Assembly: GCA_030673825.1 (NCBI GenBank)
Contig: JAUTCS010000115.1
Location: forward strand, 1-64,000
Reading direction: 5' to 3'
From: Verrucomicrobiota bacterium JB024
GTDB lineage: Bacteria; Verrucomicrobiota; Verrucomicrobiia; Opitutales; Cerasicoccaceae
Length of the DNA: 64,000 nt
The position numbers and the translations under genes are program-made. Shown here in pieces: positions 1 to 64,000 of this stretch (position 1 is the stretch's first letter; every line of letters begins with the position of its first letter). The notes beneath the pieces were generated by a model. The model was not told where the DNA came from. It ran no database searches and saw only the letters and a program-made list of their open reading frames with translations.

Positions 1-360
1 CTTGGCCCCGAGCTCGACCAGCTTGGCGTCCACCTGCTTGCCGCATTCGCAGAACTGCGGGTACTCGTTATCGCCGAGGGCGAGCACGGTGTACTCGAGG
101 TTGCTCAGGTCGGCGCTGGAGGCGAAGAGCGCGTTGCAGAAGTCCACGCACTTGGGCGGCGGGGCGCCGTCGTCCCAGGTGGAGATGATGACCACGACCG
201 GGTTATCAATCGCGGCGAGTTGCTCCACCGAATACTCGGAGAGGTCGGCGAGCTCGACGGCGACGCCGTTCTTCTCACCCTTGGCGGCGACCTTCTTGGC
301 GAGGCCTTCGCAGTTACCGGTTTCAGTGCCGTAGAGGACAGTTAGCTTCAGATCTGACAT
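1..360 (-). CDS. Flavodoxin, C-terminus cut by the window edge
   Basis: The first 120 codons of a flavodoxin are read on the minus strand, starting at the ATG at 360-358. The FMN phosphate loop is visible near the start (YGTETGNCEGLAKK), followed by the aromatic isoalloxazine loops (STWDDGAPPPKC and ALGDNEYPQFC). The rest of the protein lies beyond base 1. Flavodoxins of this kind are low-potential electron carriers. Its position at the end of a nif gene run suggests electron delivery to NifH, the role of NifF, but that is inferred from position only. The domain also resembles flavodoxin modules of sulfite reductase, so NifF identity is not proven. The gap to the upstream 161-aa gene is 83 bases. 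Confidence 0.88.
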   Translation of the reverse strand, partial: MSDLKLTVLYGTETGNCEGLAKKVAAKGEKNGVAVELADLSEYSVEQLAAIDNPVVVIISTWDDGAPPPKCVDFCNALFASSADLSNLEYTVLALGDNEYPQFCECGKQVDAKLVELGAK

Positions 361-443
361 GACTGGTTGCTGTGTGTTGGTGGTTTTTTGTTTTAAGTGG
401 TTCGGGATGGATGTGGATGGCGGGAGGTGTTCGGTTAAAAAGT

Positions 444-929
444 TTAGGTGCAGACAGTCGCTCCGATGTCCATTTTCGGTTTGGTCCAGCGGTAGCGCCC
501 GGCCACGGTGCCGCCGGTCAGGCCGAGGGCTTCGAGCATCTGGCGGTTGTCTGCGGGCGGCTCGCACGAGAAAGTTTCCTTGAAGGAGGAGGGCATGGTG
601 CTGACGCGGCCCTGAAAGAGGATTTTGCACGCCAGAACGACGTCGGATTCGTCCTCCTCGGAGCTGCCCTGGATGGCGAAGACGCGGTGCAGGCTGACCT
701 CGGTCAGGCTCTCCGGAAGCATGTCCAGCACGACCAGGTGCTTTTCGGGATCGAGTGCCGGGTCGATGAGCGGAATCAAGTCCTTGTTCATCAGGCTCCA
801 GACAAAAGGTGTGTCCTCATCCTTATGCTGGGTGAGGTAGCGGGCCAGCACGCCGTCCGGACCCGTCAGTTTGACCGGTCCGAGCTGCGTGTAGTTCGTG
901 CCTTCGCATTGATAGAGCCAGAAACTCAT
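444..929 (-). CDS. Unrecognised 161-aa protein in the nif cluster
   Basis: I do not recognise this family. The protein is soluble, acidic in its middle part and without signal peptide or membrane segment. It has cysteines near residue 8 (YQCEG), in the second half (LACKIL, FSCEPP) and at the extreme C-terminus (TVCT). Its ATG overlaps the nifV stop codon (ATGA, 929-926), so it is translationally coupled to homocitrate synthase and should be made with the nitrogenase proteins. A flavodoxin follows. The conserved frame and tight coupling support a real gene. A role in cofactor assembly or electron transfer is a guess from position. Confidence 0.8.
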   Translation of the reverse strand: MSFWLYQCEGTNYTQLGPVKLTGPDGVLARYLTQHKDEDTPFVWSLMNKDLIPLIDPALDPEKHLVVLDMLPESLTEVSLHRVFAIQGSSEEDESDVVLACKILFQGRVSTMPSSFKETFSCEPPADNRQMLEALGLTGGTVAGRYRWTKPKMDIGATVCT

Positions 930-2068
930 GACCAGACTTCGTTGTGTTTGAGGAGATAGTTCTCCAGGGTTCTCTGAAATTCTTTCGGCGAGAGGGCGCG
1001 GCCAAGCCGTTCGGACTCACGGCGTACATCAGGCAGGAGCTCCTGCGCCATGCTACGCGTCAGCGGCACGCCCATGTCGGAAGCGGCCTGCACGAGCGCT
1101 GCCGATCCGCTGTGGCGGCCAATGACGAACGCGCTGCGCGTGCGACCGACATCCTCGGCGCCGATGGTCTCATAACTGGCGCGGTCCTCTGCCAAGCCCC
1201 GGCAGTGGATGCCGGACTCGTGCTGGAAGCAGCCCTGTCCGGTGACGGGTTTATCCCAGGCCAGCCGGCGTCCCGAGGCCGCCGCGACGAGGTCACTCAG
1301 CTCGGCGAAGCCGGAAAAGTGCATCCCCAAGTCGATCCCGGCGGAGTGGCGCAGGGCTGCCGCTGTGATCTCCAAAGCGGCATTACCGGCTCGTTCGCCC
1401 AGCCCGTTGACAGTGACGCTGGCGCAGTCAGCCCCGGCGAGCAGGGCGGAGACGGTGTTACCGACTGCCATGCCGAGGTCGTTGTGCCCGTGGAATTCGA
1501 TCTCGATCGAAGTCGCCGGGCGGACGGCGTGGACGAGGTCCATCGTCGTCTGCGGGTTGAGGCAACCAACTGTATCCGCCAGACGAATACGCTTCGCTCC
1601 GACGGCTTCGGCGGCCTGCGCGAAATCTACAAGGAAGGCCGGGTCCGCGCGGGAAGCGTCCTGCGCCCCGACACTGAAGTAGGAAAACGTTCGCTTTGCT
1701 TCAGCTGCTAGCTCGACCAATGTGCTTAGCGCCCAGTCGGCATCTTTTTTCCAGATGCGCATATGCAGCTCGCTGGCGGGGAGGGAAAAGTGGAAGCCGT
1801 CGGCGCCGGTCAGGGCGGCGGCGGCAAGGTCCTCGTGCGAGGCGCGGCCCCAGGTGGTGATGCGGCAGGGGAGCCGCTGACCGACGATGGCCTGGATGTG
1901 GGCGATCTCGGTTTCCCCCATGGCGGGAATGCCGACCTCGAGCTCCGGCACACCGGCGTCGGCCAGCTGGCGCGAGATCGCCAGCTTCTCGTTCAGAGTA
2001 AAAACCACGCCCGCTGCCTGTTCTCCATCGCGCAGAGTCGTGTCAATCAGGTAGCGGGCGTGTTTCAC
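926..2068 (-). CDS. nifV: Homocitrate synthase NifV
   Basis: A 380-aa protein condensing acetyl-CoA and 2-oxoglutarate to homocitrate, the organic ligand of the iron-molybdenum cofactor. The N-terminus carries the DTTLRDGEQ signature of the DRE-TIM metallolyase family, with the metal-binding EFHGHND motif near residue 195 and NGLGERAGNA near 220. The length matches NifV (about 380) better than bacterial isopropylmalate synthases (over 500). Context settles the choice: it sits downstream of nifB, a ferredoxin and a molybdate-binding Mop gene, and is coupled by a 4-base overlap to the next unknown gene. A homocitrate synthase for lysine synthesis is the alternative, unlikely here. Confidence 0.93.
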   Translation of the reverse strand: MKHARYLIDTTLRDGEQAAGVVFTLNEKLAISRQLADAGVPELEVGIPAMGETEIAHIQAIVGQRLPCRITTWGRASHEDLAAAALTGADGFHFSLPASELHMRIWKKDADWALSTLVELAAEAKRTFSYFSVGAQDASRADPAFLVDFAQAAEAVGAKRIRLADTVGCLNPQTTMDLVHAVRPATSIEIEFHGHNDLGMAVGNTVSALLAGADCASVTVNGLGERAGNAALEITAAALRHSAGIDLGMHFSGFAELSDLVAAASGRRLAWDKPVTGQGCFQHESGIHCRGLAEDRASYETIGAEDVGRTRSAFVIGRHSGSAALVQAASDMGVPLTRSMAQELLPDVRRESERLGRALSPKEFQRTLENYLLKHNEVWS

Positions 2069-2073
2069 CAGAA

Positions 2074-2286
2074 TTATTCCTCTACGCCGAGCATCACGCT
2101 GCTGGCCTTAATCACAGCCAGGGCGCTACCGCCGACGGTCAAGCCGAGGGATTCCACGGCGTGGTTGGTAATGATGCTCACGATCTTATCGCCGCCGGTC
2201 AGTTCGATTTCGACCTCGGAGTTTACCGAGCCCTTCTCGATGGAGACGACCTTACCCTTGAGCTGATTACGTGCGGATAGTTTCAT
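2074..2286 (-). CDS. mop: Molybdopterin/molybdate-binding Mop protein (TOBE domain)
   Basis: A 70-aa protein starting [12 protein letters not shown], a single TOBE/Mop domain. Proteins of this size form oligomers that bind several molybdate ions and buffer molybdenum in the cytoplasm. The reading frame stays open further upstream, but the ATG at 2286 gives the canonical Mop N-terminus and is preceded by an AAGG-type ribosome site. It lies 5 bases upstream of nifV and 25 bases downstream of the ferredoxin gene, consistent with one operon. A molybdenum store beside the genes for the homocitrate and NifB steps of cofactor synthesis makes metabolic sense; the specific role here is inferred. Confidence 0.9.
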
Positions 2287-2311
2287 GACTTTGCCTTGGT
2301 GTTGAGTACCT

Positions 2312-2623
2312 CTAGTCCTCGCTGATGAGGTTGGTCTTGCAGACCTCCCCGTCTTCGATGGAGTCAAGAATCTCGTCAATCAGCTCTTCCGTGGCCTTCT
2401 CGTAAAAATGGCCGGCGGGATAGTCGATGATGACCGGACCGCGGGTGCACATGTTGAGGCAGCCGGTCATGGAAATTTCCACGCCGCTAAGCATACGGTC
2501 CTGCACTTCACCCTGAGCGTAGGAGAGCAGGTTGATGGATTCCTTGTTGCAGCAGACGCCCTTGAGCTCGCCGGTGGCGCGCGCACTGCCGCAGATGAAC
2601 AGGTGATGTTCGGGCTTATTCAT
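2312..2623 (-). CDS. [2Fe-2S] ferredoxin, thioredoxin-fold type
   Basis: A 103-aa protein of the thioredoxin-like [2Fe-2S] ferredoxin family. The cluster ligands are visible as cysteines in [16 protein letters not shown], in the following KGVCCNKE and in [12 protein letters not shown]. Proteins of this family are found in nif regions of several diazotrophs, where they are proposed to donate electrons or to protect nitrogenase during oxygen stress. It lies between nifB and mop on the same strand, with 67 bases to nifB. Which of the two roles applies cannot be read from the sequence. Confidence 0.88.
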
Positions 2624-2690
2624 GTGAGTGTTGATTAGCTTTTAATTGTGATGGTGTGTATTGAAATTTCGATACGTGGTGAGGGTTGCA

Positions 2691-4001
2691 TCAACCGCAG
2701 CCGGTGCCGTCACCGCCGCAGCTCGTCCCGGCGCCACAGCCCTTGAAACTGCGCACGAGGCTGGGGGGAAGCGTCTCGCCGTGGAAGACCGAGGACAGAC
2801 CGGCGTCGATCATGCCCTCCATCTCGATGACCTGGACCCCGCTGGCCTTGAGCGCCTGCTTGGGCGTCGTGCCCGCGGCGTTGACGAGGATCGCGCGGCA
2901 GTCCTTGAGCATTTTGGCCAGCTCAAGCCAGCGCTGGTCGCCGGAACCGTGGGCGGGAGCGGCGCGTTTTTCGACGGCGATAAACTCCTCCTCGTCCTCC
3001 GGATCGATGCCAAAGATGGTGAACTCGCGGGCCTCTCCCAAGTGCTGGTTGACCAGCATCCCCTCGCGGGTGGCCACGGCCACGTACTCGCGGGTCTCCT
3101 GCGGGTTGATCGGCAGGCGCGAGCAACTGCGGATGAGCTCCTGGATCTCCTCGGTGTTCTGCTGGCCGAGGCGGCCGACGGCGTCCGCGCGGCAGCGGGC
3201 GCAGTGGGTCATCTGGTTCATGTGCTCGCCGCACTTGAGGCGGACGGCGAAGCGCATCTTAGCGTCGGGTTCGGGCAGGTTTTCAAAGACCGTCTCGGCG
3301 GTGGGCAGGAGCGGGATGCAGTTCATCACGTCCGCACCCATGGCGGAGACCGTCCGGGCGATCTCGGGCAGGTGCTCGTCATTGATGCCCGGGACGATAA
3401 TCGAGTTGACCTTGGCGATCATGCCGTACTGCTTGATCCACTTGACGGCCTGGAGCTGGCGCTCGATCATGATCTCCCCGGCCTGACGGTGGCGGTAGAT
3501 GCGCTTGTCGTGGCGGGCCCAGGCGTAAACTTTTCCGGCGATCTCGGGATCGACGCCGTTCATCGTGATGGTGACGTGCGAGACCTTCAGTTCGGCCAGT
3601 TCCTTCACATACTCCTCCGTCAGACCGAGACCGTTGGTGGAGAGGCAGAGGATCATCTTCGGGTACTTCTCGCGTACGAGGCGGAAGGTCTCCATCGTCT
3701 CTTTCGGGTTGGCGAATGGGTCGCCCGGCCCGGCGATGCCCACGACGGCGATGTCGTCGCGCATCTCCATGACCTTGTCCAGATAGGTGAGGGCCTGTCC
3801 GGGTGAGAGCACGGCGGAGGTGACGCCCGGCCGGCTCTCGTTCACGCAGTCAAAGTCGCGGTTGCAGTAGTTGCACTGGATGTTGCACTTCGGGGCGATG
3901 GGGAGATGGATCCGTCCGTAGGTGGCGCAGGCGCCTTTACTGAAGCACGGATGGTTGTCGAGATTGATCTCGGAAGGGTCGATGTTCATCGCTGTCGTCA
4001 T
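2691..4001 (-). CDS. nifB: FeMo-cofactor biosynthesis protein NifB with NifX-like C-terminal domain
   Basis: A 436-aa radical SAM enzyme that makes NifB-co, the iron-sulfur-carbide precursor of the nitrogenase cofactor. The N-terminal HPCFSKGAC segment and the SAM cluster motif CNIQCNYC (about residues 39-46) are clear, followed by the GIAGPGDP and LSTNG motifs of the radical SAM barrel. From about residue 310 the protein continues as a NifX/NafY-like cofactor-binding domain (VAVATREGMLVNQHLG). The last 16 residues are glycine/cysteine-rich (GCGAGTSCGGDGTGCG), which is unusual and could bind metal. It is followed 67 bases later by the ferredoxin gene and lies 65 bases after nifN. Confidence 0.97.
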   Translation of the reverse strand: MTTAMNIDPSEINLDNHPCFSKGACATYGRIHLPIAPKCNIQCNYCNRDFDCVNESRPGVTSAVLSPGQALTYLDKVMEMRDDIAVVGIAGPGDPFANPKETMETFRLVREKYPKMILCLSTNGLGLTEEYVKELAELKVSHVTITMNGVDPEIAGKVYAWARHDKRIYRHRQAGEIMIERQLQAVKWIKQYGMIAKVNSIIVPGINDEHLPEIARTVSAMGADVMNCIPLLPTAETVFENLPEPDAKMRFAVRLKCGEHMNQMTHCARCRADAVGRLGQQNTEEIQELIRSCSRLPINPQETREYVAVATREGMLVNQHLGEAREFTIFGIDPEDEEEFIAVEKRAAPAHGSGDQRWLELAKMLKDCRAILVNAAGTTPKQALKASGVQVIEMEGMIDAGLSSVFHGETLPPSLVRSFKGCGAGTSCGGDGTGCG

Positions 4002-4066
4002 GATGTTTCCTCTCGCTGTGCCGGGTTATGAAGTCGTGGTGATGTTCGCTAAGGTTAGGGGAGGGA

Positions 4067-5472
<1,406 letters not shown>

Positions 5473-5476
<4 letters not shown>

Positions 5477-6897
5477 GCCGCACCTCCTTCGCAGGCGAGG
5501 GGAGCGGTCGGCTCGGGCTCGGGGAGGCGGAGGGCCTTGGCCTGGCGGCGGGGGGCGTATTTCCAGATCGGCGAGCAGGCGCTGTTGGCAACCTCCTCGG
5601 CGAAGTGGACCATGCCCTCGAACCCGGCCAGCGGGATCTTGCGCTCGTGGTTGTGGTCGCAGAAGGCGACCCCGAGCTTGAAAGCGATGGGGCGTTCCTT
5701 GACGCCCCCGATAAAGAGGTCCACGTCCTTTTCCAGAACAAACTTGGCGAGCTCGAGCGGGTTGGAGTCGTCCACGATCACAGTGCCCGGATCGCAGATT
5801 TCCTTAAGCTGCTCGTAGTCTTCGGCGCTGCCGGTCTGCGTGCCGGCGAGGACGGTCTGCATCCCCAGTGAGCGCAGCGCGAGCACGAGGGAAAAGGCTT
5901 TGAAAGCGCCGCCGACGTAGAGCGCGGCTTTCTTGCCCTTGAGGCGCTTCTTGTACTCCTTGAGCTTGGGCGCGTACTTGGAGATTTCGTCGCGGACGAG
6001 CTCCTCGGCGCGGCGCATCAGCTCCGGGTCGCCGAAATGCTCGGCGGCGGCATAGATGGCGCGGGCGGTGTCCTCGAATCCGAAGAAGGATACGCGCTCC
6101 ATCGGGATGCCGTAGTCGTCCTTGAGGAGCTTGGAAAGGTGGGTCATCGACCCGGAGCACTGCACGAGGTTGAGCTTGGCCCCGTGGCAGCGGCGCAGGT
6201 CGTCCACGCGCCCGTCACCGGTGATGGTGGAGACGACCTGGATGCCGATCTTTTCGTAGTACTTGCGGATCATCCAGGCTTCCCCGGCGATGTTGAACTC
6301 GCCCAGCAGGTTGATGCTGTACTTGGAGATGCCGTTCGTGTCGCCGGTGCCGACCAGTTTGTAGGCTGCTTCGCAGGCGGCCTGGTAGCCGCTCTTCTTC
6401 GTGCCCTTGAAGCCGGGCGAATCGACCGGTATGCAGTCGATGCCGGTTTCCTTCGTGACCTGCTTGCAGACCGCGCCGACGTCGTCACCGATGAGACCGA
6501 CAATGCAGGTCGAGTAAACGAAGGCAGCCTTGGGCTGGTAGAAGTTGATCAGTTCGAGGAGCGAGGCTTTCAACTTTTTCTCGCCGCCGAAGATGACTTC
6601 CTTTTCGGCCAGGTCGGTGGAGAAGCTGTTACGGTTCAGCTGCGAGCCCGAGGAGAGTGAACCGCGTATGTCCCAGTTATACACGGCGCAACCGATCGGC
6701 CCGTGGACGATGTGGAGCGCGTCGGCGATCGGATAAAGCACGACGCGCGAGCCACAGAAAGCGCAGGCACGCTGGGTGACGGAACCGGCCGCGCTCTTTT
6801 TATCGCAGACGAATTCCTTGCCCGAACCCTTCGTCCAGACCTGGTCTGAACGCTCGTCAAGCACTCGGATTGAACTGGGTGTATTTACGCTGTTCAT
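5473..6897 (-). CDS. nifE: Nitrogenase cofactor scaffold subunit NifE
   Basis: A 474-aa homologue of the nitrogenase alpha subunit, partner of NifN. Visible motifs are RACAFCGSRVVL, HIVHGPIGCAVYNWD and the STCIVGLIGDDVGAV segment that corresponds to the P-cluster region of NifD. The cofactor-liganding histidine context of NifD (QLHSYDYGGP) is absent at the matching place, as expected for NifE. It ends in a 4-base overlap with nifN. The upstream gap of 118 bases to the ferritin gene holds a GG-N10-GC pair, but too close to the start to be a convincing promoter. Confidence 0.95.
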
Positions 6898-7015
6898 GAG
6901 TACTTACTGGGTTAGCTTTAAGCGTGCCGTTCGGTTCGTTATTTCGTTTTTTTGTGCCTATTTTTAAAAGATTCGGGAGACTTCCAAATTATTCCCTAAA
7001 CTCAATTGTCTAAAC

Positions 7016-7507
7016 TCAGTCGTCTCCCAGCTCTTTTACGATGTGACGGTCAAGAGCGTAAATCGATCCCGCGCACTCGGCACGGGCAACGAGGGTGATC
7101 ATTTTGGCGGCCCAAGCCTCCTCTTCGACCTGCTCGTTGATGAACCACAGCAGCATGGGCTGCGATTCGTAGTCCTTCACATCAAGCGCCAGCGAATAGC
7201 AGGTCTTAATGTTTGAACTATTCTGTTGCTCAAGCTTTTGCGCATAACAGGCGAGCTCGTGCAGCGAGGTAAACTCTCCCCTCGGCGCCGAGATGGCATC
7301 GACCTTCGGCTGGACACCGCGATCCAGCAGATGTTTGAAGAACTTGGCCCCGTGTTCGCGTTCCTCGGCGGCCTGGGCGAAGAAGAATTTGGCAAAACCG
7401 GGGAAGTCGTGAGACTCGCACCAGTAGGCCAGGGCTTCGTAGCTGTGGGCAGCAAGAAGTTCGTGATTAGCCTGATCGTTAAGGGCTGTTCTAATAGTCG
7501 GTTCCAT
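7016..7507 (-). CDS. Bacterial ferritin (non-haem) inside the nif cluster
   Basis: A 163-aa four-helix-bundle ferritin. The ferroxidase-centre residues are readable: Glu in NHELLAAHSYEA, the AEEREHG motif (EE...H), Glu in KLEQQNSS and Glu/Gln in NEQVEEE. Length and motifs match FtnA-type ferritins rather than haem bacterioferritin, and there is no obvious haem-binding methionine. These proteins oxidise Fe(II) and store iron in a 24-mer. It lies between nifK and nifE on the same strand, with gaps of 76 and 118 bases. An iron store made together with an enzyme needing many Fe atoms per holoenzyme, or an oxygen/peroxide sink, is a reasonable inference. Confidence 0.92.
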   Translation of the reverse strand: MEPTIRTALNDQANHELLAAHSYEALAYWCESHDFPGFAKFFFAQAAEEREHGAKFFKHLLDRGVQPKVDAISAPRGEFTSLHELACYAQKLEQQNSSNIKTCYSLALDVKDYESQPMLLWFINEQVEEEAWAAKMITLVARAECAGSIYALDRHIVKELGDD

Positions 7508-7583
7508 CTCGGAGGAGGGTGAGTTGATTGCTTGTTATTAGTGCGGTATTGGCTGTTGGTGTATTCTCTGCAGAAGCCTTTAA

Positions 7584-8957
7584 TTAGAGCACCAGCTCGA
7601 CCTCATGATCGGGGTCTTCGCGGTCGCGCTGATCGAAGAGCGCGTCGGTGATCTTCTCGAGGATGCGCATGCCGCCCGTGTAACCCACGGAGGGGAAGGC
7701 ACGGTGGCCGACACGGTCGAGGATCGGGAACCCGAAGCGCACGTAGGGCAGCTTTTCGGTGCGGGCGACGTACTTGCCGTAGGTGTTGCCCATGATCAGA
7801 TCGACCGGGTTGTTCTTGATCCACTGGTGCATGTAGTGGATGTCGCTGAAGGCGAGGATCTCGGCTTCCGGGTTGGTCTCGGAGCAGATTTCCTTCATCT
7901 TGGCTTCCCACTTTTTGCCGGGAGTACCGGTGATGACGATCATCGGCTTGGCGCCCATCTCCACGAGGAAGCTCACCATGCTGGTGAGGTGGTCCGGGTC
8001 ACCGAAGATCGCGATCTTCAGGTTGTGGAGGTACTGCGACATATCGCTGATCATGTCCACCAGACGGCCGCGTTCCTTTTCGAGGTCGGCGGGCACGGCG
8101 GTGTCACCAGCGAGGCGGAGGGCGTTGACGAATTCGTCGGTAGCCTTCACGCCGATGGGCAGCTCGAGCACCTTGTTCGGTACCTTGCACTTCTTCTCGA
8201 GTTCGGTAGCCGCGGCCGTGCTGGCGAGCGGTCCGAGCGCGAGGGTCAGGAAGCTGTCCCCCATGGCCTTGAGCTGGGCGACGGTGGTGCCGCCGTCCGG
8301 GTACATGTGGTACTTGCCGTCGTGCGGGGAGTCCAGCACGTCCGAGGTGTCGGGAGCCATGATGTACTCGACGCCGACCATCTCCGCCAGGCGCTTCATT
8401 TCGCGCATGTCGGCCGGTTCGACCCAGCCGGGGAAGATGTTCAGGACGTTCTTGGTCTCGCCACTGGACTCGGCCAGGTACTTGACGAAGGCCGCGCACT
8501 GGTTGGAGAAGCCGGTGACGTGGCTACCGGCGAAGCTCGGCGTGTTGGTGTGGATGACCACTTTGCCTTCGGGGATGATGCCATCCTCGGCGGACTTTTT
8601 GATGATCATCGGAATGTCGTCACCGATAACTTCGGACAGACAGGTGGTGTGAACAGCGACAATATCGGGTTCGTAGATATTGAAGATGTTACTCAGCGCG
8701 GTCTTCAGGTTGGCCATCCCGCCGAAGACGGAGGCGCCTTCGGTGAAGGACGAGGTCGTGGCGACGACCGGGTCCTTATGGTGGCGGGTCAGCTGGCTGC
8801 GGTGGTATGCGCAGCAGCCCTGCGAACCGTGCGAGTGCGGCATGCACTTGTTGATGCCCAGGGCGGCGTACATGGCGCCGATGGGCTGACAGGTCTTGGC
8901 AGGATTGATGCGGAGCGCCTTGCGCTCGCGGATTTCTGCGGTGGTTCCTTCTAACAT
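7584..8957 (-). CDS. nifK: Nitrogenase molybdenum-iron protein beta chain NifK
   Basis: A 457-aa beta subunit of dinitrogenase. P-cluster ligands are recognisable in KTCQPIGAMYA, HGSQGCCAYHR and HTTCLSEVIGDD, with the adjacent SSFTEGASVFGG serine segment. It lacks the roughly 50-residue N-terminal extension of proteobacterial NifK (about 520 aa), matching the short clostridial type. It starts 40 bases downstream of nifD, so the two are co-transcribed. With NifD it forms the heterotetramer that reduces N2 using electrons from NifH. Confidence 0.97.
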   Translation of the reverse strand: MLEGTTAEIRERKALRINPAKTCQPIGAMYAALGINKCMPHSHGSQGCCAYHRSQLTRHHKDPVVATTSSFTEGASVFGGMANLKTALSNIFNIYEPDIVAVHTTCLSEVIGDDIPMIIKKSAEDGIIPEGKVVIHTNTPSFAGSHVTGFSNQCAAFVKYLAESSGETKNVLNIFPGWVEPADMREMKRLAEMVGVEYIMAPDTSDVLDSPHDGKYHMYPDGGTTVAQLKAMGDSFLTLALGPLASTAAATELEKKCKVPNKVLELPIGVKATDEFVNALRLAGDTAVPADLEKERGRLVDMISDMSQYLHNLKIAIFGDPDHLTSMVSFLVEMGAKPMIVITGTPGKKWEAKMKEICSETNPEAEILAFSDIHYMHQWIKNNPVDLIMGNTYGKYVARTEKLPYVRFGFPILDRVGHRAFPSVGYTGGMRILEKITDALFDQRDREDPDHEVELVL

Positions 8958-8997
8958 GGTAATAGTCTCCTTTACTTGTTGTTGCGGGGCTATTGGG

Positions 8998-10653
8998 TCA
9001 GGCGCTGGCCGGAGTGGCTTCCTTCTCGGCGGGCTCGGAACCGTCCGTGTGCCAGGGCGCGCGGGCGAGTTTCCAGACCTTGGTCGAGGTCATCCGGTCG
9101 ATGTCCTTGAAGAAGTTGACCGCTCCCTTGAAGCCGGCGTACGGGCCGCCGTAGTCGTAGGAGTGCAGCTGCTTGCAGGGCACGCCCATCTTTTCGATGA
9201 CGTACTTGTCCTTGATGCCCGAGCCGATGACGTCCGGGTGGTACATCTCGATAAGCTTCTCCATCTCGTGGTGGGAGATGTCGTCGATGACGAGCGTGTC
9301 CTTGGCCATCTGGCGCATCATGCCCTCGTAGTCGCTGAAGGTGAAACCGCTCTCCTCGAGGGCTTTCTTCTTCTCGGGCTTGGCGGCGTCGAAGCGCGTT
9401 TCGTCAGCAGTGACTTCGAGCTCTTCGATGTTGCGGGAGTCGGCGTCGATCTTAATGTGCGGGAGCACATCGCGGCCTTCGTAGTCGTCGCGGTGGGCGA
9501 ACTCGTAACCGGCGGCGATCACCTGCATGTCCATATCCTCGAAGAGGTCCTGGTAGTGGTGAGCGCGGCTGCCACCCACGAAGAGGGCGGCGGTCTTGCC
9601 GAAGGTACGGGTGCGGATGTCGTCCAGGACCGGCTTGACCTCGGCCATCTCGGCGGCGATGACTTCCTCGACGCGGTCGATTAGCTCCTTGTCCCCGAAG
9701 TACTGGGCGATCTTGCGCAGGGACTTCTTCGTGCCTTCGATGCCGATGAAGTTGACCTTGAACCACGGGATGCCGAACTTTTCCTCCATCATCTCGGCCA
9801 TGTAGTTGATCGAGCGGTGGCACATGACGACGTTGAGGTCGGCCATGTGGCAGTTGCAGATCTCACCGTAGCTGACGCCTCCGGAGAGGGTGCCGATGAT
9901 GTGGATGCCGCAGAGCTGGAGGACGCGGTCGATTTCCCAGGCATCCCCGCCGATGTTGTACTCACCGAGGATGTTGATCTTGTACTTGGCTTCGACGGGC
10001 GTGTCGTCCAGGCCGATCATGTGCTTGAAGACCCCGTTGTTGGCGATGTGGTGACCGGCCGACTGGCTGACCCCCTTATAGCCTTCGCAGGAGAACCCGA
10101 AGATGTTGATCCCGAGCTTTTCCTTCATGGTGCGGCAGACGGTGTGGATGTCGTCCCCAATGAGACCCACCGGGCAGGTGGCATACACGCTGATCGCCTT
10201 GGGGTGGAACTCGTCGTAGGCTTCCTGAATGGCGGTCGCGAGCTGCTTTTCCCCGCCGAAGACGATGTGGTCTTCCTGCATGTCGGTGGACATGCTGTAC
10301 TGCAGGTAGTTGGTTTCGCCCTCGGCACGGATCTTCGTGATGTTGCGGCGGGACAGCCAGCTGTACCAGCCACAGCCGATGGGGCCGTGGGTGATGTGCA
10401 GGATGTCGTAGATCGGGCCGATGACGACCCCCTTACAACCGGCATAGGAACACCCGCGCTGGGTGATGATGCCGGGAACGGTACGGCTGTTGGCCCCGAT
10501 TTCCGCCGGAGTGGCGGGATCTTCATTGACCAGCATCTGCTTACCGCGTTTGCGCTGAGTCTTCTTCGGATAGATCTTCAGCATTTCCTCGCGGGCGGTG
10601 GCAGCATCCGGCCCGTGGGGCCCCATGGGGGCTTTGTTAATTGCGTCAGACAT
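8998..10653 (-). CDS. nifD: Nitrogenase molybdenum-iron protein alpha chain NifD, clostridial type
   Basis: A 551-aa alpha subunit of dinitrogenase. P-cluster cysteines lie in RGCSYAGCKGVV, HGPIGCGWYSW and YATCPVGLIGDD. The cofactor ligands are the Cys of VMCHRSINYM and the His of KQLHSYDYGGPYAG. The protein is some 60 residues longer than Azotobacter NifD because of an insertion that begins near EGRDVLPHIKIDADSRN. The Clostridium pasteurianum enzyme carries the same type of insertion at this place. The absence of an anfG/vnfG gene and these residues indicate a molybdenum enzyme. The 102-base gap after nifH contains small GC-rich hairpins that may set the NifH:NifDK ratio. Confidence 0.97.
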   Translation of the reverse strand: MSDAINKAPMGPHGPDAATAREEMLKIYPKKTQRKRGKQMLVNEDPATPAEIGANSRTVPGIITQRGCSYAGCKGVVIGPIYDILHITHGPIGCGWYSWLSRRNITKIRAEGETNYLQYSMSTDMQEDHIVFGGEKQLATAIQEAYDEFHPKAISVYATCPVGLIGDDIHTVCRTMKEKLGINIFGFSCEGYKGVSQSAGHHIANNGVFKHMIGLDDTPVEAKYKINILGEYNIGGDAWEIDRVLQLCGIHIIGTLSGGVSYGEICNCHMADLNVVMCHRSINYMAEMMEEKFGIPWFKVNFIGIEGTKKSLRKIAQYFGDKELIDRVEEVIAAEMAEVKPVLDDIRTRTFGKTAALFVGGSRAHHYQDLFEDMDMQVIAAGYEFAHRDDYEGRDVLPHIKIDADSRNIEELEVTADETRFDAAKPEKKKALEESGFTFSDYEGMMRQMAKDTLVIDDISHHEMEKLIEMYHPDVIGSGIKDKYVIEKMGVPCKQLHSYDYGGPYAGFKGAVNFFKDIDRMTSTKVWKLARAPWHTDGSEPAEKEATPASA

Positions 10654-10755
10654 GAGTAATGAACCTGTCGTTATAAGTTTGTTTAAGGTGGCGCGTACGC
10701 GCTCGATCCCTCATGGAGGAGCCGGCCGCACCTCGGTGGTGTCAAAGGCCTGTTC

Positions 10756-11646
<891 letters not shown>

Positions 11647-11690
11647 TTATGAGTTGTGAGTTCGGAGTTAGTTGCTTGGTGCCAATACTT

Positions 11691-11708
11691 GTGCAGTCGT
11701 CATGCCAA
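11691..11708 (-). promoter_or_regulatory. Candidate sigma-54 promoter of nifH
   Basis: On the minus strand the sequence TTGGCATGACGACTGCAC has GG and GC exactly 10 bases apart and differs from the -24/-12 consensus (TGGCACG-N4-TTGCA) at two positions. Transcription would start near 11682, leaving a leader of about 50 bases before the nifH ATG. A standard NifA site (TGT-N10-ACA) was not found by eye in the 400 bases upstream. Confidence 0.75.
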
Positions 11709-11770
11709 TGTGTTTTTGTTCGTTGTAAGTTGCTGCTTATGAGTAATTAGAAAAATATTATTTTTCCGTG

Positions 11771-11799
11771 ATTGGTTTGTGGGGTATTGGTTTGTGGGG
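11771..11799. repeat. Tandem 15-bp direct repeat between nifH and nifA
   Basis: ATTGGTTTGTGGGG occurs twice, separated by a single base (11771-11784 and 11786-11799). It lies about 80 bases upstream of the nifH -24 element, the usual distance for an activator site, but does not resemble a NifA box. Function unknown. Confidence 0.8.
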
Positions 11800-11805
11800 C
11801 TTTTC

Positions 11806-11850
11806 CTACATTTGCGTCCTGCATGGAGGGTGAATCCTACATAAATGTAG
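11806..11850. promoter_or_regulatory. Palindromic CTACAT-N2-ATGTAG elements upstream of nifA
   Basis: A perfect 6-2-6 palindrome CTACATAAATGTAG is at 11837-11850, with a degenerate left copy CTACATTTGCGTCC at 11806-11819. The copies are 31 bases apart (start to start), close to three helical turns. The same element recurs twice downstream of nifA. The size and spacing suit a dimeric regulator. Whether NifA or another protein binds them cannot be told. Confidence 0.6.
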
Positions 11851-12067
11851 CTTCCTTTCTGTTGTAGCTTGAATTAGCTTATCTAATCGAGTGGAAAGTT
11901 CGATTTATGGAAAATCCAGCTAACTGTGTTATCCTAAGGGCGGCCCTATCAGAGAAATTTTATGAAAATGGAGCGCGATTTATAATTGCGACTAGAGCGG
12001 CCTAAAGCGTCGGAATTTTTGCGCATCAAGTGATTAGGCACCGACTAAGCTGTATATTAGAGGACGT

Positions 12068-13705
12068 ATGACTGAACTGGATACCTGTAAGAATGTCGGT
12101 TGCATGCTGGCGCGGGAGGGACCCTCGCTGGACGTGCTGAACCGTACCATGGGCGTCAGTTGCCGGTCCGTGCAGGAGCTGAGCCTGATGTTTGCCATCA
12201 GCCAGACCCTGGAAAAGAGCTTTGACCTGACCGATATCGTCAAGCCGGTCCTGCGCCGCCTGCAGGACATGATCGGGCTGGAGCGCGGGACGATCGCGAT
12301 CCTGAATCGCGACACGGGTGCCTTTATCCTGTCGGAGGCTGTCGGGCTGCCCCGCGGGCTGCGTTCCAGTGATTACCTGGACCTGATCCGGCCGCAGTTG
12401 CAGGAGACCGTCAAGCGCGGCAACCCTGTCATCGTGGCGAATTTCGCGGCCTGGCTGAAAGAACAGGACACGGACCCCGAACTGGTGAAATCGCTGAATG
12501 TCGCGCCGCAGGCGGGGCTGGTGAGTGTGCCGCTGAAATTTGAAAACGAGGCCATCGGCACGCTCAGCATTGAGCGCCCACACGATCCGGATGTGGGCTG
12601 GGAGGCGGATCTGCGCATCCTCGGCATGATCGCCTCGATCATCGCACAGGCCGCACGCGTGCGCCAGGAGGCCGCCGAGCGCATCCAGAGCCTGCGGGCC
12701 GAGAACGACCGGCTCCAGCTGGAGATCGCCCACAGCTTCCGCCCGAAGAACATGGTCGGCAACTCCAGCCTGATGCAGTCGGTGTACTACCACATCGAGC
12801 AGGTGGCCACGAGCGTGACCACGGTGCTGATCCGGGGTGAGAGCGGCACGGGGAAGGAACTGGTGGCCAAGGCGCTGCATGACAAGAGCCCGCGTAAGAG
12901 CCAGCCCTTTGTGAAGTTCAACTGCGCGGCGCTGCCGGACTCGATCATTGAGAGCGAGCTCTTCGGGCATGAAAAGGGCGCCTTTACCGGGGCGCTGGCC
13001 ATGCGCAAAGGGCGCTTCGAGCTGGCGCACAACGGGACGATCTTCCTCGACGAAATCGGAGACATCTCCATCGCCACGCAGATCAAGCTCCTGCGCGTGC
13101 TCCAGGAGCGCGAGTTCGAGCGCGTCGGCAGCCAGAAAACGCAGAAGGTGGACGTGCGCATCATTGCCGCCACCAGCCGCGACCTTGAGGCGATGATGGA
13201 GGAGGGGACTTTCCGCGAGGACTTGTACTACCGGCTCAATGTCTTTCCGATCTACATGCCGCCGCTGCGCGAGCGCACCTGCGACATCCTCATGCTGGCC
13301 GACTATTTTATCGAAAAGTACACGGCGCGCGCCGGGGGAAAGCCTGTTCGCATCTCATCCGCAGCGATCGACCTGCTCATGAGCTACTACTGGCCGGGTA
13401 ACGTGCGCGAGCTGGAGAACTGCATTGAGCGAGCCGTGCTGCTGGCCAAGGGGCAGTCGATCAAGGCGCATCACCTGCCGCCCACGCTTCAGAAAAAGAA
13501 CGCCGCTGAGCGTAAGGAGTCCGAATCCTCCACGCTGGAGGACGCCGTACAGGCGCTGGAGCGCGAGTTGATCATCGACACGCTCAAGGACACCGGTAGT
13601 AACATGGCCGAGGCCGCCCGCAGGCTGGGCCTGACCGAGCGCAAGATGGGGCTGCGGGTCAAAAAATACGGAATCGACCTCAAGCGATTCGCCAAGCCGC
13701 ACTGA
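12068..13705 (+). CDS. nifA: NifA-type sigma-54-dependent activator
   Basis: A 545-aa activator with an N-terminal GAF domain (about residues 30-175), a sigma-54 AAA+ domain (about 235-465) and a C-terminal Fis-type helix-turn-helix (about 500-540). The AAA+ domain has the Walker A GESGTGKE, the sigma-54 contact loop GAFTGA and the Walker B segment IFLDEIGD. The interdomain linker (KKNAAERKESESS) has no cysteines, unlike oxygen-sensing rhizobial NifA. A Cys-x4-Cys pair sits instead at residues 7 and 12, reminiscent of the N-terminal cysteines of AnfA/VnfA. The start has an AGAGG site 5 bases upstream. Divergence from nifH argues for nif control; no nifL is present. Confidence 0.9.
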   Translation: MTELDTCKNVGCMLAREGPSLDVLNRTMGVSCRSVQELSLMFAISQTLEKSFDLTDIVKPVLRRLQDMIGLERGTIAILNRDTGAFILSEAVGLPRGLRSSDYLDLIRPQLQETVKRGNPVIVANFAAWLKEQDTDPELVKSLNVAPQAGLVSVPLKFENEAIGTLSIERPHDPDVGWEADLRILGMIASIIAQAARVRQEAAERIQSLRAENDRLQLEIAHSFRPKNMVGNSSLMQSVYYHIEQVATSVTTVLIRGESGTGKELVAKALHDKSPRKSQPFVKFNCAALPDSIIESELFGHEKGAFTGALAMRKGRFELAHNGTIFLDEIGDISIATQIKLLRVLQEREFERVGSQKTQKVDVRIIAATSRDLEAMMEEGTFREDLYYRLNVFPIYMPPLRERTCDILMLADYFIEKYTARAGGKPVRISSAAIDLLMSYYWPGNVRELENCIERAVLLAKGQSIKAHHLPPTLQKKNAAERKESESSTLEDAVQALERELIIDTLKDTGSNMAEAARRLGLTERKMGLRVKKYGIDLKRFAKPH

Positions 13706-13720
13706 TGTGCGGCTTTTTTA
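13695..13720 (+). terminator. Rho-independent terminator of nifA
   Basis: AGCCGCAC and GTGCGGCT form an 8-bp stem with a TGAT loop, followed by TTTTTTA. The stem includes the nifA stop codon. Confidence 0.9.
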
Positions 13721-13724
13721 TGGG

Positions 13725-13799
13725 CCTACATTTACGTAGGACTCGGGCAGGAGAATTTCGATGGGATTTGTTGCCCGGCAAAAAGCTACATGAATGTAG
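13725..13799. promoter_or_regulatory. Two further CTACAT-N2-ATGTAG palindromes downstream of nifA
   Basis: CTACATTTACGTAG lies at 13726-13739 and CTACATGAATGTAG at 13786-13799. Each is followed by the same bases, GACTCGG, so a unit of about 20 bases is duplicated 60 bases apart. No gene starts nearby: nifA has ended and ilvD converges with its own terminator. A distal regulatory role or a mobile palindromic repeat are both possible. Confidence 0.6.
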
Positions 13800-13841
13800 G
13801 ACTCGGAGGGCGGGGAGGGATCGCTTGCCTGTTTGAGGACA

Positions 13842-13883
13842 TAAAAAAGCCGTCCGGTCGTGCATCGCGTTTGCGAGGACTGG
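13842..13883 (-). terminator. Rho-independent terminator of ilvD
   Basis: On the minus strand AGCCGTCCGG pairs with CCGGACGGCT across a loop of about 16 bases and is followed by a run of T. It lies 38 bases after the ilvD stop. Confidence 0.88.
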
Positions 13884-13920
13884 CCGGACGGCTGGAAAAA
13901 TATGAAGCCGAAGGGCGCGC

Positions 13921-15759
13921 TTACTGGTTGAGGTCGCGCACACCACCGCGGTCTGCGCTGGTGGTCAGGCGGGCATAGGCCTGGAGGGCGGTGCTGACTT
14001 CGCGTTCGCGGTCGGGCTTCCAGGCGTTCGCGCCCTTGGCATCCTCGGCGGCGCGGCGCTGAGCCAGCTCCGCGTCGGAGACCTTGATATTGATCGTGCG
14101 GGCGGGGATGTCGATCTCGACGGTGTCGCCTTCGACAACCAGGCCGATCGCGCCACCGGCGGCGGCTTCGGGGCTGGCGTGGCCGATGGAAAGACCGCTC
14201 GTGCCGCCGGAGAAACGTCCGTCCGTGATCAGGGCGCACTGTTTGCCGAGGCCCTTGGACTTCAGATAGCTGGTCGGGTAAAGCATCTCCTGCATCCCGG
14301 GGCCGCCCTTGGGGCCCTCGTAGCGAATAACCACTACATCCCCGGCCACGACTTGATCGCCGAGGATCGCTTCCACGGCGGCTTCCTGGCTCTCGAAGAC
14401 GCGGGCGCGGCCCGTGAACTTGAGGATGGAGGCGTCCACCCCGGCGGTTTTGACGATGCAGCCGTTTTCGGCGATGTTGCCCTTGAGCACGGCAAGGCCG
14501 CCATCTTTGGAGTAGGCGTGCTCTACGTCGCGCACGCAGCCCTCCGCCGGGTCAATATCGAGCGACTCCCAGCGGGCGTCCTGCGAGAACGCGCTGACGG
14601 AGTACTTGCGGCCCGGTGCGGCGGAGTAAAAGGTCTTGGCGCTCTGGGTGGCTTTACTGCGCAGGTCCCACAGGTCGATGGCCTGGCCGAGGCTGGCGGA
14701 GTGGACGGTGGGCACGTCGCGGTGGATGAGCCCCCCGCGGTCCAGCTCGCCGAGCAGGCGCATGATACCCCCGGCGCGGTGAACGTCCTCGATGTGGTAC
14801 TTTTGCGTGTTCGGGGCGACCTTGCACAGGCAGGGGACCTTGCGCGAGAGCCGGTCGATATCGTCCATGGTGAAGTCCACCTCGGCGCTCTGCGCGCAGG
14901 CCAGCAGGTGCAGCACGGTGTTGGTGGAGCCGCCCATGGCGATGTCGAGGCTCATGGCGTTTTCAAAGGCCTCAAAGGTGGCGATGTTGCGCGGGAGGAC
15001 CGACTCGTTGTCCTCTTCGTAGTAAGCCTTGGCCAGCTCGACGATGCGGCGGCCCGCCTCCTGGAAGAGACCCTTGCGGTCCTTGTGGGTGGCGACGACG
15101 GTGCCGTTGCCGGGGAGACTCAGGCCGAGGGCCTCGGTCAGGCAGTTCATGCTGTTGGCGGTGAACATGCCCGAGCACGAGCCGCAGGTCGGGCAGGCGT
15201 TTTCCTCGATCTGGGCGATCTCCTCGTCGCTGACGCTGGCGTCGGCGGCGGCGACCATGCTGTCGATCAGGTCGAGCTTGCGGGTCTCGCCATTGACGAC
15301 GGTGATCCCGGCCTCCATCGGACCGCCGGAGACAAAGATGGCGGGGATGTTCAGGCGCAGGGCGGCCATGAGCATACCGGGGGTGATCTTGTCGCAGTTG
15401 GAGATGCACACGAGGGCGTCGGCGCGGTGGGCGTTGACCATGTACTCGACGGAGTCGGCGATGATCTCGCGGCTGGGCAGGCTGTAGAGCATGCCGGTGT
15501 GGCCCATGGCGATGCCGTCGTCCACGGCGATGGTGTTGAACTCGCGCCCGATGCCGCCGGCCTTGGCGATCTCCATGGCGACGAGCTGCCCGAGGTCTTT
15601 CAAGTGGACGTGGCCCGGCACGAACTGCGTGAACGAGTTGGCAATCGCGATGATGGGCTTGCCGAAGTCTTCGTTCTTCACGCCGGTGGCGCGCCAGAGG
15701 GCGCGGGCGCCGGCCATGTTACGTCCGTGAGTGGTGGTGCGGGAGCGGTAGGTGGGCAT
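13921..15759 (-). CDS. ilvD: Dihydroxy-acid dehydratase IlvD
   Basis: A 612-aa iron-sulfur dehydratase converting 2,3-dihydroxy-isovalerate and its isoleucine-pathway homologue to 2-oxo acids in branched-chain amino acid synthesis. Cluster cysteines are visible in [13 protein letters not shown] and in [12 protein letters not shown], and the family signature [11 protein letters not shown]-type segment appears as [13 protein letters not shown]. Length matches the long IlvD type (about 610-620) rather than sugar-acid dehydratases. The gene stands alone, converging on nifA, with its own terminator; no other ilv gene is present. Confidence 0.96.
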
Positions 15760-15862
15760 GGTTCAAATAGGCTAATCGTGCAGTAAAGCCGATTGCGTCC
15801 GCGAACTCAACTCTTGAAACGCACAAAGAGATGGCGAATCCAGAGGGTGAGGAGAGAGCTTA

Positions 15863-15933
15863 TTTAACCACGGATGACACGGATAGCGCGGATTAAGAAA
15901 CCATCCGTGTGATCCGTGGCATCCGTGGTTAAA
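15863..15933. repeat. Imperfect inverted repeat with CCACGGAT units
   Basis: The left arm TTTAACCACGGATGACACG (from 15863) and a right arm ending GGCATCCGTGGTTAAA (15933) can fold into a long hairpin. ATCCGTG units are repeated three times in the right arm. Together with the repeat at 16004 it makes up most of the recognisable content of the 385-base gap between ilvD and the next gene. I see no coding sequence in that gap. Confidence 0.75.
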
Positions 15934-16003
15934 AATTAAATGATAAAGTGTCGTGGTCTGGGACGTGAAAGGGCTCTCGACTCGCTTAAGCAAGGCCGTA
16001 CGC

Positions 16004-16043
16004 GGAGATCCTTCGACTCGCTGCGCTCGCTCAGGATGACAAC
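16004..16043. repeat. Interspersed repeat copy 1 (CTTCGACTCGCTGCGCTC type)
   Basis: A 40-base element beginning GGAGATCCTTCGACTCG and ending CTCAGGATGACAAC. It recurs with a single mismatch at 26604-26643 and, inverted and diverged, at 26516-26562. The element is partly self-complementary (GGATCCTTCGA-like ends with TCAGGATGAC), like REP or BIME units. Confidence 0.8.
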
Positions 16044-16079
16044 GTCTTGTCATGGCCGATCCAGACGATGGTGAGCGAC

Positions 16080-16113
16080 AAAAAAAGGAGAGGGAAAAAT
16101 CCCTCTCCTTTTG
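16080..16113 (-). terminator. Terminator of the PPi-PEP carboxykinase gene
   Basis: AAAAGGAGAGGG and CCCTCTCCTTTT form a 12-bp stem with an AAAAAT loop; on the minus strand it ends in a run of T. It lies about 30 bases after the stop codon at 16145. Confidence 0.9.
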
Positions 16114-16144
16114 TCGTAAACGGATAGTCGTCCAAATGGCTCGG

Positions 16145-19100
16145 CTACTTCACCGGCTGGTAGGCGTAGGGGTCGGTGCCGAGGGTGCCGACGAGCTGCT
16201 TGAGCCGGTCCGGGGAGGAGTACACCTCCAGGGTGTGGCGGGCTTCGGCGAGTTTGTCGGTGATGCCCAGGCGCTCGGATTCGCGCAGGTAGTTGGACTT
16301 GTGCTGGAAGCCTTCGAGGTACTCGATGTGGCGCTTCCACAGGCTGGTCTCGACGTCCTGACGGGCCTTGAGACGGGCCTGGTACCAGTCGCTCTTGATG
16401 AGAGCCTCGCGGGTGAACATCTTGCGGAATTCCTCGTCGGCCAGCGCGGCGAAGTCGCCCTCGGCCATGATCTTGAGCAGGGCCTTGAGCGGGGGGCAGG
16501 CACCCTCGACGGTGCCGTCCTCAAAGTAGCTCTTGGCCACGCGCTCGTGGGTGGCGATGATGTTGTCCATCCCGTCGGCGAAGAGGTCGAGCCCCTGCAA
16601 CTCGGGCTTGAGCATCTCCTCGGTGAAGACCGAGCCGGGGTTGGCGAAGACGCGCCCGAAGAAGGTCCGCACGAAGCGGTCGGTCAGGCGGTAGCCGAGG
16701 ATGGAGGAGGGGATGGTCTTGCCTTCGAATTCCACGTCCGGGCACTTCTCCAGGTAGCCGTGCTCGATCATGAACTTCGGGCAGCGTTCCTCGGGCTTGA
16801 GGCGGCACCAGATCTCTGGGACCAGCAGGCTGATGTCGTGATCGACGCGGCACTTCGGCCCGACATAGCCCGCCGCCGTGATGAACGGCTGGTAGCCGGT
16901 GAGCACGAAGCTGACCAGGGCGTTGTTCAGGTCGATGATCTGCGGCAGACAGTTGAAGGGGCCCTTGGTCAGAGCGCCTTCGGAGCCCGCGCCCGTGGTG
17001 GACGGAGACTTACCGGTCATGCTGGAGATGACCTCCATGAAGAACTCCGGCAACGGCAGGTAGTGAACCGGATTAAAGACGGCCAGCGGGCGGATGCCCG
17101 GCTCGGGCGGGTTGTTGCGACGGCCCGGGAGCACGGCGTTGACCGGGCGCGGGACACCCTCGCCGGTCGGGATGTAGCGGTACAGGCGGGTGCCGACCTC
17201 GCCCAGGTAGAAGCGGCGCGGGTTGACCAGGTCGTCGCGGTCCTGCAGGTAGCGCGGGTTCTTGGTCGGCTTGCCGTCCACGATGCGCGGGTGCGAGGGG
17301 ATGACGAGGTAGTCGGGCTTGTCCTCTCCGAGGAAGGCGTGGATCAGGTCCTTGACCGGCTGGGTGTACTGGTCGAAGCGGATGCTGTCCTGGCGCACGG
17401 CGGTGACGTCGTCGTGGTCGAGCGGCTGGTAATTGCTGAAGAAGTTGCCCGGCAGGGACATGTCCAGCTCGGTGCGCTTGTCGTAGCCGCGGTGGATGGC
17501 CTCGTCGGGCCGCTGGAAGAGGCGGAACTCGCAGTTGTCGATGAACTTCATCGAGGCGTTGGGCATCCCGGCGGGCAGGCCGGGGATGCGGTCCCGTGGC
17601 ATGACGATGGAGGCCGAAATGTCGTCCTCGGTCTGGAGCTTGAAGGACGGGTAAAAATCCTTGCGCAGGCCGTAGGTGCGCCAGGCGCCGTCCTCGGTGA
17701 AGCCGACGCGCAGGTACTGCGTGACGAGGAGGTTCTCGCGGTAGCGCAGCTGGTTACCGCCGACGCCGTTGACGAGGTCCACGTGGAAACGGTCGCGCCA
17801 GCTCTTGCCCCAGTCGGGCTTGTAGTGCCGCTTGACGATAAAGACCAGCTCCTTGATGTAGTAGGGGATGCTCTTTAGCCAATCGTTGTACTCGTCCTTG
17901 TAGTCGGTGGAGGGGGTGAGCAGCTTGATGACCGAGCCCAGCGAGCGTTCGTTACCGAGGATCGGGCGGCCGTGTTCGCGGTTGCGCTCGGATTCCTTGA
18001 AGCGCATCCCGTACTCCTTGTTGACGATCTCCTCGACCTTATCGAGGTCGCTCTGGAAGTCCGTCACGATGACCGGGCCGTAAATGATGGCGTCGGAGAT
18101 GGACTTGGAGATTTCGGACTTGCCGCCGCCGGAGACGGTGCAGGGCTTGTGGCAATAGGTGCCCTCGGCGGTTGTCCCGATCAGGCGCCAGCGGCGGCCT
18201 TCGGCGGGCTTGACCATCTCGACGCGATAGCCGCTGGGCAGCACGTAGGTGATGCCGGGGCTGAGGCGGATGGAGTGCTCGGTGCCGTCCTTGGTCCAGA
18301 CGATGGTCTGTTCGGCGAGCGAGAAGAACGCGTCTTCGGGCACATAGTACACGTCCGGGTAATTTTTATCGATGGCGTAGCCCTCGGGCTGCGGGTCCAT
18401 GAGGTCGCCGAAGCGCTCGACGACGTCCTCGTAGGTGTGGTCGAGGTCATGCAGCACGGTGGCTAGGCGGAAGTCTTCCCCGAGGTCATAACTGGGGAAG
18501 GCGAGGGCGCCGCCGGCGTGCTCTTCCTCGGCCAGGCCGTAGAGGTTGGCCGAGTAGCTGATCTGGGTTTTGACCTCCTTCTTGCAATAGCCGAAGTAGT
18601 TGTCCGCGATGATGGTGACGACCACGCCGGTGCTGTTGCGGCAGGTGAGCTTGAAGGCGCTCCCGTTGTTGTAAATTTCGTCTTCCTTCTCCCAGCACAT
18701 GCCCTCGGCCTTCTGGCGCTCGGTGGCCTGGGAAATGTTGGGCAGGCCCAGCTCCTTCTTGGTCAGGCCGATCAGGTGCGGGGCGAGGATGACGCAGCCG
18801 GTGTGGCCGGTCCAGCCCGCCGCATCGAGGCCGGAGTCGTTCTCGGGCAGCACGGGGTCCCCGGCGTTGCCGAAGATCGACTCGACGAAGTCGAGGTTGC
18901 TCACGAGGTTACCGGGGGCGAAGAAGCGGCACTCGTAGCGCTTCTTGGAAATAGTGCCGGGAATGTCCGGGCTGACGGTGGGCCGCAGCATGAGCGAGAC
19001 CCAGACCTCGGCCTGGTCTTCCTGGCGGGAGGTCAGCGGCAGGCGCATGAGGTCGCTCGGCGGGTTGAGCGCGGCCTTGAGCATGCGGGCGAAGGTGACC

Positions 19101-19615
19101 TTCGGCACGGCAACCTTGTCCGCCGTGATGGGCAAGCCGCCCTCGGTCACGTGAAAGACGCCCTTGGTCGTGCGGCGGTCGCTCTTGGGGTTGTGCAGGA
19201 CACCCTGCGCCACGCGGAAGGAGTCCACGATGTCGGACTTGAACTCGTCCGCGCAAGGCGGGATCGAGAGCATGCGGGCCAGACCGTGGCGGTCGAGCAC
19301 GAGGGTGTTCTCAGGCAGGCGCGGGCGCGGCTCGGCTCCGTCGAGGTCGGAGAGGTAGCCGTCGATAAAGGCCTGGATGCGCATATCAACGGGGCAAAGG
19401 TGCCCGGCGAGCAGGCGGGACTTTTCCTGGTAGTCCCCGAGGAGCGCTCCGGCCAGCGGCATGAACTGGTAATCAGTGGGCTTGCCGTAAATGGGTTGCC
19501 CCAGGGAGGCGAGCTTGACGTTGACGTATTCGAGTAAGAAAGGATCGCGCAATGGCGTCTCGCGTTTACCCGCTTCAATTCCAATCGCTTTTTTCAAGTC
19601 CATCAAAATGGACAA
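16145..19615 (-). CDS. PPi-dependent phosphoenolpyruvate carboxykinase
   Basis: A 1156-aa cytoplasmic enzyme of the diphosphate-type PEP carboxykinase family (EC 4.1.1.38; PEP + CO2 + Pi = oxaloacetate + PPi). The identification rests on long segments that I recognise from the Propionibacterium enzyme, including YFGYCKKEVKTQISYSANL, TVSGGGKSEISKS, QRPDDAIHRGYDK-like QRPDEAIHRGYDK and SSMTGKSPSTTGAGSEGAL. The length (about 1,130-1,160) also fits and is twice that of GTP- or ATP-dependent enzymes. It stands alone between ilvD and gyrA with its own terminator. No ATP- or GTP-type PEP carboxykinase lies in the window. The family was assigned a function only fairly recently, so many homologues are listed as hypothetical. 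Confidence 0.85.
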   Translation of the reverse strand: MSILMDLKKAIGIEAGKRETPLRDPFLLEYVNVKLASLGQPIYGKPTDYQFMPLAGALLGDYQEKSRLLAGHLCPVDMRIQAFIDGYLSDLDGAEPRPRLPENTLVLDRHGLARMLSIPPCADEFKSDIVDSFRVAQGVLHNPKSDRRTTKGVFHVTEGGLPITADKVAVPKVTFARMLKAALNPPSDLMRLPLTSRQEDQAEVWVSLMLRPTVSPDIPGTISKKRYECRFFAPGNLVSNLDFVESIFGNAGDPVLPENDSGLDAAGWTGHTGCVILAPHLIGLTKKELGLPNISQATERQKAEGMCWEKEDEIYNNGSAFKLTCRNSTGVVVTIIADNYFGYCKKEVKTQISYSANLYGLAEEEHAGGALAFPSYDLGEDFRLATVLHDLDHTYEDVVERFGDLMDPQPEGYAIDKNYPDVYYVPEDAFFSLAEQTIVWTKDGTEHSIRLSPGITYVLPSGYRVEMVKPAEGRRWRLIGTTAEGTYCHKPCTVSGGGKSEISKSISDAIIYGPVIVTDFQSDLDKVEEIVNKEYGMRFKESERNREHGRPILGNERSLGSVIKLLTPSTDYKDEYNDWLKSIPYYIKELVFIVKRHYKPDWGKSWRDRFHVDLVNGVGGNQLRYRENLLVTQYLRVGFTEDGAWRTYGLRKDFYPSFKLQTEDDISASIVMPRDRIPGLPAGMPNASMKFIDNCEFRLFQRPDEAIHRGYDKRTELDMSLPGNFFSNYQPLDHDDVTAVRQDSIRFDQYTQPVKDLIHAFLGEDKPDYLVIPSHPRIVDGKPTKNPRYLQDRDDLVNPRRFYLGEVGTRLYRYIPTGEGVPRPVNAVLPGRRNNPPEPGIRPLAVFNPVHYLPLPEFFMEVISSMTGKSPSTTGAGSEGALTKGPFNCLPQIIDLNNALVSFVLTGYQPFITAAGYVGPKCRVDHDISLLVPEIWCRLKPEERCPKFMIEHGYLEKCPDVEFEGKTIPSSILGYRLTDRFVRTFFGRVFANPGSVFTEEMLKPELQGLDLFADGMDNIIATHERVAKSYFEDGTVEGACPPLKALLKIMAEGDFAALADEEFRKMFTREALIKSDWYQARLKARQDVETSLWKRHIEYLEGFQHKSNYLRESERLGITDKLAEARHTLEVYSSPDRLKQLVGTLGTDPYAYQPVK

Positions 19616-19767
19616 GATGCAGGACGCGGGCCAAGGTGCAACCTGTTTTCGCAGAATCCGGGTCCTGAAAGCGTCTCGGACGCTATGAGCTGGCCGAAAG
19701 TGGCGAACAGGTGACAGAAGCGGATTTTATTCACCTACAAGTGACATCCGTCTCGGATCATATATGA

Positions 19768-19800
19768 AAAACCCCGCGGCCGATGTGGCGCGCGGGGCTT
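19768..19800 (-). terminator. Terminator of gyrA
   Basis: CCCCGCG and CGCGGGG stems flank GGCCGATGTGG, with a run of T after the stem on the minus strand. It starts about 10 bases after the gyrA stop. Confidence 0.85.
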
Positions 19801-19809
19801 GAAAAACCT

Positions 19810-22284
19810 TTAGGACTCGTCGGAGTCGGCGATCTCTTCGTACTCGGCGTCGGCCTTGTCGTCCTCGACCTCGACGATGCGGGAGATGCCCACGAGGGTG
19901 TCGCCGTCGGCGAGGTTGATCAGGCGGACGCCCTGGGTGGCGCGGCCGATGACGCGGATGTCCTTGACTGGGCTGCGGACGGCCTGGCCACCGAGCGTGA
20001 ACATCATGATCTCGTCTTCCTCGCGTACGCTGAGGGCTCCGGCGACGTTGCCCTGGGTCTTGGTGGCGATGATGCCCGAGCCGCCGCGGCTCTGCACGCG
20101 GTACTCGTCGTAGCTGGTGCGTTTGCCGATGCCGTTCTCGCCAGCGATGAGGAGGGCGGCAGCCGGATCGACCAGCTCGATCGCCTCGACGAAGTCGTCC
20201 GCCTTTTTCAGGGTGATGCCCTTGACCCCGCGGGTGGCACGGCCCAGGGCGCGGACGTTGTCCTCGTTGATGGTGAAGCGGATGCTCATGGCGTGGTGCG
20301 TGACGAGCACGACATCGTCGCCGTCCTTGACCAGCTTGCAGCCGATCAGCTCGTCGTCATCGTCGATCTTGATGCCGATGATGCCGCCCTTGCGGTAGTT
20401 CTGGTACTCGGTGAGCATGGTGCGCTTCACGATGCCCTTCTTCGTGCACATGATCAGGCTGTCCTCGCCTTCGAACTCTTTGACGCAGATCATGGCGGCG
20501 ATCTTCTCGTCCTTTTGCATCTGGAGCACGTTGACGATGGAGCGGCCCTTGGAGGTGCGGGTGCCCTCGGGGATCTCGTACACCTTTTCCACATACACGC
20601 GGCCATTGTTCATGAAGAACATGATGTAGTCGTGCGTGGAGGCGGTGAAGAGGTGCTCGGTAAAGTCTTCCTCGTGCTGGCCGGAGCCGATCACGCCCTT
20701 GCCGCCGCGGCGCTGCGAGCGGTAGGAGCTGACCGGGGTGCGCTTGATGAAGCCCTTGTGCGAAACGGTGATGATGCAGCCCTCGTTGGCGATGACGTCC
20801 TCCATGCGGAATTCGCCTTCCTCGCCCATGATCTGGGTCTTGCGGGGGGACTCGTACTTGAGCTTGAGCTCGTTGAGCTCGGTCTTGATCACGGTGAGCA
20901 GCTTTTGCTCGCTGGCCAGAATGGAGCGGTACTCTTCGATGGTGATCATGAGCTGGCGGTACTCCTCCTCGATCTTCTCGCGCTCCAGGCCGGTGAGCTG
21001 GTACAGGCGCATGTCGAGGATGGCGTTGGCCTGGCGCTCGGACAGGGCGTACTTGTCCATCAACTTCTCGCGGGCCTCGTCGCGGTTGCTGGAGGAGCGG
21101 ATGATCTTGACGAAGTCGTCGAGGTTGTTGAGGGCGATTTTGTAGCCCTCCAGGATGTGGGCGCGGTCCTCGGCCTTCTGGAGCAGGAACTGCGTGCGGC
21201 GGTAAACCACGTCGCGGCGGTGCTCGATGTAGCAGCTGATCATCTCCTTGATGTTCATCTGCTTGGGGCGGCGCTTGTCGAGGGCGAGCAGGATCACGCC
21301 GAAGGAGCTCTCGAAGGGCGTGTGCTTGGAAATCTTGTTGATGACGACGCGGGTGGACTCGTCGCGCTTGAGCTCGATGACGATGCGGGTGTTTTCGTCG
21401 GACTCGTCGCGCAGGTCGGAGACTTCGTTCAACGTCTTGTCGTGAACCAGCTCGGCGATTTTGGTGACGAGGCTGGCACGGTTGACGTTGTAGGGGATCT
21501 CGGTGATGACGATCTGCTCCTTACCGTTCTTGATCTCCTCGACGTGCGCGGTGCCCTTGATGCGGACGATGCCGCGGCCCGTGCGCATGTAGCTGTCGAT
21601 GCCGCCGCGACCGGCGATGGTACCGCCGGTGGGGAAGTCCGGGCCGGGGATGATCCGGATGAGCTCATCGACGGTGATGTTCGGGTTGTCGATGATGGCG
21701 CAGGTGGCGTCCACGAGTTCCCCGAGGTTGTGCGGGGGGATGTTCGTGGTCATGCCGACGGCGATCCCGGTGGAGCCGTTCATGAGGAGGTTCGGCAGGC
21801 CGGAGGGGACGACGGAGGGCTCGACGGTTTCCTCGTTGTAGTTGGGGACAAAGTCCACCGTGTCCTTGTCGATGTCGCGCATCAGGTCCTCGGCCATGGC
21901 GGCGAGGCGACACTCGGTATAACGGTAAGCCGCGGGCGGGTCGCCGTCGATGGAACCGAAGTTCCCCTGCGGGTCGATCAGGCCGTAGCGCATGACCCAG
22001 CCCTGGCCCATGCGCACGAGGGCGTCATAGACGGACTGGTCACCGTGCGGGTGGTACTTACCCAGCACTTCGCCGACGACGGCGGCGCACTTCTTAAAGG
22101 GGCGGTTGTGCGAAAGGCCGATGTCCTGCATCGCGTAGAGGATGCGGCGCTGGACGGGCTTGAGGCCGTCACGGGCATCGGGGAGGGCGCGCGAAACAAT
22201 AACCGACATCGAATAGTCGATGTAGGCCGTCTCCATGATCTGCGTGATGGAGCGGGGCTCGAGGCGTTCGTTTTCGGTGTACAT
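19810..22284 (-). CDS. gyrA: DNA gyrase subunit A
   Basis: An 824-aa topoisomerase subunit. The N-terminal breakage-reunion domain starts with [20 protein letters not shown]. The catalytic tyrosine is in [10 protein letters not shown], and the GyrA box (QRRGGKG) precedes the C-terminal beta-pinwheel, which separates gyrase from topoisomerase IV. At the quinolone-resistance region the sequence is [15 protein letters not shown], with Gln where E. coli has Ser83, while the acidic residue matching Asp87 is kept. It lies 136 bases after gyrB; the gap contains a large inverted repeat. Confidence 0.98.
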
Positions 22285-22312
22285 GTTGGAAAGTTAGAAA
22301 ATGGGAAATTAA

Positions 22313-22409
22313 TTTAACCGCAAAGAGCGCTAAGGGCGCGAAGAGTAGGAGGTAGGTGCGCCTCAGAAAAAGTCTTTTCTTTGCGTTCTTCGCGTCCTTT
22401 GCGGTTAAA
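22313..22409. repeat. Inverted repeat between gyrB and gyrA
   Basis: The left arm TTTAACCGCAAAGAGCGC (from 22313, continuing to GGCGCGAAGA) is complementary to a right arm ending CGTCCTTTGCGGTTAAA (22409). It would form a hairpin with about 30 bases of imperfect stem in the gyrB-gyrA message. Confidence 0.8.
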
Positions 22410-22420
22410 AATATAGATGC

Positions 22421-24970
<2,550 letters not shown>

Positions 24971-25070
24971 TTAGGTGAACGGGACTCTCAAGGCGAACAA
25001 AAAGTTTCAGCCGATCCGAAACCCTCTGTAGTGGAGGGGCATTTAAGAGCACGGAGCGCGCAGGAGGCGG

Positions 25071-25901
25071 TCAGGCCTTGCTCTCGGGGCCGCGCATGCG
25101 GACCTCGTAGGGGGGGATTGCCAAGGGGATGCCTGCGGCGCGAAAAGCCGCATCGATGGCGCCGTTGACCTGGAAGCGCAGGGCATGGTAACGCTCGGTC
25201 GGCAGCCAGTAGCGGTAGCCGATCCGGATGGTGCCCTCGCGAAACTCGTCGATCCCGATCATCGGGGCCGGGTCGCCCGCCACGCCCTCAATGCTGCCGA
25301 TGGCCTCGGTCATCACCTGACAGGCCCGCTGGGCGTCCGCGTCGGCGGGGATGCTGAGGGTGGCCTCGACGATGCGGCACGCGCGCGAGTTGGTAAAAAT
25401 TTCCCCCATGATGAGCTTGTTGGGGATGGTGATGACTTCGTTGTCCTCGGTGATGAGCCGGGTCACCCCGAGGGAGACCTCATGGACGACCCCGTACTGG
25501 CCCTGGACGAGGATCGTGTCGTGCACCACGAAAGGCCGCGTCAAAATAATGGCGAGGCCCGCCCCGTAGTTCGAGATGGGCCCCTGGATGGCCAGAGTCG
25601 CACCAAAGGCGATGGCGCCGAGACCGGCGATGAGCGGCGCTATATTATAGAACTTCGCCACCGCGAAAGTCAGGCCGATGGCCAGAATCATGACCCGCGC
25701 GCTCCCGGCGAAAAACCGCGAGAGGGTGGGGTCGAGGTTGCGCTTTTCGAAGCGCTTGAGCAGGAAGCCTTTCAGCCACCCGGAAAAAAACCAGCCGATG
25801 CCCACGATGATCAGCGCACTGATGATCTTGGAGCCGTTCTCGACCAGGAACTGGACCACAAACTCCGTGTGGGCCTGGATCTGCTGCATCTCCTCTTCCA
25901 T
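25071..25901 (-). CDS. MscS-type mechanosensitive channel
   Basis: A 276-aa inner-membrane protein with two or three N-terminal membrane helices (about residues 15-110), the glycine/alanine-rich pore helix (APLIAGLGAIAFGATLAIQG) and the soluble MscS beta and alpha/beta domains (TRPFVVHDTILVQGQYGVV, TIPNKLIMGE). These channels release solutes when turgor rises. The frame is open upstream as far as 26084, but the ATG at 25901 starts the expected amphipathic segment, and the longer form would overlap the start of the divergent Rrf2 gene. It is transcribed alone. Confidence 0.92.
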   Translation of the reverse strand: MEEEMQQIQAHTEFVVQFLVENGSKIISALIIVGIGWFFSGWLKGFLLKRFEKRNLDPTLSRFFAGSARVMILAIGLTFAVAKFYNIAPLIAGLGAIAFGATLAIQGPISNYGAGLAIILTRPFVVHDTILVQGQYGVVHEVSLGVTRLITEDNEVITIPNKLIMGEIFTNSRACRIVEATLSIPADADAQRACQVMTEAIGSIEGVAGDPAPMIGIDEFREGTIRIGYRYWLPTERYHALRFQVNGAIDAAFRAAGIPLAIPPYEVRMRGPESKA

Positions 25902-26029
25902 AGCGATTAGGGGAGCTTCCGTTGTGGCTGATCCGGGGCGGTTTGCCAAGCTTATAGAATAGACAGAGGCCCGCCGTTTTTCCTGTCTTGCCTTTGTTAG
26001 GTCATCAGCTAAAGAATCAAACGCTTCCT

Positions 26030-26440
26030 GTGAAATTATCCCTGAAAATCGAATATGCCTGCCGTGTGTTGGCTCAGCTCGCACGCTCCCACGGCTCCCA
26101 GCAGTTGGCCCACATCGAGGAGCTGGCTGTGGCCGAGGACGTGCCCGCCAACTATCTCGTGCAGATCCTCAACGAACTGCGCAATGGCGGACTGATCACC
26201 AGCCGTCGCGGTAAGCAGGGCGGTTACGCGCTCGCGCAGGCTCCGGGCGAAATCTCCCTCTACGACATCATCCGGATCGTGGACGCCGAGATGCTGGAGA
26301 ACTCCGTCTCGCCCAACGGGCAATCCGGGCAGGCGGTGCAGGCCGTCTGGGCCGAGATTGGCGACACCTTCGCCGAGCAGACCAAAAACATCCGCCTCTC
26401 CGACATGGCCGCCGAAACCGGCCCCATGTACTATATCTGA
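26030..26440 (+). CDS. Rrf2-family transcriptional regulator without cluster cysteines
   Basis: A 136-aa winged-helix regulator. I chose the GTG at 26030 because VKLSLKIEYACRVLAQLA aligns with the usual Rrf2 start; an in-frame TTG lies 42 bases upstream. The recognition helix region is SRRGKQGGYALAQ, a hallmark of Rrf2 (RGxxGGY). The loop where IscR and NsrR carry three cysteines reads ENSVSPNGQSGQA and has none, so an Fe-S sensing role is unlikely; CymR-like protein partners are one alternative. It is divergent from mscS with about 130 bases between starts. Its targets are not evident. Confidence 0.88.
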   Translation: MKLSLKIEYACRVLAQLARSHGSQQLAHIEELAVAEDVPANYLVQILNELRNGGLITSRRGKQGGYALAQAPGEISLYDIIRIVDAEMLENSVSPNGQSGQAVQAVWAEIGDTFAEQTKNIRLSDMAAETGPMYYI

Positions 26441-26515
26441 GCGGTTGGGGGAGCTATACCGTTTCGCAGAAAGTTTGGTTCAGTCAGTGCCTCCGGGCCG
26501 CTGGAATGTCTCCCC

Positions 26516-26643
26516 GTTGTCATCCTGAGTAAGTCCGCTTGCGGACGCATCGAAGGATCTCCCCGCGCGACCTGCTGGGCGGGGAGGTGAAAAATCTGTA
26601 CCGGGAGATCCTTCGACTCGCTGCGCTCACTCAGGATGACAAC
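26516..26643. repeat. Long inverted repeat built from interspersed repeat copies
   Basis: The left arm 26516-26562 reads GTTGTCATCCTGAGT and ends ATCGAAGGATCTCC. The right arm 26604-26643 begins GGAGATCCTTCGA and ends CTCAGGATGACAAC, so the outer bases are exactly complementary. The left arm contains its own small hairpin (GTCCGCTTGCGGAC). The right arm is the second copy of the element at 16004. This accounts for much of the 293-base gap between the Rrf2 gene and the convergent TPR gene; I see no gene here. Confidence 0.85.
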
Positions 26644-26733
26644 GAGGGCGAGAAGCTATTCCCTCATCCTTCAGGGGGAACCCCCTTCTTTTCGAGAAAG
26701 GGTATTCCCTCGCAGGGGAAAACGGAGGCTGTT

Positions 26734-27999
26734 TTAGCGATAGACGGCTTTCACGCTGCTGAGCCAGGTCGAGAGCATGCAGCCCAGCAGGCAGATGGCC
26801 AGCAGGGGATTGAACGGGCTGGGCTCGTGGGCGAAGATATTGGTCAGTCCGGTGACGAGGCCGCTGATCACCGTGACGCTGCCCAGAACGGCAAAGAGGA
26901 TCGTGCCGGGTTTGGAGTCGTTGTTGTAGCAGAGGCTGAACGGAATGGCCGAGGCGGCAAAGCCGATAGCGATCGGGATGAAGATCGGGATCGACACCAG
27001 CACGGCGCCCAGCGCCATGACGAGGCCGGTGACGAAGAATCCCCCCACGGTGACGGCTGCCAGGATGTCGGCCCGTTTCAGGGCGTGGCGGGCGTTGCGG
27101 TCGCCCAGCACGATGAGGTTGCTCAAGCCACTGGCAATGAACCCCCAGAACACGAAAATCAGGTAGGCCGCCACGAGGGCGATGGCGAGGCTGGGGTGGA
27201 CCTTTTCCAATAGGTTGCGGCCGATCTTGACGGCGACAATCAGCCCGATGACCAGCGCCCAGCGCGCGCCGCCACTTAGCCGCTGCATGAAGAAGCTGTA
27301 TTTGAGAAACAGCCGGTAGAAGAGCGAACGCGCCCGGAAGCTCTGCAAAAGGCCTTCGCGGGCGGGGTCGAAGTTCGGGTCGAGCCGCAGGGACTCTCGG
27401 AAATGCTGCTCGGCCTGCTTAATGTTGCCCGTCTGGAGGGCTGACCACCCGGCGTTGTAGTGCGTGAAGGCGTTCTCCGGGTTCTTTTCGAGCAGGCGCT
27501 GCATGTGGGCCTGATTCTCGTCGAGGCGGTTCTGGCGGCGCAGGAGGTTCGTCAGCAGGTTGGCCGCGGTCTCGTCATCCGGATCTTCGGCCAGGGACTT
27601 GCGCAGCCAGTGCTCGGCCTTGTCCAGCTTGTCCTGGGCCAGGTAAGTCTGCCCGAGGATGCGCTGAAAGACCGCGTGGTGCGGCTCCAGGGAGAGCGCT
27701 TTTTTCGCCATGGCGCAGCCGTCGCGCTCCCGGTCCAGATCGACGAGTACGAGGGCTTTCACGGCGTAGGCCATCGCGTTCTCCGGGTCGAGAGAGATGG
27801 CGCGGTCGATGCTCACCTTGGCCGCGCGGGGCTTGTCAAGTTGCAGCTCGCAGAGCGCTTTTTCCACAAAAGCCTCGTCCGAGTCCGGCTGTGCGCCGAT
27901 GGCCTTGTCGAGGTACTCGATGGCATCCTCGTAGCGGCTGTGCTCACGGAGCATGCGGCCACGGATGAGATGGGCGGTGTAGTCGGGGTTCTGGCTCAT
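26734..27999 (-). CDS. TPR-repeat membrane protein
   Basis: A 421-aa protein with about six tetratricopeptide repeats in residues 1-235 (for example RYEDAIEYLDKAIGAQPDS and KLDKAEHWLRKSLAEDPDD), then four or five hydrophobic segments (about 260-420) that anchor it in the membrane with the repeats on one side. The ATG at 27999 overlaps the stop of the upstream AAA ATPase gene by 4 bases. Function unknown. The coupling suggests it presents or recruits partners for the ATPase at the membrane. Confidence 0.88.
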   Translation of the reverse strand: MSQNPDYTAHLIRGRMLREHSRYEDAIEYLDKAIGAQPDSDEAFVEKALCELQLDKPRAAKVSIDRAISLDPENAMAYAVKALVLVDLDRERDGCAMAKKALSLEPHHAVFQRILGQTYLAQDKLDKAEHWLRKSLAEDPDDETAANLLTNLLRRQNRLDENQAHMQRLLEKNPENAFTHYNAGWSALQTGNIKQAEQHFRESLRLDPNFDPAREGLLQSFRARSLFYRLFLKYSFFMQRLSGGARWALVIGLIVAVKIGRNLLEKVHPSLAIALVAAYLIFVFWGFIASGLSNLIVLGDRNARHALKRADILAAVTVGGFFVTGLVMALGAVLVSIPIFIPIAIGFAASAIPFSLCYNNDSKPGTILFAVLGSVTVISGLVTGLTNIFAHEPSPFNPLLAICLLGCMLSTWLSSVKAVYR

Positions 28000-29387
28000 T
28001 TCTTCATCCCCAGGTAGAGCAGGACATCGTCGTAGAAGCCGCTCTGGTTGGCGTAGAGGGCGTAGTTTTTGGCGCTGTCGAACCACTTCAGCGTGGAGGG
28101 GCGCGTTTTCTTGGCGGCGGCAATCAGAGCCTTGGTCGAAATCGGTACGAGTTTGCCCTTTTTCATGGCCTCGGCCACGGCGCTCTCGGTCGCGGTGTCC
28201 ACGGCGGCCATGATGTCCGCACCGGAGAAGTTTTTCATCGCTCCGGCGGCCTTGTCGATGTCGATGCTTTCGGCGGGCTTGTTCTTGAGGTGGATGCCGA
28301 GGATTTCGGAGCGCGCCGCTTCATCGGGCGGCGGCGCGAAGATGACCTGGTCGAAACGTCCGGGCCGCAGGAAGGCCGAGTCGAGGTGCCAGGGGGCGTT
28401 TGTTGCGCCGAGGACGAGGACATCTTTGTTGTCTGAGATGTTTCCGTCCAGCTCGGCGAGAAACTGGTTGATGAGGGTGCGTCCGGCGGAAGTGCGTAAA
28501 TCCTTGCGGTCGGCGGCGAGGGCGTCGATCTCGTCGAAAAAGAGCACGGCGGGCGCGTGCTGGCGGGCGAGTTCGAAGATGCCGTGCAGCTTCGCCTCGC
28601 TCTCGCCGAGCCACATGTTCAGCACCTGATGGAGGCCGACCGAGATGAAGTTCGCGTCGATTTCGCCTGCGGTGGCGCGGCTGATCAGGGTCTTGCCGCA
28701 GCCGGGAGGGCCGTAGAGCAGGACACCACCGCCAGCCTTTTTTCCGTAGGCGGCGAAGAGCTCCCGGTTTTGCAGCGGGTAAAGGATCTTCATGCGGATG
28801 GTTTCCTTGAGCTGCTCCATCCCGCCGACGCTGGAGAAGTCGATCTTCTCGCGTTTGTCCAGAAACTCGAGCTTGAGCGCCTCGGTCCCGTCGAAGCGTT
28901 CGGGCTCGTCCTCCTCAGGTTCGCGGACCGCTCCCGCGGCAAACCCGCCGATGTCCATCGGACGGGCTTTTTTCTTCGCGTCCTCGTCAGTGGCGGGGGA
29001 GAGGCCCATGCGCCGCTCAAGGTCGGGATTGCGGAGTTTGGGGTCCAGCTCGCAGGCCCGCGCGTAGTGCTCTTTCGCCAGCTTCAGCTGCTCATCGACG
29101 AGGTAGAGCTCGGCCAGCAGCAGCCAGGCGTGCGCCATGGTGGGGTTGCGGCTTTTGAGGTGTTCCAGGCGGATAATGCCCTCGGAGTATTTCCCGAACT
29201 GCTGAAGCACATTGACCAGGCCCATGACGGCCTTGGGGTTGTCGGGGTCGAGCTTGAGCACGTGCTCGTAGCACTCCTTGGCCTCGTCGAGCTCAAAGGC
29301 GTCGGTGAGCGCCTTGGCGTAAAGCAGGAGCAGGGGGATGTTGTCCGGTGATGCCTCGACGGCCTGGCGTAGCGATGGGATGTCCAT
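27996..29387 (-). CDS. AAA+ ATPase with N-terminal TPR repeats
   Basis: A 463-aa protein. Residues 1-130 form tetratricopeptide repeats (SPDNIPLLLLYAKALTDA, FELDEAKECYEHVLKLDPD). Residues about 190-460 form one Cdc48/FtsH-like AAA module with Walker A YGPPGCGKTLISRA, Walker B VLFFDEIDALA and the LRPGRFDQVIF region. No protease motif (HExxH) is present, so it is probably an unfoldase or remodelling ATPase. The ATG at 29387 gives a natural N-terminus (MDIPSLRQAVEA). It is coupled by a 4-base overlap to the TPR membrane protein. I do not recognise a named system. Confidence 0.9.
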   Translation of the reverse strand: MDIPSLRQAVEASPDNIPLLLLYAKALTDAFELDEAKECYEHVLKLDPDNPKAVMGLVNVLQQFGKYSEGIIRLEHLKSRNPTMAHAWLLLAELYLVDEQLKLAKEHYARACELDPKLRNPDLERRMGLSPATDEDAKKKARPMDIGGFAAGAVREPEEDEPERFDGTEALKLEFLDKREKIDFSSVGGMEQLKETIRMKILYPLQNRELFAAYGKKAGGGVLLYGPPGCGKTLISRATAGEIDANFISVGLHQVLNMWLGESEAKLHGIFELARQHAPAVLFFDEIDALAADRKDLRTSAGRTLINQFLAELDGNISDNKDVLVLGATNAPWHLDSAFLRPGRFDQVIFAPPPDEAARSEILGIHLKNKPAESIDIDKAAGAMKNFSGADIMAAVDTATESAVAEAMKKGKLVPISTKALIAAAKKTRPSTLKWFDSAKNYALYANQSGFYDDVLLYLGMKK

Positions 29388-29492
29388 GGTAAACAGTAGG
29401 GCCTCCAGTGAGCCAAGCCACCCGTCCCCTGACAATCTTATATTACGGCTCCCGGGGATGTGGGATGGCCGCGTTTATCGCTTCGGGCAATC

Positions 29493-29530
29493 GTGATCCG
29501 CAGGATCACCGGTGCAGGACGATGTCCTGC
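29493..29530 (-). terminator. Two consecutive hairpins after the PII gene
   Basis: GTGATCC-GCA-GGATCAC (29493-29509) and GCAGGAC-GAT-GTCCTGC (29514-29530) form two 7-bp stems directly after the PII stop codon. Neither is followed by a run of T, so they may stabilise the message end or act as a weak terminator. Confidence 0.55.
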
Positions 29531-29533
29531 CGT

Positions 29534-29950
<417 letters not shown>

Positions 29951-30073
29951 TTAGTAAAACTTTATATACACACTATTTGGATTAGGTCAACTGGATGCGG
30001 GTTGCGCGTCACAGTCATTAGCGGATTGGGTCGGTTCGATTACGGAAGCTGCTGGCGTGGGCCAGTTTCAAGC

Positions 30074-30499
30074 TCACGCCCGGTCCTTGAGAAAGCTCCG
30101 CATGGCCTTGAGGGATTCGCGGCTGAGGTGGTGCTCGATGCCTTCGGCATCGGCGTTGGCCTGGACCTCGGAGACGCCGATCCCGCACAGGAAGCGGACG
30201 ACGAGGGTGTGGCGTTCGGCGGACTCGATCGCCCATGCCTTGCCCTCGTCGGTCAGGACGATGCCCTCGTCCGGGCAGCGTTCGACGAGGCCACGCTTTT
30301 CCAGCCGGGACAATGCGCGGATGACAGAGACGTGCGAGACACCGAAGATCTTGGTCAGGTCAACGACGCGGGCCACGCCTGATTCCTCCCGCAGCTCATG
30401 GATTGCCTCCACATAATCCTGTGCCAGCTCGTCGGAATGCTGACGGCGCACGCGCTCGTGCCGCTGGGCCGTGTGCTGGGGGGTAGTGGCTTGCGTCAT
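30074..30499 (-). CDS. mntR: MntR-like metal-dependent repressor
   Basis: A 141-aa DtxR-family regulator most like MntR. The winged helix is in DYVEAIHELREESGVARVVD and VSHVSVIRALSRLEKRGLVE, and the metal/dimer region shows ERHTLVVRFLCGIGVS and DAEGIEHHLS. It lacks a C-terminal SH3 domain, as in manganese-responsive MntR. The ATG at 30499 is chosen because the open frame upstream crosses low-complexity sequence and a large palindrome. No mntH or mntABC gene is in the window. It sits 170 bases downstream of feoB on the same strand, so it could respond to manganese or iron. Confidence 0.88.
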   Translation of the reverse strand: MTQATTPQHTAQRHERVRRQHSDELAQDYVEAIHELREESGVARVVDLTKIFGVSHVSVIRALSRLEKRGLVERCPDEGIVLTDEGKAWAIESAERHTLVVRFLCGIGVSEVQANADAEGIEHHLSRESLKAMRSFLKDRA

Positions 30500-30612
30500 G
30501 CTATTAAAAAACACACGCCTGCGCGCGCTGACAAGGTTCTTGTGTCGTAGGCGGGGGGCTTGGTTTCGATAGAAGGCGTGAAGCGCCGATGTTAAAGTTT
30601 TTTGGGAAGAGC

Positions 30613-30648
30613 GCGAGAAACCCTTTTGTGCACAAAAGGGTTTCTCGC
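30613..30648. repeat. 36-bp perfect palindrome between feoB and mntR
   Basis: The 18-base arm GCGAGAAACCCTTTTGTG is followed at once by its exact reverse complement. It lies 20 bases after the feoB stop and 114 bases before the mntR start. As RNA it would be a very stable hairpin, so a feoB terminator is the simplest reading, although a clear T-run is lacking. A regulator site for mntR is possible. Confidence 0.9.
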
Positions 30649-30668
30649 ATCTATTAATCAAAAAGGTC

Positions 30669-32900
30669 CTACCCGAACTGCCGCCAGACGAAGGCCACGG
30701 CGATGCACAGGGGGATGCCGAAGGCGAAGGGCAGCAGCACGGACAGCGCGGTCCACCCGGCGCTGCGGGTCTCCTTATAAATAGTGTAGATAGTGGTGCT
30801 GCACGGGTTGTGGCACAGGCAGAAGAGCAGCAGGCACACGGCCGTCATGGTTGTCCAGCCGCCCGCGATCAGGATCTGGTGTACGATCCCGTCGTCGGCC
30901 TCGAACATCACCCCCGCGCCCGCGCCGACGCCGGTCATTCCGGTTTGCAGGACGGTGAGCATGAGGATGGTCGGGATGACAATCTCGTTGGCCGGGATGG
31001 CGATGACGTAGGCCAGCAGGATCAGTCCGCTCAGGCCCATGGCCCAGCCCAGCGGCTCCAGCCACCCGCTGAAGATAGTGGCTAGCGGCTCGCCGCCGAT
31101 GTGGACATTGGCCACCAACCAGATGACCGCCCCGGCAGGCACGGCGAACACGATTGCCCGCCACAGCACAAACAGCGTGCGGTCAATGATCGAGGTGTAG
31201 AGGGTCTGCCAGAAGTTCGGCGGGCGGTAGGGCGGCAGCTCCAGGCTGAAGGTGGACGCCTCGCCCCGCAGCACGGTCCGGCTGAGCACCCACGAGCTGA
31301 GGAAGGTCAGACCGAAGCCGAGCGTCACCACCGCGAAGACCACCCCCGTTGCCGCGAAGGTCGAGAACTGCGGCGAAACGAGCGAGCCGAAGAAAATCGT
31401 CGCGATCAGAATGAGCGTGGGCCAGCGTCCGTTGCAGACCGCAAAATTATTTGTGATCATGGCGATCAGGCGTTCGCGCGGGGAGTCGATGACGCGGCAG
31501 GCGATGATGCCCGCGGCGTTGCAGCCCAGCCCCATGGACATGGTGAGCGCCTGCTTGCCGTGCGCCCCCACGGCCTGGAAGATGCGGTCCAGATTGAAGG
31601 CCACGCGCGGCAGGTAGCCGAGGTCTTCCAGCAGCGTGAACAGCGGGAAGAAAATCGCCATCGGCGGTAGCATGACGCTGATTACCCACGCGCAGGACAA
31701 ATACATGCCGTCCACAGTCAGTCCGGTCAGCCAGTTCGGGAAGCCGATGTCCACCGTCAACTGGCGCAGCGCCGGGTGCCCCCAGTCCAGCAGGATGCCC
31801 GCGAGAAAGCTGCTCGGGTAGTTGGCCCCGATGATGGTGATCCACAGCACCGCCGCGAAGATCAGCAGCATGAGCGGAAACCCGATCAGCGGATGGGTGA
31901 GCACGCGGTCGAGCCGCGCCTGCCAGCGCGCCCGCGCCGAGTCCGAGGGCTGGTGCACGCTGGCGGAAAAGATCTTGGCCGACTCAGCGTAAATCTGCTC
32001 GGTCAGGCGGTCGTGCAGGTTGACCGGCGTGTGCCAGCGGTACGACTCCGCCAATTGACAGATATGCTCGCCCGCCTCGCGGTCGCGGGCGGTCGTTTCA
32101 TGCGCGGCGGATTCACCACCGGCGGCGTGGTCGGCGGCCAGCTTGCCTATTTCTCCGGAGCGCATGGAGGCGGTCACGGTCTCGTCGACGCAGAGCAGGC
32201 GCAGCGCGATCCAGGGTACATGGCGCAGGGTGGGGAAGGCGGCGCGGATCGCTTGCGTGAGGTCGTCGAGCGGCTGCTGGATTTCGGGAATGTTCAGTGG
32301 CAGACGGCGGCCCTGGGGGCGTTCGCCCGCGGCGACGCGGGAGACGGCCTGAAGCAGTTCGTCGATGCCCTCGCCCCGGCGGGCCGAGCACGGCACCACG
32401 GGCACGCCCAGTTCGGCCTCCAGCGCGGACACATCAATCTCGATGTGGTGGGCGCGGGCCTCGTCCATCAGGTTCAGGCATACGACCACGCGCTTGGTGA
32501 TCTGGAGGATTTGCAGGACGAGGTTGAGGTTGCGCTCGACGGCGGTGCTGTCCACCACCACGAGCGTCACGTCCGGACGGCCAAAGAGTACGAAGTCGCG
32601 GGCCACCTCCTCGTCGGGTGAGGCCGACAGCAGCGAATACGTGCCGGGCAGGTCCACCAGCCGGTAGCTCTTGCCTTCGTAGGAAAAAGCTCCCTCGGCG
32701 CGGGCGATGGTCTTGCCGGGCCAGTTACCGGTGTGCTGGTGCAGACCGGTCAGGCGGTTAAAGACCGTGCTCTTGCCGGTGTTGGGATTGCCGGCCAGGG
32801 CGATGACAGCGTCGCAGTCGTCAATGCGCAGCCCCAGGGGGCGCGAAGCCGGCGCGGGTGGGCAATGGCACGAGGTCGAGGTACACTGGGAGCACTTCAT
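30669..32900 (-). CDS. feoB: Ferrous iron transporter FeoB
   Basis: A 743-aa inner-membrane Fe(II) transporter. The N-terminal G domain has G1 GNPNTGKSTVFNRL, G3 LVDLPGTYSL and G4 LNLMDEAR, followed by a helical regulatory domain and about eight to ten membrane helices with the two Gate regions (for example CNAAGIIACRVIDSPRERL). An extra cysteine-rich start, MKCSQCTSTSCHC, precedes the G domain and could bind metal. The ATG overlaps the stop of the DtxR-FeoA gene by 4 bases, so regulator and transporter are translationally coupled. Confidence 0.96.
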   Translation of the reverse strand: MKCSQCTSTSCHCPPAPASRPLGLRIDDCDAVIALAGNPNTGKSTVFNRLTGLHQHTGNWPGKTIARAEGAFSYEGKSYRLVDLPGTYSLLSASPDEEVARDFVLFGRPDVTLVVVDSTAVERNLNLVLQILQITKRVVVCLNLMDEARAHHIEIDVSALEAELGVPVVPCSARRGEGIDELLQAVSRVAAGERPQGRRLPLNIPEIQQPLDDLTQAIRAAFPTLRHVPWIALRLLCVDETVTASMRSGEIGKLAADHAAGGESAAHETTARDREAGEHICQLAESYRWHTPVNLHDRLTEQIYAESAKIFSASVHQPSDSARARWQARLDRVLTHPLIGFPLMLLIFAAVLWITIIGANYPSSFLAGILLDWGHPALRQLTVDIGFPNWLTGLTVDGMYLSCAWVISVMLPPMAIFFPLFTLLEDLGYLPRVAFNLDRIFQAVGAHGKQALTMSMGLGCNAAGIIACRVIDSPRERLIAMITNNFAVCNGRWPTLILIATIFFGSLVSPQFSTFAATGVVFAVVTLGFGLTFLSSWVLSRTVLRGEASTFSLELPPYRPPNFWQTLYTSIIDRTLFVLWRAIVFAVPAGAVIWLVANVHIGGEPLATIFSGWLEPLGWAMGLSGLILLAYVIAIPANEIVIPTILMLTVLQTGMTGVGAGAGVMFEADDGIVHQILIAGGWTTMTAVCLLLFCLCHNPCSTTIYTIYKETRSAGWTALSVLLPFAFGIPLCIAVAFVWRQFG

Positions 32901-33862
32901 GAGCGGGCCTCCGCGGCGGGCGTTTCAATGACAACCTGGTCGGCCTGCTCGGGGCGCAGCGCCACAAGGGTGTTGCGCACGCGGTAGGCGATAGGGCTGC
33001 CCATCGGGCTTTTCAGCTCCACGCTCACGTGGCTGGGCGGGACGAAGCCCAGGTCGAGCATGCGGGTACGCTCGGAGCCGGTGCAGGAGGCCAGCAGGCG
33101 GACCACGGTGGCTGATTGGCCTTCATTTAAACTTGAGAGTCGGGCCACGCGGGGGAGCTTCTGGCAATCGGTCTCGACGACGCGCACAAGCGCGGCGGCG
33201 GCAGGGTCGAGGCGGCATTCACGGCCCTCCACCCACACGAGCAACTGGTCGGGCTCGTGGGCGAGGATTTTAACCAGCATGCCGGGGGCCAGGCCCAGAT
33301 CGACGAGCGCCTGCCCGAGAGCCTCGGGCTCATCACCGACGTGGGTAACCCGCACGATGGCGCCGTCCGGGGCAGCGTCGAGCGCCATGCCCGTTAACAC
33401 CGGCAGCTCGCCGGTGCGGGTGGGGATGGGGTCGCCGTGCGGGTCGTAGCGCGGGTGCCCCAACTGCTGAGAGAGTGCGTCCACGTCCTCGGCGGAAATG
33501 TGGTGCTCGGCCTCGTCGGCCTTTCGGTGCCAGCGGGCCGGGCGCTCCTCGGTCATGCGGGCGAGGTAGGTCTCATAGAGCCGGTGCGCGCGGATAACCT
33601 GGCGGGCGTAGTTGCGGCCCTCGTCGGTCATACCGACGCCGGAGCCCTGGAGCGTGACCAGCCCGGCCTGCCGCATGCGCTTAAGCTGCTCCACCGTCTC
33701 GTTAATCGAGCGGTTGAGAACTCCGGCGACACCCTCCACAGTGGCTGGCTGCCGCTCACCCTCGTACTCGCACTCGTGCAGGTACTTCAGGGTGTCCTCG
33801 GTCCACACCCGGTCGAGCGAGGGAGCTGAGCGATACTGCGAAAGCGGTGACGGTTCGGTCAT
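32897..33862 (-). CDS. DtxR-family repressor fused to two FeoA-like domains
   Basis: A 321-aa protein. Residues 18-85 form a winged helix (TLKYLHECEYEGERQPATVEG, GLVTLQGSGVGMTDEGRN). Residues 85-145 form the DtxR metal-binding and dimer domain (KADEAEHHISAEDVDALSQ). Two SH3-like FeoA domains follow: about 160-230 (EALGQALVDLGLAPGMLV) and about 235-312 (SGCTGSERTRMLDLGFVPP-like). Classic DtxR has one SH3 domain, and FeoA is normally a separate small protein partner of FeoB. Here the operon has no free feoA, so this protein may both repress the operon and contact FeoB. Confidence 0.88.
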   Translation of the reverse strand: MTEPSPLSQYRSAPSLDRVWTEDTLKYLHECEYEGERQPATVEGVAGVLNRSINETVEQLKRMRQAGLVTLQGSGVGMTDEGRNYARQVIRAHRLYETYLARMTEERPARWHRKADEAEHHISAEDVDALSQQLGHPRYDPHGDPIPTRTGELPVLTGMALDAAPDGAIVRVTHVGDEPEALGQALVDLGLAPGMLVKILAHEPDQLLVWVEGRECRLDPAAAALVRVVETDCQKLPRVARLSSLNEGQSATVVRLLASCTGSERTRMLDLGFVPPSHVSVELKSPMGSPIAYRVRNTLVALRPEQADQVVIETPAAEARS

Positions 33863-33897
33863 GGGCGATGGTGATGCAAGTGATGTTTATGTCTTTA

Positions 33898-33913
33898 TGT
33901 AGCATAGGTTACA
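33898..33913 (-). promoter_or_regulatory. Candidate DtxR operator, copy 1
   Basis: TGTAGCATAGGTTACA, an imperfect dyad, lies 36 bases upstream of the DtxR-FeoA start. It matches copy 2 at 13 of 16 positions. Confidence 0.7.
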
Positions 33914-33931
33914 TTTTGAATCAACGAAAAA

Positions 33932-33947
33932 TGTAGCCAAGGTTACA
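33932..33947 (-). promoter_or_regulatory. Candidate DtxR operator, copy 2
   Basis: TGTAGCCAAGGTTACA, a good dyad (TGTARCC and GGYTACA halves), 34 bases from copy 1 (start to start). Apart from these two sites the 417-base gap between 33863 and 34279 shows no gene; it also holds the lacI operator at its right end. Confidence 0.72.
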
Positions 33948-34252
33948 TCCTCAGTGAATATCCCCGTCTCCGTCGTTAAAGTCAAGTGCGCAGTTGGCGG
34001 ACTGATTTTATTGGTTGCAGGCGAGGGGGGGCTTGCCCGGCTGTTGGCGAGGATATCGATGGGGGTGGTATCTGTAGAAGCAAGTTTCTAGCTTCATTCG
34101 TTGAGTCCGGGAGCGGTCAGAATACCTTCACGTCCGAGGCAGGGTAGGTGCGTTTCCTCTATTTATGCCGAAAGCGCTGTGGTCGCGGATGTGTTCGGTG
34201 TTGCTCTGCGGTAGCCCGGTCGGCTACAGAGGTTTTACTTGGCATTTCGGAG

Positions 34253-34264
34253 GATAACGTTAAT
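34253..34264 (+). promoter_or_regulatory. Operator A, upstream of the first lacI gene
   Basis: GATAACGTTAAT matches ATTAACGTTAAT at 10 of 12 positions and lies 16 bases before the lacI ATG, overlapping a GGAGGA sequence that is too far upstream to be its ribosome site. It suggests autoregulation. Confidence 0.7.
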
Positions 34265-34279
34265 ATAATTTAAATTAAT

Positions 34280-35383
34280 ATGAACAAGACGACACCTAAA
34301 AGGAAGAAGACGAGCCGCCTGCCGGGGATAAACGCGCGGGCGGTCACGTTGAAAGACATTGCCGCCTCATTGGGGGTATCGGCGATGACGGTGTCGAACA
34401 TTCTGCAGAGTAATCCGAACACGAAATACCGCCAGGAGACGATCGAGCGCGTCCAGCGGGAGGCCTCGCGAATGGGTTACCAGGCAAACCGTTCCGCGCA
34501 GGCCATACGCCGTGGCAAAACCGGGATCATCGGTTTTGTCGGTAAAAGCACCAACCAGTGCCAGAAGGTTCACGACATTGTGTCGCTGCCTTTCATGACC
34601 GGGTTGAGTCAGTTCCTGATCGCGCATTCGAAGCACGTCGGTCTGGTCGAGTTGGAAGAGTTGACGACGGCTGAATCCGAAGTGCTGCCGCCCGTGCTGC
34701 GGGAGCGTTTCTTCGACGGTCTCGTGGTCGGGCACGGACTGCGTAAGCCGTTTATCAAAACCGTTGCCGACAGTGAAGTACCGGCGATCTTCTTCGACTG
34801 TGGCGTTTTCATGCCCCAAAACTGCATCTACCGCGACGAGCGCTACGCGACCCGCAAGGCGCTGGACCGGCTCCTTGAGGCGGGACACCGCAAGATCGCC
34901 TTTCGCTGGTCCAAGGCCTACTGGGACAAGATCGATCAGGATAAGCACAAGCACTACAGTTTTGCCGTCCGCGAGGATGCTTATCAGAAGTACATGATCG
35001 AGCACGGACTGGAGCCGGTATCGCTCAAGAGCGATACCATTGAAGGTCTCGTGGATGAGATTCGCGGTACTGATTGTACGGCGATTCTCTTGGACTCGCA
35101 TTGCCCCTTTATCCTTGGGGCGCTCTATGCGCTCAACTTGCGCGTACCGGACGACTTTTCGCTCGTCTCCATTGCTTGTGAGACAAACATCCCCGTCATT
35201 GATCTGGAGGTATCCGGTATGGGCTTTGACCGTCTCGCGGCAGGTCGTCAGGCCGCGGAGATGATCTGTAAGCTCATCGACTCCCCGGAAGCCGGGCAGC
35301 CTTCCATCGCCATCAAGTCGGACTGGGAAGACAAGGGGACACTCAGCAAGCCGGTGAAGCGGGCCAAGGCGTCTCTGCGCTAG
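34280..35383 (+). CDS. LacI-family regulator of the sulfatase locus
   Basis: A 367-aa regulator. The LacI headpiece is at residues 20-75 (VTLKDIAASLGVSAMTVSNI and the hinge helix region MGYQANRSAQAIRRGKTG). A periplasmic-binding-protein-like ligand domain follows, with the usual FDCGVF and DSHCPFILGAL segments. The basic leader KKTSRLPGINAR before the headpiece is longer than usual. An operator overlaps its upstream region, and the same site precedes the next sulfatase, the PEP-CTERM gene, the PHP-domain gene and the third sulfatase. The effector is probably a sugar released from the target polysaccharide; this is inferred. Confidence 0.93.
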   Translation: MNKTTPKRKKTSRLPGINARAVTLKDIAASLGVSAMTVSNILQSNPNTKYRQETIERVQREASRMGYQANRSAQAIRRGKTGIIGFVGKSTNQCQKVHDIVSLPFMTGLSQFLIAHSKHVGLVELEELTTAESEVLPPVLRERFFDGLVVGHGLRKPFIKTVADSEVPAIFFDCGVFMPQNCIYRDERYATRKALDRLLEAGHRKIAFRWSKAYWDKIDQDKHKHYSFAVREDAYQKYMIEHGLEPVSLKSDTIEGLVDEIRGTDCTAILLDSHCPFILGALYALNLRVPDDFSLVSIACETNIPVIDLEVSGMGFDRLAAGRQAAEMICKLIDSPEAGQPSIAIKSDWEDKGTLSKPVKRAKASLR

Positions 35384-35435
35384 CACACCCAGGGGGTTCT
35401 TCTGGCCCTAAATCGGAACTCAGCTACGGAAATGG

Positions 35436-35464
35436 TTGACACTGGATATTAACGTTACTATTGA
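35436..35464 (+). promoter_or_regulatory. Operator A within the promoter of sulfatase 1
   Basis: A TTGACA -35 box (35436-35441) is followed by the operator ATTAACGTTACT (35448-35459), which fills the spacer up to a weak -10 near 35459-35464. A repressor bound here would block the polymerase. A further half-site GCGTTAAT lies just downstream. Confidence 0.75.
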
Positions 35465-35507
35465 TGCGTTAATTTCCAGTGAACCTCCTCGTTTGTATTA
35501 GGTATTT

Positions 35508-37016
35508 ATGAAGCCGCCCTTGAACGTCCTTTGGTTGATGTCCGATCAGCATAATGCTCACTGTATGGGGTGTGCCGGTCATCCCGATGTCCGTACGCCT
35601 CATCTCGACGCGCTTGCGGGGCTCGGGACACGGTTTACCCATGCTTACTGTAATAACCCGATTTGCGGACCTTCGCGCTCGTGTTTCTTAAGCGGCCAGT
35701 TTGTTAAGACGCACGGCATCGCCGCCAACTTTATTCGGGAGCGGGAAGATGAAGCGCCCAATCTGGGCCGGACTTTTCGGGAGGGTGGTTATCAATGCGC
35801 GCTGATCGGCAAGGCTCACCTGCCCGCCAAATGGGTGCGGGAGGGCTTCGAGTATGTGCGTTTATCGGATCTGGCTGACGCCAGTGTGGACGATCCTCGC
35901 ACGTGCCACTACTTTAACGATCTGGTGGAGGCGGGATTGGCGGACGACTATGACCAGGGCACGCTCATGCCCGGTCACCCGGGCTGCGGTATGCGTTCGT
36001 TTATCAGCCGCTTGCCGGAGGAGTACTCGCTCGAGGCTTGGACAGGGCGGGAGGCGAGAGGTTTTCTTGCCCGGCGCGATCGCGAGCGTCCTTTTTTCCT
36101 GAAAGTCAGTTTTCAGCGTCCGCACGATCCTTATGCTCCGCCCGCAGCGCGTGCGCACGAGTATGCCCCAGAGGCATTGAGATTGCCGGACAACGCGGAT
36201 GATTTTCTTCGGTATCGCCTGAAGGGGAAACCCAAAGCCCAGCAGCAGTATGCCGCCGGAGAGCTCGGGGTGGGGTACCCCTTCCGCCCGCGCGATGCGG
36301 AGGACCTCAAGCTGCAGATGGCGCGTCATTTTACCCTGATCACGATGATCGATGAGGCCATCGGAGGGATACTTGCTGACCTGAAGACGGCTGGTGATCT
36401 CGACAACACGCTCATCGTTTATGTGGCCGACCATGGTGACTTCGCCGGTGAGCACGGGATGATGCTGAAAAACCTGGGCATCTATGAGTCTATCCACAAT
36501 ATCCCGCTGATCATTGCCGGTCCGGGAGTCCCGGCGGGGCAGGTGCGCGATGCCTTCTTCGAGAGTGTTGATTTCTTTCCCACCCTGTGTGAGCTGACTG
36601 GCCTGAAGGCTGATCCGGCGGTTGACGGCGTCTCGCGTGTTCCCGAACTGGAGGGAGCCGCGCCCCGGCTTGAGCAGACCGTTTGTGAATGGCTTTCCAC
36701 GCGTGGAGACGGCGACGAGGTGCATGCCGTGCGCGCGGAGCGTTACCGTTACGTGGTTTACGACAACGCCCCGGAGGACGGTGAGCTTTACGATCACCGC
36801 ACGGACCCCGAAGAGATGGTCAACCTCTTTCACGACCCGGACTGTCAGGATGTCGTCCGTCATTTTCAGCAGGTTGTCGAAGCTTACAGAAAGGGCGCTG
36901 TGCGGAGGCAGACTCCGGCTGATGACGCCTGCCTGGCCAAACAGTACCTGTCCAGCCCGACCCTGCAGCTTCACCAGGGTGGGGCATGTTGGTCGGAGTT
37001 GGTGTCGCGGGTTTAG
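35508..37016 (+). CDS. Sulfatase 1, Cys-type, no signal peptide
   Basis: A 502-aa alkaline-phosphatase-fold sulfatase. The metal-binding start VLWLMSDQHNAH and the formylglycine motif CGPSRSCFLSGQF are clear; Cys53 should be converted to formylglycine. VADHGDFAGEHGMM carries the second metal site. The protein starts directly with the catalytic domain and has no signal peptide, so it appears cytoplasmic and would act on imported sulfated oligosaccharides. Sequence style is like choline-sulfatase or S1 carbohydrate sulfatases; the exact substrate cannot be read. No formylglycine-generating enzyme or anaerobic maturase is in the window. Confidence 0.94.
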   Translation: MKPPLNVLWLMSDQHNAHCMGCAGHPDVRTPHLDALAGLGTRFTHAYCNNPICGPSRSCFLSGQFVKTHGIAANFIREREDEAPNLGRTFREGGYQCALIGKAHLPAKWVREGFEYVRLSDLADASVDDPRTCHYFNDLVEAGLADDYDQGTLMPGHPGCGMRSFISRLPEEYSLEAWTGREARGFLARRDRERPFFLKVSFQRPHDPYAPPAARAHEYAPEALRLPDNADDFLRYRLKGKPKAQQQYAAGELGVGYPFRPRDAEDLKLQMARHFTLITMIDEAIGGILADLKTAGDLDNTLIVYVADHGDFAGEHGMMLKNLGIYESIHNIPLIIAGPGVPAGQVRDAFFESVDFFPTLCELTGLKADPAVDGVSRVPELEGAAPRLEQTVCEWLSTRGDGDEVHAVRAERYRYVVYDNAPEDGELYDHRTDPEEMVNLFHDPDCQDVVRHFQQVVEAYRKGAVRRQTPADDACLAKQYLSSPTLQLHQGGACWSELVSRV

Positions 37017-37068
37017 CGCGCGGTTACTATCGATCTTCTCGAAGAACTCAAATGAAGCAAAAAATCGC

Positions 37069-37096
37069 TTGACGGAAACGTTAACGTTAATATTGT
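37069..37096 (+). promoter_or_regulatory. Operator A within the promoter of the PEP-CTERM gene
   Basis: TTGACG (37069-37074) and TATTGT (37091-37096) are 16 bases apart. The operator GTTAACGTTAAT (37080-37091) lies between them, the same arrangement as upstream of sulfatase 1. Confidence 0.75.
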
Positions 37097-37143
37097 GGGG
37101 GTGAGTTAGGTAAAACTCCCCTCACTTATCAACCGTATTCCCC

Positions 37144-37935
37144 ATGAACAAAATATATTCTGCCACCCTCCTTACGCTGCTCGGGCTGTGCCCGCTCCTG
37201 AACGCCGTGACCATCACGTTTGATGATGCCTCCACGGACTTGACCAGCAACTTCGATTACTCCGCTAACCCCACTCAGTACACTTGGCAGGCCGCCGGTG
37301 GTGTTGACAATACCGGGTCTGTCAGCACGAGTACGCTGTTTAATACGACGGCGGCTTACACGCCTGGGACGTTGAATTTTTCGACCATCGGCGACAGTGG
37401 ATCGATTTCGATCGACTTCCTTTGGACGGATACTCTTGGGACGGGGAACAACTACGGAGTCATGCAGTTGGGTCTTGTGAAAACTCTCGGTGCCGTTCTC
37501 GACACTCGCGCCATTCTGATGCGGTCCGGCTCAGAGGTAAACCAGGTTTATTTCCGCTATTTAACGAACTCGGGCTTCACCAATGATAGCGATTTGATCA
37601 ATCTCGTTGATTCTACCTGGTACCGCATGGAGGTTACTTTCACCATGACTGCGGCCGATACGATCAAGGCCGAGATGACGCTCCTGAACATTGGCAGTGA
37701 TGGTACCGCCACCCCTGTGCTCATCTCAAGCTACACAGCCGAACGTGCCTCCGATATCATCGGTGAAGATGTTTATACAGGCTTCATCACTCAACGCGCC
37801 TATGCCGGGTCTGTCACGACGATTGACAATTACTCCACCTCGGCGATTCCCGAACCCGGCGAAGGGGCTGTCTTTATGGGCGCTCTCGCGCTCATCGTGT
37901 TTGGTGGCCTGCGTAAAATCCGGGCCCGGCGCTGA
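37144..37935 (+). CDS. Secreted PEP-CTERM protein, lectin-like
   Basis: A 263-aa exported protein with a signal peptide (MNKIYSATLLTLLGLCPLLN) and a beta-rich body (FDYSANPTQYTW to TIDNYSTSA). The C-terminus is a PEP-CTERM sorting signal: IPEPGEGA, a hydrophobic helix, then the basic tail GGLRKIRARR. Such signals are processed by an exosortase in bacteria that make exopolysaccharide. The body resembles concanavalin-like or carbohydrate-binding sheets, without a recognised active site. It may bind the polysaccharide at the cell surface. Its promoter carries an operator, and the following genes could be read through from here. Confidence 0.85.
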   Translation: MNKIYSATLLTLLGLCPLLNAVTITFDDASTDLTSNFDYSANPTQYTWQAAGGVDNTGSVSTSTLFNTTAAYTPGTLNFSTIGDSGSISIDFLWTDTLGTGNNYGVMQLGLVKTLGAVLDTRAILMRSGSEVNQVYFRYLTNSGFTNDSDLINLVDSTWYRMEVTFTMTAADTIKAEMTLLNIGSDGTATPVLISSYTAERASDIIGEDVYTGFITQRAYAGSVTTIDNYSTSAIPEPGEGAVFMGALALIVFGGLRKIRARR

Positions 37936-38049
37936 CGCTCTCGTTGTTCTCGCTATCCCTTCGGGGCTGGCTAATAAATTAAAAACAGGTCCACTTTGAG
38001 TGGAATATGATCCGGATGGAAATCTGGGTCGGCTTCCTTACCCCCGTAC

Positions 38050-38829
38050 ATGCCCTTTACCCGATACCAACGCTTTTTCCCTCTCGCCAAGATCCGCTCC
38101 CGGGCGGCGCAGGCGGGTGGGGGAGAGGTAAGTCTGCCGCGCCGAGACCGCGCGCGCAGCGGTTTCTCACTGATCGAACTGCTGGCGGTGATTTCGGTGA
38201 TCGCTATACTGGGGTCTCTGTTGTTCGTGACCCTTGGAAGTACGATCGAGTCAGCGCGGAAGACGACATGCGCCAGCAATCTCAGGCAGCTCGCCGCCGG
38301 CCACCAGGCCTACGTGGCGGACAATGAGGGGTGGATCATTACAGGGTATAAAGACGGTGAGGGCGGCGAATCCACCTGGACCTTTCGGCTCGCACCTTAT
38401 CTCAACATGACGAACAAGGAGCTGCGCTTCGAGGAGGAACTGCAATGTCCGGTGGCCTACGCGGGCTTTGGGACCAATGGGGGATTTCAGGGGAAGGGCC
38501 AGGGGCTGACTTACGGCCTGAACGCTTGCCTGGGGAGTCGGGGAGGCGGGACATCCGCTCCGTTCAAGATGTCGTCCATCGAGCAACCGTCGAAGCTTAT
38601 TTTATTCGGTGATCAGGGGGTTACGGCTTCCGGCCAGAACGACTATATCAATGGCTGGAACCTGTCCTGGAATTCCGACAAGAACAACTTTGTACACGAC
38701 AATGGCACCACCATGAACGTCGTTTTTATCGATGGCCATGTGGAGTCGCTGACGAGGGAGCAGACGATCTTTAAGGCGAACCAGCGCTGCTACCCTTGGA
38801 CGGAGACGCCTGTGATGGGCTGGAAGTGA
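38050..38829 (+). CDS. Prepilin-like protein (type II pseudopilin N-terminus)
   Basis: A 259-aa protein with the prepilin cleavage and methylation motif RSG-FSLIELLAVISVIAIL near residues 37-54, then a soluble domain. A segment near the C-terminus, HDNGTTMNVVFIDGHV, is a variant of the H-X9-DG motif found in many verrucomicrobial and planctomycete proteins of this class. With the ATG at 38050 the leader is 38 residues, unusually long. GGGAGAGG at 38119-38126 sits in front of an in-frame CTG (38134) that would give a normal 10-residue leader, so the real start is uncertain. Function unknown; these proteins are often linked to polysaccharide loci. Confidence 0.82.
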   Translation: MPFTRYQRFFPLAKIRSRAAQAGGGEVSLPRRDRARSGFSLIELLAVISVIAILGSLLFVTLGSTIESARKTTCASNLRQLAAGHQAYVADNEGWIITGYKDGEGGESTWTFRLAPYLNMTNKELRFEEELQCPVAYAGFGTNGGFQGKGQGLTYGLNACLGSRGGGTSAPFKMSSIEQPSKLILFGDQGVTASGQNDYINGWNLSWNSDKNNFVHDNGTTMNVVFIDGHVESLTREQTIFKANQRCYPWTETPVMGWK

Positions 38830-38891
38830 GTAGTGGGTGTTTTTTGCGCCCATGTGCAGATGATGTATATATGGAGAAATTATTTTATAAT

Positions 38892-41800
38892 ATGATGCAA
38901 AAGCGGTTCTTGGCTTGTTTGTTGATGTCCCTGATCGGGGTTGGGGTGACTGGATATGCGCAGACGGCCGACGTGGCGCCTGATCACGACCTGCTCTTTG
39001 CGGCGGATTTTGCCTTCGGAGATACCGTTTCACTCGGCAGCAGCGAGATTGAGTACCCTGCTGGAGTGGAAAAGATAGCAGATGGGATTGTGCTGGAGAT
39101 GGAGCAGTCCGCCACCTGGCACGCCCTGCAGAATTTCGACCCGAGCAAGGGCACCTGTGTGTTGTGGCTGACTCCGCAATGGACGATGGATGCGCCGGAT
39201 GGTAAGCGGTTGCGCATCCTGGAGACTCGCAACTGGCGTATCTCGTACGACAGGAAGACGGAACGCCTGTTCTTCATGACGGGCAAGGCGGTTGCGGGGG
39301 TCGGCTTCAAGTGGGATTACCAGACCAGCGCGAAAGTGTCGGAAGCGTCCTTGAACGGTCATCCGGTGTGCCTGGCCGTCGCCTGGGATAACGATAGCGC
39401 GCGCAAATTCATTTATCTCAACGGTAAGCTTATTGCGATCAATTCGACCGATCTGATCAATGCGAGCCCGATTACCGGGCAGGAGGTGTTCACCCTGAAC
39501 GACCTGGCCGCGCCCGGAATTTATGAAGCAGTGGCCATGTACGACCGTGTCCTGCCTGAGAGCAGAATCCTCCAACTGGCGCAAGCCGGAGCGGGTGCCG
39601 TCCTCTCGGATGATCAGTTGGCGGATGTTCCCGCCGAGACCCCGCGCCCACTCGTACTCGAACCCCTTCACTATGGGGAACCGGCGGACTCGATCGTGAA
39701 CCGCGACGAAGAGATCGAGCTGACCTTTCTCGTGCGTAACGCAACCGGCGACCCTCTCCAGGCAACGCTGCAAATGCAGATGGAAAATTTTTGGGGGCCA
39801 GTGGGGGAGCCCTTTTCTGAGATGGTTGAGCTGGCACCGGGCGAGACCCGCCGCATACGCCAGACAGTGAAGCAGGCGCAAAGCGGCATATTCCGCCTGG
39901 CCGTGCGCGTGCCGGGCTTGGTCGAGGAGCCGGTTGACGTCGCCAGCTGGGCTGTCTTCGATGAGATGCCGCCCGCCGATCCGCAGGGCAGCTTTTTCGG
40001 GAACCACGTCAACGCCTGGTCCGGCAACAAGTACCTGCGGCAGGCGCTACGACTGGGGCAGACCTGGATGCGCGATCATAACATGCTTCAATCGACATGG
40101 TGGTGCCGCCTCCAGCCAGGTAATGCAGAGCAGGAAGAAATCTACCAGTACGAGGCTATCGAGTTGCTGAAGGAGAAGGACATTCCCGTGCTCGGTCAGT
40201 TCTTCGGCACGCCGCGCTGGGCGCTCGGTGAGACGTCGGTGACGATGGCTCCGTACACGGCGGCCCCGCCACCCTCGGATTTGTTGGCTAATTACGTCAG
40301 CCGCGTCGTGCACACTTTCCCGCAGATCAACTGCTGGGAAATCGGCAATGAGCCTGCCGTGGTGCTTTTCTGGAGCGGCTCTCCCGAGCAGTTTGCCGAC
40401 TACGCCAAGACGGTTTACGAAACCGCCAAGGCCGAACGCCCGGAGCTCTTCATCATGCTCGGCGGTTTTACCCGCGACAACGTCATGTGGCAGCGCAAGG
40501 CGGTCGAGGCGGGCGCGATCAAGTACTGCGACGCGGTTTCCGTGCACATCCCTCCTTATAACGAGGAGCCGGAGATCGCACAGGAAAAGGTCATGGAGAT
40601 CGTCAACTTCTGGCAGGAGATGGCACGAGACTACGGTGGCCCGCAGCCGTTGCGCATCTGGAGTACCGAAGGCGGCATGGCGAGCACGACATTCCTGCGC
40701 GGGCTGGAGTCGCCGGAACTCCCCAAGCTCTCGGCTCGTCCGCCGCTGGACTGGAAAGAGGCCGCCGTGCGGATGGTCAAGAGCAGCCTCGTCATGATGG
40801 AGGCCGGAGTGGAGAAGCACTTCCTTTATCTGCAAAATCCCCGTCCGGACATCGCCAGGGCTTACTTTGGGACGACGATGCTCGACGTGAACTACGCCCC
40901 CAAGCCCGTGTTGTTGGCGCGCTGTGTGCTCGCGCGTTTCGTCGATGGCTCTGAGTACTGGCAGAGCGTGCGCCGTGAGGGCGACGGTCGCTTCTGGGCC
41001 GAAGTCTTTGACGGCATGAATGCGGACGGTCAGCCGCAGTCCACGGCGGTGCTGTGGCTGGGCCAGGGAGGAGAAGGGACCCTGACGCTCCCCGTCGGTT
41101 TTGCAGCGGAGACTGCTTACTACGATTTTATGGGGAACCTAACGGACGGTTCGTCAAGGTCGGTGACCTTGACGGACGTCCCCCTTTATCTGCGGGCCTC
41201 GACGGATGCGGACGCGCTCGTGGCCGCGCTTGAGCAGGCCGACATCCGCATCACGCGAGCACCCGCCCCGCTGAATGACGGAAAAAACACCGGTCCGCTC
41301 AATGACCTGCCGGACTTCGTCGCTCCCAGCGAGACACCGGAGTGGGTGCGGCCTATCCCGCTGAACGAGGTGGCCAACATGGGGCTCGATGACCCGGTGG
41401 CCGGCGACGGCGAAGGCGGTTGGAGTGACGAGGGGCCGATGAACAACGCCCGCGACTTGCCGGTCGGCGAGGTGAACTTAGCCGGTGTGCCCTTTGTCAT
41501 CGTCGATCCCGCGCAGAACGGCGGACGCGCCGTCGTTACGCTGAAGGGGCTCAATGCGACGCCGTCCTTGCCCGCGCAGAGTGCGCCCATTCCGGTCAAC
41601 AGTAAGGTGCGCAACCTTTACTTCCTGCACGCGGCCTCCTGGACGCTGAACGAGGATATCGGCAGCTACGAAATCCTTTACGCTGATGGTACGACGGAGA
41701 GCGTCAAGCTGATCAACGGCGATAACATCGCCAACTGGTGGAGCACGGATCCACTCAATGACCAGACGCGTCTCGTGGCCTTCCCCGTCTCCAACACCGC

Positions 41801-41948
41801 CACCGGCAAGACCGAGGAGCGCTACCTGCAGGTGCTACAATGGCAGAACCCAAAGATCCAGGTGCCGGTGAAGTCGGTCGTGTTCAAATCTACCGGTCAG
41901 GCGGCCACGCCGATCCTCGTCGGGCTCACCTCTTTTGACTGGCAATAA
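38892..41948 (+). CDS. Modular clan GH-A glycoside hydrolase, secreted
   Basis: About 1018 aa from the ATG at 38892, which begins a signal peptide (MMQKRFLACLLMSLIGVGV...YAQ); an ATG 21 bases upstream is the alternative. Residues about 35-230 look like a LamG/concanavalin domain, 260-350 like an immunoglobulin-type domain, and 370-700 a TIM barrel with the clan GH-A pattern: proton donor Glu487 in WEIGNEPA and probable nucleophile Glu593 in WSTEGGMA. The C-terminal part is beta-rich. It resembles GH39-type enzymes distantly and I cannot place it in a CAZy family. The sulfatase gene follows 14 bases later, so the two enzymes probably act on the same glycan. Confidence 0.83.
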   Translation: MMQKRFLACLLMSLIGVGVTGYAQTADVAPDHDLLFAADFAFGDTVSLGSSEIEYPAGVEKIADGIVLEMEQSATWHALQNFDPSKGTCVLWLTPQWTMDAPDGKRLRILETRNWRISYDRKTERLFFMTGKAVAGVGFKWDYQTSAKVSEASLNGHPVCLAVAWDNDSARKFIYLNGKLIAINSTDLINASPITGQEVFTLNDLAAPGIYEAVAMYDRVLPESRILQLAQAGAGAVLSDDQLADVPAETPRPLVLEPLHYGEPADSIVNRDEEIELTFLVRNATGDPLQATLQMQMENFWGPVGEPFSEMVELAPGETRRIRQTVKQAQSGIFRLAVRVPGLVEEPVDVASWAVFDEMPPADPQGSFFGNHVNAWSGNKYLRQALRLGQTWMRDHNMLQSTWWCRLQPGNAEQEEIYQYEAIELLKEKDIPVLGQFFGTPRWALGETSVTMAPYTAAPPPSDLLANYVSRVVHTFPQINCWEIGNEPAVVLFWSGSPEQFADYAKTVYETAKAERPELFIMLGGFTRDNVMWQRKAVEAGAIKYCDAVSVHIPPYNEEPEIAQEKVMEIVNFWQEMARDYGGPQPLRIWSTEGGMASTTFLRGLESPELPKLSARPPLDWKEAAVRMVKSSLVMMEAGVEKHFLYLQNPRPDIARAYFGTTMLDVNYAPKPVLLARCVLARFVDGSEYWQSVRREGDGRFWAEVFDGMNADGQPQSTAVLWLGQGGEGTLTLPVGFAAETAYYDFMGNLTDGSSRSVTLTDVPLYLRASTDADALVAALEQADIRITRAPAPLNDGKNTGPLNDLPDFVAPSETPEWVRPIPLNEVANMGLDDPVAGDGEGGWSDEGPMNNARDLPVGEVNLAGVPFVIVDPAQNGGRAVVTLKGLNATPSLPAQSAPIPVNSKVRNLYFLHAASWTLNEDIGSYEILYADGTTESVKLINGDNIANWWSTDPLNDQTRLVAFPVSNTATGKTEERYLQVLQWQNPKIQVPVKSVVFKSTGQAATPILVGLTSFDWQ

Positions 41949-41962
41949 GCCGTCGCACTTTC

Positions 41963-43339
41963 ATGAAGTCCAAACCCAACGTCATCGTATTTTTCACTGA
42001 TCAGCAGCGCGCGGATACCATGGGGCTGCAAGGCAACCCCCTCGGCCTGACGCCGAATCTGGATGCCCTGGGCCGTCGTGGCACGCACTGCCGGAATGCC
42101 TTTACCTGCCAGCCGGTCTGCGGCCCGGCGAGAAGCTGCCTGCAGACGGGCCAGTACGCCACCAACACCGGCGTGTGGACAAATGGAAACGCGTTGCGCG
42201 AGGACGCCGTCACGCTGGCGAAGTGTTTTAATGAGGCTGGCTACCGCACCGGCTACATCGGAAAATGGCACCTCGCTGGAGTGGACTGCGATTATGGCCC
42301 CGTTCCGGTCGAGCGCCGCGGCGGCTATCAGGACTGGCTCGCCGCCGATGTGCTGGAGCTGGTCTCCGGTCCGTACAGCACGCGTCTTTGGGATGGCGAA
42401 GGCCGCGAGGTCAGGCTGCCCGGCTACCGTGTGGACGCGATGACAGACGCCGCCATCCGGTACTGCGAGAAGCAGTCCGCAGAGGAGTCGCCTTTCTTTT
42501 TGTTTCTGTCATTTCTGGAACCGCACCACCAGAACTCGTCCGATAACTACCCGGCACCCCCGGGCTACGAGCGGCAATATCAGGGCAGCTGGATGCCGCC
42601 CGATCTCCTATCGCTCGACGGGACGGCGGCCCGGCACTGGGGCGGCTACTGCGGCATGGTCAAGCGACTGGACGAGGCGCTCGGCCGCCTGATGGATGCT
42701 CTGATCTCGCTTAATATCGCGGACGACACGATCGTCCTGTTTACCAGTGACCATGGCTGCCACTTCAAAACGCGCAACGGCGAGTACAAGCGCTCCTGCC
42801 ACGAAGCGTCGATCCACATCCCTGCCTGTTTGTGGGGGCCGGGATTGAACGGCGGCGGCGAGCTGGCGGACATGGTCAGTCTGGTGGACCTGCCGCCGAC
42901 CTTGCTGGAGGCCGCCGGTATCGAGATTCCCGATACAATGGAAGGACGCTCGTTGCTTCCGCTGATGCGGGGAGACTCCACGGGCTGGCCACTGGAGGCT
43001 TACGTCCAGGTTGGAGATCGTAATACGCGGATGGGCCGAGCCATTCGGACCAAACGCTGGAAGTACGGCGTGACGGCGTTGCCGGAGCTTTCGATCGGCG
43101 CCTATGCCGATGCCTACGAAGAGACGCATTTGTACGACCTGGAAAACGATCCCTACGAGCTCGACAACCTCGTGAACGCCGAAGTCCACGCTCCCGTGCG
43201 CGAGACTCTGCGCCGGCGACTGATCGCTCGTATGGAGGCCGTCGGCGAGCCACCGGCAAAAATCATCCCGGCTGAAAGCAGGCACAGTGGCCAGCGGGAG
43301 GTCGATTTCCCCGGCTTGCTGACGAAGGACGAGGCATAG
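41963..43339 (+). CDS. Sulfatase 2, Cys-type, no signal peptide
   Basis: A 458-aa sulfatase with VIVFFTDQQRADTMG, the formylglycine motif CGPARSCLQTGQY (Cys53) and the metal-binding FTSDHGCHFKTRN. There is no signal peptide. It lies 14 bases after the modular glycosidase and is co-transcribed with it. The catalytic Cys is at the same residue number as in sulfatase 1, but the two sequences differ enough to suggest different positions of attack on the sugar. Maturation needs a formylglycine-generating enzyme encoded elsewhere. Confidence 0.94.
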   Translation: MKSKPNVIVFFTDQQRADTMGLQGNPLGLTPNLDALGRRGTHCRNAFTCQPVCGPARSCLQTGQYATNTGVWTNGNALREDAVTLAKCFNEAGYRTGYIGKWHLAGVDCDYGPVPVERRGGYQDWLAADVLELVSGPYSTRLWDGEGREVRLPGYRVDAMTDAAIRYCEKQSAEESPFFLFLSFLEPHHQNSSDNYPAPPGYERQYQGSWMPPDLLSLDGTAARHWGGYCGMVKRLDEALGRLMDALISLNIADDTIVLFTSDHGCHFKTRNGEYKRSCHEASIHIPACLWGPGLNGGGELADMVSLVDLPPTLLEAAGIEIPDTMEGRSLLPLMRGDSTGWPLEAYVQVGDRNTRMGRAIRTKRWKYGVTALPELSIGAYADAYEETHLYDLENDPYELDNLVNAEVHAPVRETLRRRLIARMEAVGEPPAKIIPAESRHSGQREVDFPGLLTKDEA

Positions 43340-43433
43340 GCGCTGGCCGGCCTTTGGCAGAGATCCGCGAAGAACTCGAAGTGCGCCGAGGGAAGCTCTA
43401 GGTAGCACCTTTACTTTACATACTCCGATAGTA

Positions 43434-43464
43434 AAACAGCCCCGGCATCACGCCGGGGCTGTTT
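43434..43464. terminator. Bidirectional terminator
   Basis: AAACAGCCCCGGC and GCCGGGGCTGTTT form a 13-bp perfect stem with an ATCAC loop, between the convergent sulfatase 2 and PHP-domain genes. A/T runs on both sides allow it to serve both strands. Confidence 0.92.
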
Positions 43465-43509
43465 GTTGGGTGGTTGTGTTAATGCTGTTTTGTCCGGTTC
43501 GAGTCGGGC

Positions 43510-45276
43510 TTACTTGCTCCAGCGCGGACTGGACCAGGCCATGTAGCCGTCGGTCTGCCGCAGCCGGAGGTAGACCGAGGCGCCGGACGGCACGGTCAGC
43601 GTTTGCTTCCAGGTGACATCCAGCTGGCCGGACTCGATACTCGCGGCGACTTCGCCGTTGACGATGATCTGGGCGATTTCGATCGGGGCCGTGCCGTGGA
43701 TTTCCGCGCTGACCTCGACCTGGGTGTCACCGGCGAAGCTGACGTTGACGAGCAGAATGATCGGAACGCCGGAGGTGGCGTAGGTCTGGCCCGTGTTGAG
43801 CGCGTCCCAGATGGCCGAACGGGTCAGCTCGGGAGCCATGAAGGCCGTCATGCCGATGTAGCGCGGTACGGGCTCTTTACCCGTGCCCGAGCGGGTGGGA
43901 AAGCCGGCGTGGTTGTCCGTGCCGCCGACGAAGCCGAGGCGGTAGCCCATCTTGAGCGCGTCGGCCACGGACGCGCCGAAGCCCTCGTCGCGGATATCCC
44001 ACTCCGGATCGATCACATCCATCTCGAAGCTTCCGCGGGTCTGGCACATCTCCACCGCGCGTATGCGCGGGTTACGCAGGGACCAGTCGTAGGTCCGCCA
44101 GTAGGGCTCGCCGGTCTCCGGATTGATTTCCGGCGGCTGCGTGTTGGTGTGGTGCGGGATCAGCAGGACGTCATCCGGCCACTCCGATGAGCCGGGGTGC
44201 GGTCCCTCCAGGCAGCAGGCCGGACCGGCGGCGACCTCCGGGGTTTTCAGGTAAAGGTTCGCGTGACCGTCGTCGGTACTCCATTCCCAGGAGGGGAGGG
44301 TGATGAACCGGCCTTCGTCCCAGAAGGCTTCGTTGGCCTCGCAGGTTTGCGTCCAGAAGTCGATGGGGCTGTGATCGGTCAGCCCGACCACATCGAGGTT
44401 GAGCACGTCGCGGGCGTAGGCGAAGGCATCCTCCGGGTTGCGGTCGCCGTCATCCGAAAAAGCCGAGTGGAAATGGATCGCGCCAAAGTAGATCGACGTG
44501 CCATTGGCCGGAGCTTTGAGGGAGGGATTGCTGACGGCGCTGAAGCCTTGTTCCTCCGTGGTCGCATGGATGCGTACGATGTCGCCCGTCTGACGGTAGG
44601 AGAAGTGCCCGACACCGCGGTGAAGTTCGACGCAGGCCGGGAGCCCGCTCACGCCCTCCGACTCCAGCATAACCTGGCCGGAGAACGTATCGGCAGGATT
44701 AAGCCAGGCATCAGTGACAAAAACGCTGCCACGGTGCCGTCCACGCTTGTCCGGGTGCGCACTGACGCGAACCTCCAGCCGTGCCGCCGCTCCGGGCACC
44801 GTGCCGAAGGCGAAGCGCTCGCCGACAGGCCGGTAAGCTTTGTCGTCAGGTGTTTTCAGCTCGCAGGCGATCCAGGTGGGCAGCGGCGCCAGGTCGAGCG
44901 GGGTGTAGGCGAGTGTCCAGCCCAGTGACTCTCCCGCGGGCAGAGTCTCCTTTAGCTCCAGGACGAGCAGCCGGTAGTGTTGGTTGCTGCGCTCGTTCAT
45001 GCGGGCATCCATGAGCGCGTTGAAGTCCTTGGGCGGTGCCTGAACGAGGGTGATCTGACTTTCGTCCAGCGTGGAGGCCTGCAGGCTCCAGGACTCAAAC
45101 ACGCCGCGGAACTTCCCGCCGACGAGCTGGATGCGGCTGCTAGCTTCCAGCGTTTCACCAGCGGTGAACGTAAAGCGGTAGGCCTGCGGTTTGGGCGCAC
45201 CGACCGGGATTTTTCTGAGACCGTCGATGGTAATGGCGTGGGCAGTGGTGGTTGGTTTGAGTGCTGTGCTTGGCAT
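43510..45276 (-). CDS. PHP-domain metal-dependent hydrolase (DUF3604-like)
   Basis: A 588-aa protein. The N-terminal 240 residues are beta-rich. A PHP-type metal site begins at about residue 262 with FHSAFSDDGDRNPEDAF, followed by GLTDHSPIDFW, LIPHHTNT and GGTDNHAGFPT, the histidine/aspartate ladder of CehA/McbA and DUF3604 proteins. The C-terminus is a small beta domain (TSGVPIILLVNVSFAGD). Characterised relatives hydrolyse esters, carbamates or phosphoesters. Here a role in removing a non-sugar substituent from the glycan is inferred from the neighbouring sulfatases and the shared operator overlapping its start codon. No signal peptide. Confidence 0.82.
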   Translation of the reverse strand: MPSTALKPTTTAHAITIDGLRKIPVGAPKPQAYRFTFTAGETLEASSRIQLVGGKFRGVFESWSLQASTLDESQITLVQAPPKDFNALMDARMNERSNQHYRLLVLELKETLPAGESLGWTLAYTPLDLAPLPTWIACELKTPDDKAYRPVGERFAFGTVPGAAARLEVRVSAHPDKRGRHRGSVFVTDAWLNPADTFSGQVMLESEGVSGLPACVELHRGVGHFSYRQTGDIVRIHATTEEQGFSAVSNPSLKAPANGTSIYFGAIHFHSAFSDDGDRNPEDAFAYARDVLNLDVVGLTDHSPIDFWTQTCEANEAFWDEGRFITLPSWEWSTDDGHANLYLKTPEVAAGPACCLEGPHPGSSEWPDDVLLIPHHTNTQPPEINPETGEPYWRTYDWSLRNPRIRAVEMCQTRGSFEMDVIDPEWDIRDEGFGASVADALKMGYRLGFVGGTDNHAGFPTRSGTGKEPVPRYIGMTAFMAPELTRSAIWDALNTGQTYATSGVPIILLVNVSFAGDTQVEVSAEIHGTAPIEIAQIIVNGEVAASIESGQLDVTWKQTLTVPSGASVYLRLRQTDGYMAWSSPRWSK

Positions 45277-45286
45277 TATCGTTAAT
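45275..45286 (-). promoter_or_regulatory. Operator A at the start of the PHP-domain gene
   Basis: ATTATCGTTAAT, one mismatch from ATTAACGTTAAT, overlaps the ATG of the PHP-domain gene. Repression could act on initiation or as a roadblock to transcripts coming from the sulfatase 3 gene upstream. Confidence 0.68.
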
Positions 45287-45319
45287 ATCTGTGGTAAAGG
45301 AGTTGTACTGAAAGATGGG

Positions 45320-46828
45320 TTACTCCGACTGGGGCAAGATCAGCATATCGTCCTGGCGGACACGGGCGGAGAGTTCCCGGACGAGGGCTGCATTTTCCGC
45401 GTCAGTGGCCACGTTGCGGCTCTGTTCCGGGTCATTTTGCATGTCGTAGAGCTCGATGGCGTTCGTCTCGCCGTCCTTAGTGACCCACTCGACGAAGCGG
45501 TAGCGGTCGGTGCGAAGCGCATTGCCCATGACGCCGACGCGCTCGGCGGGATTGGGGGCCCATTTGAGATAGCGCGGGTACCAGCTGCGGGCGATGTCTT
45601 TGACCTGGCTGGCCTTGCCCTCCAGGATGGGTACGAGGCTGGTACCGCCGAAGCCCGGATCGGGCGGCAAGCCGCACAGCTGGATCAGGGTGGGGGCAAT
45701 ATCGACCAGCTCGACCAGTGCCTCGGACTTTTGCCCGTGGACCGGGCTCTCGGGGGCGACAATGATCAGCGGGACGCGGGTGGCGACTTCGTAGTTGGTA
45801 TGTTTGCACCCCAGCAACCCCTGTTCGCCCATATGGTAGCCATGGTCGCCCCACAGGACGATGATCGTGTTCTTGTCCAGGCCGGTTTCTTCGAGCGTTT
45901 TCATCAGGCGGCCAACCAGGGCATCGACATAGCTGGTGCTGGCCAGATACGCCTGCATGCACTCGCGCTTGAACGTTTCGCTGTAGTGAAAATGCGGAGT
46001 CGGTGTCCCGCCGTACATCTCCAGCTCACCGACGGGGGCGTAGGCGTAGCGGGGGGCCCCGATCGGGGGATTCTGGTTTTCGGGCAGCCGGACGTCGGCA
46101 TCATCATACAGCGCCCAGTATTTTTCCGGTGCGACCCAGGGCAGGTGAGGGCGGTGAAAACCCACCCCGAGGAAAAAGGGTTGGCTGGGGTTCTTAGCCA
46201 ACTCACGCAGACGCTGTACCGCGTAGCGGGCGGTGTCCCCGTCGCGCAGTTCGTCGTCTCCGACCTGGGCCCGCTCGAAGGGCTTCTGGGCATAGTACGG
46301 GTTGTTGCGGAGGGTATTGGCCGGCTCGTCGTCGTCCTCCGGTTTTTTGTTCGCGGCCGCCTGAATCGCCTTCTGCCCTTCGGGGCCGGAGTGCGGGACT
46401 TTGGAGTGCCACGACGGAACAGACCAGGAGGCCGGATCGTCAATGGACTTGCCATGGTAGATCTTGCCGAGGCTCTGTGTGAAATAACCGTGATTCTTTA
46501 AATACTGTGGCATGGTCACGATGTCGGGCATCGTGGAGCGCAGGTTGGGGCCGATGCGGAATATCCGGGTTTCGGTCGGGTAGCGGCCCGACAGCAGCGA
46601 GATGCGAGATGGGCTGCAAATGGCCTGCTGGCAATAGGCTCGCTCGAAGAGTGTGCCCTCGCTGGCAAGTTTGTTCATGTTGGGGGTTTGCGCCACCGGA
46701 TCACCGTAACAGCCCAATGTCGGGCGCAGATCATCGACTGCGATGAAGAGTATGTTTGGTCGTTGAGGCGCAGCCTGGGTGCTTATCAGTGAGCCTAGCA
46801 GAGCAATGAGCGGGTATAGGGCCTTCAT
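45320..46828 (-). CDS. Sulfatase 3, secreted, iduronate-2-sulfatase-like
   Basis: A 502-aa sulfatase with a signal peptide (MKALYPLIALLGSLISTQA). The metal site NILFIAVDDLRPTLGCYG is typical of the iduronate-2-sulfatase-like group, the formylglycine motif is CSPSRISLLSGRYP (Cys71), and LWGDHGYHMGEQG carries the second metal ligands. Unlike the other two sulfatases it should act outside the cytoplasm, probably first on the long polymer. It is followed by the PHP-domain gene after 43 bases. Confidence 0.94.
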   Translation of the reverse strand: MKALYPLIALLGSLISTQAAPQRPNILFIAVDDLRPTLGCYGDPVAQTPNMNKLASEGTLFERAYCQQAICSPSRISLLSGRYPTETRIFRIGPNLRSTMPDIVTMPQYLKNHGYFTQSLGKIYHGKSIDDPASWSVPSWHSKVPHSGPEGQKAIQAAANKKPEDDDEPANTLRNNPYYAQKPFERAQVGDDELRDGDTARYAVQRLRELAKNPSQPFFLGVGFHRPHLPWVAPEKYWALYDDADVRLPENQNPPIGAPRYAYAPVGELEMYGGTPTPHFHYSETFKRECMQAYLASTSYVDALVGRLMKTLEETGLDKNTIIVLWGDHGYHMGEQGLLGCKHTNYEVATRVPLIIVAPESPVHGQKSEALVELVDIAPTLIQLCGLPPDPGFGGTSLVPILEGKASQVKDIARSWYPRYLKWAPNPAERVGVMGNALRTDRYRFVEWVTKDGETNAIELYDMQNDPEQSRNVATDAENAALVRELSARVRQDDMLILPQSE

Positions 46829-46833
46829 GTTGT

Positions 46834-46845
46834 ATTAACGATAAT
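46834..46845 (-). promoter_or_regulatory. Operator A upstream of sulfatase 3
   Basis: ATTAACGATAAT, one mismatch from ATTAACGTTAAT, lies 5 bases upstream of the sulfatase 3 ATG. Confidence 0.7.
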
Positions 46846-46902
46846 ATTATGCGGGCGAGCATGTCAACTGTTTTTAGCCAAAGCTGTGCGCTGAGGATGC
46901 GC

Positions 46903-47817
46903 TCAGACGGGTCGGCGAGGGCCGGAAGTTTTACGCTGCACGCGTTGGACGAAATTGCGTGGCGCGAAGCCGAAGTGGTGCTTAAAGACGCGCGAGAAAT
47001 GGTACGGGTCCTCGAAGCCGACGTCCAGTGCCGCGGCCTTGACGAGGCCGTTACCGCGCAGCAGGTTGGCTGCGGCGTGCTCCATTTTCAGGCGAGTGAG
47101 AAACTCGTACGGCGTCTCCGTGGCGTGGCGCTTGAACAGCCGGGAGAGATAGGCCGGGTCGATGTGACAGCCGCGGGCGGCCTCGTCCACGCTGCGAAGG
47201 CTTCTGAAATTTTCCCCGATGAACTCCCGACAGCGCGTGAAGGTGCCGTAGCTCCCGCTCTCATCCGAGGCGGTCAGGCGGGCGTCTTCGCGGACCTGGA
47301 GCAGGAGCAGTTCGGCGAGCAGCCGGCTCATCGTGCGCTGGGTGGCTGGAGGGTAGTGGCCGCAGTCCAAGAGCTGGTCAAAAATATCCCTTATCCAGCG
47401 GGTTTGGATGAGAGTTCGCGGGCGCCCGTCGGCTAGGCCGCTGTCGCTCAGGCGGGCCTGAGCCTCGATCCCGCTGAAGTCCAGAAAATGTTTCACCGGG
47501 CGCTGCCGGGAGGGAAGGGCGCGCAGCAGGTAGGCGGTTTCAGGCCCGTAGGCGAAGATGCTCCCGGCCTCCAGCTCGTAGCTCTTGCCGCCGGTTTGCA
47601 GTTCCCAGTTTCCCGATAAAATATGCTCGATCGCGTGATACTGGAAACCGTCGCGCCGGATACGGTAGTCGGGGGTGCACTCCTCGCGTCCGGCACAGGT
47701 GACGGCGAAGGCCGTCCGGGTCGGAGGAGCCAGATCGACGAAGAGGTAGCGGCTCCTCACCACCTGGCGGGAGATAAAGGCGGGGGCGGATTCCGTTTTC
47801 ACGCCAGATAGAGTCAT
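46903..47817 (-). CDS. AraC-family regulator
   Basis: A 304-aa regulator. Residues about 20-150 form the cupin-like sugar-sensing domain (YHAIEHILSGNWELQTGGK), and about 200-300 the two helix-turn-helix units (AARGCHIDPAYLSRLFKRH and ALDVGFEDPYHFSRVFKHHFG). It is divergent from the aldo/keto reductase gene with 94 bases between starts; this gap holds the small palindrome CCATTAATGG (47824-47833). It is the likely activator of the reductase-dehydrogenase-fucosidase run and may answer to a sugar intermediate. Confidence 0.92.
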   Translation of the reverse strand: MTLSGVKTESAPAFISRQVVRSRYLFVDLAPPTRTAFAVTCAGREECTPDYRIRRDGFQYHAIEHILSGNWELQTGGKSYELEAGSIFAYGPETAYLLRALPSRQRPVKHFLDFSGIEAQARLSDSGLADGRPRTLIQTRWIRDIFDQLLDCGHYPPATQRTMSRLLAELLLLQVREDARLTASDESGSYGTFTRCREFIGENFRSLRSVDEAARGCHIDPAYLSRLFKRHATETPYEFLTRLKMEHAAANLLRGNGLVKAAALDVGFEDPYHFSRVFKHHFGFAPRNFVQRVQRKTSGPRRPV

Positions 47818-47911
47818 GAATATCCATTAATGGGTCAAGCGCATCTATTCCCAAAAGGGGCGGTTTGCGGTAGGTTGGGGGACATTATTTTCAACCCATG
47901 CCGAGTAATTG

Positions 47912-48955
47912 ATGATGACCGATTCCCTGCACCAGCCCTTCGTGATCGACCCCGACGGTGTCGCTCCCTCCCAGGTTCCCTTTCGTACACTCACCACCGG
48001 AGCAAAGATGCCCGCCATCGGCGCGGGGACCTTTGGCTCCGACCATGTGACGCCGGACGAGGTCGCCGCCGCCGTGCGCGGAGCCATCGCCTGCGGATAT
48101 CGGCATCTGGACTGCGCCAGCGTTTACGGGAACGAGGACCGTATCGGCGAGATGCTGAAGACGGTTTTTCCGGTCATCCCGCGCGAGGAGTTTTTCATCA
48201 CCTCCAAGGTCTGGAATGACGCGCACGCGCCGGAGGCTGTCGCGGCCTCCTGCCGAAAATCCATCGCGGACCTCGGGTGCGGTTACCTCGACCTCTATCT
48301 GGTGCATTGGCCGTTCCCGAACTTCCACCCGCCGTTCTGCGACGTGGAGAGCCGCTCGGCGGACGCGGTGCCGTTCGAGATCGAGCGTTTCATGGCGACC
48401 TGGCGTGCGATGGAGCAACTCGTGGACGAGGGATTGGTCAAGGCCATCGGCACGTCCAACGTCACCATCCCGAAGCTGGAGCTGATCCTGCCGCGTTGTC
48501 GCATCCGGCCCGCCGTCAATGAAATGGAGCTGCACCCGCACTTCCAGCAGCCCGAGCTGTTCGAGTACGTGCAACGGCAGGGCATCGTTGTCGTCGGCTA
48601 TAGCCCTATCGGCTCACCCGCCCGCCCCGAGCGCGACAAGACGCCCGAAGACACCGTCGATGTCGAAGACCCGGTCATGGTCGAGATCGCTCACAAACAC
48701 GGCATCCACCCGGCCACCCTCTGTGTGAAGTGGGCCGCCCAGCGCGGGCAGGTACCGATTCCTTTCTCCACGAAGAAACGCAACTACCTCGCGAACCTGA
48801 AAAGCCTCTGCTCCGATCCGCTGAGCGACGAGGAGATGTCCCGCATTGCCAGCATTGACCGGGGTTGCCGTCTGATTAAGGGCCAAGTCTTCCTTTGGCA
48901 GAGCGCCCGCGGGTGGGAGGATCTCTGGGACCTCGACGGCACCATCGCTAAGTAG
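47912..48955 (+). CDS. Aldo/keto reductase
   Basis: A 347-aa NAD(P)H-dependent reductase. The catalytic tetrad is visible: Asp and Tyr in HLDCASVYGNE, Lys in FITSKVWND and His in LYLVHWPFPN. Cofactor motifs are near SPIGSPARPE and IPFSTKKRNYLANL. Two ATGs in tandem (47912, 47915) follow a TTG; I chose the first ATG. With the downstream zinc dehydrogenase it could interconvert a sugar aldehyde or lactone, for example in deoxysugar breakdown; this rests on the fucosidase next door. Confidence 0.92.
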   Translation: MMTDSLHQPFVIDPDGVAPSQVPFRTLTTGAKMPAIGAGTFGSDHVTPDEVAAAVRGAIACGYRHLDCASVYGNEDRIGEMLKTVFPVIPREEFFITSKVWNDAHAPEAVAASCRKSIADLGCGYLDLYLVHWPFPNFHPPFCDVESRSADAVPFEIERFMATWRAMEQLVDEGLVKAIGTSNVTIPKLELILPRCRIRPAVNEMELHPHFQQPELFEYVQRQGIVVVGYSPIGSPARPERDKTPEDTVDVEDPVMVEIAHKHGIHPATLCVKWAAQRGQVPIPFSTKKRNYLANLKSLCSDPLSDEEMSRIASIDRGCRLIKGQVFLWQSARGWEDLWDLDGTIAK

Positions 48956-49015
48956 CCCAGGTCTGTATCCGATTTTCAATACAACCCAACAAACCCTCAC
49001 ATCATCGATTTTCCC

Positions 49016-50098
49016 ATGTGCACAAAGACTCTTCCCGATACCATGATGGGTGCGGTGCTGCCCGGTAACAGCAGCACGCAGCTTCACTCCTACGACGTCC
49101 CCACGCCCGGCCACGGCGAGGTCCTGCTCAAGATGAAGGCCTCGACCATCTGCGGCTCGGACATCCGCTGCATTTACCACGAGCACCTGGGCAAGGGGCC
49201 CGAGGGCTATCAGGGCGTCATTGCCGGGCACGAGCCCTGCGGGCAGGTCATTGCCGTCGGCCCCGGCTGCCGCCAGTATCAGGCGGGAGACCGCGCCATC
49301 GTGTACCACATCTCCGGCTGCGGCCTGTGCAACGACTGCCGCCGCGGTTACATGATCTCCTGCACGCACCCGACTTATCGGCGCGCCTACGGTTGGCAGC
49401 GCGACGGCGGCATGGGCGAGTACATGATTGCCGAGGAGAAGGACCTTATCCACCTGCCCGACGAGCTCTCCTATGTGGACGGGGCCCAGGTCGCCTGCGG
49501 CTTTGGCACGGTTTACGAAGGGCTGGAAAAAATTGGCATCTGCGGGAACGACGCGGTGCTCATTACCGGGCTGGGCCCGGTCGGTCTGGCCGCCGGGGCG
49601 CTCTGCCGCAAGCTCGGGGCGAACAAGATCATCGGCATTGATGTGCTCGACGAGCGCCTGGCCATTGCCAAAGACATGGGCCTCGTGGACGAGGCGCTCA
49701 AATCCGGCCCGGATAACGTGGCCGAGGTGCGCGCCTTGACCGGGGGCCACGGCGTCGAGCGAGCGGTGGACTGCTCCGCCCATCACGCTGCCCGCCTGAC
49801 CGCCATCCAGGCCACGCGCAAGTGGGGCCGCATCGTTCTGATCGGGGAGGGCGGCAAGCTGGAGATGCAGCCTTCGCCGGACATGATCCACGACCAGAAA
49901 ACCCTGTACGGTTCCTGGGTCACCTCGACCTGGCGGATGGAGGAACTGGTCGAGCGCCTTGTGCGCTGGAACCTGCATCCCTCCGACCTGGTCACGCACC
50001 GTTTCCCGCTGGAAAAGGTGGACGAGGCCTACGCGCTGATGGCCTCCGGTAAGTGCGGCAAGGTTGCCGTCTGCTACGATGAGGAGCTGCACGCCTGA
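49016..50098 (+). CDS. Zinc-dependent medium-chain alcohol dehydrogenase
   Basis: A 360-aa dehydrogenase. Catalytic zinc ligands lie in STICGSDIR (Cys) and IAGHEPCGQV (His-Glu). The structural zinc site is the four-cysteine loop CGLCNDCRRGYMISC. The NAD-binding motif is TGLGPVGLAAG, followed by IGIDVLDERL, with an acidic residue after the second strand that favours NAD. It is related to sorbitol/threonine dehydrogenases. It lies 60 bases after the aldo/keto reductase gene. The substrate is not known but is probably a sugar or polyol from the same glycan. Confidence 0.94.
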   Translation: MCTKTLPDTMMGAVLPGNSSTQLHSYDVPTPGHGEVLLKMKASTICGSDIRCIYHEHLGKGPEGYQGVIAGHEPCGQVIAVGPGCRQYQAGDRAIVYHISGCGLCNDCRRGYMISCTHPTYRRAYGWQRDGGMGEYMIAEEKDLIHLPDELSYVDGAQVACGFGTVYEGLEKIGICGNDAVLITGLGPVGLAAGALCRKLGANKIIGIDVLDERLAIAKDMGLVDEALKSGPDNVAEVRALTGGHGVERAVDCSAHHAARLTAIQATRKWGRIVLIGEGGKLEMQPSPDMIHDQKTLYGSWVTSTWRMEELVERLVRWNLHPSDLVTHRFPLEKVDEAYALMASGKCGKVAVCYDEELHA

Positions 50099-50244
50099 CC
50101 TTTTATGGGAATCCAGACCGCCGGGCCGGAAATCTGTGTCGTTTCTCGCTCACTTTCGCTTGCCCATGGCGGCATTGAATGCCAAGGCTGGAGTGGCATC
50201 TGACCATGGTCGGATGCCCGGACTCCCTCTTGCCTGCTATCGCC

Positions 50245-52623
50245 ATGAGTAATGATTTGACCTGCTGCACACTGACGCTTCCTGCTCCCGCCGGGAAGGA
50301 CTGGAACTGCGCCTTGCCCGTCGGCAATGGCCGCCTCGGCGCCATGGTTTACGGGAACGCGCTCAGCGACCGTCTCCAGCTCAACGAGGATTCGCTCTGG
50401 AACGGCGGCCCGCAGTACCGGCACAACCCGGATGCGCGGGCCCACCTGGAGCAAATCCGTAGCCTGCTCGCCGAGGGCGACCTGACCCGGGCGCAGACGC
50501 TGACCAATGACGCGCTGGCGGGTATGCCCGACAGCATGCGCTGCTACGAGCCACTGGCCGACCTGCTTTTTACCCACGAGTATCCCGGCGTGGACACCCG
50601 CCTCTCGCCAGATGAGCTGGCCGATGCGGACAGTGCGATCTCCGGTGCCTCAGAGGCCGACCTGCTGGAGGACTACGTCCGTACGCTGGACATGCGCCGG
50701 GGTGTCGTGAAAGTTGAATACACGCTGGGTGGCGTGCGCTACCGGCGCACCGTGCTGGCAAGCTTCCCCGACAGCGTCGTGCTGATGCGCTTCGAGGCCG
50801 AGCAGCCGGGGGCACTGTCGTTCCGCATGCGGATGGAGCGCGGGCCGCGCTCGAGCTACTCGACCCGATTCGCCGACGCGCTGGAGCGCATCGGCACGGA
50901 CCGTATCGGCCTGCGTGGCCGGGCGGGCGGGGCCGAGGGCGTGGGCTTCGGCTGTGTGGCCGGGGTTAAGACCGAGGGCGGCGAACAGTCCCTCATCGGC
51001 GATACGTTGATCATCCGCGAGGCCACCGCCGTGACGCTGGTCTTTTCTGCCGCGACGACTTTCCGTGAGGCCGAACCGCTCGCCTATGCGCAGGCGCGGG
51101 TCGATGCGGCCTTGCATGAGTCCTGGGAGACGCTCTTGGCGCGGCATTGCGCGGACTTCGAGGCGCTTTTCGCGCGGGTCTCGCTCTCGATGGACGGGAG
51201 TGAAGGGGAGGCTGCCACCTCGGCTGCCCCTGTGGCGGCGGCGAGATATTTCAACTACGGGCGCTACCTGCTGATCTCCTCCAGCCGCCCCGGTTCGCTC
51301 CCGGCCAATCTCCAGGGTATCTGGAATCAGGACTTCTGGCCCTCCTGGGGGTCGAAGTACACGATCAACATCAACCTGGAGATGAACTACTGGCCCGCGC
51401 TGCCGGGGAACCTGGCCGAGTGTCAGGAGCCGTTGCTGGAACTGGTCGAGCGCCTGGCCGCGAGCGGCGCGGAAACCGCCCGTCAGATGTACGGCTGCGG
51501 CGGGTGGATGGCCCATCACAACACCGACATCTGGGCGGACTCCTGCCCGACGGACCGCAACCTGGCCGCTAGCTACTGGATGATGGGCGGCGCCTGGCTG
51601 TGCCTGAATCTGTGGGAGCAGTATCTCTTTACGCTCGATCAGTCGTTGCTTCAGCGTTTGCTGCCTCTGCTCAAGGGGGCGTGCGAGTTCTTTTTCGATT
51701 TTCTGATCGAGGATCAGAAGGGACGTCTCATCGTCTCCCCGAGCGTGTCCCCGGAAAATGTCTACCGCCTCCCCAATGGCGAATACGGGACGCTCAGCCA
51801 TGGCACCACCATGGACAGCGAAATCCTGCACGAACTCTTCACCGCCGCGGCGACAGCTGCCGGAGTGGTAGGGGACGAGGCCGCGTTCGTTTCGCGCTGC
51901 GAGGACGTTCTTTCGCGCCTGCCCCGACCCACGGTTGGCAGCCATGGCCGCCTGCTGGAGTGGCTCGACGAGGACCATGTGGAGGTCGATGAACAGCACC
52001 GGCATATCTCGCATGCCTTTGGCATTTACCCCGGCAGTCAGATCACTCCGGCGGGCACGCCGGAGTTGGCCGAGGCGGCCAAGCGCACGCTCTCGCTCCG
52101 TGGCGACGGCGGAACCGGCTGGGCCATTGCCTGGAAGTCTATTCTGTGGGCGCGCCTGCTGGAAGCCGACCGGGCCGGCGAACTACTGGCCGCGCTGCTC
52201 CAGATCACGACGTCCACGGTCGAGGGGGGCGCGGTCAAGGAGTATACGGGCGGTGGCAGCTACCAGAACCTCCTCTGTGCGCATCCGCCTTTCCAGATCG
52301 ACGGGAATTTCGGGGGCAGTGCGGCGGTGGCTGAAATGCTGCTGCAAAGCCACGAGCGCGGACAGCTCGACGGCGTGTCTGTCCCGCTCATCCGTCTCTT
52401 GCCCGCGCTGCCCGCGAACTGGGAAAGCGGGGAAGCTGCCGGGTTGCTGGCTCGCGGAGGCTTGGAGCTCGACCTTTCGTGGGAGCAGGGGAAACTGGAG
52501 CGTGCGAACATCCGTGCCCAGGTCGCTACGCGTGTACTCGTCGCCTACGGTGAGGCCAGCCGCGAACTGGTGCTTGCCGCCGGAGAAGAAAAGACGCTGA
52601 GCCGGGAGGATTTTGGAGGCTGA
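50245..52623 (+). CDS. GH95 family alpha-L-fucosidase/galactosidase, cytoplasmic
   Basis: A 792-aa enzyme. The family start [18 protein letters not shown] and [13 protein letters not shown] is unmistakable. The alpha/alpha-barrel carries [28 protein letters not shown] and near the C-terminus [16 protein letters not shown], the regions that hold catalytic Asn and Asp residues in characterised GH95 enzymes. These invert alpha-1,2-L-fucosidic or related L-galactosidic bonds. There is no signal peptide with the ATG at 50245 (MSNDLTCC), so it works on imported oligosaccharides. It follows the dehydrogenase after 146 bases. Confidence 0.94.
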
Positions 52624-52662
52624 CGAGTGCAGGTGAGAGCCAGCGGCTCGCCATGTGCGTGT

Positions 52663-52675
52663 TCGAACGGTTCGA
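52663..52675 (+). promoter_or_regulatory. Operator B upstream of the SGNH esterase
   Basis: TCGAACGGTTCGA, a perfect 6-1-6 palindrome, 60 bases before the esterase ATG and 39 bases after the fucosidase stop. Confidence 0.82.
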
Positions 52676-52735
52676 CCTCTCCGGCCAAAGATAGCCTTGG
52701 AAGCAGGGGATGTCGGTTGTATCCCAGCGGGTAAC

Positions 52736-54088
52736 ATGCCTCTGATTATCCGGCTCAAGCTTCGTCTTTTTCCTGTTCTCACCCTGCTGGGATTGCTGCC
52801 CACGTTGAGTGTTCCGGCAGCGGAACCTGCGCAAGACGACTTCACGTCTCGCGACCCGGTCGAGTTCACCGTTCGCGGTGGCTTACCTAATTTCTTCCGC
52901 AAGCTGGAGGACGGGCAAACGGTCGTGATCGCGTATCTGGGCGGGAGCATCACGGCTCAGGCGGGCTGGCGGGTGCAGAGCCAGGCGTGGTTTCAGGCGC
53001 AGTATCCGCAGGCCCGTGTGGAGGGCGTTCACGCTGCCATCGGAGGGACCGGCTCCGAGCTCGGGGTGTTTCGGATGCAGGCGGACGCGCTCGATCATCA
53101 GCCGGACTTGCTGTTTGTCGAGTTCGCCGTGAATGACGCCAAAGAAGACCCAGAGAACATTGTGAAGGCGATGGAGGGGATCGTGCGGAAAACCTGGGCT
53201 CAGTTCCCGAGGACGGACATCTGCTTTGTGTACACGGTCACCTCCCGCGACAGCCAGCAACTGGCGGCGGGGGCGATGAAGCAGTCAACCTGCGTGATGG
53301 AGGCCGTGGCGGACTACTATGCGATCCCCAGCGTGCATATGGGCCTGAAGGTGGCGCAGATGGAAGCAGCCGGGAGGCTCGTCATGAGCGGAAGCGCGCC
53401 CATGACGCAAGTTTCCGGTGACGTGTTCAATGAAGCGGCCAGCCTCGCCACGGACGAGCAGGGGCGTATCGTTTTCTCTAAGGACGGTACCCATCCTTAT
53501 CCTGAGACCGGACACGTTCTTTACACTGAGGCGCTGGTCCGGGCGATGGAGCAGATGCGCGACAAGACCGCCGATGTCCCGCACGCGATGCCCGCGCCCA
53601 TGCGGGAAGATAACTGGGAGGCCGCCAACCAGTTTCCCATCCCGGAGAGCTATCTTTCCGGTCCGTATCGGAACCTCACGGCTGAGGGCGACAGCCTGGC
53701 TAACGAGTATGCCAAGCGCGTGCAGCCGCTCTACCGGCTGGAGCCCGGCGCACAGATGCACTTCCGGTTCAAGGGGACGAAGGCGGCGATCTTCGATGTG
53801 ATCGGGCCTGACGGCGGGTTGGTCGAAGTCACGGTCGATGGCCAGTCCCACGAGGTCAAGCGTATCGACGGCTACTGCGCCTACCGTCGGCTGTCGCTGA
53901 TGGATGTCTGTGATAACCTGGACGACGGCGTCCACGAGGTCACTATCCGCGTGCTGGACAATCCTTTCGACAAGGCCTCGATCCTCTACACCCGCGGTAG
54001 CCAGGACATCAAGGAGCACCCCGAAAAGTACGCACCGCAACTCTGGTATCCCGGGGCGATCCTTATCGTCGGCGAGCTGTTGCCTTAG
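52736..54088 (+). CDS. Secreted SGNH-hydrolase-type esterase with C-terminal beta domain
   Basis: A 450-aa protein with a signal peptide (LRLFPVLTLLGLLPTLSVPAA). SGNH blocks are readable: the nucleophile Ser in YLGGSITAQAGW, Gly in IGGTGSELG, Asn in EFAVNDAKED and the Asp-His pair in KDGTHPYPETGH. From about residue 320 a beta-sandwich follows (HFRFKGTKAAIFDVIGPDGG). Enzymes of this class remove acetyl or other acyl groups from polysaccharides. It has its own operator B and converges with the lacI gene, overlapping its end by 26 bases. Confidence 0.88.
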   Translation: MPLIIRLKLRLFPVLTLLGLLPTLSVPAAEPAQDDFTSRDPVEFTVRGGLPNFFRKLEDGQTVVIAYLGGSITAQAGWRVQSQAWFQAQYPQARVEGVHAAIGGTGSELGVFRMQADALDHQPDLLFVEFAVNDAKEDPENIVKAMEGIVRKTWAQFPRTDICFVYTVTSRDSQQLAAGAMKQSTCVMEAVADYYAIPSVHMGLKVAQMEAAGRLVMSGSAPMTQVSGDVFNEAASLATDEQGRIVFSKDGTHPYPETGHVLYTEALVRAMEQMRDKTADVPHAMPAPMREDNWEAANQFPIPESYLSGPYRNLTAEGDSLANEYAKRVQPLYRLEPGAQMHFRFKGTKAAIFDVIGPDGGLVEVTVDGQSHEVKRIDGYCAYRRLSLMDVCDNLDDGVHEVTIRVLDNPFDKASILYTRGSQDIKEHPEKYAPQLWYPGAILIVGELLP

Positions 54089-55136
54089 CAGATACTGCCC
54101 GCACGGTGCTTCCCGGGCTCCACACGCTCTCGACGAGGATGCCGCTCTGGAAAGGCGGGACGCCGGACTCGTTGCGGTGGATCTGGCTGATGAGTGAGTC
54201 CACCGCCTTCATGCCCAGCCAGCGGGCGCTGTGGTACATGCCTGCGACCTTGTCCTTGAACTGCGGGGAGAGGTCGAGCATGGCGATGCCGAAGTCCTCC
54301 GGCGTCTTCAATCCGAGTTCTTCCACCCATTCCAGAATGAAGCTGTTGATGCAGATGCAGGCATCGGGCTTGTAGGCCTGTATCCAGTCAAAGAACCGCT
54401 TTTTGCCTTCGGGGCGCGGCTTTTCCTGAAGGTCTTCCAGGTAGAGGATCGGTGGGGCGTCCTTTTGCTTGCCGATGCAGGTCATATACCCGGCGACGTA
54501 CCGGTGCTCCAATAGGGCATCGAGCCACTTGTCCAGGACGATCCCGATCCGGCGGTATCCGGCCTGGGTCATGTGGTGGTAGGCCTGGACGGCCGTCACA
54601 TAGTGGTCGTTCGCGATGAAGTTCAGCCGGGGCGTTCCCGGGTGCGAGCCGATGGCGACCGTTGGCAGGCTGCGCCAGATCGGTTCGCAGCGCATGAGAG
54701 CTTCGTCGTCGCGGATACCGTAAAAGGCAACTCCCTGAATGTTTCGCGCCTCCAGAATGCTGGCCAGGCGCTGCGGGGTGACCTTGGGCTGCTCGAGCCA
54801 AAAGTAATCCAGCTTGTAGCCGAGCTGCTCGGCTCGCTCCTCCGCGCCATCGAGCTGCTCGCGGACGATTTCGATCCGTTGGGCCAGGTCATTATAGACG
54901 GAAACGTTGATCAATCCGAGCGTGGCCACATAGCTGTTTTTCCTGGAGTTGCGCAGCTCGGCCATCAGACGTGCGGTGAGCGGATTACTGCGGTAACCCA
55001 TCTGCATGGCGGTTTTTTCTATCTGCAGGCGCAGCGACTCCGTCACCCGGGGGTCATTGCGCAGGGCGAGCGAAACGGTGGATTTCGCCACGCCAGCCTT
55101 ACGGGCGACATCGGCCATGGTGGGGGCTTTTTTCAT
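54063..55136 (-). CDS. LacI-family regulator of the second glycan locus
   Basis: A 357-aa regulator. The headpiece is MADVARKAGVAKSTVSLALR with the hinge MGYRSNPLTARLMAELR, and the ligand domain follows (GLINVSVYNDLAQR, RRIGIVLDKWLDALLEHR). Operator B lies only 4 bases upstream of its ATG and is shared with the divergent 1154-aa glycosidase gene, a common arrangement for an autoregulated local repressor. The TVSLALRNDP segment differs from the first LacI protein (TVSNILQSNP) in recognition-helix residues, matching the different operator. The 3' end overlaps the convergent esterase gene. Confidence 0.93.
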   Translation of the reverse strand: MKKAPTMADVARKAGVAKSTVSLALRNDPRVTESLRLQIEKTAMQMGYRSNPLTARLMAELRNSRKNSYVATLGLINVSVYNDLAQRIEIVREQLDGAEERAEQLGYKLDYFWLEQPKVTPQRLASILEARNIQGVAFYGIRDDEALMRCEPIWRSLPTVAIGSHPGTPRLNFIANDHYVTAVQAYHHMTQAGYRRIGIVLDKWLDALLEHRYVAGYMTCIGKQKDAPPILYLEDLQEKPRPEGKKRFFDWIQAYKPDACICINSFILEWVEELGLKTPEDFGIAMLDLSPQFKDKVAGMYHSARWLGMKAVDSLISQIHRNESGVPPFQSGILVESVWSPGSTVRAVSAKATARRR

Positions 55137-55139
55137 ACC

Positions 55140-55152
55140 TCGAACTGTTCGA
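55140..55152. promoter_or_regulatory. Operator B between lacI and the 1154-aa glycosidase
   Basis: TCGAACTGTTCGA, a perfect 6-1-6 palindrome. A TTGACA box at 55164-55169 points to the glycosidase gene. Confidence 0.85.
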
Positions 55153-55223
55153 TTTGGGGCGTTTTGACAGCTGTGAATGATTTACGGCATTGTTTTCCCA
55201 TCCCAGATTAAAGGAATATCGTT

Positions 55224-58200
55224 ATGCCCAGTTACTTGTCAATGGAACCCATGTTCACTTTCCGAAACTTTATCACATCGTTGGGTGATTTTATCGAGTC
55301 CCCCGTCGCCTCTTCCCCGCGGGCGCTTGTGCGTTCGACGATAGCGCTGAGCGCGGTGGCTGCCCTCGGGCTGCCGCAGGGCTCACAGGCCGCCGAGGTG
55401 TCCGAGCACCCGGCCCAGGAGGCCAACCTGCTGACCAACGGTTCGTTCGAACTCGGGTTGGGTGCCGAGCCGTTTTATCCCGGCTGGGCAGTGCCCAAGG
55501 CCGGGCTGGCCGACTGCGAGGTGCCTGCGCTGCCGGAGCTGGATAGCGAGCAGGCGCACAGCGGTACGCAGTCGCTGAAGCTCGCGCGGAGCAAAGGAGT
55601 CAAGCTGGTGTACTTGGACATCCATTCCCCGGATTTCACGACAGCGGGGCAGACGTGGTTTTCTTTTTGGGCAAAGGCCAGCCGCCCGGGCGTTGATCTC
55701 ATCGCCGGGGTTTGCCCGGCGGACGGAAAAGGCCGCTCTCCCAACGCCCCGCAAATCGTCCGCGGCAAGCTCTCGGGCGAGTGGCAGGAGTGGAAGGGCA
55801 CCCTGACCGTGGACAAGCCGGTGGTCCCGTTGCGCATCGAGTTCGCCAGCCGGGAGGGTTCGCCTTTTGAGGTGTGGATCGACGACATCGCATGGACGAC
55901 GACGCCTCCGGCTGACACGGCAAGCCAGCCGCGCGCGAGCGAGGTGGAGGTCGTGTTGCTTCCGGCCTCGCGTAACGGCATCCACGTGGCCGGGCAGCCG
56001 GTCAACCTGCGCTGGAGCGCACAGGCTGCCAAGCCTTGCCAGGCGACACTCTCTCTGCGCTTGCGCGACCTGGCCCGGCAGTTGCCGGAGGAAACGCTCT
56101 GGGAGAGCCCGGTGGAACTGGGCACCGAGGCCCGGCAGGGAGACATCCCGCTGGGCGTGTTGAAGCGCGGGGCGTACTTCGCGGTGGTTGAGGTTCGCGA
56201 CGCCGCATCGGGTGCGCTGCTGGGCACCGGGCGGGAACGCTTTACCGTGATGACGGACCTGCATGAGGTGCCGGCTCCGGTCGATTTCAATGTCGGCTAC
56301 CACGGCGGGCTCGAATGGCCCCGGGACGGAGACGTTTCTTTCAACTGGCGCGGCCATTGGGATATTGACGAGTTCTTCTCGAACAATTTTCAGACGGGGT
56401 TCCGCGTCCAGCGCGACATCTGGGACTGGGAAAAGGTCGAGCCGCTGCCTGGCGACTACCGTTGGGGTGAATTGGATGTGCGCACCGCCGCAGCCGCCCG
56501 CAACGGCTGCACGACGATCATCTGCATCCCGCACAAGCCGCTCAACATGAAGCGCGAGGAGTATGCCAAGCTCATGGCCGGCACCGAAGAGGGCAACGGC
56601 ATGTGGCTGTACCGCACGAGCAAGGACATCAGCGAGTACAGCGTGCGCTCCAACCCAATGGGCTCCTCCAGCGATCCTCAGCAGCGAAACATTCTCCTGG
56701 CTCCCGATCCGGAAGTGCTCTCCGATTTTATGGCGGAGCTGGCCGAGCGCTACGCGGACAAGATCGAAGCCATCGAGTACCTCAACGAGCCGAATCTGTA
56801 CATCAACCCGGAGGGGCTGATCGAGTTCTACTTCAAGCCCGCGTACGACATGATGAAGCTCGTCGCGCCGGACCTGCTGGTTTTCATGAACCAGACGGCG
56901 GATTTTTCCGCCGACGGTAACGGCTATACCGGACAGTTCCTGCGTCTCGGAGGCGCGGAGTATTGCGACGGAGTCAGCTATCACCCCTACGGCTCCTCGC
57001 TGCTGGAGAGCGGCGGGCTGGCGGCCGCCAAGAACCTGGAGAGTCTGCTCAAGCAGTACTCGACACCCGAAAAGGAACTGTTGCTGGGCATGAGCGAGAT
57101 TCACGGCCTGGGCGGCAGTTCGAACATGACCTTTGTCCGCACGGCGGCTCTCCAGCGTGCGCTGCTGGACTGGGCCATCGGTGCCCGTTGGAGTGCGGGG
57201 ATCGTCTTGTCGAGGAACAACTTTTATGAAGGCGTTGGCCCGCGCAACTGGTTCCTGCGGGGGCCATTCGTGCCCGGGATCGGTGCCACTTACATGAACG
57301 GCATGTTTGCCGCGCTCGGTGGCTACGAACTGCGCGAGCGGATCGAGCTGGACGAAAACGTCCTGATCATCAGCTTTGATCGGCAGGCGGACGACTCTGC
57401 GGACAAACCGTACGCCGTCGCCATCATGGCAGCGAAAATGCCGCTGCGCCGGGCCGAGCTGGAATCGTCGCTGGACGGCGTTGCCTTTGAGGCCTTCGAC
57501 TCCTTCGCCGAGCCGATGGCGCTGGAGGCACCGGGGAAAATCCAGTTGGGGACGGACGCCTTGTATCTGAAATCCGACGATCCGGCCCTTTTCGAGGTCT
57601 TGAAAAAAGCCCGTGTGACCTGGGCGCAGGACATCACCGGCGAAACCGAAATCCTCTCGGGCCCGGAGGCTGAGCAGTTTATCTACCGTACGGGCTTGCC
57701 GCCGATGGAAGCGCAGACCTGTGGCGTCATCCAGCGCTGGACGCTGCTTGATGTGGGCGATAAAGCCGTCACGGAAACATCTCCGGTGGAGGCTGGTCTG
57801 GCCAACGCCGAGGGCGAGCTGATCTGGCCGGTCGATAAAACGCATTCGGTGGATCAGCCGCTGCCTTATGTTGTCCTGGATGACGGGAGATCGGGGCAGG
57901 GCGGGCATGTCTATGCCTGCACCTCCATCTACTCGCCCAAGGCGCAGGAACTGGCCCTCTCCTGGAGTGCGACCGTTCCCTCCACGCTCTGGCTCAATGG
58001 CGTGGAAAAAGTCTCTCTGCCGGTGGAGTCCTATGAGCCGGTCGGTGCACGGCGTACCCCCGTCACGCTGAAACTGCGGGAGGGGATGAACCATATCTAT
58101 GTGGCCCTCGAGCGGGGGGGCGCGCCCGCTGTTTTCGCCCTGAGCGCGGACGCCGTGCCGACCGATGTCCCGGCCAAGGCGGATGCGGACGGGTACATCC

Positions 58201-58688
58201 GCTCCTGGTACATGATTGGCCCCTGGGCGAACTGGAGAAACACCTTGGGTGTCTTTGTCGGCAATACCCGCAAGTATCCTCCCGAGCAGCACTTGACCGA
58301 GCCCGACCTGAAAATGGTTGAGACGGGTAAAGACGACCTGCCGCTCGCATGGTTCCAGGTCGAGGCAAAAACTCCCTCCGTCCCGCATCCCTGGAACGAC
58401 GCGGTCTCCTATGCCTTCGCTGCGGTCGAGGTGGACAGTGATACCGACTGTGTGGCCTCGCTGGGCTCAGACGACGGTTACACCCTTTGGGTAAATGGCG
58501 AGCTGATCGGCCGTAACGCCGCCTCGCGCTCGCTTACGCCAGATGAGGAGAAACTGCCTCTCACCCTTAAGAAGGGCCGAAATACCGTGCTCTTCAAAAT
58601 CGATGATACGGCGGCGGGCGGCGGCTTCGCGCTGCGCTTCGTCGATGCAGACGGTCAGCCGGTCGAGCTGAACGTCGTTGAGCCCTGA
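55224..58688 (+). CDS. 1154-aa modular clan GH-A glycoside hydrolase, secreted
   Basis: Starts at an ATG with AAAGGA 8 bases upstream. A long N-region precedes a signal-like helix (about residues 35-57, ALVRSTIALSAVAALGLPQG). Residues 65-215 are a CBM-like beta-sandwich (LLTNGSFELG, HSGTQSLKLARS), then an immunoglobulin-type domain. A TIM barrel covers about 350-720 with proton donor Glu522 in EYLNEPNLY and probable nucleophile Glu625 in GMSEIHGLGG. Two C-terminal beta domains follow, the last with SLGSDDGYTLWVNGELIG. It parallels the modular enzyme at 38892 and is distantly GH39-like; I cannot name the family. It is controlled by the shared operator B. Confidence 0.83.
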   Translation: MPSYLSMEPMFTFRNFITSLGDFIESPVASSPRALVRSTIALSAVAALGLPQGSQAAEVSEHPAQEANLLTNGSFELGLGAEPFYPGWAVPKAGLADCEVPALPELDSEQAHSGTQSLKLARSKGVKLVYLDIHSPDFTTAGQTWFSFWAKASRPGVDLIAGVCPADGKGRSPNAPQIVRGKLSGEWQEWKGTLTVDKPVVPLRIEFASREGSPFEVWIDDIAWTTTPPADTASQPRASEVEVVLLPASRNGIHVAGQPVNLRWSAQAAKPCQATLSLRLRDLARQLPEETLWESPVELGTEARQGDIPLGVLKRGAYFAVVEVRDAASGALLGTGRERFTVMTDLHEVPAPVDFNVGYHGGLEWPRDGDVSFNWRGHWDIDEFFSNNFQTGFRVQRDIWDWEKVEPLPGDYRWGELDVRTAAAARNGCTTIICIPHKPLNMKREEYAKLMAGTEEGNGMWLYRTSKDISEYSVRSNPMGSSSDPQQRNILLAPDPEVLSDFMAELAERYADKIEAIEYLNEPNLYINPEGLIEFYFKPAYDMMKLVAPDLLVFMNQTADFSADGNGYTGQFLRLGGAEYCDGVSYHPYGSSLLESGGLAAAKNLESLLKQYSTPEKELLLGMSEIHGLGGSSNMTFVRTAALQRALLDWAIGARWSAGIVLSRNNFYEGVGPRNWFLRGPFVPGIGATYMNGMFAALGGYELRERIELDENVLIISFDRQADDSADKPYAVAIMAAKMPLRRAELESSLDGVAFEAFDSFAEPMALEAPGKIQLGTDALYLKSDDPALFEVLKKARVTWAQDITGETEILSGPEAEQFIYRTGLPPMEAQTCGVIQRWTLLDVGDKAVTETSPVEAGLANAEGELIWPVDKTHSVDQPLPYVVLDDGRSGQGGHVYACTSIYSPKAQELALSWSATVPSTLWLNGVEKVSLPVESYEPVGARRTPVTLKLREGMNHIYVALERGGAPAVFALSADAVPTDVPAKADADGYIRSWYMIGPWANWRNTLGVFVGNTRKYPPEQHLTEPDLKMVETGKDDLPLAWFQVEAKTPSVPHPWNDAVSYAFAAVEVDSDTDCVASLGSDDGYTLWVNGELIGRNAASRSLTPDEEKLPLTLKKGRNTVLFKIDDTAAGGGFALRFVDADGQPVELNVVEP

Positions 58689-58699
58689 TGGACCGGCTG

Positions 58700-58723
58700 T
58701 TGCCCCGGAGAAATCCGGGGCAA
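58700..58723 (+). terminator. Hairpin after the 1154-aa glycosidase
   Basis: TTGCCCCGG and CCGGGGCAA form a 9-bp perfect stem with an AGAAAT loop 12 bases after the stop. No long T-run follows, so termination strength is uncertain. Confidence 0.65.
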
Positions 58724-58734
58724 TCGATTGCCTT

Positions 58735-58747
58735 TCGAACGGTTCGA
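58735..58747 (+). promoter_or_regulatory. Operator B upstream of the PEP-CTERM repeat gene
   Basis: TCGAACGGTTCGA, identical to the copy at 52663, 171 bases before the PEP-CTERM gene start. Confidence 0.8.
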
Positions 58748-58918
58748 TTTCGGGCGGCTTGAAGCCCCCGCAGGTGCTCGGCAGCATAGATATTAATGAA
58801 GTGTAGCTGTAGTGTTGTGCCGCGACGTTGAGGCACCATTCTCATTTACCATATCGGCTCACCCCAATGGTTAGCCGTTTTATCCCTCAATTACCCTAAC
58901 CCTGAAATCATAAACGCT

Positions 58919-60187
58919 ATGAAGTTCTCGAACGTGCTTAATCAAACCTCCAAAACCCTGCTGCTTGCCGCGGCGCTTACGCCCGCCGTTATCGTTCAGG
59001 CGAACGACGTCATCTGGACCGGCAATGCGGGAGATGGCTTGTGGGGGTCGGTCTCGAACTGGAGTACAAACGCTCTCCCCGGCACCGGTGATAACGCCAT
59101 CCTCGGAGCCAATGTGAGCTCTGGCGCAGTAACCATGAATACCAACGCCGGGGTGGGGACGGTTGTCTTCGGCGGCGACGCGACCAGTTCGATCGGTATT
59201 ACTCTGACTACGACCGGTCGCCTCGTGCAGGGGATCACGGTCGATGCCTCGAACCAGTACGACAACAGCATTTCAGCCCGGCAATACATCCTCGGTGGTA
59301 ACCATGGTTTTACCGGCACCTATGACCTGGTGATCGATAACGCATCCAGCCACATATTGACGGTGGGCACGGAGCTGTCGATGTCCCGTGCGGGGGCCGC
59401 CGGTGCGACGATGAACGTCAGGCTCAACGGCGTGGGTACCTCCGTGCTGAACTCGAACATCAACCAGATGACCAGCGAGACCTCCGGGCCGTCCACGCTC
59501 AATATTGAAAAGAACGACGCGGGTACCTCGATCCTGAACGGAGTCCGCACCTATAATGGCACGACGGTTGTCAACGGCGGTACGCTCGTGATCAACGGAA
59601 CCCATACTGGCGGCGCTGCCTACTCGGTGGCTTCGGGTGGGCTTCTGGCCGGTAACGGCACTGTCACGACAGCCGGGGACGCTGGGCTGACTCTGGAGGC
59701 GGGTGCCACTTTTGCACCCGGCTCGGCGACAGGCCTGAGTGATTCGACGGGCACGCTGACGCTGAACTTCGGCACGGGCGCACTCGATATCAGCGCAGCC
59801 GTCGCGGGTGGCGACACCGCGGCTATCCGGTACACCGTGGGCGATAGCACGGACCTCATTGTTCTCGGCACAGGGACGACGTTCAATATCGGCTCCGGCG
59901 AGCTCGAGTTTGCGGACTTTGATTTTACCGTGGATGGCGTTCTGGCTGAAGGAACCTATGTGCTCGTCGAGACTTCCGGCACCGGCACGATTGTGGGCGA
60001 TCTGGGTGAGAATGTTTCCGGTTTGCTCGCTGAAGGCCTGATGGGGACATTGGCCATCACCACGGACGGTAACACTGGCTTCGACAGCATGGTCCTGACC
60101 GTGGCAGCGATCCCCGAGCCCTCCACCATGGGCATGGCCTTCCTCGGGCTTGTGCTGCTGGTGGGTGTTCTCCGCCGTCGCCGCTAA
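58919..60187 (+). CDS. Secreted PEP-CTERM protein with autotransporter-type beta repeats
   Basis: A 422-aa exported protein with a signal peptide (TLLLAAALTPAVIVQA), many beta-helix repeats including the passenger-associated repeat YNGTTVVNGGTLVINGTH, and a C-terminal PEP-CTERM signal (IPEPSTMGM, hydrophobic helix, RRRR). The composition is rich in Gly, Thr and Asn. There is no outer-membrane beta-barrel, so this is not an autotransporter; the repeat is used here on an exosortase-sorted surface protein. It probably contributes to the cell-surface matrix or glycan binding. It has an operator B and its own terminator. Confidence 0.86.
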   Translation: MKFSNVLNQTSKTLLLAAALTPAVIVQANDVIWTGNAGDGLWGSVSNWSTNALPGTGDNAILGANVSSGAVTMNTNAGVGTVVFGGDATSSIGITLTTTGRLVQGITVDASNQYDNSISARQYILGGNHGFTGTYDLVIDNASSHILTVGTELSMSRAGAAGATMNVRLNGVGTSVLNSNINQMTSETSGPSTLNIEKNDAGTSILNGVRTYNGTTVVNGGTLVINGTHTGGAAYSVASGGLLAGNGTVTTAGDAGLTLEAGATFAPGSATGLSDSTGTLTLNFGTGALDISAAVAGGDTAAIRYTVGDSTDLIVLGTGTTFNIGSGELEFADFDFTVDGVLAEGTYVLVETSGTGTIVGDLGENVSGLLAEGLMGTLAITTDGNTGFDSMVLTVAAIPEPSTMGMAFLGLVLLVGVLRRRR

Positions 60188-60273
60188 GCGGGGAGCTTGG
60201 TGAGCATTTCCTCCGAACTCTTGGCCGTCTATCCTGACGCCTAAGCCAGGGGTTGGGTATATCCATTGCATTG

Positions 60274-60312
60274 AAACTCCGTCTTCGAACATCTCGCGGG
60301 CGGAGTTTTTTT
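60274..60312 (+). terminator. Terminator of the PEP-CTERM repeat gene
   Basis: AAACTCCG and CGGAGTTT form the stem, followed by a T-run. The remaining part of the 349-base gap between 60188 and 60536 shows no gene; it holds a second terminator for the opposite strand. Confidence 0.8.
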
Positions 60313-60466
60313 ATGGTTTCGACTCAGCATCTGTCAGGTGGTGTTAGGCGGCGTGTATTCATTTGTCATGACAATCGTTGGGGAGCGTCATGGACGTGTG
60401 TTGGCAGGTTGCTTTCTCGTAGAACGAAACCGGTTGGGTCCGGGCATTATCCATCCTGTTCGAAGA

Positions 60467-60495
60467 CAAAAAAGCCCGCCATTTTCATGGCGGGC
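60467..60495 (-). terminator. Terminator of the GH39-like gene
   Basis: On the minus strand GCCCGCC and GGCGGGC pair across ATGAAAAT and are followed by TTTTTT. It lies 42 bases after the stop at 60537. Confidence 0.9.
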
Positions 60496-60536
60496 ATTCT
60501 GCTGTCTATCCTTTTGAGGGATAGGGTGTATCCATC

Positions 60537-62027
60537 TTAATCGGGGCGCAGGCTGATGAGCGAGCGGTCCGTCAACAAAAGGGGAGAGTTGCAGATGGGA
60601 AGCGGGTTGAAGATGCGGATGCCTTCGGCGTCGGGGGTGGGATCCATCCAGGTCTCGGCACACGTGCGCTTGTCCCAGGTGCAGGTGACGCTGTAGACTT
60701 CCTGGCTGAGAGGATCGATCAGAACGGGGTCGTCGAGTTTGAGCGAGGAGTCGATCCAGTAGGCCATCTCCATCTCCTGGACGTCGGGATCGACTTCTAC
60801 GGACTCGGGTATCCACCAGGCCAATACAGGGATGTCCCCGCAGACGAAGTTCGCCTGCCAGGTGGCGATTTTGGTGGCACGCGGGTCCTTGGAGTCGCTC
60901 AGTACGCTGATGTGCGAGGAGGTGCGGCCGTTGGCGGGCTCCATCGGATCGGACAGCAGCGTTGCCAGTGTCTGGAGGGCGAAGTAAGAAGGCTTGGGTG
61001 AGCCGTCTTCGAGCCGGACGATGCCGTAGTGGAAGGTTTCCTTAAACGCGGAGTAGTGCGCGAAGTCCGCCATGTGGAAGTAGCTGCACATGCGGCAGTC
61101 GTTGTGCAGTTCAAGCAGGAAGCGACGCAGGAGCATGCGCGCCTGGATGTCCTCGCTGAACTTCATGGTGGAGAGAGCGCCGACGCCGCGCGCTTTTTCC
61201 GGTACGTAGGACTGGAAGCCGGACTCGCCCTGCCAGAAGTCCAGGCTGGGTTTGTACTTGTTGATGACCTGCTTGAAGGCAGGGAACTCCTGCGTGCTGT
61301 GGCGCTCGGGGATGGATTTGTACCCATGGTAGGTGATGATATCCACGAGCTCGTGCAGGCCGGCCCTCATGCAGTCTTCGAGGAACTTGATGCTCCAGGG
61401 GGTCATGCCCCAGGCGATGGCGCCGCCGATCAGCTTGGCCGAGGGGTGCGCCTCGCGCAGCGGGACGGCCGTCATGCGGACAAGGTCCACATACTCGGCG
61501 GCCCGCGGCTGACATTTCCAGAAGGAGGTCAGATCCGGTTCGTTCCAAACCTCATAGTGTTCGACGCGGTCGCGGAAATGAGTGGCCAGCGCGTGAACGT
61601 ATTTCTGCCAGCCCTCGCGCTCGTCTGCGGTGTGAATGGGCGGATAGCCGACGCCGTCGGGCTGGGACTCGGGTGTGTAAAGCTGGTTGCCATAGCTGAT
61701 GCTGAACCATGGGGTGACACCGCGCTCGATGAGCTTGTCCACGATCTGGTCCAGCCAGGCGAAATCGTAAACCCCTCGCTGTTGCTCGGTCTTGGTCCAG
61801 CCGGTCTGCACGCGGGCCCATTTGATGCCGAGCTCGTCGAGCACGGGCCAGGCCTGCTCGGCATCCCACATGTCGCGGTCAAGCGTTTCGAAGCCGACGC
61901 CCAGACGGGAGGAGCTGATCTGCGTGCTCTTCTTTGGCAGCAACTTGCCCAGATAGGTCAGCGCTGGAAAAGAGCCGACCAGCGATTGGCCAGCGGCAGG
62001 GGAAAGAGTGGTTAATTCGCTTTGCAT
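60537..62027 (-). CDS. GH39-like glycoside hydrolase, cytoplasmic
   Basis: A 496-aa enzyme from the ATG at 62027; an in-frame GTG at 62045 is the alternative. It is a single TIM barrel plus a small beta domain. The proton donor is Glu163 in YEVWNEPD and the nucleophile Glu268 in WQGESGF; the spacing of about 105 residues fits GH39 xylosidase/iduronidase-like enzymes. The start of the barrel shows KWARVQTGWTKTEQQRG. There is no signal peptide, so it would cleave oligosaccharides brought in by the divergent symporter, with which it shares two operators B. Confidence 0.87.
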   Translation of the reverse strand: MQSELTTLSPAAGQSLVGSFPALTYLGKLLPKKSTQISSSRLGVGFETLDRDMWDAEQAWPVLDELGIKWARVQTGWTKTEQQRGVYDFAWLDQIVDKLIERGVTPWFSISYGNQLYTPESQPDGVGYPPIHTADEREGWQKYVHALATHFRDRVEHYEVWNEPDLTSFWKCQPRAAEYVDLVRMTAVPLREAHPSAKLIGGAIAWGMTPWSIKFLEDCMRAGLHELVDIITYHGYKSIPERHSTQEFPAFKQVINKYKPSLDFWQGESGFQSYVPEKARGVGALSTMKFSEDIQARMLLRRFLLELHNDCRMCSYFHMADFAHYSAFKETFHYGIVRLEDGSPKPSYFALQTLATLLSDPMEPANGRTSSHISVLSDSKDPRATKIATWQANFVCGDIPVLAWWIPESVEVDPDVQEMEMAYWIDSSLKLDDPVLIDPLSQEVYSVTCTWDKRTCAETWMDPTPDAEGIRIFNPLPICNSPLLLTDRSLISLRPD

Positions 62028-62082
62028 GGTTTTGTGGATACACACTGCTCCTCGCCATATAGTGCTGTCAAATGGCCGGAAA

Positions 62083-62095
62083 TCGAACCGTTCGA
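62083..62095. promoter_or_regulatory. Operator B near the GH39-like gene
   Basis: TCGAACCGTTCGA, a perfect 6-1-6 palindrome, 55 bases upstream of the GH39-like start. Confidence 0.83.
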
Positions 62096-62203
62096 ACGCT
62101 TGAGAACGGCTTGCGCACTGTATGCAGAGTTCCAGAACCGTCCTGAAAAAACGGAAGGGAAAAATAATTTCGCCGTGCCATACGGACGTATCTCCATTCT
62201 GGC

Positions 62204-62216
62204 TCGAACTGTTCGA
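62204..62216. promoter_or_regulatory. Operator B near the symporter gene
   Basis: TCGAACTGTTCGA, a perfect 6-1-6 palindrome, 69 bases upstream of the symporter start and 121 bases from the neighbouring copy. Confidence 0.83.
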
Positions 62217-62285
62217 ACCGGCGATTGTTGTGAGCTGCCGGGGATTGCGAATGGTTGGCGCTTTAGCGTACCCGCGAATAGCCCC

Positions 62286-63788
62286 ATGAGCCAGAATCCG
62301 ACATCTTCGCCCGAGTTTCCGTCAGACTCCCCGCCATCCAGCGGCCACGGCCGCCCGGTCGAAACCGCGCAGGAAGACCGCATACCGGTCGGTGAGAAAC
62401 TGGCCTACGGGTGCAGCGAACCCGTTTACAGCTTCGGCAGCTGGGTGCCCAAGCTGATGGCCAACCAGGTTTTTAACATGACCCTCGGGGTCTCTCCGGT
62501 GCTGATCAGTGTGGCGATGGTGATCTTTCGCCTGTGGGATGCGATCACGGACCCCTTGATGGGCTGGATCTCGGACAACTTCCGCAGCCGCTATGGTCGC
62601 CGTCGGCCCTTTATGTTTGTCAGTGCGTTCCTGGTCGCGCTGGTTTTTCCGCTCATGTGGCTGGTCAATCCGGACTGGAGCACGGCGAAAATCATGGCCT
62701 GGTTTATTGGGATCGGGCTGGTGTACTACACGGTCCAGACCATCGGCAACATCCCTTACCAGAGCCTGCTGCTGGAGATGTCACCGGACTACAACGAGCG
62801 TACGCGCATCGCCGGATACCGGGCGTTTATGGCGAGCGCCTTCGGGTTTGTCTCCGCCTGGGTATGGTACCTGACGCAGCTGCCGATGTTTGCCGATCCG
62901 GAGACGGGCGCGCCCGATACGCTCCGGGGCATGCAGGGCGTCTCCGTGCTCCTGGCTCTGATCTTTCTCGTGCTGGCGTTGATGACTCCGCTGTTCTGCA
63001 AGGAGCGCTACTACCACAATGCCGAGAAATCCGCGAAGGAACCGCTGCTCAAGAGCATCCGCATTACGCTTAAGAACCGGCCCTTCCTGCTGCTGGCGGG
63101 GCTCGTCGTCACGATGCAGATCGGCAGCGGCATGATCGGGAATTTCGGCGCATACGTGCTGACCTATTACGTGTATCATGGCAGCCAGAGCAGCGCGAGT
63201 GTCGTTCAGGGATGGGGGCAGACGGCAGCGGCTGTTGTCAGCATGAGTCTGATCCCGGTCATCGCGAAACTCTCATCCTCCATCGGCAAGGAGCGGGCCA
63301 TGATGTGGCTGATCTCTGGAAAGCTCGTGCTCTCGGCGGCGATTTGGTTCTGCTATAATCCGGTTTATCCCTGGCTGGCCATGATCCCACTGATCCTGCT
63401 GGGACCGCTGCAAGGCTGTCTGTGGATGATCATCCCGTCCATGCTGGCGGACATTGTGGACCACGACGAGCTCGGGACGGGCGAGCGGCGCGAAGGAAGC
63501 TTTTCGTCGATTTTCGCCTGGCTGCTGAAGTTGGCTATCACGGTGGGGATTGGCATCGCCGGGCCGCTGCTGGCGATGACCGGGTTCGATGCGACCCTGC
63601 CAACGGACCAGCCCGTTGAAGTGCTGCTGAGGATGCGCCTGATCATGGTGTCGATCCCGGTGGTCACGTGCGCGCTGCTGCTGTGGCTGCTGGTGAAGTA
63701 TCCGCTCAGCCCCGGACGCATGCAGGATATTCGCGCGCAGCTGGAGGCCCGGCGTGGAAAGATTTCCGCCGGTGGTACCGCCGGCTGA
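62286..63788 (+). CDS. GPH-family sugar:cation symporter
   Basis: A 500-aa inner-membrane transporter of the MelB/XylP-like GPH family with about 12 membrane helices. The family motif between helices 2 and 3 is visible: FRLWDAITDPLMGWISDN followed by RYGRRRP. A further signature is GNIPYQSLLLEMSPDYNERTR. The ATG at 62286 was chosen because the 88 upstream codons contain operator B and lack membrane character. It should import the oligosaccharide or monosaccharide processed by the divergent GH39-like enzyme. The cytoplasmic N-terminus of about 45 residues is rich in Ser and Pro. Confidence 0.93.
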   Translation: MSQNPTSSPEFPSDSPPSSGHGRPVETAQEDRIPVGEKLAYGCSEPVYSFGSWVPKLMANQVFNMTLGVSPVLISVAMVIFRLWDAITDPLMGWISDNFRSRYGRRRPFMFVSAFLVALVFPLMWLVNPDWSTAKIMAWFIGIGLVYYTVQTIGNIPYQSLLLEMSPDYNERTRIAGYRAFMASAFGFVSAWVWYLTQLPMFADPETGAPDTLRGMQGVSVLLALIFLVLALMTPLFCKERYYHNAEKSAKEPLLKSIRITLKNRPFLLLAGLVVTMQIGSGMIGNFGAYVLTYYVYHGSQSSASVVQGWGQTAAAVVSMSLIPVIAKLSSSIGKERAMMWLISGKLVLSAAIWFCYNPVYPWLAMIPLILLGPLQGCLWMIIPSMLADIVDHDELGTGERREGSFSSIFAWLLKLAITVGIGIAGPLLAMTGFDATLPTDQPVEVLLRMRLIMVSIPVVTCALLLWLLVKYPLSPGRMQDIRAQLEARRGKISAGGTAG

Positions 63789-63827
63789 AGCCGGTTGGCC
63801 GGGGGCTGTGTGCGTTATTGGTCCTGC

Positions 63828-64000
63828 TCAGTCGTGGTGCGTAATGGCCGCGTGATCATCCGTGCGGAAGGGCGCAAGCGGCAGGCCGTTGCGGTCCTGG
63901 ATGTTGGCCACGGGATTGTCCGCCCAGGCGTAGCGCACGTTCGCGGGGAGGGGAACGGATTCGCTCCAGACGGCGATCTGGTTGCGGCTGATAATCTCCG
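63828..64000 (-). CDS. Sialate O-acetylesterase-like SGNH protein, C-terminus only
   Basis: The last 57 codons of a minus-strand gene continue off the window. The readable end includes RNQIAVWSESVPLPANVRYA, WADNPVANI and LPLAPFRTDD, the conserved C-terminal block of the sialate/acetylxylan O-acetylesterase-like family. Such enzymes remove acetyl groups from glycans. It converges with the symporter gene, 39 bases apart. The catalytic part is outside the window. Confidence 0.85.
   Translation of the reverse strand, partial: EIISRNQIAVWSESVPLPANVRYAWADNPVANIQDRNGLPLAPFRTDDHAAITHHD

Follow-up and report, generated by a model that had tools for sequence, protein, structure and literature searches.

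The window, by which we mean the whole 64,000-nucleotide stretch of DNA from Verrucomicrobiota bacterium JB024 that was analyzed, carries a run of nitrogen fixation genes in the order nifH-D-K-ftn-E-N-B-fd-TOBE-V, with a nifA-like gene divergent upstream of nifH. The ftn gene (7016..7507, minus strand) starts with ATG and encodes a 163-amino acid ferritin of the classical, FtnA type with a PF00210 domain. Its 5' neighbor is nifK (7584..8957, minus strand; TIGR01286, 436.7 bits, cut-off 427.3) and its 3' neighbor is nifE (5473..6897, minus strand; TIGR01283, 610.8 bits, cut-off 505.1), so that all three genes are read from the same strand. The nifK-ftn intergenic region (7508..7583, minus strand) measures 76 bp and folds weakly (z 0.4), and the ftn-nifE intergenic region (6898..7015, minus strand) measures 118 bp. 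The first-pass annotation had placed a ferritin gene between nifK and nifE on their strand, and both its coordinates and its identity were correct: the open reading frame is there, the product matches PF00210, and NifK and NifE pass their family cut-offs.

On the 5' side of nifK lie nifD (8998..10653, minus strand; TIGR01282, 657.6 bits, cut-off 653.55), nifH (10756..11631, minus strand; TIGR01287, 450.8 bits, cut-off 394.35), and the gene for the nifA-like sigma-54 activator (12068..13705, plus strand; TIGR01817, 503.5 bits, below the cut-off of 528.85). The interval between nifH and nifD (10654-10755) holds no nifI (PII) genes; a Desulfovibrio plasmid cluster has two there. On the 3' side of nifE, nifN (4067..5476, minus strand) was named by position, with 300.1 bits to TIGR01285 (cut-off 326.8) and 317.9 bits to TIGR01286, and is followed by nifB with a C-terminal NifX-like domain (2691..4001, minus strand; TIGR01290, 388.8 bits; PF02579). 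The next gene, fd (2312..2623, minus strand), is kept between nifB and nifV in relatives, and in some other clusters it is directly preceded by ftn. Its product had no Pfam or family match; we take it to be a small [2Fe-2S] thioredoxin-like ferredoxin. The nifV-like homocitrate synthase gene lies at 926..2068 (minus strand; TIGR02660, 428 bits, below the cut-off of 462.9). The ftn gene lies within the nif run on the same strand and is kept there in relatives, as would be expected by position of a member of the nif regulon.

The ftn product scored 107.3 bits against the Pfam Ferritin family PF00210 (cut-off 24.5), and a phmmer search of solved structures returned the ferritins of Thermotoga, Pyrococcus, Mycobacterium, and E. 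coli with E values of about 1e-20 to 1e-22. An AlphaFold model built from an 18-row alignment (A1) had a mean pLDDT of 96 and contained five helices (residues 3-32, 36-62, 82-109, 116-142, and 146-161), helix E included; it superposed on the E. coli, Vibrio, and Thermotoga ferritins with TM values of 0.92-0.95. The ferroxidase ligands of E. coli FtnA are E17, E50, H53, E94, Q127, and E130, with E49, E126, and E129 forming the third site, and all of these positions are conserved in 12/12 of the ferritins encoded between nifK and nifE. The product therefore has the domain, the five-helix fold with helix E, and the ferroxidase residues of a classical Ftn. A Dps mini-ferritin was ruled out by the five helices including helix E, the Dps of the same genome being a different gene. 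No bacterioferritin family appeared among the Pfam and NCBIfam matches of the product, and its 79.9 bits against the NCBIfam non-haem ferritin equivalog NF007638 fall short of the 178 required, so that by this model the product, although a ferritin, does not qualify as an FtnA equivalog. Taken together, the matches and the predicted fold suggest that the ftn product is a classical 24-mer-type ferritin. E. coli FtnA and Thermotoga maritima ferritin have the same fold, length, and ferroxidase ligands at sites A, B, and the third site; the ftn product is about 31 percent identical to them and differs from them in lying in a nif cluster. The most striking residue specific to the ferritins of the nifK-nifE position is Cys103 (12/12). 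The idea that the cysteines form a novel metal site was rejected for the W-C pair, which the ftn product has in common with E. coli FtnA.

We then asked how widely the arrangement is shared. Among 273 genomes of the order, in which nifE was called at E<=1e-120 and the ferritin at E<=1e-40 to that of the window, nifE occurred in 18, this ferritin type in 18, and both in 15 (Fisher p 3.6e-19, a statistic that ignores relatedness). The gene sits between nifK and nifE in 11/18 nifE-bearing genomes (G000, G020, G054, G033, G062, G070, G071, G072, G104, G117, and G129), the window's own included, and between nifB and fd in 3/18 (G040, G090, and G126). Strain DG1235 provides a twelfth nifK-ftn-nifE case. 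The two slots can be used within one genus: G070 has ftn in the nifK-nifE slot, and its congener G040 has a nifK-nifE gap of 43 bp and ftn after nifB. In G118, ftn was found on another contig than nif, near the contig end, so linkage is not judgeable there. No ftn was detected in the nifE-bearing genomes G171, G046 (86 percent complete), and G076 (77 percent complete), and the ferritin type was present with no detected nifE in G105, G130, and G146. Chance juxtaposition was rejected because the arrangement recurs in this way; a dead gene was rejected by the same recurrence and by a dN/dS of 0.07-0.10 among three congeners (dS 0.7-1.0, so partly saturated), which indicates purifying selection. 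The earlier proposal was thus borne out in part: the ferritin embedded in the nif run is real, has a complete ferroxidase center, and tracks nitrogenase in its presence, and iron buffering for cofactor assembly and detoxification of oxygen products are putative roles. The first-pass annotation had proposed to check related clusters for the insertion, and it does recur in Opitutales-type relatives.

In the window's own genome, which is 95 percent complete, one other PF00210 gene was found and was read as Dps; as far as the assembly shows, ftn encodes the only classical ferritin of the cell. The same holds in the window's genus, where ftn is the sole classical ferritin in 3/3 nif-bearing genomes, and the one genome lacking nif (1/1) has no classical ferritin and retains only a Dps-sized PF00210 gene. 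In G104, G129, and G071, a second, ordinary ferritin is encoded elsewhere in the genome. A Dps-like PF00210 gene was also seen between nifK and ftn in Coraliomargarita sp. SDUM461004 (L037:8434-8874), and such a neighbor of ftn occurs in 1/12 nifK-nifE clusters only.

In a sample of 337 genomes of the phylum, nifE was present in 27, of which 19 fall outside the order. Neither tblastn nor an HMM built from 100 ferritins, which did pick up the positive control E. coli FtnA, found a ferritin in the 17 nif regions fetched from outside the order, three of them (L140, L149, and L150) partial pieces. The remaining two out-of-order genomes, G342 and G475, have nifE coordinates identical to those of G288 and G276, where the ftn gene is found on the side of a nifA-like gene, some 9-14 kb upstream of nifH. 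Since many nif clusters of the phylum have no ferritin, the ferritin is not required for nitrogenase. A genome-wide scan with the single peptide pattern EQVEEExW, covering the best 80 of 93 relatives and blind to ferritins that lack the motif, added more nifB-ftn-fd loci from Verrucomicrobiota, among them that of Geminisphaera colitermitum TAV2, and 12 such loci in total entered the ferritin tree. The first-pass annotation had also proposed to check clostridial-type clusters, and no ferritin lies near nifE in 29/29 Bacillota loci (about 1.5 kb flanks). Two of 235 nifE-bearing plasmid records were examined. The Desulfovibrio plasmid nif cluster has no ferritin; the nif plasmid of Methylococcus sp. 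EFPC2 has a bacterioferritin gene beside rnf genes, which likewise places an iron store of the 24-mer class near nif. That protein, however, belongs to the Bfr rather than the Ftn family and is encoded about 9 kb from nifH, outside nifHDKEN, and its link with nif is an independent association.

The ferritin tree (100 rows) united the 12 nifK-nifE rows in one clade (97/84) but not the 12 nifB-fd rows (5 changes). Forty-three relatives, mostly from Verrucomicrobiota, formed a separate clade (100/98); they belong to the same subfamily as the window's ferritin, at about 40-55 percent identity, but no nif run lies in their fetched flanks, and these flanks showed no convincing shared neighbors either. 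Genomes with nif genes account for 29/34 of the nif-side ferritin rows vs 7/43 of the others, and the fetched nif regions of those seven contain no ferritin. The NifE tree (51 rows) likewise united the 12 nifK-nifE clusters, which come from six families of the order and from strain DG1235, in one clade (100/95), and in it the nifB-fd clusters were mixed with ferritin-less clusters (8 changes, at least 6 forced). Because the nifK-nifE rows form one clade in both trees, the cluster and its ferritin appear to have travelled together, and the arrangement is most simply explained by a single origin and subsequent spread with its cluster. The nifB-fd arrangement was probably gained or lost several times.

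We next examined the intergenic regions for signs of transcriptional control. A possible -24/-12 promoter lies at 11692..11707 (minus strand), some 60-76 bp ahead of nifH, and differs from the consensus at 2 positions; this match, at 11707, is the best on the minus strand, and two plus-strand sites are equally good, so that it is weak and not significant alone. A search ahead of nifH for the canonical NifA upstream site (TGT-N10-ACA) gave no match, and no sigma-70 promoter was found in the nifK-nifE stretch of the window. The first-pass annotation had named a separate iron-responsive promoter as what would speak against its reading, and none stands out: Fur-like, IdeR-like, and sigma-70 scores in the window's nifK-ftn gap were no better than those of shuffled sequences. 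Comparison of 12 nifK-ftn gaps showed a strong hairpin after nifK in 7, but not in the window or its two congeners. The hairpins argue for stepped or separate transcription in some relatives, and it is unsafe to suppose simple read-through in every one of them. The GC3 of ftn is below that of both neighbors in 10/12 clusters (0.67 vs 0.84-0.86 in the window), a possible sign of weaker expression or of a separate history of the gene. Given both features, the ferritin may be made below the level of NifHDK, or from a start of its own in some relatives. In three clusters, an antisense gene of the PF05635 type (23S rRNA-intervening-sequence-type) lies between ftn and nifE (L033:9580-9948, L036:9537-9896, and L037:9611-10021, the last assigned by sequence likeness only).

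What does this ferritin do? Its recurrence in nif clusters across several families and its tracking of nitrogenase suggest that it tends nitrogenase's iron, and its co-presence with nif, its absence from the nif-less congener, its two slots, and the Dps neighbor fit a role in nitrogenase iron handling. We consider it fairly likely that a nif-recruited ferritin serves as an iron buffer for cofactor assembly and at the same time clears Fe(II) and oxidants. A classical ferritin would have been recruited into the nif cluster of an Opitutales-type lineage and then inherited and exchanged together with that cluster. It would be made when nitrogenase is made; surplus Fe(II) would be oxidized with O2 or peroxide and stored in the cage, and the stored iron would be returned for [Fe-S] and FeMo-cofactor assembly by NifB, NifE, and NifN, so that free Fe(II) and oxidants may be kept from nitrogenase. 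Against this reading count a protein with no visible specialization, the lower GC3 of ftn and the hairpins after nifK, the many clusters of the phylum that do without ftn, the negative search for a NifA upstream site before nifH, and the three genomes with the ferritin type but no detected nifE. A ferritin dedicated to nitrogenase, that is, a nif-controlled cage that would hand iron directly to NifB, NifE, and NifN and be reduced by the nif [2Fe-2S] ferredoxin, seems unlikely to us. The ferredoxin is proposed as reductant because of the nifB-ftn-fd adjacency, and a model for ferredoxin-driven iron release exists in Bfd, which serves bacterioferritin.

The ferroxidase reaction might instead be the main job, with O2, H2O2, and Fenton-active Fe(II) removed and storage incidental. 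The complete ferroxidase center is in keeping with this, as is the one cluster in which ftn adjoins a Dps-like gene (Dps proteins are known to protect against peroxide), but that neighbor is confined to a single cluster, and sequence does not separate this reading from iron buffering. Moreover, ferritin turnover uses up iron, which makes ferritin a poor steady O2 sink, and we find protection as the main job doubtful. We judge it rather improbable that a housekeeping ferritin landed in a permissive nif slot, moved with the cluster, and serves the whole cell. The nifK-nifE slot is indeed variable, being filled elsewhere by an acetyltransferase or, in one cluster, by a TOBE protein; a sole classical ferritin may serve the whole cell, and three genomes have the ferritin type with no detected nifE. 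Against such a passenger speak the use of two different nif slots, a ferritin that is present or absent with nif in the window's genus, and the three genomes that keep a second, ordinary ferritin elsewhere. A view that ftn-nifEN forms a separate iron-responsive transcription unit outside nif control could draw on the strong nifK-ftn hairpins and the lower GC3 of ftn, but the window and its two congeners lack the hairpin and no sigma-70, Fur-like, or IdeR-like site rises above shuffles in the window's gap, and we hold this to be very unlikely.

In the open-access papers searched, we found no account of a ferritin gene within a nif cluster of Verrucomicrobiota, and the portions covered of PMC10669500, PMC11059613, PMC12691677, PMC7341956, PMC9769520, and PMC6920513 report none. 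Verrucomicrobial nif clusters appear in a supplementary figure of PMC7341956, which also describes, for several lineages, genes connected with oxygen and ROS, katG among them, close to nifHDK. In Azotobacter vinelandii, BfrA and Dps are raised during N2 fixation according to the portion covered of a review of Azotobacter iron (PMC10669500), which adds that experimental evidence for their role is not available. They resemble the ferritin proposed here as iron stores up-regulated with nitrogenase, but that portion of the review does not place them in a nif operon.

Nitrogenase has a large iron demand, and how this iron is supplied and stored in cells is poorly known. With a sole classical ferritin embedded in a nif cluster, the question of whether iron storage belongs to nitrogenase assembly or protection can be put to a clean genetic test, and ftn is a possible extra part for transferring nitrogenase to other hosts.

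Three further genes were noticed. A 161-amino acid protein is encoded after nifV (444-929, minus strand); it was found in 14 loci, in 12 of which it lies no more than 90 bp from nifV, in a survey with 44 loci having a nifV match, has no match in Pfam, NCBIfam, or PHROG, and is a candidate new nif-associated protein. In one Phycisphaerales cluster, a gene for a TOBE-domain protein of the molybdate-binding type occupies the nifK-nifE slot (L129:10331-10534). In several verrucomicrobial clusters that have no ferritin gene in that slot, it holds a GNAT acetyltransferase gene (L113:8933-9502 and L127:9361-9951; also in the slot in L128, L131, L078, L083, L085, L089, and L096), possibly encoding an unrecognized nif-associated acetyltransferase.
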